Notes under the pieces: generated by a model | Told to the model about the DNA's origin: nothing | Database searches by the model: none | Seen by the model: only the letters and a program-made list of their open reading frames with translations | In this document: positions 1 through 64,000 of the stretch, piece after piece | Numbering within the stretch: position 1 is the first letter of the stretch | How the letters are laid out: the number at the start of each line of letters is the position of its first letter | Translations under genes and position numbers: made by a program | Source of the DNA: Gryganskiella cystojenkinii | Lineage: Eukaryota > Mortierellomycota > Mortierellomycetes > Mortierellales > Mortierellaceae | NCBI GenBank assembly: GCA_015852425.1 | Contig: JAAAIG010000019.1 | Coordinates: 51,359-115,358, forward strand | Reading direction: 5' to 3' | Length of the DNA: 64,000 nt

Positions 1-39
1 TCTGTATTTTTTCTCACACTCCGCATAGACAACCGCACC

Positions 40-2486
40 ATGTATCGATTTGCAACTATGGCCAAGAGTGGCTGGAGAGCGGCCACCCCTTCTATGGTAA
101 GCTATATTTGATCTTGTCCCGGATCTCCGCATCATTTTCAGATCTCTATCTCTCTCTCTCTCTCTCCCTCTCTCGTAAATCAAGTGCCTGTCAAGGATGG
201 GCGGTAGGAGAGAGAGCACGCGCTGACGACTTCGTTTTTTTCAATCTCCACAAAACCAGAATTAACGCGCATTTCATTCTCATTGAGGAATCATTGTGTT
301 TATCAATTCTTTATTTTTCTCTCCTACTCTCTTCCTCTCTCGCTCTCTCGCTCTTTCAAGTGTTCCTCTTTAATATGATCCCCTATCCCTTTCATACTAT
401 TGTGCTTTGCGAATCAGCTCTCTTTTGGCTCCCATGGCCTTGTCTTTCTCCTTGCGCCTTCGTTTCCTTTCCTGAAATAAAAGAGGGTGACTGCGATTTT
501 TTTTTCTTTGCGTAATTCTACCCCCTTTGTGACTTCATTTTTCTTAACTCTTTCTCTTCTCTCTTCTAGCAACGACGCACTTATGCAGCTGCGATCCAGG
601 GACCTGTCATTGGTATCGACCTGGGAACGACCAACTCTTGTGTCTCGATTATGGAGGGAAAGACTCCTAGAGTCATCGAGAACGCAGAAGGCGCCCGTAC
701 CACACCCTCTGTCGTCGCATTCACAAAGGAAGGCGAGATGGTTGTTGGTCAGGCTGCCAAACGCCAGGCCGTTGTCAATCCGGAGAACACCATCTACGCC
801 ACAAAGCGACTCATCGGTCGCAAGTTCACAGACCCCGCTGTCCAGCACGATATCAAGACTGTCTCATACAAGATTGTCAAGGCTGATAACGGCGATGCCT
901 GGGTCGAGGCCAGAGGCAAGAAGTACTCTCCGTCCCAGATCAGCGCCTTTGTCCTCGGCAAGATGAAGGATACCGCAGACGGATACCTCGGAAAGAAGGT
1001 CAAACATGCCGTCATCACTGTCCCCGCTTACTTCAACGATGCTCAACGACAGGCTACCAAGGATGCCGGCACCATCGCTGGATTGGATGTGCTTCGTGTC
1101 ATCAACGAACCCACTGCTGCTGCGCTGGCCTTTGGACTCGATAAAACTGCGGACAAGACTGTCGCTGTTTACGATCTCGGTGGCGGTACCTTTGATATCT
1201 CAATTCTAGAGATCCAAAACGGTGTCTTTGAGGTCAAGTCCACAAACGGTGACACCGCTCTAGGAGGAGAAGATTTCGATGCTCTCCTGGTCAAGTTCGT
1301 GATGGAAGAGTTCAAAAAGGATCAAGGAATCGATCTCTCGACCGACCGCATGGCGATCCAACGTATCCGTGAGGGAGTCGAAAAGGCCAAGATTGAGCTC
1401 TCAAGCACTGTCCAAACCGATATCAATCTCCCCTATATCACCGCCGATGCCACTGGTCCCAAGCATATCAACTTTAAGCTCACCCGTACCAAATTCGAGC
1501 AGCTCGCCAAGGACTTGATCGAGCGCACGATCGAACCATGTAAGAAGGCCATCAAGGACGCTGGTGTGCAGCTGAAGGATATCGATGATGTCGTCCTGGT
1601 TGGTGGCATGTCCCGTGTCCCCAAGGTCATCGAGACCGTCAAGCAGGTCTTTGGTCGCGAACCTGGCAAGTCTGTCAACCCTGATGAGGCTGTCGCCATC
1701 GGTGCTGCTATTCAGGGAGGTGTCTTGGCAGGATCGGTCACTGACATTCTCTTGTTGGATGTCACGCCTCTTTCCCTCGGAATTGAGACTCTTGGTGGCG
1801 TCTTCACCCGTCTGATCAACCGCAATACGACCATTCCAACCAAAAAATCCCAGGTCTTCTCCACGGCCGCTGATGGTCAGACTCAAGTCCAGATCAGAGT
1901 TTTCCAGGGTGAACGTGAACTGGTTCGGGACAACAAGCTTCTCGGCGATTTCAACCTGCACGGTCTCCCACCAGCACCCAAAGGTGTCCCCCAGATCGAG
2001 GTCTCGTTCGATATCGATGCGGATGGTATTGTCAATGTCGGTGCCAAGGACAAGGCCACGGGTCGCGATCAGTCCATGTCGATCGTCGCCTCCTCGGGAT
2101 TGTCCAAGGATGAGATTGAGAACATGATCCGGGACTCTGAAAAGTATGCCGAGGCCGATCGTCAAAAACGCGACCAGATCGAGGCCACGAACCAGGCAGA
2201 GTCTGTCATTACAGAAACAGAGAAGCACATGGACGAGTTCAAGGATCAATTGGATTCTTCAGAGGCCTCAAAGATCCGGGACCAGATCTCGAAATTGCGC
2301 GATGTCTTGCAGAAGGGAGAGAGTGTCGCCGCCGAAGATATCAAGAAGGAGGTCTCAGAGTTGCAGCAGGGCAGTCTCAAGCTCTTTGAGATGGTCTACA
2401 AGAAGAGTTCTGGTGGCAACACCGGTTCGCATGGATCCTCTGGCGACGGCCCCACTGTCGACAATGAGCCTCCCAAGAAGAACTAG
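40..2486 (+). CDS. SSC1: Mitochondrial Hsp70 chaperone (Ssc1/mortalin type)
   Basis: Two exons, 40-96 and 570-2486, give 657 residues. Exon 1 encodes a basic presequence. Exon 2 opens with Q-R-R-T-Y-A, a good matrix-protease cleavage context, followed directly by the Hsp70 phosphate-binding motif [20 protein letters not shown], the linker motif [10 protein letters not shown] and the helical lid follow in the usual order, and the tail ends in an Asp/Pro/Lys-rich segment. Length matches mitochondrial Hsp70, which drives protein import through the TIM23 motor and folding in the matrix. A start at the internal ATG at 651 would lose both the targeting signal and the phosphate-1 loop, so the spliced start at 40 is preferred. 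The 473 bp intron is CT-rich. Confidence 0.95.
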
Positions 2487-5400
2487 AAAAAAGCAGAGAC
2501 AAGAACCAACCGAAAAATACAATCCATGAGCGTTAGTACAACCACAATCACACTCATGGAAGACCAGACGGACAGATTCGTCTCCAAACTAGCTCCCTAC
2601 TCGGATGACATTAAATCAAGGACTCGAAAATATATTTCCGTGCAAATTCTATTGGAAGGTCAATGCACTCAGATGAAACTTTTTGAAAGGATTGTTTGTT
2701 TTGTTTTATTTGCCATTGTTTGGGAGTGAACATCATGCAGGTCGATAAGGCATAGAACCATGCATGGATGCTATTTTTGTCATATGCCAGAGAAGAAACA
2801 AAGACAAACAAAAAAAAGGCGTGAAGAAATATTGAAGATCGATTTTCTTTGCTGAAGCGCACGAGCCTGAATTGCCTAATTCATAGTTTAGGACGTGGAT
2901 CATCTCTGTGTTAAAGGTGGGAAGTGACGTTCGTCAACAGAGAGAAGAGACGGCGCATCGTCCACATCAGGATGCTGCACATAGTATTTGAGTGAGTCGT
3001 TCTTTTGTTAATGACTTTCTGATATCGTGTGGATAGCTAATAAAAGGAGTTGGACCTGCAAGGTCCAAGAGTTTGTCAACTCTGTACTCCGTTGACAGTT
3101 TGGGACAACGGTATTTCATCGATATGAATCAAAAAGTCGCCGATGTAGCAGAAACCTTCTGAGAATGAGCGAGAATTGAGCTCTCAATTATTTTTTTTGT
3201 TAAATCGGCAAAAGCAGCCATGATAGAAGGACAAAAGAAGGGTGTGTTGGGTGGCTCTCAAAAATGTGCCTCTCTGTTTTCTACAGAGGGAGGGCGAACC
3301 GTCCCTTCTATCAAATGTATTGAGCACACGGCTCTTGTGGATTTTTTTTTTTTTTTTTGAGGCATCGAAATCGATCGTCCGACCATTGGATTTGGGGTTT
3401 GGAAAATGGAGCTGTTTTTGCCGCTCTTTCATGCACCCTTCTGAACCCGAGAAGGGCCGCAAGAACGGACTTTTCCCCTAAAAATAATCGTGTGCTCATT
3501 GCGAGTTCCCTTGGAAATCTCAAGGCAGGGTCGACATACTGACGAAATGTTGTGGATATGAATAGAAACAAAACAAAAAGAGCTGCACAGTTTGGATTCA
3601 GTCATGCACCTGAATGTACTTTTTTACTCCAAAAACAAGCATCGGAGACGAGTTCCAAGAGAAAGGGAATGAATGAGGGGTTAAGACAGGGAATGGCCAA
3701 AATACCGTTTATTTGGAAGTGCTCACTTGCCATTCTTTTTTAATTTCAGTGAGAAATGAACTGGAAAAACGAACTCTCTTTCTCAAAATTTTGACAGTGA
3801 GGAGAAAGGGCAGATCATGCCATGCCCTGAAAATGTCATCACCTTGCCTTTAGGAATGGCCTACTTTCCCGTAGTCTGCTCTAGTCTAGTCTCTTTGTCT
3901 TGGATGTGAAATTCCCCCTGGTTTCTTGGAGAACCCCATCCCACCCATGCGTCATTGCCTCTGTCCCACTGTGAGCAGCGGTACTTGGACCTTGATACCG
4001 ACAGAAAAATGGAAAACGCAAAGTTGCCACGACTACGCCCTCTCGCCGAGTTGCCTCCCCACCCCCGCTCCATGCTCCCACTCCACCTTGAATGTGAGAT
4101 ACATTACATTTCTATTGTTTGGATGGCAACCTATGCCCCATGGTTTGGATCGGTAGCTCGATTTTATAACAATCGGAAGTTAATAATAAGGAGGTGGATT
4201 ACCGTTACCGCGTTTTCCTCTCCCTTTCTCTCTCTCTTTGCTGGCTTAAAATGGATGGTCGGGGTCTGATGTTGTCCGATCCCATGGTTACCGTCGCACA
4301 TTGCCGCTTTTCTCGCAATCATTGTCGAAAATGGGAAGCCATACCCTCCGTCGTCCTGCATCGAATAAAGAGTGCTCAGAAATGCTCTCTTTGTTGATAT
4401 GATGCTTTTTTTGACAAACAGAGAAAAACAAAGTGCAAGTTCACAAACAAACGATAGCAATCCACCTAATCCACTATCCCGCCAATTCACATTTATTTGA
4501 TTTTTCATTTCACTCTTGGCCAGTTGTATTAAAAGTTGGGAACCTGAAGTAGGACAGGGAGTAGCGAGAAAGAGGGAACGAGAGAGGAGTCCCGGGCGGA
4601 AGAACACAAGAACGACGGATGTTTCGAAAGGCGCACAAAGGCATGCAAATGCATGCAGAGAAAAATAACAAAGACCGAAAGGGCACGGAACAGGATGGCG
4701 CAACGCTCTCTTCGTTTGCACCCTTCATTCTCAACGCCCGAGAGAAAAACATTTCTTTGCTCTTCATTCTTTCTTTCTCTCTTTCTTCTTTTCAGTTCTC
4801 TTCGTCTTTTTTCTCTTCTCTGATAATATCCCTCTTTTGTCACACCTCCACTCCTATTTATTTTCGCCATCTCGACCTCGTCCAACTTCACAAGCAATCT
4901 ACGTACGCACTGCAAACCCACATCCATTTGCAGCTCTCCCACCTCAAACCTCGACTGTTCTTGCCCACAAACAAAATTTGCTCTTTTCACCATAATATCT
5001 TTCATTTTCAAACACCTCCACCCTCCTCCTCCTTCCTTACTTTTCCAGTCCCAATCCAAACTCACCACCGCAGTTTCCCACTGTTAACCCTCCTCCGTCG
5101 AGGAATACGTTTTTCAAAATTCCGGCCTCACTCCATCTCCCGTCTGAAGTTCTTCTCAGGTACAGACCCAACAAACAAATTTCCGGATTCGGTTTAATTC
5201 TGCAGCAGTAAACTAAGGAATAGCACAAAAAAAAATGAGTTGGAACCATCATCCACAGTGTGGTGCAAGAGAGTAATTGCGCGGACGAAGGGATGGGAGG
5301 GCTGCGTCCCTTGTTTCTTGTTGGAGGGAGAACAAAAAGGAACGAGAACGAAAGAGTGGTAAACAGACCAAAAGTTTCTCTGCGTCTCTTTCTCGGGACT

Positions 5401-6776
5401 TCCTAATTCCCACAAGCGGAGTGAAATGGTGGCAAAGGAGGTAGCTCGTTCCCAGACATATGATATACGACCCAAAAACTTCAAGGAAGAAATGAAGGGA
5501 GGATAGAAGAGAAACCACCTCACATCCGCCTAGACGTCAGTACCAGATATGCAGCTATTCTGCATGTCCTTAGCCACATCTCATGGGGCTTCCTCGGATC
5601 ACACACTTTTCCCCCGTCCTCTCCATCGGGGGGAAGGTGGGAGGAGTAAACGGCCCCCTCTTTATCCCGTCTATCCATCTTGTTCCTTCGACAGGCGAAA
5701 AACGCGCATAAAATGAACGAAAAGAAAAGGGGAGGGTATATGAAGGGGATTGACGGGGCACGTTCTTTTCATACAACTCTGTTCATCTATGTTCTTTTCG
5801 TTCATATCTCACTGTTTGACCATTCGTTCGTCTTCTGGTGTCCTGCATCCACTTGGTTTTCTTTTCATTTCCCTCGTTTTACCCTCTCCACCTGCGCATG
5901 CAAATGCAAGCGCCGCCTCGCCGTTCCGTTGATGGTTTTATTTTTTATTTTCTTTTATTCTCTCTCCCTCTCTATCTTTTCTGTCTCCTGCTTTCTCTCT
6001 CGGCCACAGCCCAGCAAGTAATTTTCCCTTCTGGATTGCAATGCAGAGAGCTATCGTGCATCCTGGCTACCAACAAATTGATCTGGTGCCCGTCCCATCT
6101 TGTGACACACCGGGGTTTCCCTCCCTTCTTCCTCCTCAGCCCTCCTCTTCCTCTCTGTTTCTCCCCCTCTCTCTCTATTTTCCTCTCCCCCTCTCTCCCT
6201 CTCGCTCTTTTCTCTTAATCGTCTGCTTCTTTGAATGGGACAACACATGCGGGACGCACACCTCCTTTATTCTTTTTGGGTCAATTTCATCGCCCTTCTC
6301 CACAAAAAATAGTCCCACAGGACTATTGCCTTTTCAACCGACATCAAGTTAAATGAAATTGTGGCAACCCGGAGTGTGGCATTTTCGGTACAAAGAGTCG
6401 ATGGCTGGGCTGGATTGATTTGAACCGACCGGACCGCCCCACTCCTTGGAACAGCCCTTTCTCCCCAATCTCCCTCGTCATTTCACAGTCCTCCGTCCAC
6501 ACTTTTCAGTTATTGATATTAATACCTTGAGAGAGAAGTGTGGGTTTCCAGCTCTCTGCTTTCTTCATTTATTTCTCTTTCTCGTGTCTCTCGCTCTCTC
6601 TCCCCTCTTATCCTTAACCGTCGCTCAATCGCTCCCCTCGCACACCTCAAGCAAACCTATCCTATCCTCTATCAACTACAACCGCTTTTAAACCAAAAGG
6701 CTTACCATCATTCAATTTATCTGTTCTTTACCCTCACAGACTCCCTCAAGACTTTCACCCCAAGGACACTTCTTCG
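2487..6776. other. 4.3 kb non-coding stretch between SSC1 and the next gene
   Basis: No convincing gene is visible on either strand. The stretch holds the SSC1 3' region, a perfect 7-bp stem hairpin with a 5-base loop at 3050-3068, a run of 17 T at 3342-3358, and two CT-rich leader-like blocks (about 4760-5160 and 6420-6776). The first block ends near a donor-like CAG/GTACAG at about 5160. It could be an upstream non-coding exon of the gene at 6777, with a long leader intron. Open frames here are pyrimidine-biased and look like chance. Confidence 0.5.
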
Positions 6777-7856
6777 ATGGGTGCTATCCAATCCTTCCTC
6801 GCTGCCGATCTCAGCCAGCATCGCCAACAGCAGCAGCAGCAGCAGCAGCAGTTATCATCACAACAACAACAGCAACACCAAGCACAACAACAACACAGCA
6901 GTCCTCCTCCATATGAGCCGGTAGAGGCCTACTGCAACATGCTGTCGTCCTTGATCCAAAAAAGATACCAAGAAGCCCTCGACTATTGCACACCGCCCAC
7001 ATCTCAGCCCTGCCGCCGTATCTACCGAAACTGGCACCCGGATGATCAGCAACGTCAAGAGAAGCAATTGGAGCATTCCAAGAACCGGTTCTTGCTTTCC
7101 TACCCAGCTGAGAAGTACAACCTCGTTCGGGATGATGATCATTCGCCGGTTGTAAACCCGTTCTTCAATCTCTCGGGACTATTCTTTTGTGCGACCGGTT
7201 CGCCTCTGGAGAGCGAGCTGGACGAGACTGGCGCTGGTGCTGGTGGACCCGTCGTGACTTCGCCTTATGGGAAAACCCGGTTCCAAGTCGAGTTTGGTCA
7301 GATACAGCGTCAGATGTTCCCCGAGTTCAAGTTGTATTTTGCTGACCATTACCGAGTCGTTGGCGATTGGTATATCCAATTGATTGTCGTCCCGAGTTGG
7401 AATGTTCAATTGGAGGAGCAATGCGTTCAACAGGGAATGATCTTGCTCGATATCGCCCACAACCCATTCTTCTACAAGGCCGACGATGGACAGTTCTGGG
7501 TGAGCAATTCGCCCAAGTTATGGATGGAGTTGTTTATCGGTTGCGATACCATCCCGACCACGGATATGGGCGAGATTGTTGAAAGTCGTCTTCATGAAAA
7601 GGTCCGCAAGACCAGGAACCTGATGACGGAACAAGAAGAGCGTGAGCGACATGCTCGGGTCCTTGAGAACGTCGCCAGGGATCTGATGCAGTTGGCGCAA
7701 GGTCTCAGGGAAGGTCGTGGGTCGATGGATCGTGAGATTGTCGATCTTACTTACGCGGTGTCCATGTCGCGGACGCAACTTGGTGTGATACAGTCTCGAG
7801 AATCCGCGCCTTCGTTTATCGACGGCGCCTACAAGGAAGATTCTCGAGAGGAATAA
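6777..7856 (+). CDS. Gln-rich protein with possible PHYHIP-type C-terminal domain
   Basis: Single-exon gene of 359 residues. It starts MGAIQSFLAADLS and runs into a polyglutamine tract (residues about 17-45, a CAG microsatellite plus CAA codons). A compact Trp/Tyr-rich domain occupies about 50-270, and a charged helical tail completes it. The domain pattern NPFFNLSGLFF, then FADHYRV, then a hydrophobic strand, then LLDIAHNPFF and a WMELF strand, recalls the C-terminal domain of phytanoyl-CoA hydroxylase-interacting proteins. That resemblance is from memory of the family pattern and is tentative. The biochemical role is unknown even in animals. An N-terminal MG could be an N-myristoylation signal. 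The ATG at 6777 follows a CT-rich leader. Confidence 0.8.
   Translation: MGAIQSFLAADLSQHRQQQQQQQQQLSSQQQQQHQAQQQHSSPPPYEPVEAYCNMLSSLIQKRYQEALDYCTPPTSQPCRRIYRNWHPDDQQRQEKQLEHSKNRFLLSYPAEKYNLVRDDDHSPVVNPFFNLSGLFFCATGSPLESELDETGAGAGGPVVTSPYGKTRFQVEFGQIQRQMFPEFKLYFADHYRVVGDWYIQLIVVPSWNVQLEEQCVQQGMILLDIAHNPFFYKADDGQFWVSNSPKLWMELFIGCDTIPTTDMGEIVESRLHEKVRKTRNLMTEQEERERHARVLENVARDLMQLAQGLREGRGSMDREIVDLTYAVSMSRTQLGVIQSRESAPSFIDGAYKEDSREE
6828..6851 (+). repeat. (CAG)8 microsatellite encoding polyglutamine
   Basis: Eight perfect CAG units inside the 5' part of the gene at 6777, followed by mixed CAA/CAG codons. Likely length-variable between strains. Confidence 0.9.
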
Positions 7857-8606
7857 GCTCGTTTCTTTAGCCGTAGCATCCCTACTTGCGCGCATCGCTT
7901 TTCATTGTTTTTTGTCTTCTCTTCATCGTTTTTTTTTTTTTTTGTCGTTTTCGTTCTCTCTACTTCGTCCTCTTCCAAAGCATTTTTCTTTCCGTTTTAT
8001 CAAAATCATTTTTTTTTATACCATCACCCTTTCGTTTGTTTGTAAAGTATCTTTTCTAATAATAACAAGTCGTCTATTTTTCATCATCATTGGCATGGAA
8101 CAACCTGCAACCTTTTGTGTATATCTGCAACCTTTTGTGTATATCTGACAATCACGAAAGAGTTTCCCCCGCATGAGCTCATTTGTGATGATATCCAAAC
8201 TGACTGCCAGGACCAAATCGAACCTCTTCATTGTTAAACGTCGCGTGCAGCTGTGGTACAACGGAATGTGATCTGTACGACAGGCTGGAACACAGTCCAA
8301 CGGATCTCTTCGCATGCGGCAAGTACCTGAGCAATAAAAAAAAAACGGCGCTCAGCCAACCATCATCTCTTTGGCTGCGATTGAGGTCGATGTCGGTGCT
8401 GTTCCTGAGTTTTTTTGAGTGTCTGCATCAACGTTGTATGCAATAACTCGAGGCTCACCAACTTCCTTTCTCAACACTTTGTACCCTTTTCTTTTCTTTT
8501 TAAATAAGCACTCTGCATCACATTGTCCACTTAATCGATACGCACGCTCTCCCCGTTGCCTCTTGCTCAGCTCCAAGCTCCAAACATACCACTTGTTTCA
8601 TACCTC
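7857..8606. other. Intergenic: 3' region with 20-bp tandem repeat, then protease leader
   Basis: T-rich 3' untranslated sequence, a perfect 20-bp duplication at 8105-8144, and a pyrimidine-rich leader ahead of the protease start at 8607. No gene seen. Confidence 0.5.
8105..8144 (+). repeat. Perfect 20-bp tandem duplication
   Basis: The unit beginning CTGCAACC and ending GTATAT occurs twice head to tail without mismatch, about 250 bp past the stop codon of the gene at 6777. Probably a replication-slippage product. Confidence 0.9.
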
Positions 8607-11580
8607 ATGAATCATCACTCTCGTTTTCATCATGCTCCCTCACCATCTCATGTACACTCATCGTCATTATCGTCACTCATTACCTCATATCGAAGGCTGG
8701 TCCTTGTTTCAACTTTGATTCTTTTGCTGGGTCCAGATTTGAGCTTCTTTTCATCTCCATCTTCCGCCTCGTCCCTCTGCTCAGCCGCACCAGCATTTTG
8801 GACCCCACTCACAGATGCATTCGACGCTCTGATACACCCGCATGGAAATGCAGCGGAAGAGATCAAACCAGAGCCTGCGGCAACAGTTCCTGTTGCGCCG
8901 AGCGACTCTGGCACATCGGTGTCAACGGCAACTGTTCATCTGACAGCCACAGCGGATGACTACGGCGTTGTTCAACTCGACCTTGAGGGTGATCCCAATT
9001 GCGATTACACAACCAAAGTTAAGATCGCTGGCACTGAGGTAAGACTCTAAGAATGACCTTTGAAGCAAAGATTGCGCGCGCATAAGTGTTCGTTGTTGAG
9101 AACGATTCTCACTCCTCCTTATTTTAAATATCACTGCACTGGCGCCCGATAGTACAATGTCATTATCGACACGGGTAGTGCCCATTTCGCAGTAGCATCT
9201 AGTGCATGTCGCGACTGTGTGATCCCACACAAGGATCATTACCGACCTAACGAGGAAGAGGAGATACCCATCGACATGGATCCAGTATCTATATCCACGA
9301 CGGTAGACCATGGGGACTCTTTGAATAGTCTTTTGAGACCTCGGCCACCAGCCTTCGCTCCCATCATCGCCTCTCTTCTTAGTCATTCAATTTTCCCAAG
9401 CAGCACCGCTGATATCGAACCTTTGAAGGCTACGCCTAGCATCAATGCAACTCCACAGAATCAATTCATTGTTTCCCTAGGACATAGCTTTCCTTCGGCG
9501 GTACTTCCAAGCAGAACTGCGACCACTGCTACCACCTCGACAACAACAACCGCGACTCCTTTTTTAAAACCCGCAACAATAGTGCCAGCACCTCTTCACA
9601 ATCCAGGTATTATACCCGTAGATATCCCGCATAACAACCAAGATACGCTCACTCGCAACAACAGCGACTTTTTGTCTCGGGAAAGTCAGGTCAGAGCAAT
9701 GGCCACATCTCTCGGTAACCACTTAACAGGACTGCAACCGAACAATCAAAAGCCACTACCACTTCTCGCTTCTCTACCAACAACAATTGCTGTTGAAGCA
9801 AAAATGTCGATCCAGACTCGATCGTCCGCTATCACAACAAGGAACGAAAGAAAGAGCAATATAAGCAGCAGTAGTAAGCAAAAAAGAGGCGGGAAAGCAC
9901 TTGTTGCCGCTCCCGCAGAGAATCTCTATCCTCTCTCCGACACCGCAAAGGAGCATGGTGGCCAGACGATTCGAGTTAGTTATGGAATCAAGTCACATTC
10001 GGTTGGCTGGAGTGGCGTGATGACCTCGGATCTGATGACGATCGAGATGGCCAAGGTGATACCCCCAGGGAACAAAGTTGCTGCTGTTAATGGTGCTGTC
10101 ACAACCGATATGACCTTGAAACCGGGCGAGACCATGGAAAAGGAGGTCAATGTCGAGTTTGCGGCCATCATGGAAAATACTGGGTTCTTTAGTCAGGAAT
10201 GTGGTGCTCAACATGGAATCTGGGGTCTCGGCTATAGTTCCCTGAGCGTCGATCACAAGCCCACACTTCTGGACACCCTCTCCGCCAGGATGAAGATCCC
10301 CAATGGATTTGCTCTACAGCTCTGTGGTCGAACAGCTAACACGACCAAATCCGGCAACATTTTCCTGGGTGGATACGCTCAGTCGCACATCGTGGACCCG
10401 ATGCAATTCGTCCCCTTGGTGAAGAAGGACTGGTACCAAGTCCGACTCGATGGATTCAAGGTCAAGGGTGAGCCCGTCAAGGGCATGGTAAACCTGAACT
10501 TACCGAAAACAATTGTCGACAGTGGCACGACCAATATCCTGATGAGCCACTACAACCTGCAGTTCTTGATCCAATCCTTGGCCTCATCGGGGATCGTGAA
10601 ATGGTCGAGTCTAATCCCGGAACAAGATGTGCAAAACTTTTGGTTCAAGAACGCAGTTCTGAGATTACCAAGATCGAGTTTTGAGATTGTGACCCAAGCC
10701 AGGGCTGTAGAGGTTGTTCTCTCTGGGATCGATATCCCAATTTACACTAGTAGTTTCCTAAGGATCAAGACAGTCCCGCCTGGACAGGCGCCCGCTGGCT
10801 ATGTGGATTTCTGGTGGCATGGTAACGCCCTTTCCCCTGTTGTTGACTCTCTACATCGACACTTTTTTTTATTTTCTTTTCTTTTGGGACGTTGCATGAA
10901 CGCTGATCGTATTTTTATCTCTTCATTCTTTCTCCCTTTTTCCCCCTTTTTTTTTTATTCTTCGTCCTTCCACGACAGGGTTCGCATCGAGTACTTCACC
11001 AGACGCAGTCGAGGCCGAGCATGAGAGTGGTGGGGCTGTGATGCCTGGCAGTGTCGGCACGATCCTGGGCGAGACGCTATTTGCAGGCAAAGTCGTCTAT
11101 TTTGAGCGTGGCAATGACGATGCAGAACCTGGTGACGCAGATTTTGGTCGCATTGGGTTTGCAAGGGGTCAAAATTGTTTTGGACCTTCGACCCATTCCT
11201 CCGTTGATGTCCTTGCGGCCCAGGGAGAATTGGCCAAGATTGACGTGGCCGGTCTCGGGCCTGTACGAGTCGCGGCCACCAGCGATGCGAATGCTCGACT
11301 GGGACCAGTGGGGTCGTCATCATCATCATCGTCGTCATCCGGACCAGGATCGGCAACAACCGGTCAATTCCCGAACGTATCAATAGCGTCGATCCCAACT
11401 GCCAACAACAATACCGGCGGTCAGCACACGATCCACTTTAAAGGATTCGATGGCCCAATTCGGCTGATGGGCGGTGGTGGTATGTCGTTGTCTCCGTTGA
11501 TGAGTGGAGAGACCAACACGGGGTTTTTACGGACACTGGCTGCAAGCTTGATTGTGGCTGTGGTCGCAGGGATGCTTTAA
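8607..11580 (+). CDS. GPI-anchored pepsin-family (A1) aspartic protease, yapsin-like
   Basis: Three exons, 8607-9038, 9153-10821 and 10979-11580, give 900 residues. A hydrophobic signal or anchor segment lies near residues 30-50. Both catalytic aspartates are visible: DTGS with Asp about 150, and DSGTT with Asp about 600. The flap Tyr sits in VSYG at about 421. Pepsin has about 43 residues between the first Asp and the flap; here there are about 271. The extra loop is Ser/Thr/Asn-rich and carries a Lys-Arg dibasic site at 388-389. The C-terminus has a Ser tract followed by a hydrophobic tail ending in GML, typical of a GPI-attachment signal. Fungal yapsins likewise carry a processed loop at this place and act at the plasma membrane or wall. 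Substrates are not inferable. Confidence 0.88.
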
Positions 11581-12173
11581 TAACAGCATCACGATGTTGC
11601 ATGAACCAAGTCCCCTTTCGCCATGTCAGAGATAATAAAAAAATTACCTACTGTATATGTTGCCTTCCAGGGTCCCACAAAGGCACCTGACGCTCTGTTG
11701 TCCAACTTGGTGGCGCATCGTCATTAATTTTTTGAGGAAAAGCTTGATCCAAATAGGCTCTGCCTGTGAGGGCACAGACATGATGACCGATGGAGACACA
11801 AGGGTTATTCTTGAGGACCAGTGACGACTCAAAGAATAATAATCATGACGACACGAGCTATCTCTGGAGAGAGGGCAAGGAAAAAGAGGAAAGGAAACGC
11901 CCTGTCCAGTTGTCCAGGTCCAGTCTGTTTTCCGAGTCCGAATCAGCCCAAGCCCAGAGCATGCACGCTTCTCGGTCCAGGAACGCACTCTGCAGCAGTG
12001 GTCATGAAAAAGCAGTACTGACCTTGTTTCAATCTTTGGGCTCGGTCCATTTTTCTTTCTCCTTCCTTTGTTTCTTCAACTGCCACACTCTCCTTTCTCG
12101 TCACCTCTTCCCCACCCATATCCTTTATACCTCTCTCTTTTCCTTCCTCTTTGTTATCCCTCGACCCTCTCTG
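11581..12173. other. Intergenic: protease 3' end and transporter leader
   Basis: An AATAAA-like signal lies near 11635, with a pyrimidine-rich leader from about 12030 to the next start. Open frames in this stretch have no recognisable content. Confidence 0.4.
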
Positions 12174-14808
12174 ATGGCAGACACTTCTTCAACAGCTGCG
12201 GGTAGCAACCCACCGCCAACCTACTACAAATTCATCGGCATGGCCCTCGCTGTTTCAAGCGGTACGACTCACTCTTCACTTGATTCACCATTCTCATTCG
12301 CATTGTCTATTACATGCGCATCCTCATGACCATGCAGTGACTACCCAATCAAACGAATTCAGTGCCTCGACTACACCAGCAATAACAAACGCACTTGCAG
12401 CCAAAGCCTGCGATAACTCTTGCGGACTCCATCTTGAGATATCCTTTCAAGGAACACTTCCCTGCTTGCCTGTCCTGCCTCTCTTTCCTTCGTTCCGCGC
12501 CTTATTTTGCATCCTATCTTTCTCTGTCTCTCTCTCTCTCTCTTTACCCCCTTTTTTTCGCACCACTCTCGTTCCTTGTTCGACAGTTCAACAGCGTCTT
12601 TTTTAACTACGTTTTTTTTGTTTGTGTCATGATTCCTGGGAAGATTGGAATATTTGGGAAATGCGCTGAGTGCGCAAACACAAGGACATCAACAAAAGTG
12701 AGTCGCTGTTGCCATGGAAATTCATCTTGTGCTTTTTTCTAATTTGTGGTTATTTTATTAGGTATCTTTATCGGATCCTCCTTTGTCTTGAAGAAGAAGG
12801 GTCTCCTCCGGAGTAGTGCCATCGCCGGAGAAGGACATGCATACTTACGATCCCCGCTGTGGTGGACAGGAATGGTAATGAGTAAGTTTGGATTTTCTAT
12901 TATTATTATGTTATCAGGTCATCGTTACTCACTCGAGCTAGCGCCACACCGTATTTTTTCGGTCACTAACCTCCCACGTCTTAAAACTACTCTGAACACT
13001 TTCACTTGTTACCTGTAGTGATCATTGGCGAGATTTGCAATTTCGTTGCCTACTCGTTCGCCCCGGCTCTCATCGTTACTCCTCTTGGAGCACTCAGTGT
13101 CGTGGTCTGGTAAGGCTCAGTGGACAGTCTCCTTCAATCGTATCTTTCAGGGACTAAGTCTCCGTCATTCCCCTCGGCTAATCTTCTCACTCCCCTTATC
13201 CTCTATCGTTTCTTGGGTTTGATCCCTACTTGTTTCTCTCTCTATCTCTTCTCTTTGTAAATAGTGCGGTTCTATCATCGTTCATCCTCAAAGAAAAGCT
13301 GAACCTGCATGGCAAGATCGGATGTGCACTTTGTATCGTAGGCGCCGTTGTTATTGTCCTTCATGCCCCTGGTAAGGTTGCTCGTGCTTGACTAGGATGA
13401 AATCTTATGCACATCATGGATATTAGAGGACTAACCTTTACTCCACTTTTGGAATATATGCCGAATGAAAATAGCTCAAGCAGCAGTGACTGACATTGAC
13501 GAGTTTAAGCACTTCGTGATCCAACCTGGTAAGCCAAGGAGAACGGCTATGACAGGCTCAGTGATTTTTTTGCTTTGGATCTTATGTTTGGGCGAAATTC
13601 CATCAACGAACCAAATTGTCGTCATAGAGTGTTTATTTGTGAGCTGTTTGTCGCTGTTCTGGCTCAACTGTGCTTTGACCACAACATGTCATGTCATGGC
13701 CAAACAACACGAGACGGTTGGATACACTAAAGTTGCTAACCCCACTCAACCACTTGATTCCCTGTTAGGATTCCTCGTGTACATGTGCTTGGTCATCCTT
13801 ATCAGTTTGGGAATCGTATGGAAAGTAGCCCCCAAGTATGGCAAGAAACATTTGCTCGTCTACATCACTGTTTGCTCTTTGATCGGGTCCCTTTCTGTCG
13901 TTGCAACCCAGGGTCTTGGCGCTGCGATCGTTCACAACATCACCACAGGAACACCCCAATTCAATCATTGGTTCATCTATGTCACAATCGTTTTTGTGAT
14001 TTGCACACTTATCACAGAAATCAACTATTTGAACAAGGCGCTGAACCTGTTCAACACTGCCATGGTCACACCGGTCTATTATGTCTTCTTCACCAGCGCT
14101 ACCTTGGTCGCGTCCGTGATCCTGTTCCAGGGATTCTCAGCCAGTGCTGGGTCGATTATGACTGTCGTCATGGGATTCTTCGTGATCTGTGCAGGCGTTG
14201 TTCTCCTCCAGACCTCCAAGAATGCGTCACATGCACAAGCACTCAGGAAATCCAAGAGCACACTCGAACTTCATGGAAACGATGACGATGACGACGAGCG
14301 GAGTATGTTTGAAGCTGGCGGCGCCGACAAGCAGGAAGAGTTCGATGATTTGGGACCGGTGGGTCTGCGCGCTGTTCCATTTGATTCAATTCGTCAGATG
14401 GTCCGAGCTAGTACAATGCCCAGTACACCTGCGACACCTGTCACGGTTTTGGTCGGAGTCAACGACAACAATGCCGGCGGCGGCGGTTTGAACAGCATAT
14501 TCGGTCGTCGAAAGAGTAGACGTGCAGGCAATGAATTGACACCTGGGCCTTCTACCACACCATATAGCGCCCTTGACGGTGTTATAGTACAAGATTCGGG
14601 ATCGCATCCAACTGGACCAGCAATTCAAGGCACAGCGCTGATCCCCGTGGCGGAAAAGACTGAGTTTTATGAGGAAGATGGCGCGATTCCTGTCACTTGC
14701 GTTCAGGGCGTAGTCCCTGCGACTATAATCCCTGTTAGCCTTTCTCAAGATGAGAATGGTTCAACAAGGTCCCAGCTTTCCTCGCAGTCTCTGACTCTGC
14801 GTGGATAA
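12174..14808 (+). CDS. NIPA-family magnesium transporter
   Basis: Six exons (12174-12261, 12762-12881, 13019-13109, 13265-13371, 13475-13528, 13769-14808) give 499 residues. Family hallmarks appear in order: [10 protein letters not shown] followed by [14 protein letters not shown], then [42 protein letters not shown] and CSLIGSLSV. These are the helices of the EamA/DMT-like NIPA fold, which carries Mg2+ across plasma or endosomal membranes. After the last helix (around 13,790-14,210 in the DNA) comes a cytosolic tail of roughly 170 residues, acidic then Ser/Thr/Pro-rich, absent from the shorter animal proteins. The intron at 13529-13768 is 240 bp, a multiple of three, and has no in-frame stop; it is removed here because the family sequence is continuous only without it. 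Confidence 0.93.
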
Positions 14809-14972
14809 ACCAAATATGAAAGAAAACAAACCAACCATTTCTTTTCTTTTCTGTGCGCTCTCTCTCTTCTCTTCCCAGCAATTCAACCAAATACAAATTC
14901 TCTTACAAAGCAGTTTGTGCATTTTTCTGCCCAATGTATAATAAAAAAAAGGAAAATCAACACGTTTCTTTT

Positions 14973-16520
14973 CTAAATGACCTCGTAAACATGAATCATC
15001 TTGAGATCCTCCAGTTCATCCTCCATCATCTCTTCAACGAACTCTTCGCCCGTGACCTTGACCTCGATCTCCTTAAGCCAACTCGACACATTTCCGATGG
15101 AGACAGCAGACTCGGACTCTGTTGATGATGACGGCGAAGGTGCAGAAATAGCGCCTGGAGGTTTGGCAGGGACCTTTTTCTTTTTGCTCTTGGGTTTTTT
15201 GCCACCCATATCGAATCCAGCATCCTTGAGTTGATCCTGAAGCGAGGGGATCGTGATCAAAATCGTTCCCTTCTTGTGGCGAATGTTGTTATACAGGAAT
15301 TCCCAAAGTTGACGCTGAATCTCGACAGGGGCAAAGAACTGGAAGACGTTGTTCATGATGATGATATCGGCTCCTTGCACAAGGGTGTCCCTGTTCAACA
15401 AGTTGTCGTGGACGATCTGATTCCCGTAGACAAAAAACACAGCAGGAGATTAAAATGCCATTAGTTCATGACAGGAAGTGTATATGCCGAATCATTTTTC
15501 TGCAGATTGAAAGAAGCCGCAATACCTCAACTCTGTCCTGCATCCTGTGTTTCCGGACCATTTCTTGTTGAAGTTTGCAGAAATAGTCGTTCATCTCGAC
15601 ACCGATAAGCTTCTTGGCATCCGTAAAGAGATATCCAGCATAGAGAACAGCGCCAAGACGAGAACCAACATCCAAGAGGGTCTTGCCCTTGATCTTGTCT
15701 TTGAGCAAGACCTGGAAGAGGAACTGGAGCTGAACCACTGTGGCAGAGTGAGAAATGAAATTGAGGGGTTTCGTGTCCTTAGATCCGCACTTTAAGCAGA
15801 TGTTGCGAGAGAGTTTTCCACTGTCGCAGAGCTCATCGACATCGTCCTCTGTGTACAAGAATCCATCAACGTGGACCACATTATCCTTGGTATATCCTTC
15901 GAACTATTGTTTCCACAAGATAGAACGGTGGTCGAAAAAAAAAAAGAAAAAAAAAGTTCAGCTTTGATATTCGATGGTCGTGCACAATCGTTTGCCTTTG
16001 CTGGAGCCTGTGTTACCTCTTCTGACTTGGGAATGGTGACATGCTCGTTGGGTGCCTCGGCGTTGATGGGCAGACGATCGCGCAAGTCCTGGATGATCTT
16101 GTTGAGACGAAAGATCTTTGATCCTGTGGAGCGTTCGATTGTGCCCGTGTTGGTGTGGTCATGGTTGCATCCTGCATGGTGTTCGTGATCGTGATCCTGA
16201 TCGTGGTCCTGCTCCTTGTTCTGCAAGTCCTCGTACTCTTTGTTCATTTGGTGAAGTCTCTCCTCTATGTCGACAAACATATTTTATAGTTTGGTCAGTA
16301 CCAAAGTAGGATGAATGAGTTGTCCGTCAGTCCGATAGTCCATTGCATTTTTTTTTTTACCGATGGCAACACCGACAAAGGTTTCGAATGAGAGCAACTC
16401 GTCGCCTTCGAGGGTAGCGAGTAGCTCGAGAAAGGAGTCCTTGGCCTTGTCCATGGCGTCCATTGTGATGAATGCTGATGCTTGTCCCAAGAAAAGAACG
16501 AAGGACAGAGCTATCAACAT
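14973..16520 (-). CDS. Class I SAM-dependent methyltransferase with His-rich insert
   Basis: Four coding exons on the minus strand (16520 or 16463 to 16361, 16264-16017, 15903-15526, 15416-14973). The start at 16463 gives 390 residues; the in-frame ATG at 16520 would add 19 hydrophobic residues resembling a signal peptide, which would be odd for this enzyme class. An N-terminal helical region is followed by a stretch alternating His and Asp/Glu, possibly metal-binding. Next come a CxxC (ICLKCGSK) and a Rossmann core with motif I TLLDVGSRLGA, the acidic loop GVEMND, motif IV-like GADIIIMNNVFQ and ILITIPS. A Lys-rich linker and an acidic tail end the protein. The substrate is unknown. It converges on the transporter gene (164 bp apart) and diverges from the hydrolase gene. 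Confidence 0.82.
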
Positions 16521-16870
16521 TTTCACAATACAAAAAACAAACTGTGACTGTCAATGAAATCATTTTGGTGGCGCATCGTCACTCCCTTCCCAGGCAGCCT
16601 GTCAAAAAAAGGCACATCAAAAAAGTGATCGAAGGGAAAAAAATCAGCCTTTGCGGACATGGACCGGTGTGTCGGTGTGTCGGTGTCGGGTCGCCGTATT
16701 AGTTCATGTGTTCGTTCGTTCATCCTTTTGCTTTCGTGATCGCTCGCCTTTTCGGCTCATAAATAGAACAACTTTTTTTTTGTCCTCGCTCTCTCTTTTT
16801 TTTCTGTTTCTTCACATCCACCACTCTCATCACAACTTCTTTCGCTCTCATACACATCATACACACAGCC
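16521..16870. promoter_or_regulatory. Shared bidirectional promoter region
   Basis: About 350 bp separate the divergent methyltransferase and epoxide hydrolase starts. The hydrolase side ends in a CT-rich leader. No specific factor site is identified. Confidence 0.45.
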
Positions 16871-18347
16871 ATGTCCTCTGCTCACATCGACCCTAACAGG
16901 TACTATTAGTTTCCTTCTCTTTGTGCTTGTCAGCTCGCTTCGCAATATGACCAAGCCAAGTTTTTTTTGTTTTTTGTTTTGTTCTCACGCCTCCTCTTCA
17001 CCATGATCTTTTCTCATTTTCGATTTGTAGTTTTACCCACAAGTTTGTTACAACATGCGGAATTAAGTACCGTAAGGAAGCCATACGTAGACATGAAAAA
17101 CGAACACGGGCGTGCTCGACCCTTGAGGACAGAGCTCAAAGCTGACATAAGATATTTTTTTTGCCCCCATTTGGTTTTCTGACAGACTATGTCGAGGAAG
17201 GTGACCCCAACGGTGAACCTCTTCTTCTCGTCCATGGATTCCCGGACCTCTGGTACGGCTGGAGACATCAGATCAAGTTCCTGGCCAACCTCGGATACCG
17301 TGTCATCGTCCCCGATTGCCTTGGATACGGCCAAACAGTAAGCCTTTTTTGAGAGATTTCCAAATGGGCTGAGCTAAATTATCTTGGACACAACGCTCAC
17401 TCAAAACTCAAATATTAGGATTCCCCGCAAGAGCTCAAGTCCTATGGTCTTAAGAGCCTCTGTGATCAGCTTGCCGGTATCCTCGATGCCCTCGATATCC
17501 CTAAGATCACCCTGATCGGTCATGACTGGGGTGGGGCTGTCGTCTGGCGCTTTGGTCTTTACCATCCCCACCGCGTTCATGCCATCATCAGGTATGGAAA
17601 ACGAATATGCCGTTCTGAAGACTCCTTTCAGTGTTAATGGAACGGGAGGTATTTGTCACCCGCACTAACTGGACATGCTGTGTTATGCTATCATTCGAAT
17701 CGATTAGTATTTGCACTCCCTACAACCCTCCTGCGGCCCAATACCGTACTCTCGAGGAGATTGTCAAGGCCGTGCCCGAGTTTGAGTACCAGCTTGGCTT
17801 GGCCAACCCCGACACGGTCGCCAAATGGGATTCGGGCGTAAGTAAAAAATGCGATCGATCGTGATTTTGATCCAAAGACGGCCATAAAAAAAAGAGCGTA
17901 CCAAAGCGGAGATACTAATCACGAAATGGTGTCGCATTTTTTTCCCCCAAAAAAACCATCGAACTATAGGTCGCCGCTATCCTCGGCAACATCTTGGCCA
18001 TGGAGCAATTGAACGACAAGGACTTCGAGTACATCGTCGCCCAGTTTAAGCACTCGGGTTTCCGCGGACCTTTGAACTACTACAAGACTACAAGGATCAA
18101 CTTTGACGATGAACGCAGTGTCGTCGACAACAAGATCATCAACTTGCCAGCTTGGATCATCTTGGCAGAGAATGACATGTTCTTGAGACCTCATATGGCG
18201 GCCAAGATGAAGGATTTCATTCCCCAGCTTAAGAAGACGTCTGTGGAGGCGACCCATTTCGCGATGGTTGAGAAACCGGATGAGATCAACCAGGCACTGA
18301 AGACCTGTCTCGAGGACTTGAAGCAGCGTATCAAGGCGACCCTGTAA
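16871..18347 (+). CDS. Soluble epoxide hydrolase-like alpha/beta hydrolase
   Basis: Six exons (16871-16899, 17031-17071, 17186-17337, 17419-17591, 17708-17837, 17970-18347) give 300 residues, close to the usual length for the family. The oxyanion segment HGFPDLWYGWRHQ and the nucleophile elbow GHDWGG (catalytic Asp) define the epoxide hydrolase branch rather than a serine esterase. The late acid (in AENDMFLRP) and the catalytic His (THFAMVEKP) are in place. Cap-domain Tyr residues (for example NYYKTTR) could protonate the epoxide. There is no signal peptide, so it is probably cytosolic or peroxisomal; the C-terminal KATL is not a clear PTS1. Likely role is hydrolysis of lipid or xenobiotic epoxides to diols. 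Exon 1 carries only nine codons plus two bases. Confidence 0.92.
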
Positions 18348-18999
18348 AAAATATATATTCTTTTTTCTCTTGCACGAATTTTCGAACCAAAACATCGCAC
18401 GAATCTATTTTGAAATAAAAATGAAAAAAATGGAAAGAGGGTAGCCCGATAACATGGTTGTACGCAGTAAAACCAACGTGCGTTACATAGATTGACCCGA
18501 GATTACGTTTTGATTTGCCTCCACCCGAGCTTCGGCAAACAAAGTGCCATTTACCATAGATTTACCCTCGTCCACAAGTTCGATCCTTTACTACAGCATC
18601 CTCATTCATCCCATACGTGATGTTTGTTGTTTTCTCGCCCACACGCCTCGATATCACCTTTCGCCAGGGGTAACGTAAAATGTTCGCGTTCAGTTTGGTC
18701 TGAAATCCTTCTCGGTCCAAATACGGATCTCTTGCCAAAGTTTACCCTGAGAATGATGCCATTGACATGCATATCTATCATTTTCTCTGTCTTTCCTCCA
18801 TCCCCGTATCGCTCTCTTTCTCTCTCCCTCCCCCCCTCCCTCCCTCTCTCTCGCTTGTTCATCTCTTCGTATACCTTTCTTCCGAGTGTTTTCTCTCTTT
18901 CTCTCTCTCTCTATTCTCAATTGACCTGTCTTAGTCCGCTGGTATTTACTCCCCTATCTCCACAGCGCAGCAAAGCCTCAAAGAGCTCAGCCAACAGTA
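18348..18999. other. Intergenic: hydrolase 3' end and CT-rich leader
   Basis: An AT-rich 3' region is followed by a dense CT tract at about 18800-18930, then the deacetylase start. No gene seen. Confidence 0.5.
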
Positions 19000-20271
19000 A
19001 TGCGCACCACGTTTTTCGGCTTGACCTTGGTCATGGCTCTCTTGGTCCCTTCGACCTTGGCAGAGATGAGCAAGAAACAACAAAAGAAATACCCACCTAA
19101 AGATGAGCTACCAGATGTGAACTCGCCCCAGGTCAAGAAGTGGGTCTCCCAAATCGATTGGTCCAAAGTCCCGAAGATTCCTCTCGCCAAAGCCGAGTAC
19201 CCCGAGTGTCCCGATTGTCCCAAAAACAAAAAATTGATTCCTAAGGACGCTTGTTGGTGGACCTGCCATGGATGTGTGGCCAAGGATGATATCGAGGTTT
19301 GTCCCCGACAGAACGCTTGGGGGTTGACTTATGATGATGGTCCCAGTGAGGATACTCCCAGGTTGCTCAAGAAATTGAAGCAGGCCAATGTCACGAGTAC
19401 ATTCTTTGTGGTCGGAAGTCGTGTCCTTGAGCTTCCAGAGACTTTGATCCAGGAGGTCAAGGACGGTCACCATATTGGTCTTCACAGTAAGTGGCGATCT
19501 CACTATCCCTGTTGTCCTATTTGACGGTATCGTGCGCATTCGGGCGAGGAAGTTGATCCAGTTCCTCGATCTCCCTTCCTCTTTTTAGCCTGGTCCCATG
19601 CGGGAATGACCTCGTTGACGAACGAACAGATTGTCGCCGAGGTCAAGTGGGCAGAGCAGATTGTCTTTGACGTGACAGGGCTCCGCACCAAGTATTGGCG
19701 CCCACCCTATGGTGATGTTGATAACCGTGTAAGGGAGATCTTGCGTCAGTTGGGTTATGTGACAGTAATCTGGACCAAGGAGTGGGATTCGAATGATTGG
19801 CAGATCCCCGACAAGACCATCACCAATAAGGAGGTCTTTAGAAACTTCAAGTGGGCACTGTCGAAGGTACCAAAGCTCAAGGGAGGTGTTATCACTCTTG
19901 AACACGATCTCTTCACCCAGACTGTGAATGTTGCAGGACCTCTTTTGGATATGGGTATGAAGCAGGGTCTACAGCCCATGGATATCCCTCAGTGTATGAA
20001 CGATCCCAACCCATACCAGAACTCGCCCAAGCCTGCGGCTGCGAAACCCCCAGTTACCGTCGCAGCCAAGAATGTTCCTCAAAAGCCGCTCGAAGCCCCC
20101 AAGCCCAAGGTGCCGGAACACGAAAAGGAAAACATCCCCTCGGAAGGCACGAACGAGGACAAAACCGCCGTAATTTCAGAGTCTAAGTCGACGTCGGATG
20201 CCCGCAAGAACTTGGGCCTCACTGCCTCCAGCCTTGTCGTCATTGCCGTTTCTGCATTCTTGTCGCTCTAG
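19000..20271 (+). CDS. GPI-anchored chitin deacetylase (carbohydrate esterase family 4)
   Basis: Two exons, 19000-19486 and 19589-20271, give 389 residues. A clear signal peptide (MRTTFFGLTLVMALLVPSTL) leads. All five NodB motifs are present: TYDDGP (general base and metal Asp), HTWSH (metal His pair, reconstructed across the intron), RPPYGDVDNR, WDSNDW and LEHD. A Cys-containing segment (CPDC, CWWTCHGC) precedes the catalytic domain. A Pro/Lys/Ala-rich linker leads to a hydrophobic tail, LGLTASSLVVIAVSAFLSL, which looks like a GPI signal. The enzyme should convert wall chitin to chitosan at the cell surface. Confidence 0.95.
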
Positions 20272-21436
20272 ATCATCCCCCCAAGCATTTCAATCCCTGT
20301 TTTATTGATTAGCACCAACTTCCAACGATAACCCGATTGGTAGTTTATACCCCTTTCCTTTGTAAATATATCCCAAAAAATTCCAGTTAGCTTGCATCTG
20401 TCGCTTGTTGTAGATATCTGATCATGTGCGCGGATCGCAAAGCGATGTTGAAGAAAAAGAGATTTGCCTTGCATGGCGCGTTGTTCTTGCCGCTAATCCC
20501 CAGCTACCTTCCTTTGCACTTTCCAATTCTCTTTTTTTCATTTCACCCCCTCTTTGTCCCTTCTCCTTATCCCTTGCAGGTAGTGCAGAACAGAAGAACG
20601 ATTTTGGGTTGAATTCAAGGAGACATAGCCAGACTACCTTCTTTGCAGTCAACAACTTGCCTCTTTTTCTCTGTCTCTTGTCCTCCCCGTGCCAATGAAC
20701 GCTATCTCATTCACTCACACGGCTCCTCTTTCTCTCTCTCACTTCTCTGTGCTGACAGTTGAGCATTGTCATGTCACTTTTTGTGTCAGGGAGAGAGAGC
20801 GAGGTACGCCATGATTAAAAATGAGGATTCGCTAAGATCCTTATGGGGCAATCGCCCAATAAGCTCTTACAACCCGGATTGAATGGGCTATGGCTTCTCA
20901 TGATGACTACAGCTACAGTAAGGATTCATGATCAATGACGAGCTACTTTTTCTGGTCGTTCTACACAATTTTGTTCGTTTCTCTTCTTCATTCCTCTTTT
21001 TGAACCTGATACCTGATCCCCCTTCCCGTATTTCCTTCGTTACTGCCCCCGGCTCCTACATAATTTTTGACTCTTCGGTCTCCAGCATTTCCATTTCCTT
21101 GGCCCATCGGGCTACCCCTCGTCTTTTACCGTTTGTCCTTGTTCATCCCTCACGCGACTACACCGTTTCTTTTTTTCTACCCAGCTCTCAGCATCTTGCT
21201 TCTTTTCCTTCTCCTCCATTTTCTATCCGTCTTGTTCGTCTCTCTCACGTCCGGGATTCCTTCATCACTGTATGTATTCCATTCTATTTCTTGCTTTAAT
21301 CATTTTGAAAGGAAAGAAAATGGGATATGGATATGAATGTCACTTCAAAACATCGCCAACATTAATCGTCACCGCGTAACTCAATAGGCATTTCTTCTCA
21401 TTCACTACCTTCAGCTTCCTCACCGAGAACTCTCAG
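20272..21436. other. 1.2 kb intergenic stretch without recognised gene
   Basis: Contains the deacetylase 3' region and long pyrimidine-rich blocks at about 20480-20570 and 20960-21290 leading to the next start. The open frames in it mirror the CT bias and lack protein-like composition. Confidence 0.45.
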
Positions 21437-23166
21437 ATGAACGGGGACCTATCAGAGACGATTATCGACTTTGAAGACCAGTTATCGCCTTTCTCGTTGG
21501 TCTCCTTCATACCACCACCAACTTCCACTGCAGAAGTAACAGCGACACGACCTTCACCACGATGCCAACGCGAAGAAGCATCTGAGGAGCATTATAGGGG
21601 AACAGTCCTACAACGAATGTCATGGCTCAGTTTAAACGGTACCGATAGTGCGACAGGGAATACACAACTTCAACACCAACAAGAGCGAGAGCTCTACAGT
21701 CAAGAGCATTTACCAGAAGTTCGGCCATGGCACCAAAGGACGATGATTGGTAGGGATACAATATCAACGAACCGACAGGACAGCAAGGATAGTAACACGA
21801 CGTTGACAGATTCCCCCACCTCTTTACTCTCAAGGAGGTCACAAGAAAATTATCTTTCGAGAGTTTCTTCTTCCTCTGCCGGAAGACAATCGAACCCCAA
21901 ATTCGACACAATCCATACCACCGTGCATAGCACACCGACAAGGACACCATCTTCCTCGTTGGGGTTCAGTTCCCTGCAAAGGAAGGACAGTAAAGCCTCG
22001 ACGACAAGACTTAGTATGTCAACCGGTGCCTGGAGCCCATTCAACAAATTCACTCTCAACATGCCTCCACCCCCTCATTCAATCATCTACGGGGTACCGT
22101 CTGATAAGACGACCTTCACCCCTCCTCAAACAAACCAAAACGAGGGAGGCTTCACCACCGCACCATCTCCTTCTCCCTTCTTATTCCTCAACACGCTCTC
22201 GCCCCTTTCGAAATCATCTCCTTCACTGACATCACTCTCGCGACCATCGCCATCTGGACCTTCAGGATTTTCACTACCGCCATCGTTTCCGCCCACGACC
22301 CCAAAACGATACGTCGATACTCGAAAACGCAATAAGGCCCAGAAGGATGCCTTCAAGACCGCAAAAGTCTTGTTTTCAAACGAACGTACGTTTATTCACT
22401 GGATCAAGTTTGGGATGCTCCTTGGAGCGCTTGCAATGACCTTGCTCAACTTTTCAGCTGAGGGTGCCCAAAGAGGTATGGACGAAGAAGAGGTCTTGTT
22501 GGCTCGCTATGCCGCCAGGGTCGGGAAGCTGGTCGGCGTCGGACTGATGATGATCTGTTTGATCGTTCTTGTCTATGCGGCGTCGATCTATCACTGGCGG
22601 CATATTGGCGTGGTCAACAAACAGGAGAACGAGAGTCGGTATTACGATCGGATTGGACCAACGGCCTTGACCATTGGACTCTTTATTGCCTACGCGTTGA
22701 ACGTTTTTCGTGAGTTATCTTTCTCTATGTCTCCTGATACTCTTCGGACTGCACGATTAACATTTCGTGGTATTCTGACGCTATTATTATTATTATTTTT
22801 TTTTTTGCAATCGCTTCACGTTCAACAGTGACGATCCAAATTACCTCGAGTATGAGCTCTGACTATCAACCTCAGACATTTTACAACCACCATCCAAACA
22901 GCTATTTGCCGCGACCACCGTCTTCAATGCCCTCGTCACCGGCTTTTGATATACCGCCTCTCCCGCCCGGGTCCACGATCCTGATCGACAATGATGACGA
23001 TGATGACGAGGACGATGACTTTGATCTTGATTATCCGCCTTCTCAATTGGAGACAGAGTCAACTTCTATCTCGAGCTTTCCGGAGAGCGCCAACGCAGTG
23101 ACGCAATCGCACTCTTCTGAGCCATCAACAGATAGTGACGATGATGTAGAGGATGAGCAAGAGTGA
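21437..23166 (+). CDS. VTC1: VTC1-domain (DUF202) polyphosphate polymerase subunit with long tails
   Basis: Two exons, 21437-22709 and 22829-23166, give 536 residues. The first 300 or so are Ser/Thr/Pro-rich and disordered. The conserved part follows: FSNERTFIHWIKF entering TM1, a second helix ending AASIYHWR, then YYDRIGPTAL entering TM3. These are the signatures of the three-helix VTC1/DUF202 domain that forms the membrane channel of the vacuolar transporter chaperone complex, which makes polyphosphate. A tail of about 110 residues contains an Asp run. Yeast Vtc1 is only about 130 residues, so both extensions are additions. No SPX or polymerase domain is present, so it is not Vtc2/3/4. An alternative is a DUF202 paralogue of other function. 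Confidence 0.85.
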
Positions 23167-24169
23167 AAAAGTAGGCACTAAACACATGCATATGTAGAAC
23201 GATACAGCGTTGTTCAACTCTCGCGAGGATCCACAGCGGGACTCTTGAAATATCACGTGACGTTACGCCACCAATTTGTATGAGCCTTGAGGAGGAGAAG
23301 GGAGAGTCTGAAATAGCGTTTGCACTCCGGACGGGAGTTTTTATTCTGTCCGAGTTTGAGATGAGTGCCTTGTTTCTCTTTCTCCAAGAACGAAGGGGAG
23401 GGGTTGAGCTCATGGTTCCTTGAGGGCTAGTGCCACATCAACCGTGCACCGGGAGCAACTCAAATGCGTATATCCGGGGGATGAATGGTTTTTTTGAACA
23501 TCATTTGTTAGACCCTGAGAAGAATAATAATAGAAGGAAACCTGGGATTGAAGCTGCTTTTACCATGGGTCCCTCTTCTCGCCCGAGCTTCCATGGTTCT
23601 AGGTCCAATCACTGATTACTTGGTATTTCGTGTTGTCCGAACAGCAAGAAAAAAAAGAAACAGACACCCACCGTCGTTATCGAGAGAAATAAAAGTCCTT
23701 GTAGAGGCAATTGATCCACCATAGAAAAAGCTTTCGCCATAGACAAGCAATGACGGTGGGATTGGCTATTGTTGACGGCAAATAAAATAGAGAGGTTCAA
23801 CAAAAAAATAAAAAAAAAAAGCGCAGACATCCAATTTGTCCTTGAATCCAACAGACCGTCTTTAATTTTTGTGTTCCTCTGTCTTTCTGCATTTCTACTT
23901 CCCCTCTCTTGACTTCCTCCATCCCATAAGCATTCATCAATCTGTTTATCATTCACAACTCTAATCTATTACCCTTGGCATAACTCCCTCCTCGTGAGCT
24001 CTACATCACCGTTCCCTCGACCTCGAGTTTCTAGACCCTTTTTCCTCACGAGTGATATAGTCGTATCACCCCCCCCCCCCCCCCCCCCCCCTCCCCTCTT
24101 GAGGGCTCATTCGTTCAGCCGAGTCCACAACTCCATTTTATTCCCTTCTCGAACTTGCCCCTTCTCATC
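23167..24169. other. 1 kb intergenic stretch with long poly-C run
   Basis: Holds the VTC1-type gene's 3' region, T-rich sequence around 23640-23860, and the leader of the transcription factor, including 23 consecutive C at 24069-24091. No gene recognised. Confidence 0.5.
24069..24091 (+). repeat. Homopolymer of 23 C in the transcription factor leader
   Basis: An uninterrupted C run lies 79 bp upstream of the ATG at 24170; the other strand is a 23-G run able to form a quadruplex. It may be in the 5' untranslated region. Confidence 0.9.
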
Positions 24170-27100
24170 ATGACCAAACAAAGAACCGCCACAGCCACGA
24201 CCAATCAACATAGCCAGAGGCAACAACAACGAGACGAACGTAGCCCATCGGAATCTGGTGCTGACAATGACAACGATCAGGATAACTACAATGACATGGA
24301 CCAGGACGGTGACCATGAAGATCATGACGAACAAGACGGTCAAGCCAACGGCGCTGCAGGGACTGCCCGTATTAAGCGAAGGCGACTGACTCAAGCCTGT
24401 GATGTCTGCCGCAAAAAGAAGATCAAGTGTGGTACGTTGCTATCTCTCCTATTTCGTCTCTCCTGATACAAGGGCTCTACGCTGGGTTAGAAAACATCGA
24501 AAAAGCCAATTGACTCTGTTACGCTGCTAATCAGACAACCTTCTTTCATGCCTTTTGGATTATTAAGACGGGTTGAAGCCAACCTGTGCCAACTGCGCAA
24601 AAGTCGACGCAAATTGTACCTACCTTCCTTCGATGAAAAAGCGTGGTCCTCGACAGGGGTATATCGAGCTTCTTGAGAAGCGTTTGGACAAGATGGAGCA
24701 AATGCTTCAACATGGTCCTGCTGCCGGTCTTGAGCAAGATTCATCCTTGGATCGTCGAGCCATCTTGGCCGCAGAAGAATCCTCTGACTCGACTGACGTT
24801 CCCAAATCGACCCGTGAAAAAGAAAAGATAGAGAGTCGATACTTTGGCAACACCTCAGTCTTTGGTCATTACGCTATGAAGGACCGACCCTATTTCCATG
24901 TGGACAAGTGCAAGGACATACCATCGGAGCCTTCCTTGACGTTGATCAGTTCCAAGAGACCTCTATACGGCATCAAGGACGAGATTCCCCGCAAGGATAT
25001 TCTGGATCACCTCATCAACCTCTTCTTTGACTCGGTCTACTACCAATTCCCCATCATCCACCCCGCAACGTTCATGAAACAGTACAAGGAAGGAAAGGTC
25101 GCACCAAACTTGCTCAACGCCATATGTGCTGCCGTCGCTCGATTCTCGGACCATCCTGATGTGCTCACAACGCCTGGGTTCCTGGCAGGAGAGCCTTTTG
25201 CGACCAATGTCCGGGGAAGCGTGATTGACTCGATCGATACACCCACAGTGTCAAATGTTCAGGCATTGTTATTCTTGTCCATGTATGAATACGGCGCTGC
25301 ACGGGGCCCCCGAGCTTGGATGTTTGGTGGTATGGCGATTCGACAGGCTCAAGAACTGGGACTCAATCGTGAGGACAGTAGCCCAGTCTTTTACCTCCAG
25401 GGGGACTGGGTCATGCGTGAGACAAGAAGGAGGACATTCTGGGCTTGTTTCACAATGGATGTCCTGGCGTCGTCATCGTCAGGTCGGCCAAGGATGATGG
25501 ACGAGCGCGATTGCGAGGTCTTGTTACCCAGTGATGACAAAGCCTGGCAAGAGGCCCGTCCTGTCGTGACAGCAATGTTGGATGAAGAACAGGAGGAGCA
25601 TCCCGCAGGAACGAATATGCAGCACAGTCCATTAGACCCGGTCCCAGAACCAACGTTTCCAAATCAACGACCTTATACGACTGCTAGTTCTACATCAGCC
25701 GCTCCACCCTCAGGAACGGACGGGCTCAGCAACCCAAGTAACGCCAATGACCTGCCTCAGTCAAACTCACATCCGGAATTGCCCCCGAGGGGCCATAACT
25801 TGAGTTCCTTTGCGTATTTGATCCGAATCCTCGCCATCCTCGGAAAGGTCTCGCAGTACGTCAACAGACCCCATAACAAGAAATCGATCCCACCAAATGA
25901 ACAAGGATCCGAGTTCTCGGTCCTCGACGGAGCTCTGACAGCATGGATGAACTCAATCCCAACCCATCTGACGTACTCTGTTGCTAACGCGGACATGCTC
26001 AAGGACAAGGCCAAGGGCTGTATTGTTGTGTTTATGCACGTCGTTTACCACACCTCAGTGGTTTTGCTCCACCGACCTATCCTCGCCGCGGATAAGACCA
26101 CTTTCCCTATGGATTCGCATTTTGTGGAGACATCTGTTGCTCGGTGTGCAGAGGCTGCTAGCAAGGTTTCCGAGGTTTTGGATTTCGTTAGCATGCAGAG
26201 TTGCCCGCCTCGTGTATTCATCTCGTCCTTTTTCGCATATCCCGTCTTTACGACCGCCACTGTGTAAAAAAAACAAGAAGAGTATTTGTGATATATTGCC
26301 ATCAGCATTTCCAATTTCATTACTGATAGACTCTTTTTATTTTAATTCACTAGACATATCACAAATGCCTTCGCATCGGACCCCTCGATAGCAGCACGAG
26401 CCAGGAGAAATCTCAGCACGCATGTCAAGATCTTGCAGACCATGAAGACGTACTGGGCTATGGCAGACAAGTTTTTCTACATCATTCGAGACCTGTACTC
26501 GATCCAGTCCAAGATTAGTTCATCAGCCGCCAATGGTGGTATTATCGTCCCTCAGGTGGTCTCTCATAACCCTCACGGCTGCAGTCGCAATCATGCTGCT
26601 GACAGTGCCGTCCAAACTTTGAAGGCCCAAACAGGTGACCGTGAAAAGACCGCCAATGCGACCGAGGGTCAGCAAGCGCCTGGTCATGGACCCGCAGGAC
26701 AAGCCGCAGCCCCGCGTATGGTCGTCAATGGCAAACTAGCGTCGATTAGCTCGTTCCTCAAGAGTGACTCGGGTTTAATTGCGCTCTGGAGGCGTGCAAC
26801 CGAGATGCAAGTGATAGATGAGGCCAACCAGGAGAAACGAAAGGCCGTTGCAGAATCTCAACTCAAGACCCAGTCCGTCTCGGTCGAGGATGTCGGTGAA
26901 ACGGACATGGACGAAAAGGAGATTGAAGAACACCGCATCCGCATGAACCAACTCGAAATTCAAGAGATCAATCAAGAGTTTGAGCGTCAGTGGAAGGCCA
27001 AGATGGCCCAAGAGGCACAAAAGGTGGCAGCTGCAGATCCCTCCACGGCTTCAACTGAGCCATCAGTACCTGCACAGGAGGGTAACGACCAGGGTGGAGA

Positions 27101-28562
27101 TTTGGATCTGTCGGGTCAGGATTCTTCACCACAAGAGAAACGTCAAAAGACCGCAGATGTGACAGGTAACCCGAGGGCAACTAAACAACCCAGGATTGCC
27201 AAACCTGTGAGCATGTCAACTCGCCCGAACAGCAGTCGAAAGCCCCGGTCGCATTCGTCTGCAAACAGCGCTCAGTCCGATGCTGGTTCGAATGGTGGTG
27301 TCATTTCCTCGTCATGGTCCACGGGGCAGCAGGAATTCAACTCTGATCAATCAGGTTTCCCGATTCAGCAGAACCCCATTCAAGGACCGGGGTCAGTGGT
27401 GACAATGGCCTCTGAGGGCAACGTTTTTTCAGCCGTAGGTGGAAGCGGAGATGGATCAGGTGTGAGTCAGCATCTAATGAACATTTATGCTCAGCAACAT
27501 CAGGATCAGGAATCGCTCTCGCAATCGATCGACATGGCTCAGAACGCTCAGATCCAACGTCAGCAACAGCAACTCCAGCAGCAACAGCAGCAAGCTCAGA
27601 TGTCGTCCTCTTTAGCTTTTGGACCTGTGAGTGCGTTTTCGAGTTCGTTTATGCCTCAGGGTTCAGCGCCTACTCAATCGAACGCTCCATTCCAACCCTT
27701 CCAACAGCAACAACAACAACACCAGGCGTTTTCTGGTTCTGGATTCGGTCCTCCACTTGTGTACGGAAGCAATTACAACCAAACTGCCGGTCCGAGAGTG
27801 CAAGAAGAGCCACTGAACTCCATATTTGACTTCGCCATGCCTCTCGGTGATCTCAACTTTCTTTCGAGTTCCTTCCAGATGACACCCATGATGATGCAGA
27901 CCCAGGGACAAACTCCGTCAACAGGCCAACCGTCTTTAAGGCCCGGTGGAATTTCAGATATGAACTCGTCGCCTGCATCTTCATCCGCAATGGCGCAACA
28001 AGGAAGCATTCCTGGATCTCTTGGTTCGGACTCTAACTCGACTCGATCACCGTCCAGTCCTTCAACTTCGATTGTTTCAAACACGATGCTTATGCCGGGC
28101 ATGGATAACAGTGCAGGGAGAGGTCGCGCACAATCGGATTCTAAGAGTCCGCCTTCTCAGAATATATCGCCTGGACTGCATTCGTTCATGATGTCGGACG
28201 AGTTGTTTGCGGACATGCAGTCGAACCCTGACTCGTTGGTTCGGTACCTTCAACACCATCATCAACAGCAGCAACGACAGGAGCAGCAACAACAACTGCA
28301 TAATATGCAACCGTTGCTAAACCAGCAAAACTCGTTAATCTATGATGATTACCTGCAGTGGATGCCTCCTGGATCGGGGTCCAATACACAGATGACGTTC
28401 TCACCTCAACAACACCCTCAACCACCTCGGGGACCAGTCCAAGTTCCACAACCACCTCCTTCGAATGGTCAGATATCCTCGATGGGTATGGACCTGGATC
28501 CGTCAAGCAACAATCTTTCACGACCGATGCATATGCAGTCATCTATCCCTTCGTTCTCATAA
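24170..28562 (+). CDS. Zn2Cys6 fungal-specific transcription factor, Gln-rich activation region
   Basis: Three exons (24170-24431, 24568-26263, 26354-28562) give 1388 residues. An acidic Asp/Asn-rich N-terminus precedes the binuclear zinc cluster, with Cys at about 77, 80, 87, 94, 97 and 104 (C-x2-C-x6-C-x6-C-x2-C-x6-C); an intron splits it just after the third Cys. A basic KKRGPRQGY linker and a short coiled coil follow. The fungal-specific regulatory domain lies near 230-415 (FFDSVYYQFPIIHP, SMYEYGAARGPRAWMFGG, RRRTFWACF). The C-terminal half is Gln/Ser/Pro-rich with polyGln, suiting an activation region. A nuclear DNA-binding regulator is certain as a class; target genes cannot be inferred. 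Confidence 0.93.
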
Positions 28563-28691
28563 GCAATAGCCCGTCATCCTTGTTTCTTCATTTATTTGTA
28601 CCATAGCATATTATACCTCGTCAATTGTCTCCCTAATCAGGCACAATAAAATCACCGAATCCAACGGCCACGCAAATACTGCATATTTCAT

Positions 28692-30422
28692 ATGGTCTTT
28701 GGACAGACAATGGATTACTCTTTTTTGACATCTTTTTTTCTCATGACATCAAGCCTGCTATTGACAATGCTACCTTTATTCACAACCAAGGCATTATCAA
28801 AAAGGGCGTCGCTGACAACTCTCACGACCACACAACCATGTCTCCGTTGTCGCGTTCCAATACCTCATCACGTCATTCCAAGAATACATCGCCGTCACAC
28901 GTCCAATATGACAGAGGCAAACAAGGTTGATTATGAGGTCGATCATTTAGTTATCGGTGCAGGTGTCGTCGGATTAGCCATAGCAGAGAAACTTTCTGCT
29001 CGAGGATCTGCATCGGTCTTGCTTGTCGATAAAAACCCGGCTGTGGGTCAAGAGACCAGGTACTGTTACGGACCCGTAACTCGACATTATATCGTCCATC
29101 GAAAATGAGTCATCTCATTTTTTTTTCTTCTTTTGAGCTAATGGTACTTAAACGGCAACTATAACATTATGTTACCACAGTTCCAGAAACAGTGAAGTCA
29201 TCCATGCTGGACTGTACTATCCTCCAGACTCGCTCAAGACAAAACTCTGTATACGCGGGAACGAACTACTTTACGATCTCTGCGACAAATATTCGATCAA
29301 CCACAAACGGATCACAAAATGGGTCGTTGGGCAAACCGAGTCTGATCTCGATTACCTCGAAGGCCTCTCCAAGAAGGCTCATCGATTGTTATTACCAACA
29401 CCTCGAATGCCTGGTACACCGACAAGCATGTTGACAAAGAAACAAATGTTAGCTCAGGAACCCCATGTGAACGGAATCGCGGCCTTACTCTCAGAACGGA
29501 CCGGGATCGTCGATGTTCATGGGCTGATGCAGTTCCTGGAGATGAGGATTCAAGATCAAGGCGGGGATATTGCTCTCCAGTGCGAGGTAACAGATATCGA
29601 GAAGGAGTCGTCGAGTTCGACTATCGAGAAAGAATTAGGCAGTCGAGGGTTCCGAGTTCGGATGCAGACCCCAGCAGGGTCAGTCACCGTCAAAGCAGGG
29701 ACTGTCATCAACAGCGCAGGACTCTATGCGGACAGGATCCACAGACTCTTGCTGAAATCCAATCCTGGTTTTTTTGGGTTCCTCGATCAAAAGAAGGGCG
29801 ACAGGACTGGCGAGGTCGTCGCCAAAGATCGTTTGGACAACGATCAAGCGGCCGTCCTGGCACCGTTCCAATTACACTATGCAAAAGGTCATTACTATGG
29901 GTATTCTGGACCAGCCCTGGTCTCTCGACTGATCTACCCAGTCCCGGATAAGAACCTGGCAGGGCTAGGAACGCATCTAACGTTAGACTTGGCGGGTCGG
30001 ATGCGATTTGGTCCCGATGTTCTCTACATTGATCGACCGGATGATTATTCGATCGATGAGAAAACAGTGGGATCGCCAGAATCACTTCAAACAGTGTCCA
30101 AGATCATTCAGACATATTTGCCGCTCATCAAACCTTCATCGCTTTATGCGGATTATGCTGGGATTAGGTACAGTAGTACCCTAAAAAATGAAATTTGTCC
30201 GCGTGAACCTTTGTCTATGGATTTTTTTTAAATTTTTCTTACGACCTGCACATACGTTGTGTGATACTTATTGATAGACCAAAGCTGGCAGGACCTGGCG
30301 AACCGTTCCGAGACTTTGTTATCCAACATCACGCAGGATTCGTTCATCTTGCAGGAATCGAAAGCCCCGGTCTGACTTCTTCTTTGGCGATTGCCGAGTA
30401 CGTGGAAGAGCTGCTGTACTAG
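28692..30422 (+). CDS. L2HGDH: L-2-hydroxyglutarate dehydrogenase, mitochondrial FAD enzyme
   Basis: Three exons (28692-29059, 29181-30167, 30278-30422) give 499 residues if the first ATG is used. The ATG at 28767 (474 residues) gives a better mitochondrial presequence, rich in Arg, Ser and Thr without acidic residues, so the start is uncertain. The FAD-binding motif [15 protein letters not shown] is near the start of the mature protein. [48 protein letters not shown] and the late [16 protein letters not shown] are the expected DAO-fold landmarks. It oxidises L-2-hydroxyglutarate, a by-product of malate dehydrogenase, to 2-oxoglutarate. Apparent stops in the unspliced DNA fall inside the introns. 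Confidence 0.93.
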
Positions 30423-30969
30423 GCTAACGAAGAGACATAAAAAAAGAAAAATAATATATACCAACCTTTTTATTGGTGCCAAGCGAGAGAGAAATGGAGC
30501 GGTTTCGATGATGGTTGTCTTGGACCGTGCACGACTGCATGGCTGGAAAAAAAGAGTCCAAAGCACAAGGGTAATCGAAACTACGCCCCTTCATTTAGCA
30601 AACTCAAAGCCATAGAAAAAAGTCGCAAAAGATCAACGGCAAAAAAACCAAAAATGAAAAAAGAACCGACTTTTTTTTGCAACAGTTCCACAAAGAGGCT
30701 GTGTATGAATCCGCGCGTTCCCTTGACCGATATCCCTGCGTTGCTGGCTGGTAGTGGAGGCTATTAAATTTCTACCGCCCTTTTAATGTTTTTGTTCCCT
30801 CTTCGGAGCTGCGTTTTGTAATTAAGGTGAGATATTCTATACTGCGTGGATAAGATGAAGAATGGAGAACACTGCTTGGAAAAACGTCGATGACAGAATC
30901 ATGACGATTTCTCGGATTTTTAGGAAGCAATTGGAGGAGCCGCCGGCGACACCGGTAGTACTTGTGGCT
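30423..30969. other. Convergent intergenic region
   Basis: Shared 3' region between the dehydrogenase (plus strand) and the SGNH protein (minus strand). It is A/T-rich with short A runs around 30640-30680. No gene seen. Confidence 0.5.
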
Positions 30970-33189
30970 CTATGATGATAACACCGTAGGAAATTTGGGC
31001 GTAAACGGTTTCCTACAGAGATCCAGTTTGTGTATAAAGACCTGCACTGCACTATCGACAGTCTCCTTCATCGTAAAGTGAATACTATCGTGCGATTGTT
31101 TTCGGTATGGCAAATATTTGGGGATCACATCCAGGACATCGATCATCCCGCCTTGGTCCTGATAATGGTTGTTGACCTCAGCAATCTCGAGGTTGGTGAG
31201 ATCGTCCCAGTACTGCAGCCGGGAATTCGACCTCATGTCCGGTTCTGGACGCATATCCGGCCAGGGGGTTTGGCTCATCCAGATGATTGAGAGATCCTTG
31301 TGACCGAACCCTGACTGTTGAAACCGTTTCCGACGTTGATCCCGAAGTGAAGCCAGATCCCAGAGAAGCTTTCGCATATACGTGACAAAACGCTCTGAGA
31401 CCCATGTCGTAACGAGAGGGAAACCGCTGGAGGCCCAGGCACCGTAATCGAGGACCAAGGTATCGAACCGTTCCAAAGAATCGTCGGGGACATCTTGATC
31501 ACTGTTCTTGAAAGGATCATAGGAAGGATCGAGCATCGACTCGAGCGTTTTTTGAAATTCCTCGATCCATACATCATAATGCTGCAGGGCAGAGACGCCA
31601 CCGAAATTAACTTTGTGAGTGAATCCTTTTTTCGAATATGTGATCTCGCCTGGAGCGTCCTTGGCGCCGAGCCGTTGCAAGACCTCGACCAATAACTGTC
31701 GAATGTGAGAATCGCCGGCCATGTAGAGGGAACGACTGCGGGATAGACACTTGGTCGGCTCGATTTGTGCATCCTCGAGGATCTTGACCGTGACTGGGAG
31801 AGGCGGTGGACTGCCGTAGACGCGCACTTGTGCCCCGTTAGTTTGGCTCTCTCTGTTCAGGATAGGCTCGGCGTCGGGCGCTTTAAGCATGTACAGTCTA
31901 GGATCATGACGGCAGCTCGGTCGGGCTGCAACCCATTCAAACTCCTTGTTCTCTATAAGGTCCTCGTAACTCTGAGCAATCCGCGAACGAGCATAAACTC
32001 CGTATTCACGAGTGGCTTTAATCGGTTCGATGGAGCAAGGGGCCCATTCTTCGTACAGTGGTTGTGAGGCCGGGTCAAGAAATTGAGGGCATCCAGTGCA
32101 GACCGAGAATTGATAGATACTTGAAAGTTGCTCCTCGAATGCTTGAATAAGCTTGGGATCACCATCGGCAGAAGGTCGACTCCCGATCTGGGGAAGAATA
32201 AAGTCGCCTTTGAATGTGGGTATAAAGTCGCTGTCAAAATTCTCGATCAGTGCCTGAAAGTCGTCGTGTCCATGTTCAATTTGGACCAACCAAAACTTGC
32301 CCGGCCGACTGAGGACATAGGGGACCGCGTAGGTACAGTTGCCGAGGTTGATCTGTTGATTTGTAACATACATCTCCGGTCCATCCAAGGAGACTCTGAA
32401 GGTGGCCGGCCCTGCGAAATTATCAGCATGATACCTGGTGGCTTCCCACAACGCAACCGGTTTTTCAGACTTGTTTCGACAACGCATCGCTGGATTCGGG
32501 TGATCAGATCCGTGTGTGTAATTTGTTGAGGGCTCCGAGAGCCTGTGGATGCGGAAATAGCCGCCAGGGTTGCAGAGGCGAGGCTTTTCATTTTGTCGGA
32601 TGCGAGTTGTAGGTGCGGTGTCGTCCAGCGTTGCTGATTCTGGAGGCATGGCATACAGGTAGTTTTGACCTACGGGATGTTCACCCACGGGTCGTTCCTT
32701 GGGCCGAAAAAGGAATTTGTTATTGCTGCTTTTGGCATCATCCTCCCTGAAATCTGTGTCACCGATCCATGTGGAGCCGGGAGCTGTGCAATGCTCGACT
32801 TTCCAACCGTCCACGGCCTTCACCTCCCGGCACTCGGTGTAGGACTCGATCCCAAGCTTGGTGAAATCAGGAGGGGACTCGAACTCAAAAGGCGCATCTA
32901 GACGACGGCAGGTCGCAGTGTTATATCGGTCACTTTTTGGTTCCTGACCGGTCTCGGCCCGATGAAAGATCTTGCGCAGGTAGACAGAGTATTCAGTCAA
33001 GAAAAAGACGGTGACGCTGAGAAGGACAAGGAAACCAAATACTGCACGACCGCGGGTTCCGAGGCACGGTTTCTGAGGATGAGGGTGAGCTGGAGAAGAG
33101 GAAGAAGAACGGTCGCCATTCGCAGCCTCTTCATCAGCACTGAGAAGATGGGCTGACTTTTTATTTCGCTTGGACTCCGAGAGGATCAT
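30970..33189 (-). CDS. Type II membrane SGNH-fold acyl esterase/transferase-like protein (NXPE/PC-esterase-like)
   Basis: Intronless, 739 residues. The ATG at 33189 is chosen; an upstream extension exists only with a GTG. A basic and Ser-rich cytosolic end of about 48 residues is followed by one transmembrane helix (about 49-65) and a large lumenal region. The first lumenal half has several Cys, N-glycosylation sequons and an Ig/filamin-like stretch (PATFRVSLDGPEMYV, RPGKFWLVQIEHG). The second half carries the SGNH hallmarks: block I MAGDSHIRQL (Ser about 494), DYGAW, and the catalytic pair D-x-x-H in HDSIHF (Asp about 701, His about 704). This resembles the NXPE and PC-esterase families that handle O-acetyl groups on glycans in the Golgi. 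The substrate is unknown. Confidence 0.8.
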   Translation of the reverse strand: MILSESKRNKKSAHLLSADEEAANGDRSSSSSPAHPHPQKPCLGTRGRAVFGFLVLLSVTVFFLTEYSVYLRKIFHRAETGQEPKSDRYNTATCRRLDAPFEFESPPDFTKLGIESYTECREVKAVDGWKVEHCTAPGSTWIGDTDFREDDAKSSNNKFLFRPKERPVGEHPVGQNYLYAMPPESATLDDTAPTTRIRQNEKPRLCNPGGYFRIHRLSEPSTNYTHGSDHPNPAMRCRNKSEKPVALWEATRYHADNFAGPATFRVSLDGPEMYVTNQQINLGNCTYAVPYVLSRPGKFWLVQIEHGHDDFQALIENFDSDFIPTFKGDFILPQIGSRPSADGDPKLIQAFEEQLSSIYQFSVCTGCPQFLDPASQPLYEEWAPCSIEPIKATREYGVYARSRIAQSYEDLIENKEFEWVAARPSCRHDPRLYMLKAPDAEPILNRESQTNGAQVRVYGSPPPLPVTVKILEDAQIEPTKCLSRSRSLYMAGDSHIRQLLVEVLQRLGAKDAPGEITYSKKGFTHKVNFGGVSALQHYDVWIEEFQKTLESMLDPSYDPFKNSDQDVPDDSLERFDTLVLDYGAWASSGFPLVTTWVSERFVTYMRKLLWDLASLRDQRRKRFQQSGFGHKDLSIIWMSQTPWPDMRPEPDMRSNSRLQYWDDLTNLEIAEVNNHYQDQGGMIDVLDVIPKYLPYRKQSHDSIHFTMKETVDSAVQVFIHKLDLCRKPFTPKFPTVLSS

Positions 33190-34198
33190 TGGCGAAAAGT
33201 ACTTTTCTGAGTGGTAGATTGCTGCTGCTGATGATGCTGATGAAAGATTTGTGTGGATGTTTTTATTGGAAGGGAGAGAAAGAAGAGAGAATGGGAGAGG
33301 ACGAAGGAAACAGAAAGAGCGAGGGAAACAGAGCGCCACTTGGTCCTTCGCCCTTGAAGAATAATATTGAGACTGAGAAGGGCAAGAAGCTAGCTGAGTA
33401 CTAACAAAGGGGAAAGAGAGTCGAATTGTGTGAGCCCTGATTACTGGGAGAGAGTTGTGGAAGTTATTTATTGCCTATTTCTAATTTGTACGAGTACGCC
33501 AATTGGAGATCGACAAAGTTCCCGCGGGCCGAGGTACAAAACTCGCACACGTTTTGGTGTTTGCAATTGTAAAGGTCACGAAACACCTTCGACAGTCACG
33601 CTTTTTGGGCGACATTTCATTTGTGAAGGTAATTTTATGTTGCTGTTTTCTCAGCTATTGGCACCCCCCATACACAGAAACGAGAGGGAAGTGAACAAAG
33701 GAACAAAGCATTACTCACATGCCCAAATGAACGGCAGGGCGTCATTTTTAATGAGGCATGAGCATGATGTCCACATGTCGAGATATTCAGATGGCTCGAT
33801 TGCTCGCGATCGTACCTCTTTTTCCAAAGTTGAGGAGGGTGAAGAAAATTTGTATGACCGTCACGCAAATGTATCCCATCCCCTTGCCATTCCCATAGTT
33901 ACACTTTGCATCCGCTTTGTGCATTCATTCAGTCATTGAGCCCCTGCCTCTTTCTCACCTCTCCTCTCCTCTCCTCTGTCGTCCCCCCTCCCTTTCAGCC
34001 GACTTGTGTTTTATTTTTCTTGCTGTAATTACGTTTAATTTGCCCCATCTCTCGCGTGTTTTCCTTCATTGTTTGATTTGATTTAATTTGACACACCGCT
34101 TCCCACTTTCCACCACCCCCTTCATTCAACAATAACAACAACAACAAACCAAAGAAAACCCTCTTCCAATAATTCTCAAAATTCATCTCTTCTGAATC
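33190..34198. promoter_or_regulatory. Divergent intergenic region of 1 kb
   Basis: Upstream region of the minus-strand SGNH gene and the plus-strand acidic protein. A CT-rich leader at about 33940-34000 and an ACAA-rich leader at about 34130 precede the right-hand gene. No gene recognised in between. Confidence 0.4.
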
Positions 34199-37100
34199 AT
34201 GATGCGCGCACCGCTTGGCGAGGTCAGTCTCTCCAGAGGTAGCGAAGCCCTTCTCGAGAACGAATCTCAGCCAAGGCCACCGCACTCACAGCGACATCTA
34301 CCGGAGCAACAACAGCACCAACAACAACAACAACGGCACCGTCAGCATCATCAAGGACCACCACCTAAAGAACAACAACACGATCAACATCCGCGAGAGT
34401 ACTACAATGGTTATCAACAGGATCAACCCTCCACTGTACCTGCAATTTCGTCTTCCTCCTCTCAACCGTTCTCACTCTCTCACGCAGATTCTCCACCTCC
34501 AGGATACGACGAACACTATGCGTCAACCTCGGACGCGGACGAGACCCTGGTTCAGCAACAGCAGTTTCAACAACAACCTCAACAACCCCGTGGTCGTCAA
34601 GAGCCAGAGTTGCCCGAGAGACCGAGGCAGACGTATCCCTTCGTGGTTGTTTTCAGGGACCAATATGTTGAACTTGAACGAGAAGTAACTACGTAAGTGA
34701 ACCACATCTCGGTAGCAAATTTCACGAAATATGCGCGTGGGTTGCTCCTTGCATATTACCGTGGTGCTTGTGTTGATCGGCTTTTTTACTATTATTTTTA
34801 TAACCAAAAAATGTCACCCATCCAAGTACGCCTTACTAAACGTTTTCTTTCTTGCTGTATCCCTGCCGATTTTTCATACCTCTTCTCTTTGTCACCGTCA
34901 GTGACGAGGAAATTTTCAACACCCGCCCACGCAAACTATGGGACGATGACTATGATCCCTTCCAGTCCCCTGATGAAGACGAGTGGGATGGCGTCAGTCG
35001 ACTCTTGCCCTGGCCAACGGACAAGGACAACGAATTACAGGTCGACAACGATGAAAACAGCGAACCTCACCCACACCACCATCACAGAAATCATCCTCAG
35101 CAAGATGAAGACGACCAAGAGCAGCAATATACCCATCCTTTGAACAAAGATCATACTCGGCGGCGCGACTCTCGTCATCCCAACACAAGCTCGAACAATG
35201 TTGAAATTTCGTCTTCACGATCCACAAAGGTCATGGCCTACAACAGCCTTGATGAGTTAGAGGATGAGGACCAGGATGTCACCCGAGTCGAGAATTCCAG
35301 TATCATTTACTTTGAGGACGACAAAACACACGTTCAGGAAGGCGCACCCTTGGTTAGCAGACAACACGAGTATGATGGTGATCACCGTCATCATCTTCAA
35401 GATCATCGCGAAACCCAACAAAAGTCTGACTACACTGCAATATCCTCTAATATCCCAAACAGTATCTCAACTCAATCGTCATCGAAGGAATCGCTCTCAT
35501 CCTCTTCTGCAAACAAGGCTCTCACCCCCCAACATGAATCCACAGTCATGTTTTACGAAGCCGAGTCAGATGCTGATGACGAAAGGGATGAGGATAATGA
35601 AGACCAAAAGTCACGTTCGACACCACGCCGACTCTTGAAGCGCCGCAGGGACCCTCAGTCGACCGAGAAGCGTTCCCGTTGCAGGAAAGAGAACGCAAAC
35701 CATTCCTCTATCATGTCCGATGAAGGGTTCATTGATGACTTTACAAGCCCGGTGACGCCAAAGAGTCGACGTACTCGCGAACAACGTAACGGCTCTCGAG
35801 GAACGGTATCCCCGGCTGCTGCAGGTCCCAGTAAACCCCAAGGGAATATTTTCATTCGACCTGATACACCCGAAGGTGATCGTCTTTCTAAAGGAAAGAA
35901 GGTGGCCTCAAATGAATATAAAAGTGGCGAATCAGACTTTTCGGGGACCAACGAGAATCGCAGGAAGAGCAAACACTCAGTGGAATCGACCAATGTCAAG
36001 AATCCTCTCGGAGAAGTCTATGTTCGCGCCGATTCGCCAGAGAGCAAGTGCCAAGCACCAGCACCATCAAACGAGAATATCGATCAGAACCTTGCGGATG
36101 AGGAACTCGACCCTCTGGACAGCGATGAAAACGACAAGGAGAACCAACCACCGGCCGTGGTTGAATTTGACGAGTCCGACAAGGAGAACAGTGGACCTGC
36201 TCCTGCTCCAGCTGACGGTAACGGCGCACAGCTTTCAGAACCACTATCAGATGCGGAAGCCGCCTATCCACGAGATGCAGAGAGTGATTCGGACAAGGAG
36301 AATGTGCCGACTGTCGCCACAGTCGTCACCGCCACGACGGAAATGACTCCACCGACCCAAGTTGACGGAGATGAGTCTGATAAGGACAATGTTCACCTGC
36401 TCCCTGTGAAATCACCTTATAAGGCTCAAACGACTCCAGTATCAACTCGACTTGGACCAGAGGAGCAATCGCTCCATGAGAGTGACCAAGAACAAAAGTC
36501 GGCTGTCACACTCACTCCGTCGGACGAAACCAATGAGGCACAATCACCCGAAAAGAAGCGGCCTTTCTATTACTTGGATGGCAATGGAGCCGAGGACCCT
36601 GACTGCTATGATGGAGAGTTCAGTCCCTCGGACAAAGAAAGTGATTTTCAATACCCTGGCGCCAAACATGAATCTGGACGGTTTGAAGAGTATCAAAGCA
36701 GTGACGACGATAAGAGGCCGGCTATACAAGACCCTCCGTCCACGCCTAGACGACGGTGCATAGAAGGATATATCTCCCAAGAGGGATCACCCCGTTACAG
36801 TCCATCAAGCACGGGCGACAATGTCAATGAGAAGGGAACTTTGATCGTGGTGTCAGAAACACCAGCATGGCTACAAACCACCCCCAAGAAATCGTTTGCC
36901 GCGTCGGAGAGATACCTGGAGTGCCCGCCGACCATGTCGAGAGGTTACACCTCGGAAACAATTCTTTCTGCTCGCCAAGAGTTGGCGATCTCCGAGGCCA
37001 CTACACCATTGAACATCAACAACTGTGGAGGCATCATTTACTCTCAGTCGGCATCATATGAAGTCGACGTGTGCGATGATGATGACGAGGGCCGATTGGA

Positions 37101-38337
37101 AGTGGATGAGGATGGGTATCCATTAGAGTCGCCTTTACCGTCACCGATAGGTTCAGAGTTGGAGATTGGATTGAAGGAGTTGAAGGAGGTAGAAGAAGAG
37201 GCTGAGGACGACAGAGGATCCACTGTATATAATTTCGGATCCGGATCTCAATCTCGTCCCACGGACTCTATACGGAAACGTCTTTATGAGCAGTCACAGA
37301 TCGTTGCCGAAGACAACCCGGAACACGAGCATGAAGAAAAGCGTCGCCGACTTTACAGTGAAGGCATCATTTACTCTCAGTCGGCATCATCTGAAGTCGA
37401 CGTGTACGATGATGACGAGGACCGATTGGAGGTGGACGAGGATGGGTACCCATTAGAGTCGCCTTTACCGTCACCGATAGGTTCAGAGTTGGAGATTGGG
37501 TTGGAGGACTTGGAGGAGGTAGAAGAAGAAGAGGATGAGGAGGACAGAGAATCCACTGTATATAATTTCGGATCCGGATCTCGGCCTCGTCTCACGGACT
37601 CTGTGCAGAAACGTCTTTATAAGGAGTCGCAGATCGTTGCCGAAGATAACCCAGAACACGAGCGTGAAGAAAAACGTCGCCGACTTTCGCTTGTACAGTA
37701 AGTGGACAAAGTCATTATTTTGATTCTGCGGGAGATATTTAGCTATATTCGAAAAAAAAAGTCTGGTCCTAACTCGTTGGTTCTCATTTTCTTTTACTTC
37801 TGGCTTTATAGTCGTGGAAGCAAGTTCCCAGTGATCCCAGTGCTGGCCAGATCTGTGAGCGACAACTGGGGGATCATCACCCCTGCGATCCCACAGGTCT
37901 ATGTGCCGCGACGACTCGACTTTTCTCAGGCGGCCAGGGAACAAGCACCACCGGCTCCACCTCCATTGTTAAGACCTTTTGCTGGACCTTTGGCCAAGGA
38001 CGGTAGTTGGAAAGCTTCTCAGCAGCAACAACAGCCGCGAATCGCCATGGCCTCGATACCATCCACTATACAAGTTGCCAATGCGAGCAGCAGTAGCAAT
38101 GCTAGCATCGGTTTCGGCATCGGCAGCCTCGGCAGCCTCAGCAGCAGTTCCAGCAGCAATTCCAGCAGTGCTAGTGGCAATTCGAAGAACAGCAGTGGCA
38201 CTGGCAGCAGTAGTAGCGGCAACACCAAAGTTGAGGATGACGATGAACCCTGGAGACTGACCAAGTTCCGTGTCAGGACCTCGCTCTCAGCGGCAGAGAT
38301 CGCAAATCAACAACAACAAAAGCTCTGGAACAAATAA
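34199..38337 (+). CDS. Large acidic disordered protein with three KEN boxes and an internal duplication
   Basis: Three exons (34199-34692, 34902-37697, 37812-38337) give 1271 residues. No known domain is recognised. The N-terminus is Gln/His/Pro-rich and contains PPPGYDEHY. A small ordered-looking patch spans intron 1 (TYPFVVVFRDQYVELE, then RPRKLWDDDYDPF). Most of the protein is Glu/Asp/Ser-rich. Three KEN boxes, all in a DKEN context, lie near residues 577, 592 and 630 with a KDN variant after them. Basic KRRR patches could be nuclear signals. Residues about 875-985 and 986-1096 are near-identical tandem copies. Exon 3 carries an ordered patch (FPVIPVLARSVSDNWGIITP) and Ser/Asn low complexity. 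Function is unknown; a cell-cycle-regulated nuclear protein is only an inference. Confidence 0.82.
37031..37696 (+). repeat. Two tandem copies of a 333-bp coding unit
   Basis: Copy 1 is 37031-37363 and copy 2 is 37364-37696, both in frame (111 codons each). They share long identical blocks (for example the segment coding YPLESPLPSPIGSELEIG) and differ by scattered substitutions and two compensating 3-bp indels. Copy 2 ends one base before the exon's donor site. Confidence 0.93.
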
Positions 38338-39416
38338 TTACTTTCTTCTGTATTCTTACCCGCCTTGCCCCACTTTTGCTCTCTTTGTACATTCTTTTCC
38401 CTCTCTCTTCGGACCAATTATTTCTTGTTTGTTACCCTCTCTGATTACCCTGGCTGCATCCCCTTGTATATTATTCCGTCTGCAATTAAAACAAAGCAAA
38501 AACCAGTTGGCGCTGGGCGCCTGGTACTGCACACCAAAACTACCATTGCCTCATGTCTATGTTTTTTCTACTCGACCATCGAGTATGACATTTTAGGTTT
38601 TTCGATGGACAGGTTTGTCTTCAGACTAGGGATCATATCGGGATTATGCGAATTAAAATTGGCAGCAAAAAGAAAAGTCGGAGGGTGGAAGGTTGGTGAT
38701 GACAGCAGTGGCAAACAGCTCACTCGATCGCCTGACCTCCAGAATCAACGGGCCGTCTCCTCCACTTCCTCCTTTACTCTTTCTCCTCATCAAAGCCTTT
38801 GTCTTTCACTTCACGATCACAAGCGCTTCAAACTGAGTAGGTGGTTGTTATGCTGGAATTGCTCCGTATACGGCCGGGACCTTTCCTTATTCATGTTGTG
38901 CAACAGTACACGGCGTCGCTGTCCTCCATCGTGTTTTGTGCTCTGCCCCGAGTCAACTGAAAAAAAGCGTTTGTCACGTAGCACACGCGAAATATTTTCG
39001 ACTGTCAGAACCGTCCAACTGGACGACTTGCACCAAAAAAAACAAAACATCAACAGACGACGTCCACAAACTAACATGGAGCAAGCTGCGGCAGTGCAGG
39101 GGTGGGCCTGTTTCTGTTCTCTGTCCACCCTTCAGTCTCTTTCTCTCGTCTTTTGAAGTCTTTGTCTCTTCTTCCACTCTCATTTCTGAAATCATAAGTC
39201 ATCTACCCTCTCAAAAAACACCTACTTTTTTTCCCCCATCCCGCCTTCCATGCTCCCGTCGTATTGCAAAATTCCAGTCGTCGATATCGCAACCTGACAA
39301 AACACGTTCATTTCATTACATTTCAAGGTCTTTCCGCCTATCATCCTGCGAAGGAGTCTCTGCCCACCTCCTCCTCCTCCTCTTGTTTTTTACTTCAGTC
39401 ACTCGCTTATCTCGCC
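38338..39416. other. 1.1 kb intergenic stretch
   Basis: 3' region of the acidic protein gene, then CT-rich blocks at about 38755-38810 and 39355-39400. An open frame at about 38365-39156 exists, but its composition follows the CT bias and no family is recognised. Confidence 0.4.
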
Positions 39417-39818
39417 ATGGGACGTTTGGGCCGACATCGTCGCGGTAACTACACCGAGACTCGCTCCAGTTACAGTGTCCGAACAACCGCAAGCCGCCCT
39501 CCGCCTCGTAATCGATCCGGAACGACAGTGACCTCGACCGCGTCTTGTACCATCTCTTGTTGTTTCAAGAGTTGGAGCTGGGGTTCGACCAGTACAAAGA
39601 CAACAAACGACGATACCGAGATGAAGAAGCGCGCAGCAGCTACGACGGCTGTCACTGTAAAGACCCAACCGTCGAAACATTCGCCTATGTCAGCCCCGGC
39701 GGCCCCGGCGGCCCCTGCCTCTGCCTCTGAGATGGCTTCCGTGAGAGTGAAAAAAGAAGCTGACGCGATTCGCGAGGTCAAGATTACCATGCCAGACCCA
39801 GCACATCTTGTGGTTTGA
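39417..39818 (+). CDS. Small hypothetical protein, Ser/Thr/Ala-rich
   Basis: Unspliced frame of 133 residues beginning MGRLGRHRRGNYTE, with a central CTISCCFKSW and a C-terminal Lys/Glu-rich stretch (SVRVKKEADAIREVK). A CT-rich leader and a good start context (CGCCATGG) support it. No family is recognised. A second open frame, offset by two bases, runs from about 39512 to 39730 and also has protein-like content (dense Tyr, Asp, Arg), so an intron, a frameshift or a wrong choice of frame cannot be excluded. Confidence 0.4.
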   Translation: MGRLGRHRRGNYTETRSSYSVRTTASRPPPRNRSGTTVTSTASCTISCCFKSWSWGSTSTKTTNDDTEMKKRAAATTAVTVKTQPSKHSPMSAPAAPAAPASASEMASVRVKKEADAIREVKITMPDPAHLVV

Positions 39819-40321
39819 GTGGTTTCCTTTGGATTATTCAGATCCGAACGATAAAGTGATCAGAATAGCAAACGTTCACCTATCGCACAAAGAATAATAA
39901 TAAAAGCAGATGAATGACTTTGATTTAAGGGTCGAGTTAAAATGCGCCCATCTGAGAAAGACGGCGCGTTTTTACTGAGAAAGAGGAAGCTTCGGAGTGA
40001 TGTTCGTGAGAGTGTGTGTTAGAGAGAGAGAGGAATTAACGTTGTAAAAGATCGCCAGGCTGTCTGGGGTGTAGTAATGACCCTGTTTGTCATCCGTGCA
40101 TTTTTTTTAAAAAACAAGCATTGTTTGACTCCACTCCTTCTTCGTCTCGGGCTTTTTTACGCCCAATTGACGACAGAGAGAAAAAAGCCCTCTCCAACCA
40201 TGTTTGCTCCTCCTTCTCTCACGTCTCAACGGACAGCCCGCAGATTCTTTTTTCCCATTGGCATTTCCTATCTTTCCATTCGACCTTTTCTTCCTCATTA
40301 ACCTCGGAAATCTACATATAA
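39819..40321. other. Intergenic 0.5 kb
   Basis: 3' region with AATAATAATAAAA near 39893, then the leader of the MORN/DUF900 gene. Nothing else seen. Confidence 0.45.
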
Positions 40322-43280
40322 ATGCCCTCTCTCGACATGGACTCTCCCTCTATGGCTTCGGTCAAACCGAGTGTCGAGTCCATGATCCCAACGCTTCGCT
40401 TCATGGTCCACAGAAAGCTACGTCGCAAGGCTCATGGTACTTTCTTTCTTCATTATCCTTTTCGCCAAGGAATACCAAGGAATCACCTTGTCCATTCATT
40501 CACTATCCCTTCAATTTGAGGACTCACTTGTTCATTTATTCATTCATTTTCAATTAGGGGAATACAAACGACATAGCTCGAGACGATACATCTTTTCTGC
40601 TTTGGTTATTGCACTCTTCATGACGTTGGTCGGTGTTGGTGCACAACGACTCGAAGTCGCCACAACCTGGCCCGAACTCGCTCTCGTTGTTCTTCTTCTC
40701 TTGGTCATGGTCTACATTGTCGTCAAAGTCTCGATTGTCGTTCGCTGGTGTTTTTATTGGTAAAAAAAAACGCTACCCCACTCTCTTTCCTTCTAGCAGT
40801 CTCTCAGGAACAGAATATGTCTCTGACCTTATTATGCGTTCTTCTTTCTCCGGTATTAGGCTGGTCCTGGCGACTTTGGTCCTCTTTGTCATCAACCGAG
40901 GTTCTCTCTTTGACCAGCTCAAGTCAACAGCACCCCCAGATGAAAAGTTTCTCCAAAAGGCCAAAATCGTCATTATCGTCTTGGTGCTGTTGGAAGCCAT
41001 GACCCTCGGCATCGTCTTTTTTATTCGTGTCGCTTACCCGCGCATTGTGCTTAGAGCAACATGGCTCAACAGCAGGAAGTGGTGGCGCATCAAGGATATT
41101 CCTTCACCCGAGTCAAAGAGTGTCAATTACCAGACAGTTGTGTTTTCCTATGTCTCTTGGGACCCAGATGAGTATCGACTGCAACGAAGCTCGGTCTCGT
41201 ACGTGGGAGAATTCGATGACCAAGGACGGCCTCATGGACTTGGCGAGTGGACTGACCACACATTCACAGGCGAGGCTTTGCAAGGTACAACATTAACTCG
41301 AGCTCATGTTCTTAACCACAAGAATGCATTAATTTGTTTGCATATTCCTATCATCCGCTATCTTTTTTTCGTTGCTAATATCTGTTGCTTCTAATTTGTA
41401 GGAATCTGGGAACATGGTATTCCTATTGGTCCATTCAAGAGTCAGGAATACGGCACAGGAAACTCGTTCAGTAACATCAGGATCGGCTTTTGCAAAAACT
41501 CGGTCGACACCAATGACTCGACCAAATTCTCAACTGCGCGTGATCCAAAGGGCTTGTCTTATGGCGCCGCCGGCGTGGAATGCTCCGTCTCTGGGTAAAA
41601 AGTCAACGTGGAATAAGCGATTGGACTTTTAAAGCAGCTTTGGTCCGCCTGGAACTAACCCACCTTGCTACATCGTTACTATTATCTAATAGAAAATTCT
41701 TCCATCATCTTCCTCATGTCCGAGTCCTGGCGCCAAACGTCTTGCGTTCAGAACTGGAGAAGCGAGCCAAAGATGATCCCGAGTCAGCCTCCATCCCCAT
41801 GGCTTATCCTCTTTCATTCCTGTCAACGTTCGCTGAGAGTCTTCAGAGTCGACCTGCTATTCGAGGTAGTTTCCGTGGCCTCTCTTCCCCCAGAAGTGCG
41901 CCCCTCTCCAAGTCGATCGTCGTCCGCTACACGGACAGAGGAGTCTTTATACCAGGATACGTTCGTCGTCGTCGAACAGATGTGAACGAGGTGACTATCC
42001 GTCGAGTCTGTCCACCCAACCTCGGAGTCGAAGGTCAACATTTGAATGAGGTCGATACCGCTGGTCCAAGAACGAACGCCACAGTTCCAGCTTTGAACTT
42101 GCCCGACGGAGCAGATGGTGCTAGTAGCACAGGTGCAACAAGCGATGAAGACGGTGACTCAGACTCGGGCACAACACGACGCCTTGCTGTTCAGGATGCT
42201 CCTCACGCTGGACCCGATGGTCGTATATCCCCTAAGGAACAACGGAAACGTCTCGATCAGGCTGGACTCATGGTCGATGGTTGGAGACAGGTCTTGGACA
42301 TGGGCAGTTCGACTTTGACCAACTCCCGCGCTGGCTACGAGGCTCTCGTCTTCGTCAATGGCTACAACTGCGCCTTGACCTACGGAATCGCGCGACTCGG
42401 TCAGTTGCTCTCTCTTGGCGAGTTCCCGGCCTATATCAAGCCCTTCATCTTTAGCTGGCCCTCTTCAACAACCATGGGTTACTACAATGCCAAAAAGGTC
42501 GGTTGCTCGGATGCTGTTGCCCAGGATCTCCAGCAGTTTATCAAAGATCTTCGGGAAGCTGGATTCCGTCGGGTACATATCCTTGCACACAGTATGGGCG
42601 CCCGAGTCGTTCTTGCAGCTCTCCGTAAGGGATACTTTGACGGTGTCTTTGCGGAACGGGATGTAGTCGAGGTAGAAAGCTCGATCATCTCTCATGCTGA
42701 GAGCAACTCTCCTTTGCGGGCCAGGAAAACCGTGCACTATCGAGACTCGATGCCGCTACCGCGGCGATCCCCGCAAGCTGTCGGCAACAGCAGCAACAGC
42801 TTGGAGAATGATGATGCCTCAGCACTCATTCAGTTGGCGACCTTTACGCTGTTGAATCCGGATGCGGACCTCGATATCTTTTTGGAGGAGGACTATTGGA
42901 AACTGTCACAATTCTGTCCACACGTGACGCTATATGCAGACGCACATGATGGAGCGCTCTTTTGGAGTGAACTTCTCGGGCGCAAGTCTTCCCTAGGCCG
43001 GCAACCGCACACATTGATCTATGAACCAACTCAGGAAATCCTTGACATGGATGTGGTCGACACTACGAGCTTGGATACAAATATTCACTCATTGCGCCAC
43101 CAATTTTTCACATTGAACAGAATGCTGGTCGATGATCTCTACGATATCATTGTTCTTGGACATCGTGCACGTGAGCGCGAGGCTAGATTGTCAAGTCGAT
43201 GGACATTCTCCGACGATGGAGTACAGAACGGCTCTGTCTACACGTTCTTATGCGCCCCTAGCTATGTCGTGAACAAGTAG
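40322..43280 (+). CDS. Polytopic membrane protein with MORN motif and DUF900 alpha/beta hydrolase domain
   Basis: Five exons (40322-40436, 40558-40759, 40860-41284, 41402-41594, 41693-43280) give 840 residues. A short basic N-terminus is followed by about four hydrophobic helices within the first 165 residues. Next come a Trp/Tyr-rich stretch with a MORN-type motif (YVGEFDDQGRPHGLGEW) and a partial second one. From about 527 a DUF900-like hydrolase begins: EALVFVNGYN, then FSWPSSTTMGYY, then the nucleophile elbow HSMGA with Ser about 612. Candidate acid and His lie in YADAHDG and VLGHRARE. DUF900 proteins are serine hydrolases of unknown substrate. The design suggests a membrane lipid or ester hydrolase held at a membrane face by the MORN region; this is inference. 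The donor of exon 2 (GTAAAA) could alternatively be a GTG site 11 bases upstream. Confidence 0.85.
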
Positions 43281-43457
43281 AATCGAAATCGCCATCTATC
43301 CACCAAAATATACCTCATCTAGCCATGCCTTGGCAGCCTGTCAAGAAACTTTTGAATGTGATGAACAATCTGTACTTTACTTTATTTTATTTTCGTTCAT
43401 TTCTTTAATAATTTATATACAAATTTGATGACGATGAGAGGGCAAATCTTGACGGTC

Positions 43458-44156
43458 TCAATCAAGAGGATGACGGGAAATATCGTTCGGGTTCTGAGGT
43501 TTTGGCACAAGCAAATCATCATAGGCAGGTGGATCAAACATGTCAGAGGACCGAAGTCGTGCAGCTGAAGGCGGCTGAACTTGTGGTGCTGGTAAGGGTA
43601 ACGGACGCGGGATCGAAGAGATACCAGCACGGGATTGGGAAGGTGTCCTCTCCACGACTCGACGGTCTGAAAGGTGCATATAATAATCTGGCGGCACTAT
43701 TGTAAGAACATAACGGCATAACAGTAGGGATTAAGTACACAAATCTCGGAAGGTCAAGAGATCAGGTGGGTGGATTTTAACTTGTGCTTTTTTTATAAGA
43801 GGACACACACTCTCTCTCATTCATTCCTTACCTTCGCATTCTCGTTCCTTTAGCAGACGTCTCTTGGCCCTGCGCTTGGCGAGGATGACCCGACCGAAAT
43901 AAATCAGAGCGACCAGGAACGAGACCGTGAGGATAATCCAGATGTAACCGCCTGATGTTTGGAAACCGTTGTCATTGCCATCACCAGCCAAAGTGGTGTT
44001 GCTGTTATTACTGTTGTTGGTCGTGTCGCCGGTATTGGGTGCAGGTGCACCTGTGGGTATGACTGTTGAGAATGGTGCGACGGGTGCGATTGGCACGAGC
44101 GTCGCACTCGGAGAGGAGTTTGGTGTACCGACAGGGAGGAGTGGATAGGGAGCCAT
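43458..44156 (-). CDS. Single-pass membrane protein with PPxY motifs (Nedd4/Rsp5 adaptor-like), copy A
   Basis: Two exons, 44156-43832 and 43696-43458, give 187 residues. There is no cleavable signal peptide. An N-terminal Pro/Thr/Asn-rich segment with N-glycosylation sequons leads to one transmembrane helix (IWIILTVSFLVALIYFG), a strongly basic juxtamembrane stretch (KRRAKRRLLK), then the intron (phase 1). The first motif after the intron is PPDY, and PPAYDDLL is near the C-terminus. PPxY motifs bind WW domains of Nedd4-family ubiquitin ligases. The next gene on the same strand has the same architecture and intron placement, so the two look like paralogues. Probable role is as a membrane adaptor for ubiquitin-dependent sorting; this is inference. 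Confidence 0.8.
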
Positions 44157-45354
44157 GGTTGCGTGAATATACGAAGTAGGGTGGCCTTTCAGGAGGGAAA
44201 GTCGAGACAGGTCAAAGAAGAGGAGGAATGGGTCCAGAGTGTATTACGATCTAAACCTTCTGGTAAAAAAAAAGTGATTGAAGGAGATAGGGAGGCAATG
44301 AGGGACGACGCAGAGACGAGACGAACTGGGAAGGCTGAGGTGAAAAAAGAAAAAAAAGGGTAAATGAGATATAAAAAAACCCCAAGAGTCGAAAGCGACG
44401 AGGAAGAAGTGCAAAAATGACTGCTGGACAGGGTCAATGGAATAGTGAGTGGAAAGAGAAAGTGGAAAAAAAGGGACGTGAAATGAAATTATAAAAAGTG
44501 TCCGAGTGAAAGAGATCGTTCAGGGGCAATTGCCTCGTTTTGGTTGATAAACGAGTCGTCTGTCAACCACTAGGGTCAAGAGGTACCACCTCTGCTCGAT
44601 CGCTCTGAATTGCCTGTTCCAAAACAGGCACTGTTCCTGAGAGAAACAAGAACACGAGTTAGATGCGCCATGCAGAGAGAAAAGACAAGGTGTTGCATAA
44701 ATGCGATCCAACTGACCCCTTCCCCCCTACTCCCCATTTTGTGAGAGAGAAGGGGGTCCCTGGACAACAACAACAAAAAAAAACTGTTCCAACGGACAAA
44801 CAGACGGCATGCCTCCTTGTTGTTTGATCCTGCGACCTAATCAACAAAATAGATTGTTGCCTTTGCGCCTGTGCTCCCGAATCGACCGCCCTTTTGTGGG
44901 CGTCTCTTTTTCTGGAGTACAATAGTCACCGATGAGGTTGGTGCAGTCGGATGCTTGAAGGGTTGCTCATTCTGTATCGTTTACCCCTTCACCTGTCCTT
45001 TTCTCCCAACCTGGTGCCCGATCAGCTGGTAGCATGTCTGCACAGCCACTCATCCGACAGCCCATTTTGTGATCCCTGTAATTTCGGTATCATGAAAACA
45101 TGACCACTCACGAGGGCGATGATCTGGCAACGGCCAACACTCCTTTTTTCCTTTCTTCCTTTCCTGAAACGCAAAAGGTAGTTCTCCGAGGAGAGAGAGA
45201 GAGAGAGGTGGAAAAAAATCAAGGCTTTTTTTTTCTTTGTGATTAGAAAATTCATTACGAACAATAAACATGAGTTAAAAGCAAGGGAAAGTGGAATTAT
45301 ATACAAGTTTTGGAAATAAAAGTGGATGCAAAAGATAGATGCAAGGGTAAATAA
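44157..45354. other. 1.2 kb between the two PPxY membrane genes
   Basis: Upstream leader of copy A and 3' region of copy B, both minus strand. A perfect hairpin, TGCCTGTT/AACAGGCA with a 4-base loop, lies at 44611-44630. Reading the minus strand, a pyrimidine tract ending CTCTCAG lies just before it and may be the acceptor of a leader intron. No gene seen. Confidence 0.4.
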
Positions 45355-46971
45355 TCAAGCAAATCCAACAGTTGTCGCTCCCACGGTCGTATCATACTCT
45401 GGTGGAAGTTGTGGAGCCGCTTCTTCAGGGGCCAAGGGGACATAAGGGGGTGGACCTTGACTACGAAGACGATTTAACGAACCCGGGTGAAGGACACCCG
45501 ACCGAATACTGCTACTGCTGCTATTGTTCCCACCGTTTTGCTCGGTCATCATCAAGCTTGAACCAGACATTTGTGATGACCGTGGCGTGGATGATTGACG
45601 ATTGGTGTTCAACAGCGAGGTATCGGCTGGCAGTGGAGAAGACGACACCGTGGAAGAAGAGTGCCGGTGATGGCGATTACTACTAGATTGGTATATGTTG
45701 TTGCTTCCTCCAAGTCCAGCACGGAGAATAGAGAGGTGTCGACCGGAAGCAAAAGTAAAAGCTGGAGAAGGAGCGTTGATGACTGGAGCGGCAGTCTCGC
45801 TCTCACTCGCGGACGTGTCGCCAATGGGGTTGGCGGTAAGAACGTTGGCGTTAGGTGCGGCAATAGATCGAGAGACTGGCGAAGTAGGCGGAGAAGAAAA
45901 TGTGGTGACGGTCGTTGTGGTCGTGGTTGTGGTGATGGTCGTGTTAAGCGGGGGTCGAGCGGGTTCCGATCCCTGCACATCTTCCTCATAGTCCTGAGTC
46001 AAGGACGACGTCGAGGGTGAGAGCAAACCCCGGTGGGACGACATCGAGTCGTGTTGTCCGCGAGCATGCGTCCGATGGGTCGCCAGGTGAACTTGATAAT
46101 GGATGGGATCTGGGTAAATGACTGACATCTCCGGGTCGACATAGGGCTGATCAAGCGCATAAACACGGTATTGAGGTGGAGCACATCCGGCTAAGTTTAT
46201 TTATCCAAGAAATAGAGTTTTTTTGAGATGGGTTAGTGGTAACCTTGACGAAATGTTGAAATTATGCCCCGTGCTTTTTCAATTTTTTTGGTGCTCAAAG
46301 GATTTGAAAGATGTCATCATGACGAAACGTCGTCGATCAATTATTTCTCTTTTCTTTTGACGGATCCTGCGTATCGTCCCTTCATTCCATGCCAATGGTG
46401 ATGTCTCCCCTTTCTTCCTTCCCCTGAGCCTGCTAAACGTGGGCCAGGAACGAGGAGAAAGAAACACCATCACGAAAAGAGGTGGAAAGCGACTCTCAAT
46501 CGTCCCATCACCTCAGGAACCGATCACCTATCTGTAAAAAAAAAAAAAAGATTTACCTTCATCAACTTCCTCTGCCCGGTTCGTGCTTCGATGACCTCCT
46601 CCGTTGTTGCCGTTCTCAAGGTTGTTGTCGCCTGTGCCTTCTTGGGCAAGTCTTCGAAGTTGACGATCGCGTCGGACCTTGCGTACCGTATAGAGGATGG
46701 CCACGACTAGACACAAGAAAGCGAGAAACGAAAGACCAGTCTCGATGGATTGCCCTGGACCTGATGACCCCTGAGTAGCTACTCCTCCGCCATTGCTAGG
46801 GACGACGGAGGCTGTGGGTGCAGTTGTCCCAATGATAGTCTGTGTTGTGGGAAAGCCGCCAAAAGTAGATGTTAAGGAGGAAGATGGCACGAGTGACAGA
46901 GAAGAGGAAGGAGATGCCGATGAGATGGGATCCCTGCCCGGGGTTGCTGCTGCAGGAGAATAGAACTCCAT
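45355..46971 (-). CDS. Single-pass membrane protein with PPxY motifs (Nedd4/Rsp5 adaptor-like), copy B
   Basis: Two exons, 46971-46557 and 46190-45355, give 416 residues. A Ser/Thr/Pro-rich N-terminal segment without signal peptide leads to a transmembrane helix (LSFLAFLCLVVAILYTV), a basic stretch (RKVRRDRQLRRL), then a phase 1 intron. Just after the intron comes PPQY. A long Ser/Thr-rich tail follows, including a run of about ten Thr, and ends with PPPY and PPEY in the last 35 residues. The order TM, basic stretch, intron, PPxY, linker, PPxY matches copy A, so the genes probably arose by tandem duplication, with the tail of copy B expanded. A role in recruiting a Nedd4/Rsp5 ligase to membrane cargo is inferred from the motifs only. 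Confidence 0.8.
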
Positions 46972-47919
46972 GTTGGTATTAATTATGGGGTGAGTGCGGG
47001 GAATAGCAATAAGGAAGTGAAAACGAAAAGGTGATGGGTGAAGAGGAAAGAGAGAAGAGAGGAGAGAAAAAAAAAGGCTGCAAAAGGGAAGACAGGAGAA
47101 CAAGAGAAAAAAAAGATGCGATGGACAGAAAAGGAAGGGAGATGAACGTGCACACAACCGGGAAAAAAGAAAAAAGAGGGAAATCAAAGAAAAACGGGTG
47201 CAGTTGAAGTCTCGCACCCCTGCGCAATGAGTGGTATTTTTATCTCTACTGTTTTTTTTAACCCTTTTCGTGCTGATTCATGCGAACATCATCTTTACTC
47301 CAACCACAAATAACAACCATTAAACCCAATCCCACAGGACAATGAAGTTCAGGCACCCAACAGCAATAAAAAAAAAATGCGCGCATACAAGGCCACGTCT
47401 ATCTATATTTCTTTCTTTCTTACTTTCTTTCATACTTTCTCGCGAGAGCGAGAACCAGACGGTGAAAAATGATGATCTGTTTGTTTGTTTTTGTCTTGTC
47501 CCTTTGGACACAAACCCTAAAAAGAACTGTCCACAAGCTTAGAAACAACAACCAAATACGCGATCATCATGTTATCATGCGAACTTCAATCGGGTACTTT
47601 AGGCGCACAGGCACCCAGTCCAACTTTCTTTTGTCCCCCATCTATACCCTTAATTATCCAACGTTGAAACCACGTCACCCAGCAATCTTCTTTGCTGCAC
47701 TGACCATCAAAGCTGACAGCCTCCTCGTTTTCCGTTCTTATTTTTATCATCCTTGTTTCCCGCCACTTTTATCCTCATCAAAACAATACCTCTACCACCC
47801 ATATCATATTCAAAATTACACTACGGCATTTTCTCGGCTTTCCCCCTCTCCTCCTACCCTTCTTCTTCGTCCTTGCTTTTCTCTTCCTGTCCTTACCTCG
47901 ACTTGCCCTCACCTTGGCC
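46972..47919. promoter_or_regulatory. Divergent intergenic region of 0.95 kb
   Basis: Upstream region of copy B (minus strand; GA-rich on plus, hence a CT-rich leader for the gene) and of the small gene at 47920 (CT-rich leader from about 47740). No other gene. Confidence 0.45.
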
Positions 47920-48294
47920 ATGGTTCACAACCTTGAACTCAACACACACACGTATTTCGATGTCAAGATTCAGCCCGAGGCAGCCGATCAGGTCCTAGCC
48001 TCGACCCGCGCCGCTTCTGTTACACAAAATGGATCTCTCGCAGGTGTCGAGTATATCGGTCATGTAGGTGAACTCACCAACCATCTCCTCTTCCGGACGC
48101 CAAAGCAACCGCATAATCACAGCAACAACGACCAGAAACTCCAAGGACCGGCGCCTGGGCCACACTCTCACCATGAAGAGGAGCAAGAAGATCAGAGAAA
48201 CAAGCAGATCGTGGATGCCATCTCGGCCATTCATGGGGTCCTCCAGGTGGATGTTCAGACCCTGCGGCAGAGGGCCAAGAGAGATGAGCTTTAA
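47920..48294 (+). CDS. Small hypothetical protein, His/Gln-rich centre
   Basis: Intronless, 124 residues, starting MVHNLELNTHTYFDVKIQPE in good context (GGCCATGG) after a CT-rich leader. The first 60 residues look folded (AADQVLAST, AGVEYIGHVGELTNHLLF). A His/Asn/Gln/Glu-rich linker and a C-terminal amphipathic helix (QIVDAISAIHGVLQVDVQTLRQRAK) follow. No family is recognised and no function is assigned. A poly-A run lies soon after the stop, and TATAATAAAT at about 48350 may direct polyadenylation. Confidence 0.72.
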   Translation: MVHNLELNTHTYFDVKIQPEAADQVLASTRAASVTQNGSLAGVEYIGHVGELTNHLLFRTPKQPHNHSNNDQKLQGPAPGPHSHHEEEQEDQRNKQIVDAISAIHGVLQVDVQTLRQRAKRDEL

Positions 48295-48610
48295 GAAGGC
48301 AAAAAAAAAAAAAAGTCTTGGCTTTCAGCCCACCAATTCTCTTACTCATGTATAATAAATAGACTTTTCATTTTTCGACACCTTGTTTTTGTAATGTGTA
48401 ATGAATATCCGAGAGACGCAGACAAGTACTTGCAAATAACTCCAAGGAGAACGATTGACTAACTCACACAGGCTGCAACGTGGCATCAAAAAATCTTCAT
48501 ACCCAACAGCCCATCACTGGGGATAGATTTCCATACAAAAAGACTCGAGACGCGTTTGGTATACGCAGACTAAATCGGTCTGTTTTGATTATTGTCTTTT
48601 TCGAATGCTT
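48295..48610. other. Convergent intergenic 0.3 kb
   Basis: 3' ends of the small gene (plus) and the KICS2-like gene (minus). Nothing further seen. Confidence 0.4.
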
Positions 48611-50880
48611 TTATTCTGTTCGCATGGACGTCAATACGTCGGTATGTCGGAGTCTGCCAACCACATTCAGAACAAAATCCATCGCTCCTGGGTCCGGTTG
48701 CGGATGTTTGTCAAGGTAGATGACGACCATGGAGACATGAGGATCCGCCCGCGCCACATAATAGGTACATCCAATCTTGCGGTCATAAAAATATTGTGTC
48801 CGGTATTGCTGGAGGATACTGACGCTCCCTTGCATAATCGAGATGATGTTGGGCCAGTGGTCGCGTGGCGGGTCCTAGTTCGAAATAAAAAAAAATGGAA
48901 GTTGTGGTCAGCGAGTACACTCAGATGTCACCAAGGATGAGATGATGCGGACGAATTTTTCGAGATTTCCAGTCACTTACAGGAGGATAGCTGTAAATAC
49001 ACGGGAACGAGTTGAGACCAGTTGGTGATTCGTAAGGTGCGTTAGCGGAGATAAATCCAGTAGGCGAGAACCGCACCGCGGACGAAATCTCGTACACGAA
49101 CGAAATGCTGTGTGCTCCCGCCTTTTTCCTGAATATCCGGATCCTAAGGTCAGTACAGTCAAAAGGCATAGTTAATACGGTTTCAAGGCGGACAGCAGTA
49201 AGAGCATCTCGAGCAACTCGAAGATGATCGTTCGACTTACAATTCATGGAGGTTCGGTTCCATGTTGGCCCACAGACTCCGTTCGTCTCCTCCCAACATC
49301 TGCTCCTTCTCCAGTAAAACATCCATAAAGTAGAGGGTCATCTTGATCTTCTCGCTTGCGATCCAACGCCCGAGCCAGAGCTGATGATTGGGCTGGAGGT
49401 TCACTTTGTTTGATTTGTTGGTTTTACTCTAACAAGTTCGTACAATGTAGATCAGTATGCGTGATGATTACAAACCTTTAGATGTAATCAAGAAACAACT
49501 CGCATACCTTATCCTCGCCAGTGGAGAATATGCTGTACCGCCAAGGTGTTTCCTCTGGTCGATGCATCGATTTCTAGCGCCAGATTGACAAAAAAAACAA
49601 AAAAAGGTTAATCAAACTGTACAGCGTGGGGGATTATCGTCTTCTTCGACAGTGCCAAGATAAAGTCCAGGGACTGGTTATTACCTCCGCATACTGCTGC
49701 TCGGTCGTGATGCGACGCCATTCTGAGAGAGAAGTTCCCGCCAAGTGAAGATTCGTGGCCGATTTCTGGATCTCGTATTCCGTCACGGCCTTGTCCATAA
49801 GCAGCCCATGAAGCAAGACCAAAATCTCGTTGTAGACGCCCATGCCGAGAACGGTTTGTTGAATCTCCTGCGTCTTTAACTCGTATAAATGAAGAGCATT
49901 CTCGACCTCGGGCAATATTTCCTGGACGTCAATCTCCACCGTCGATAACGACAACTTGCGGTAGCTAATGGTGATGGCGGTGAGAGAAACTTGGTCAGAA
50001 AAAGATAAACGCCTTTTCAAGACTGACGAAGCGTAATGCTGCATCAACAAAAAAAACATACATTCCGATCATTGACATCCTGAGCATACAAAGCTCTCTA
50101 AGAATGGTATAGAGAACGAGTTGATCCGCCACCATATCCTCCCGTCCTTGAAGATTGCTTTGGTTGTGCAACGTGTTGGTTGGAGACACGTTAGAGGAAT
50201 TAGAAGAGTCGCCTGATCGCGCGTTGCTGCTGTTGTTACTATTGTTGACGGGAGAGTCTCGAGCGAGCTGTTGCTGGATACTACCGACATGGGTCGCCTC
50301 GGACATGTTTAGGATCGGCGAGGTGTACCCCGAAGACCCTTGTCGGGTGGATCGCCTCTTGTTGTTCGTATCGACAGGCAATGTTGGCGATCCAATTGCA
50401 ACATCCTGATGAAGGGCAGACTCGCGCTCGATATCGTTTGCGATCTCGCTATAAAAGTGGTAGAGATGCTAACATGGATTCAAAAGGGAGACGATTCAGT
50501 AGCGTCAGGGTATATGTCGAAACCCAAGTTTCCTCTAAAACGTACATATAAAAAAAGACTCGAGTGCTACTTACATCCTCTCTTCGGAATATTTTTGGCT
50601 TGAGAAACTGCATTGAGGTATAGATACCCTCTGCTTGGGACACTCTTGAGCAAAAAAATCCCGCGGTTGGATGAACCTGTTTATTGTTCATCAAAAGAAA
50701 AGAGGTGTTGACGAGTGTTTTTTTCCCTGAGCTTTTTTTCTTTTCGCGTCTGCATAATGTCGTGAATGGCACATGGTGATTGGACAATACCTTGCTGAGG
50801 CGCATCATGTGTTTGTTGGCGCAGACATAGTCGAACGAGCCCAAGGCCTTGATGTACTCTGCACAGTCGTGAGAAAACAT
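48611..50880 (-). CDS. KICS2: KICS2-like protein (KICSTOR complex subunit 2 homologue)
   Basis: Eight exons on the minus strand (50880-50791, 50628-50575, 50468-50062, 49964-49685, 49573-49508, 49428-49241, 49143-48981, 48874-48611) give 503 residues, all in frame. Landmarks match the order of human KICS2 (C12orf66, about 445 residues) as I recall it: an N-terminal helix ending RLSK-GIYTSMQFLK, then FYSEIANDIE, QLVLYTILRELCMLRMSMIG, NLHLAGTSLSEW, NHQLWLGRW. The C-terminal lobe is most alike: HWPNIISIM, FYDRKIGCTYYVARADPH, MVVIYLD. In animals KICSTOR tethers GATOR1 to lysosomes for amino-acid control of TORC1. A Ser/Asn-rich insert (about 90 residues) sits in exon 3. The N-terminal start is the least certain part: the sequence near 50860 also resembles an acceptor, so an upstream exon is possible. 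Confidence 0.82.
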
Positions 50881-51168
50881 TTAGTTTGTTCCTGATGAAA
50901 AGAGTCCTTCCGAGGTCAGCCTGAGTTTGTCGTAGTCCTTCCAGAAAGGTACAGGTGATGGAGCCCTGTCTCCCAGCAAGTCTTTCCCTCTTTGAGGCAA
51001 GATTGGGCTTTGAACCCCTTAATCAGTCCGGTGCCTTCCTCCACGTTCGCACCCTCACACAGACACCAATCTCTCATTATTCTCATCGCGCACAGGCTTT
51101 GATTCCTTCTTTTCATCCTTCATTTCCTCAGACTCCTCGTCCATTTTCTTCAAACGCTCGCTCTCACC
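50881..51168. promoter_or_regulatory. Bidirectional promoter between the KICS2-like gene and YPT6
   Basis: Only 288 bp separate the two divergent start codons. The YPT6 side is CT-rich. No individual site is identified. Confidence 0.5.
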
Positions 51169-52695
<1,527 letters not shown>

Positions 52696-53322
52696 AAAGT
52701 AATTCAAGCGGAACGTTGGATAGAGCCAACAGCCCAATTTGATAGAAATGGCGAGGAAAAAATAATAATAAAATTTTCAAACATACCACGGCCATTATGA
52801 TGACAGTGATGGTGGTCGATGATGCTGTACCGTGGTCAGACTATCTAGCGCGGCAAATGCTGTCAGGGCTGGCGTAGACCAAGCTCTTTCTGTTTGGACT
52901 GGACCGTCGATCGTTTTTTAAAAAACACGAAAAAGAAAGAAAAGAAACCAGAAAAAGACAAAAAATTCTTGGAGTGAATCGCTAAAAATAGTCATGGCGT
53001 GCACTGTCGCCTGGTCCTTTCCTCTCCTTTCCTGCTTCCGCCCCTGGAGAAGGACCGGCGTCTATTTTTTTTGGTCAACAGACAGTGGCCAAAAGTCCAG
53101 TTTGCTCTGTTTTCCCTTTTTTTTTTTCTTCCCTCTTCCTCGATTACTTCTATTCTCCTCCCTATCCTTCTCTCCTCCCTTTTTGCTCATTACTTATTCA
53201 TTCCCACTCGGTCAACCTATCCTTCATTTCCACTCCATCATCAAGGAAAAACGACTAGAACACAAGAAACGAGAAACAGGGACACAAGAACACACAGACC
53301 AACAACTCTTTTCTTTTTTGGA
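52696..53322. other. Intergenic 0.6 kb
   Basis: YPT6 3' region with AATAATAATAAAA near 52761, then a long CT-rich leader at about 53020-53230 before the next start. The open frame continues upstream of 53323 only through this pyrimidine-rich sequence. Confidence 0.5.
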
Positions 53323-54639
53323 ATGTTGTTCCATCGACAATCAACCCGCCTCAGGACAGGCATCCTCGCCTTCGCCACTGCCCTGACCATCCTCGCCACC
53401 ATTCCAGGCTCAGCTGTCATGGCGCAGCCTGACCCCGTCATCGAAACTTGTTCCTCCCAAGGATGTGCCAACGTCGTCACTCTCCTCCAACCTTGTGGCG
53501 GTGGCGCAACCAACAGTTCATTGCAACACGACTCTGTCTACACTCCCACAGCTATCCTCGGTTCTTGTGAATGTAACAGTCAGTTCTTTAACGCGCTCTC
53601 GAGCTGTCTAGCCTGCGTTTCCTCCCAGGGTCAAAACTTTCCCGTGATCCAGAACCAACAGGACTGGGAGGCCAACTGCCAGACCTATGGCTTCAACTTC
53701 ACGGACGCACCCATCAATTTCACACAGCCGATCGGCGGCGGTGGTGACTCGGGCGCAAGTCATGGGATCTCAAAAGGCGCTATTGCTGGCATCGTCATTG
53801 CGGTTTTGCTCCTGCTCGGCGGTGCAGGCGCCTGGTACTTTTTCCGCGGTCGCAAGAGACGGACCAAGGGAGGCATCTTTGAGAGACCCTATATACCCGC
53901 CGGCTCAGGAACAGGAGCCGGCTATGCGCCTACTACAGCAGGATTCAACACCAACGCTCATTACCACAATGCGGAATATCCTGGTCAGGATGATTATGCG
54001 CCTCAGGGTCTGCACCAAGATTCCTATTACGACTATAACGACGATTCTCAGCAACAATTGCACCACTATGGCTCAGAACAGAACGGAAGCGGCCATGAAG
54101 ACGACATGATGATGTCCAACTTGCAGCATAGCAATTTTATCCCTCCACCTGTGCCCATGTCGCCCTCTGCCGTCGCTGCTGTCGCGAACCCTCGACCCTC
54201 GGACCAATTCCCTCAGAGCCTGAGGAGTAGACCTGCTGGATGGACATCTCCAGAGCTGACCTCGGACCTGTTGTCGAGTGATCATCTCATGCATAACGAC
54301 AAGGCTGTCTATGAGGACGACGATGAAGTGATGGAGCCACCCCGATCTCGAGACCGATTCACGCACGACCGAGACAGTTACTCTGCAAGATCCTTGACCC
54401 CTCCTAGAGCCAACATGCAATCCTACAGGGACGATTTCACAAGACCGAGCTTTGACCGCAATGCGTCACCGAGATCGAGTACGGATCGTATCCGGAATCA
54501 GACCCGTAGTCCACGCGGCGAGACCGATGATGAGGACGATCAACTCAGGACTTCGCCGCTTTCACAGCAGGAAAGCCCAGAGAACGCGAGACGGCGTCGT
54601 GCGGCCGAGCTCTTTTCTGCAGAAGGAACGCGGCGTTAA
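53323..54639 (+). CDS. Type I membrane protein with Cys-rich ectodomain
   Basis: Intronless, 438 residues from the ATG at 53323. A signal peptide spans about residues 1-34 (LAFATALTILATIPGSAVMA). The ectodomain of about 115 residues has paired Cys (CSSQGC, CECNS, CLAC) and N-glycosylation sequons. One transmembrane helix (about 152-175, GAIAGIVIAVLLLLGGAGAWYFF) and a basic stop-transfer (RGRKRRTK) follow. The cytosolic tail of about 255 residues is Tyr/Asn/His-rich then Ser/Arg/Asp-rich. The layout recalls fungal wall sensors and similar surface proteins, but the Cys pattern is not assigned to WSC or CFEM. Function unknown. Confidence 0.82.
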   Translation: MLFHRQSTRLRTGILAFATALTILATIPGSAVMAQPDPVIETCSSQGCANVVTLLQPCGGGATNSSLQHDSVYTPTAILGSCECNSQFFNALSSCLACVSSQGQNFPVIQNQQDWEANCQTYGFNFTDAPINFTQPIGGGGDSGASHGISKGAIAGIVIAVLLLLGGAGAWYFFRGRKRRTKGGIFERPYIPAGSGTGAGYAPTTAGFNTNAHYHNAEYPGQDDYAPQGLHQDSYYDYNDDSQQQLHHYGSEQNGSGHEDDMMMSNLQHSNFIPPPVPMSPSAVAAVANPRPSDQFPQSLRSRPAGWTSPELTSDLLSSDHLMHNDKAVYEDDDEVMEPPRSRDRFTHDRDSYSARSLTPPRANMQSYRDDFTRPSFDRNASPRSSTDRIRNQTRSPRGETDDEDDQLRTSPLSQQESPENARRRRAAELFSAEGTRR

Positions 54640-55161
54640 CAAGAAGCAATTATTTATGAAGTTTACCGCACATCCAGAGTCAATTTTTTCCATAATATCA
54701 CAGCTGAACCACCCTATCATTTATTCCCTTCCACACCAATTCATATTTAGTTTCGCTCCGTGTCGATACCTTAACATAAAATGCCATGCAACCATGGTTA
54801 CTCTTTGCACCATTAAATGCTGCAGGAAAGAAAGGGTCGTCAAAATTTTATCACGTTGACCGAGCGTAGGACTTGCGATCAATTTGGCTTCCTGAGCATC
54901 ATGAAATTGGCCGCCAATAGGCCTTGTAATTTGATAGGGGCTGAATTCGAGGAACGAGCCAAGGAAGAACAGAACGAGCCATTCTTTTATTAACAAGGAA
55001 GACATCTTGGGAGTACTTGGCACTCATTCATCCTCATCCATCCATCCATCCATCCATCCATTCTTTCATCACATCAGGAAAACTCTGTTTTAACTTATCG
55101 ACTTTTCCCTCTTCACTCTCGACTAACGACTCGTAGCTACACTCTTTACTTATATCCTCAG
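54640..55161. other. Intergenic 0.5 kb with (CATC)n tract
   Basis: 3' region of the Cys-rich protein gene and the leader of the YIPF6 gene, which contains six CATC units at 55035-55058. No gene seen. Confidence 0.5.
55035..55061 (+). repeat. (CATC)6 microsatellite in the YIPF6 leader
   Basis: Six perfect tetranucleotide units about 100 bp upstream of the ATG at 55162. Confidence 0.9.
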
Positions 55162-56455
55162 ATGAACAACTCTGTTGAACGAGACGACTTTTTGTCGCCC
55201 GCCGCGCCAAGCTATGCAGAGGCGACTTATTCGGACACGTACGACAATCCCTTCGAGACAAACATTCCCCAACGCATGAACTCCCCCTCCATCGAACCAG
55301 ATGATGTCCCCCTGCCTGGCCAAAAGCCATTGTCGCCTGTTAAGAGTCCTCAACCCAAGGTCTCGGGCAACATTGGCTCTAGCAGCAACAACAGTGGCAG
55401 TGGAAGCGGCAGCAACAACTTTGTCGGTGGAAACAACAGCAACAGCGGTGTTGGTCTAGGCGTGGGCCAGGCTTCGATGGGAAGCGCCATTGATACCCTG
55501 GATGAACCAGTCTCTGAAACTCTTGTAAGTTGGCATCAGGCCCCGTGGTCGACATGAGATCTCCTGTCTTGGCATTTAGTTTTGAAGACTGATGGACGTG
55601 TTATGATCTCGTTGTTGTATCCCAAATTAGCTCCGCGATCTTCGCAATGTTGGTGCCAAGTTGCAGCAAGTTTTGTACCCTAAAGGACGCAAGGATATTC
55701 TCAAGGATTGTACGTGGATGACTTGGTCTACAGAATACGCGATACCAAGGAACAAACCATAGGAGATCCATAAGAACTAACGTGTTCTTGTTTTCTTCCT
55801 CTTGATACTCATAGGGGATCTCTGGGGCCCCTTGTTGATGTGCTTGACTCTCTCGATGTAAGAATCTGGAGCTGGATACCGACTGTAATATTTCAACTCA
55901 GGATACGGACTGTACTCTAACTTCTTGATTTGTCGTTCCGCATCGTAGTGTTTTGAGTTTCAAGGCCCAGCCGGATCAGAAGATCACTGTCTTCACTTGG
56001 ATTTTCATCATTGTCTGGATGGGATCTGCAGTTGTCACCGTCAACGCCAAGCTTCTTGGAGGCAGAGTGTGAGTTTCCGGATGCTCTTAGAAGAGATTTT
56101 TGCTGTGTTCCAGGATGAGGCTATCCCAAGCCCTGCAATCGGATATGAGAAAGCCAAAAGAACTAATTCCAGCAATATCTATTACCTTCCTAAAAAAATA
56201 TTGAATAGATCGTTCTTCCAAAGCGTGTGTGTCATCGGATACTGTCTGTTCCCGCTTGTGCTTGTCAGTGTGGTCTCGCTCTTGATTCCCAGCATCTACA
56301 TCCGTCTGCCACTATGTGGAGTCGCGTTTGCTTGGGCTTCCTGGGCGTCAATCGGATTCCTCTCAGACTCGAATCTGGCAAACCGTCGTGCTCTTGGAGT
56401 CTACCCATTGTTCTTGTTCTATTTTATCATTGCCTGGATGATCCTCATCTCATAA
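55162..56455 (+). CDS. YIPF6: Yip1-domain Golgi membrane protein, YIPF6/Yip4 type
   Basis: Five exons (55162-55524, 55631-55709, 55815-55857, 55949-56068, 56209-56455) give 283 residues. A cytosolic Ser/Asn/Gly-rich N-terminus of about 120 residues precedes the conserved TLRDLRNVGAKLQQVLYPKG, then DLWGPLLMCLTLSIVLSFKA and about five hydrophobic helices. FFQSVCVIGYCLFP and FLSDSNLANRRALGVYPLFLFYFIIAWMIL (quoted as two short blocks: FLSDSNLANRRALG and YPLFLFYFIIAWM) are close to animal YIPF6. Yip proteins interact with Rab GTPases in ER-Golgi traffic; the neighbour YPT6 acts in the same compartment, though co-location here may be chance. Exon 3 is only 43 bp. Confidence 0.94.
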
Positions 56456-58329
56456 TCCTTTCTTCGAGAATATGAAATGAAGAAGGGACCAGGGACCTTT
56501 TTTGCGCTCCAACTTGGTATCTTTCGACCAACTGACCGAAATTCCATCAGCAAAAACACAACATATCAACGATATCCGGGATTTAAGGAGGGTAGGACAT
56601 GAAACGAGACCTGAGGAGGTTGTATTCATTTAACAAACGAAATAAATGGGACCGTGATACAGGGTCAACGGTGAAAATCATTCATGTAACGCGACAGGAC
56701 CGGGTAATGTCGTCGCTTGGTATATTTATTGGCTTTTTCGGCGAAAGGAAATGACGCTTTTGGATACGCGGACGAAATTATTTGCGAGACAGAGTTGCCA
56801 AGATACCCAAAGAAGTTGGCTTTGTGGGCATGGGAACATTGCTTGCAATACAGACTGATTGATAAAACACGACCAGAAGCCATCGGCCAGGGATGGCAAT
56901 TCGTGACGGCGCGACACTACACCACAAGGGCAGCGAATGATACGAGACAACCGTAGATCGAGAGCGCGCGTTCAAGTTGGGCACTTTGTCGAGACAGAAC
57001 GAGAGCTCCAGGCGCAACATCCCTATTGCGGATTAGTCAATCTTTTTACTCGCTTTCTCTTGTGGGTGTGTGGGTGTGTTTTTAAGGCGCAATGGGATAG
57101 AAAAGGATGATGCCGTGGGACAAGAAGGAAAAAGAGATGCTCAGACATGCAGCATCGAGAAGGCGAGTGAAAAATGAAAGAGCAAAAAAACCAGCAAAGT
57201 GACAAAAAGTTAAACAAAAGCCAACAGCCGATCACAAAGTGCGAAGGACCCGAGCTTATACTGCTCGTTCGACACTCTTTCCTTTGTTTTCCTGGTGAGA
57301 TCCTTTGGGCGTGCGGCGCGCAAAAGTCCTTTGTCTTTGTTGTTGTTTCTTTGTTATTTGTGTTTAGGAAAAGGCAGAGTGTGCATCTGTGAGCCTCTTG
57401 TCCTACTCGAGAAGAGTTGGCCCAAACAACAATTTTTTTCTATGGCTTTCCTCCTCCACAAAATACCAAGCCGGAGAAGTCAGTGCCCGAAACCAAATCA
57501 TGCTGCAGTAGTTGCTCACCCAACATCTCATCGCTCGCCCACAAGTCTCTTTTTCTCCACCTTCTTTCGCCCACATTCCAAGGATCGAAACAAACAAACG
57601 CCTATCAAAATTTCCCTCTCCACCCTCTTCACTCCATTTGCCTTGGGCCACTTTCAAAAACTTGCAGCATCTCACAAAGTGAACAAGGACGAAACCCAGT
57701 CTTCACTTAGTTCACTTGTGCAGTTGCCATAGAGTGTTTTCTTTAAAAGAGGATCGGGAACACAATACGTTGCGCTGGTATTTCAGAGAGAGGCAGCGAG
57801 AGCAACAGTGAAAAGGAAAAAAAGAAAAAAAAAAGAGATAGAGACTGGGATCCCGCCGTGCTCGGCTCAGGAAGGAAAGACTCGGTTAGTGGGAGCCGAG
57901 ATCAGGTTTCCTGATCCGAGGATGTGGGTGTGGTGCGTCTATGAGTTTCGTTGATCATATGTTTGCTTCGAAAGAGAGTGCGATTGAATTGAGGCCACAG
58001 AGTTAATTGCTCTGTGTCGGGTATCCATATTCCCGAGAAGTCCTTTTTCCTCGCATTCTGATTGATCCACTCCCTTCCACGCTTTCTCCTCCCGTTTTGT
58101 TCGTTCATCAGTCCTTTTCATTCCTACTGTTTTTTTCACATCCCATCGGACCATCCTCCTCCTTCTTCCCCTCCTCCCTTTCCTCCCTTCTGAGGCACTC
58201 TCCTTCTCCACTTTCTCCCCTTCGCTTTCCCTTCTCCCTCCGTGCCTTGATTCTGTCATTTCGTGGAAAACAAACACGCAAACTTCTCTTTAATCCCCTC
58301 CGCATCTCGATTCACTCCTCAAAACTACA
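56456..58329. other. 1.9 kb intergenic stretch without recognised gene
   Basis: YIPF6 3' region, mixed sequence around 56640-57250, purine-rich tracts near 57790-57840, and a long CT-rich leader at about 58060-58300 ahead of YPP1. Several short open frames (for example 56717-56956, which lacks an ATG) have no recognisable content. Confidence 0.4.
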
Positions 58330-61300
58330 ATGACCTTGACCGCAAAGGCCCAGGTCATCGAGCGTGACTTTCAGCTGGCCAGAGGCAAGGCCAACTATAC
58401 CACATTCCCAGAGTTTGCTCGTCGATATGTCAAGCACAACAAGGATGGCCAGGGTAAGAGATGGTGGCATGCATTTCATGTCTCGTTTCTATTTTTCGAC
58501 AAAGACAACAGGATACAAAAGAACAGAACAGCCAGGGCGACGGGGCAACAACAACAACACAAAGTAGCCACTGGACTCACTTTGTGGCCCAACCTTCTTC
58601 AGGGCACAGGGCAACAGTGGGACACAAACGACAACAACACAGTGAGCTTCCTGTTCACTTTAGTCAGGAAATGGTACTTTTGGAAGAGGAGGAACGATGG
58701 AACAGTGGGACATGGGCGCTACAGATGTCGTCGTCCATGCAACCCAACAATGACAGCCGGTCGACGGACAAGCACCTTGTTGTCTGCTGGCTAATCAAGG
58801 ATTGCCCCAAAAAAAACAGCCGTTGCCAACAGCCTTTGACGATGCGACTCCATTTGATGCACTTGTACAATTCAACCTGCCTGCCTTCTAACATTTTTTC
58901 TTCCTTGACAATGTGAATGTCTCTCAACTCGTCCACAATAGTGCTTGCAAACACGGCCATGCTTGAACTTGCCATCGGGGAGTCTGAGGCACAGGCACGG
59001 CGGGCTCACCAGTGGTCGCAGTCAGCGTCGTTGGACGATACCCCTGAAACAATCGCAACAAGTCCGCGTGTCCGACCAGAGACTATTCAGGAGGCTGTTG
59101 AACGACTCGAGCGAGTCTTGACCAAAGGGCCTGAAGAGCATCAAGAGGTATGTGGCCATTGACGAGCACGGAAGGACCATTGATATCTCACGATTTCTCG
59201 GTCTCTCTCTCTATATATATATCTTTGTTCGAAGATCCTATGTTTTTCTGATCCGACCAGTTTTTTTTCTTTTCTTTGAATGAAACTCGTGGATCCCATA
59301 GTATGCTGCGATCGTACTGGCCAGATCAGCCATGGCAACAGATGCCCCAGATCGACTCCAGCGCGTGGCACATTATCTCCAGAACATTCAACTCCCCCCA
59401 ACTCGTCTCACCACTGGATACAACTTTACCCTGATCGTAAGCGGGCTGACCACCAAGGGAATGGCACTCGAGGAGGAAGGCAGGATCCCCGACGCTGTTG
59501 TTTGTTACGACAACGTCGCGGTCCTGGTGCAAGCCAACCCGAATGAACACTGTGATGAGCTGTCATCTTGGACTGAACATGCGTTGTACCGAGCAAGCAT
59601 GTTGAAGTTGCGTCAGGGGTAAGTTTGATTCTTTGTGAGCCTGAATGCCGGAGGGTATTGTTCTTTGCATTGCCAACTGACCTTGATCTGTTTTATGTTT
59701 TGACCTCGAACAGGGATCAACTGGCCGCGGTGAGGTCTTTCAGAGTGTACCACCACCAAGCCATGCAATGGTCTGGTAACTTTAGACTGGCAAGACGTGC
59801 GACCATGTACCGGTACTATGCTCAGACCCTGTCGGCATCAACTAAGGCTACCCTCACGAATGGATCAGCCGTTTCTACCGAGTACGACAATATTTTGTAT
59901 ATTGAGCCGTGGGAACCTTAAAATACGAGACCCTGAACTAACGTGGACCCTTGCATATTATTTCATCGTTCAGTGACCAGTCCCAATTTCAGCCTGTAGC
60001 TTTGAGTCATGAGATGGCGCAGATCCACGCCTACTGGGAGGATTCACTGTACGGTGTCACAGCTTTCCCCGGCGCCAATGAGAAGAACTGGAGAGTGTTG
60101 GTCATGGTTGAGCAGATTGTCGAGGATCGTAAGCTACTTGGATCTGGAAACAATGCAGACAAGCGAGCCCTGGTTGAGGTAAACGATACAAAAGCATGAT
60201 TTGCCCATCCTTCGATGACTGACTTTTACGTCACCGAATTTAATTCGAGTAGTATAAACTTATCTCTTCCTTCTCGTTGTACTTGTCTTTATGTATGCAT
60301 AGACTATCTATCGCGCTTCACAAAAGACATTCCAGTCTCCCAGGATCCTACGGTTCTTGTTCTTTGCTCTTGTAGATGTCGGACAGTACGACGAGGCGGC
60401 CTTGGCTTTAAAAGCATATTTGGACATGGTCGAGATCAACATGAAGGTCAAGACCGGATTAGTCGAGGATGACTTGACGCATGAAGAGCGCGTTCGACTG
60501 GACATTGAATCAGAATACGATATCACCACAGTCCAGATTGCGGGATCTCGTCTATATAGCAAGGAACTTGGAAAGCCCGAGGAGGCCGTTGTTTGTTCTC
60601 AGGGCGCGTTGGACAACATCCACAAGTACCTTCAACAGAACCCTCAAGTTGCACAGTTGCTTGGTGATGCTTATAAGAACCAAGGAGTCGCATATGGTCT
60701 TCAGGCTGCAAAAGGTGTGTGAGGGAACACGGTAGTTCGTCCGTGTGTCCATGGGAACTAGCCAAAGGAATCGACTAACCTTTTACAAAATTAACACCGA
60801 ATCCTGTAATAGCACACGACCCTGAGAAGCGACCAGAACTCTATGCCAAGGCCGTGGATGCTTTTGAGAAGGCGGTCAAGGTCACACCTGAATGCTATGA
60901 TGGATACTATATGTTGGCCTTACAACTTGCAGAGATGCGTGACATTCCCAAGGCGACTTTGACTGTCAAACAGTCCTTGGGACTCAACGCCTCTCACATC
61001 CCCTCCTGGCACCTGCTGGCGCTTCTTCTGTCTTCTCAAAAGGACTATGAGCGTGCATTGAACATTTGTGCTGTTGCTTCCAAGGAATCGGACTGGGACC
61101 TTGCCTCGACGGATGCTCAGACGGCTTCACAACTGGACGGAGAGGATTACCTGGCTTTAAAAATCACACAAGCAGTACTCACAGATCAGGTTCAGGGACC
61201 AGAGGCGGCATTGGAGCCCCAGGAGGCCCTGTTCAGTCTTTATACCAAGGTGTTTGCACCTGAACCGACTTCGATGGGCGAGAGTATGTACGATATTCAG

Positions 61301-62312
61301 AGTATTCGAAAGCGAGATTTGGTCGACCCGGTGGAGAGTGCGACCGTTAACTCTACCATTGTTGGTGGTCGACCCCGCGCCGGAAGCATATTCAGCGTCA
61401 GGAGCAGAAACGGGACCGGTTCTGATATTGGGCAGCAAACGACTGTCTACGGAAGCAATAACAACACTTTGGGTATGCTCTATGAATTGGATTATTTCCG
61501 TGTCGGTCAATAGCCTTTTGCTTTTGCTCCTTGTCAAAGCTTCCACTGATTCCACTTTGTTTCGTCCATAGATATTCCAAAGACCAACTATGCGTCTTCG
61601 GTTGCCTCTTCGATCGGTTCGACTGGGTCGAAGGGCCGTCGTGCTGCTCCACAACCCATGACCCCTGCCACACCTTTGGGTCGCTCACTTTTGAGTCTCC
61701 CTCCCACAGCTCGCCGTCCAACGGGTCAATCGGTTATGCGTACGGCGCGTGCCAACAAGGTGCTGGTCGCCTTGTGGCTCATGTCGGCATCGACTTTTAG
61801 ACGTCTTGGACGGATGGAGGATGCTGTGAAGGCTGTTGAAGAGGCCGAGCGTGTCGATGCTTCGAACCCCGATGTTTGGTACCAGGTAAAGAACACGAAC
61901 AAGTTACGTGGATTTGTGTATGTCTATTCTAATTCTTTTCGCTGACAATTGATTTCATCCGACTACTATCTTCTAGCTGGGATTGCTCCACTCTGCGCAG
62001 GGTGATCAAGAGACTGCCGCAACCGCATTCTCAAAAGCTTTGGCGCTGTCACCTTTCCACCCTGCGTGTTTGGCTCGAGTCGGACGATCGTACTTGGAGG
62101 CAGGTTCATTAGAGATGGCCGAGGGAGCGTTGGAAACAACGACTCGATCTTTGGGATGGGACTGTGCTGAAGCATGGTTTTACCTTGGAAAGGTCTTTGA
62201 GGCGTCGAGTCAATTGACAAAGGCGAAGGAGTGCCTTTGGTATGCCCTGGATCTGGAATCGACGCGGCCGATTCGTAGATTCACAGAGTCTTTGCCTCGC
62301 TTCCTGTCGTAG
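58330..62312 (+). CDS. YPP1: TPR scaffold of the PI4-kinase complex, Ypp1/TTC7 type
   Basis: Nine exons (58330-58453, 58942-59147, 59302-59618, 59714-59881, 59974-60178, 60303-60714, 60813-61472, 61572-61885, 61977-62312) give 913 residues. Tetratricopeptide helices run through most of the protein. TTC7-type landmarks include ELSSWTEHALYRAS, TIYRASQKTFQSPRILRFLF, then AVDAFEKAVKV, SWHLLALLLSSQKDYERAL, and the C-terminal superhelix (RLGRMEDAVKAVEEAERVDA, GDQETAATAFSKALALSPFH, AWFYLGKVFEASSQ). A Ser/Gly/Arg-rich unstructured stretch (about 690-770) interrupts it. Ypp1/TTC7 bridges Efr3 and the PI4-kinase Stt4/PI4KA at the plasma membrane for PI4P synthesis. The donor at 59882 (GTACGA) skips an in-frame stop and is the weakest splice call. 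Confidence 0.88.
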
Positions 62313-63496
62313 GTTCGACGTACCCTAATGCACTGACGCGGTTAGGGCACCATTTGTTCTGACAATAAAGAAACCCCCGACTCATGTCGGCATTTTGAAC
62401 GAAGAGAGCGTAATCGTGATGGTTGTTGCTCAAGGAGAATGCAACCATGAGGGTCAATCAGGACAACGACAAGATGACGCGAGCAAGTGGCAACGTCAGC
62501 CTTCGAGGTTGAGAACGGATATAATGGTATCAGGAGTAAGCTCCATGGATGATAGCTTATCACCAAAGTCTTAGAACACGATAACTGAACCTAGGATATA
62601 ATATGTCTTGACTAGAACAGATCAAGAGTAAAAGATTGAACTATCCCCTAATCTTTTTTTCTTAGTCCCCCTTTCACATTCGGTATCCCTGGCTTTTGAC
62701 TTTTTCGCTCTTATCATTTCTAAGAGAGATGTCTCTTGTCGCAGACCTTGATGGTAAGGTTATCTTATGCCTTCCGAAGGAAAGATTTCTGAACTCTAGT
62801 GTCCGAATCGTTGGGATCCGGTAATGCGTCCCAAATGTGCCAACTGCAGGTGTCCTACCAGCGGCCACAGCTGCCAAGACTGGAGTAAATCCTTGTTTCG
62901 ATCGTCGACTTCATTCTGTTAGCAGTCTCGTCCAAAGCGCAGGACCGAGCAAAAACTCAGATCTCGCACCTGGGACATGAAGTAAGTAATCAAACGCGTG
63001 CCACTCAACGGTTGCTACTGTGCGATGAAAAGTGCGATGAAAAGGACAAAGAGACGTCTGTTCAAAAGAAGGAAAAGATCACCCTCGTTTGTGTTGCCGG
63101 AGTCTCACCTTCAAACCCTTTCCAGAAAAGTAAAATGAATGAACAGGTAATGGATAGATGAGAGGCAGGCGATGGGAATAAAAAACTGGGTGATTTCCGA
63201 CACAGAGCAGCACAAATCTACCAAAAACCAAGAGAGGTGGATGGAGAAGTCGAGTTTGACAAGATGAAAAACGGTGCTTGAAAAGAGGAATGGAGTGGTG
63301 AGTGGAAGCAGCAGCACAACGCTTCGTGTTTCGTGTCATATGTTTTTGGTTTTTCTCGAAGGTACTGTAGGAGTTTATTGTGCTATTGATATTGTGTTGT
63401 TCCGATACATAGAGGAACAGGCAATTGACCCTTTGATTCTTTTTTTTAATCAGAAAGGAAGGTACACATGGGAATTGGACCGAAGTGGGCCGACGA
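62313..63496. other. 1.2 kb between YPP1 and the EF-hand gene
   Basis: Convergent 3' regions. It contains one possible short spliced reading frame at 62729-62980 (listed separately) and otherwise nothing recognised. Confidence 0.4.
62729..62980 (+). CDS. Possible tiny two-exon gene (51 codons), doubtful
   Basis: ATG at 62729 opens MSLVADLDG. A GTAAGG donor after 62753 and a TGCAG acceptor before 62850 join in frame to a 131-bp second exon ending TGA at 62980. A pyrimidine-rich leader precedes the ATG. The product (VLPAATAAKTGVNPCF in the middle) matches nothing I know. It may be a non-coding transcript or chance. Confidence 0.2.
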
Positions 63497-63858
63497 TCAG
63501 TCTCGTCCGACAGAGCGAAGGGTGCTCATCAGACTCAAAAACTCTTGAAAGTCCAACGCGCCATCGTTGTTCGTGTCAAAGCTCTTGACTACAAAAGCCA
63601 GTTCCTCGGACGAAGATGGCTCTCCAAGGGATTTGGTCAACTCATGGAGTTCCGAGAAATCGATTACACCGTCCTTGTTCTTGTCAAAGTTCGAGAAGAC
63701 GTCCTTGAACTCGGAGAGCTCGGCCTCGGTAAAGTTGATCTTTTGTTGGGTGGCCTATCAAGACAAGAAGAATAGGACGTCAGCACACAAGTGTGTAAGA
63801 GAAAACCTCTATCCTAAATGTTGAACCTCAGTGAGGTGTACACTTTTGTTCTCACCAT
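63497..63858 (-). CDS. Small calmodulin-like protein with two EF-hands
   Basis: Two exons on the minus strand: 63858-63856, just the ATG, and 63754-63497. They give 86 residues. A phase 0 intron of 101 bp (GTGAGA...GATAG) directly follows the start codon. The product begins M-ATQQKINFTEAELSEF. EF-hand 1 has the loop DKNKDGVIDFSE and EF-hand 2 the loop DTNNDGALDFQE; both have acidic residues at positions 1, 3, 5 and 12 or accepted substitutes, so both should bind calcium. The short protein has a single EF-hand pair, unlike the four of calmodulin. An intron right after the ATG is also typical of calmodulin genes. It is probably a cytosolic calcium sensor or buffer. Confidence 0.85.
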
Positions 63859-64000
63859 GGTGAATATAATGTGTTGCTGTTGTGATGTGGAGATTGTGGA
63901 AGTAAAGGATTGTGAGGGATGGAGGAAGAGATAGAGAAAAAAGAAGAATAGGCTGAACTGCGTTTCTTTTAAACATTTTTTTTTTTTTTTTTTTTTTTTT
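63859..64000. other. Upstream end of window with run of 25 T
   Basis: Leader or promoter of the EF-hand gene on the minus strand. The last 25 bases (63976-64000) are all T, so the minus strand shows poly-A; the run continues to the window edge. Confidence 0.6.

Follow-up and report, generated by a model that had tools for sequence, protein, structure and literature searches.

Whether a fungal genome can encode a true KICS2, and whether such a protein would find the other subunits of KICSTOR beside it, are the questions raised by a locus in the window, the 64,000-nucleotide stretch of Gryganskiella cystojenkinii DNA analyzed here, a species that NCBI taxonomy assigns to Mortierellaceae, Mortierellomycota. 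In humans, subunits of KICSTOR have been associated with epilepsy and with disorders of brain growth. The gene lies on the minus strand and has one neighboring feature on either side.

48611..50880, minus strand: KICS2 (C12orf66-like) gene, coding span of eight exons, 519 aa (spliced translation, PF09404, PDB KICS2 match)
50791..50880, minus strand: exon 1, aa 1-30, N-terminal helices (splicing; matches orthologue P0001)
50575..50676, minus strand: exon 2, aa 31-64 (splicing and alignment to orthologue)
50062..50468, minus strand: exon 3, carrying the poorly conserved Ser/Asn-rich insert (splicing, alignments, orthologue model)
49685..49964, minus strand: exon 4, helical bundle (splicing, orthologue alignment and model)
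49508..49573, minus strand: exon 5 (splicing, orthologue alignment)
49241..49428, minus strand: exon 6, helical bundle (splicing, orthologue alignment and model)
48981..49143, minus strand: exon 7, in which the C-terminal roadblock-like lobe begins (splicing, orthologue model and fold comparison)
48611..48874, minus strand: exon 8, 87 aa and stop, C-terminal lobe with HWPNIISIM and FYDRKIGCTYYVARADPH (PF09404 six-frame match, E=7.3e-14)
51169-52695, plus strand: Rab-type small GTPase gene (PF00071, E=2.3e-59)
47920-48294, plus strand: 124-aa open frame just past the KICS2 3' end (no Pfam match above cut-off)

The KICS2 gene model

The reading frame of KICS2 is uninterrupted from an ATG at 50880 to a stop codon ending at 48611, across seven GT-AG introns of 79-114 nt. 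This spliced open frame bears out the coordinates, the minus strand and the eight exons of the initial annotation; the product, at 519 aa, is 16 residues longer than the 503 given there. The exon chain is a predicted gene model, built from genomic DNA and from colinearity with an orthologue, and it is supported because the public protein of Entomortierella parvispora (P0001) is colinear with it along the entire query and 78% identical. In that alignment none of the seven exon junctions carries an indel. Among nine aligned Mortierellaceae proteins, a small indel lies near the junction after residue 30 in two and near that after residue 315 in one, while the remaining five junctions are free of indels. 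A wider alignment (18 rows, including one glomeromycete) gave 6, 3, 1, 0, 8, 2 and 0 rows with an indel within six columns of junctions 1 to 7, respectively; as the indels cluster at the junctions after residues 30 and 315, we regard these two as variable spots. Over the same 18 rows, mean identity is 0.33 in the insert at about aa 83-172, which holds 18 Ser and 13 Asn in 90 residues.

A protein identical to our model was absent among the 37 homologues returned by a protein search, which indicates that the public annotation of G. cystojenkinii may lack or misread the gene. The same absence could be taken to mean that the locus is a decayed copy of KICS2 that has lost its function. The unbroken frame of 519 aa with its seven canonical introns and the high identity of the C-terminal lobe (mean 0.75 over the 18 rows) speak against this reading, which we consider very improbable and rejected on the intact frame.

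Family and fold of the product

The gene product is a true KICS2, and its resemblance to the family is far beyond chance. The Pfam profile search proposed in the initial annotation was run on the spliced protein with hmmscan and returned a single family, PF09404 (C12orf66-like, KICSTOR), at E=7.4e-40 over residues 186-517, with a score of 137.4 bits against a curated cut-off of 22 and a match to profile positions 123-435 of 439. When PDB was searched at E<=0.001, three distinct sequences matched. One of them, 2gnx (E=3.2e-27), was deposited under the title of a hypothetical protein from mouse; the others are two forms of KICSTOR subunit 2, at E=4.1e-27 (25gf_D) and 4.2e-27. A profile built from 22 fungal proteins also reaches KICS2 (E=6.9e-48), its match beginning at position 182. 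The N-terminal residues, about 180 in number, are beyond the reach of these sequence matches; a colinear stretch there scores -1.1 bits in the PDB comparison, and this part of the protein is covered by the fold comparison alone. When the assembly (35 Mb, 1050 contigs) was searched in six frames with PF09404, three candidates were scored and one locus was found, the match falling in exon 8.

The structure model represents the 78%-identical orthologue and not the protein of the window. It shows a helical bundle followed by a C-terminal roadblock-like lobe, and KICS2 chains top the ranking in the fold comparison, so that the comparison with human KICS2 that the initial annotation had suggested came out in favor of the identity it proposed, as did the Pfam family and the PDB KICS2 chains. 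Matches to BRO1-domain and Rag/roadblock proteins also appeared; we read these as folds that the two lobes have in common with them and not as kinship. The model indicates that the KICS2 fold is present with the arrangement of its lobes uncertain, given a pTM of 0.55 and a whole-chain superposition rmsd of 17.4 Å. Human KICS2 (C12orf66; PDB 25gf_D, 9van_D, 9o5a_F; PF09404) is colinear with the fungal protein over residues 188-516, and the two share the order of helical bundle and roadblock-like C-lobe as well as the HWPN and FYD motifs. In contrast, identity in the structural alignments is only 18-25%, and the fungal protein carries after its first helices the Ser/Asn-rich insert of about 90 residues, a region of low confidence within which the orthologue model has a pLDDT below 50 at residues 89-159.

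Relatives and neighbors of the gene

The 37 homologues comprise 33 with Mortierellaceae names, three with glomeromycete names and one without a name. The best of them, E. parvispora P0001, has 509 residues compared to 519 here, differs slightly in the insert, and is already annotated as 'KICSTOR complex protein C12orf66'; in that species KPTN, too, is already named as a KICSTOR protein. Another relative, the Gamsiella multidivaricata record P0016, joins KICS2 (PF09404) to PF02466, which we take to be of the Tim17 type, and is likely a gene-model fusion of neighboring genes.

In the window, KICS2 stands head to head with the Rab-type GTPase gene, presumably Rab6/Ryh1-like, and the two start codons are 288 bp apart; a promoter shared by the two genes is possible. 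An Rfam scan of the window gave no match.

As the first description of KICSTOR was of a complex in vertebrates (cited in PMC11836306), the locus could be thought to be foreign DNA, either an animal gene that contaminates the assembly of a fungus or one recently acquired from an animal. The distribution of homologues across Mortierellaceae and glomeromycetes argues against this, as do the low identity to human KICS2 and the position of the gene in a 115-kb contig next to the Rab-type gene. We find such an origin barely conceivable and rejected it on the orthologue series.

KICSTOR partners, proposed role and published record

The initial annotation called for SZT2, ITFG2 and KPTN to be sought in the same genome, and all three were found. 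For SZT2, a query made of the human N-terminus matched contig C318 (E=1.3e-10). The N-terminal open frame there (an 841-aa part, L007) returns only SZT2 from PDB, as 9o5d_E (E=3.8e-12) and as 9v0j_D (3432 residues; E=5.9e-11, chain residues 226-441), and a downstream frame of 1667 aa likewise returns only SZT2, as 25ge_C (E=7.4e-27) and as 9v0j_D (E=2.3e-25, at 2781-3127). The region holds three long frames over 11.2 kb, 3693 residues summed before splicing. When the C-terminal frame was searched against the assembly it matched only itself, and SZT2 therefore looks single-copy in this genome. The other two partners are placed as follows.

G000:C806:43614-46911, minus strand: KPTN (L017), 936 aa, identical to BGZ83_010377 of Gryganskiella cystojenkinii
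G000:C505:9001-13500, minus strand: ITFG2 (L018), PF15907 and PDB ITFG2

The first match to KPTN was weak (E=3.4e-4); against PDB at E<=0.001 kaptin is the sole protein, at E=1.1e-17 with a rough join of the frames and at 6.1e-20 when the exact public sequence is the query. Fish kaptin is among the database relatives of the fungal KPTN (7994 candidates scored, those sharing most words), and the Mortierellaceae forms have no Pfam domain listed. ITFG2 is represented by three PF15907 stretches, and their rough join finds only ITFG2 in PDB at the same threshold (E=6.3e-41). Judged by these matches, all four KICSTOR subunits are encoded in one genome. Three subunits of GATOR1 are assigned by Pfam matches above cut-off (Iml1/DEPDC5, E=1.1e-89; NPRL2, 3.6e-40; NPRL3, 2.9e-54), and Pfam also places two Rag-type loci and one sestrin in the genome.

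The initial annotation had left room for a KICS2 that works without the other subunits, retained for a role outside KICSTOR with its partners absent or unrelated. The complex in this fungus is a prediction from its genes, and PMC11836306 speaks of a 3-protein KICSTOR in Mortierellomycota, both of which would suit this idea. However, the same genome encodes all three partners, each with its namesake as the sole PDB protein at E<=0.001, and we rejected the idea on that ground as improbable. It is very likely instead that the gene is an ordinary KICS2 orthologue of fungi, passed on by vertical descent and most probably acting in a four-subunit KICSTOR that holds GATOR1 at the vacuole. By homology to the human complex, its product would join SZT2 and the ITFG2-KPTN pair in a scaffold, and KICSTOR would hold or recruit GATOR1 at the vacuole, which is the lysosome of fungi, where on amino-acid shortage GATOR1 would switch off the Rag GTPases and hence TORC1. 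The assembly of KICSTOR, its vacuolar location and its effect on TORC1 in this fungus are what we infer from that homology.

A fungal KICS2 is not new, contrary to what the initial annotation implied. Besides the E. parvispora orthologue already named, Barua, Plecha and Muszewska (2025; PMC11836306) report KICSTOR as conserved across Mucoro-, Mortierello- and Glomeromycota, and set this against a 2017 statement, cited there, that limits its conservation to vertebrates. The evolutionary headline is therefore already published, and the modest addition made here is a complete four-subunit set in one Mortierellomycota genome, a confirmation at the level of gene models that such a fungus has kept this branch of TORC1 control. 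The reading first proposed, that early fungi had the branch and that it was lost afterwards, agrees with that paper. Among the titles listed by a literature search that covered few subscription-journal papers, no further one dealt with KICSTOR in fungi, and none was a functional study of the complex there.

Our results agree with the survey in finding KICSTOR homologues in Mortierellomycota. They differ in number: the survey gives Mortierellomycota a 3-protein KICSTOR, modelled on Lobosporangium, and reports that every member of Mucoromycota, taken there to include Mortierellomycota, has more than two copies of SZT2, compared to four proteins and one SZT2 here. In Lobosporangium transversale, KICS2 is P0014 and KPTN is P0070, a partial record, and ITFG2 is not in our 19 ITFG2 matches (7990 candidates scored, those sharing most words; length-limited). 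That list proves no absence, because the ITFG2 of G. cystojenkinii, plainly present in the genome, is missing from it too. In a survey of KICS2, KPTN and ITFG2, with protein lists read by eye, matches to all three were present in at least six other Mortierellaceae (Linnemannia exigua, L. elongata, Mortierella alpina, Podila verticillata, Dissophora ornata and Actinomortierella ambigua). We lean towards the view that the KICSTOR of Mortierellomycota is complete, with a single set of four subunits, and that it tethers GATOR1 to the vacuole in the way known from animals, which would correct the 3-protein view. If this is true, the full complex is no younger than the last ancestor shared by animals and fungi, and a fungus that grows in culture could offer a simple model for it; such fungi are candidate microbes for the study of KICSTOR.

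Two of the partners carry tails or inserts. The fungal KPTN has 936 aa, compared to 436 for kaptin in PDB; its C-terminal tail is long, charged and repetitive, and a low-complexity insert separates its propeller stretches. The fungal ITFG2 carries a Ser/His/Pro-rich insert of about 240 residues within its propeller region.
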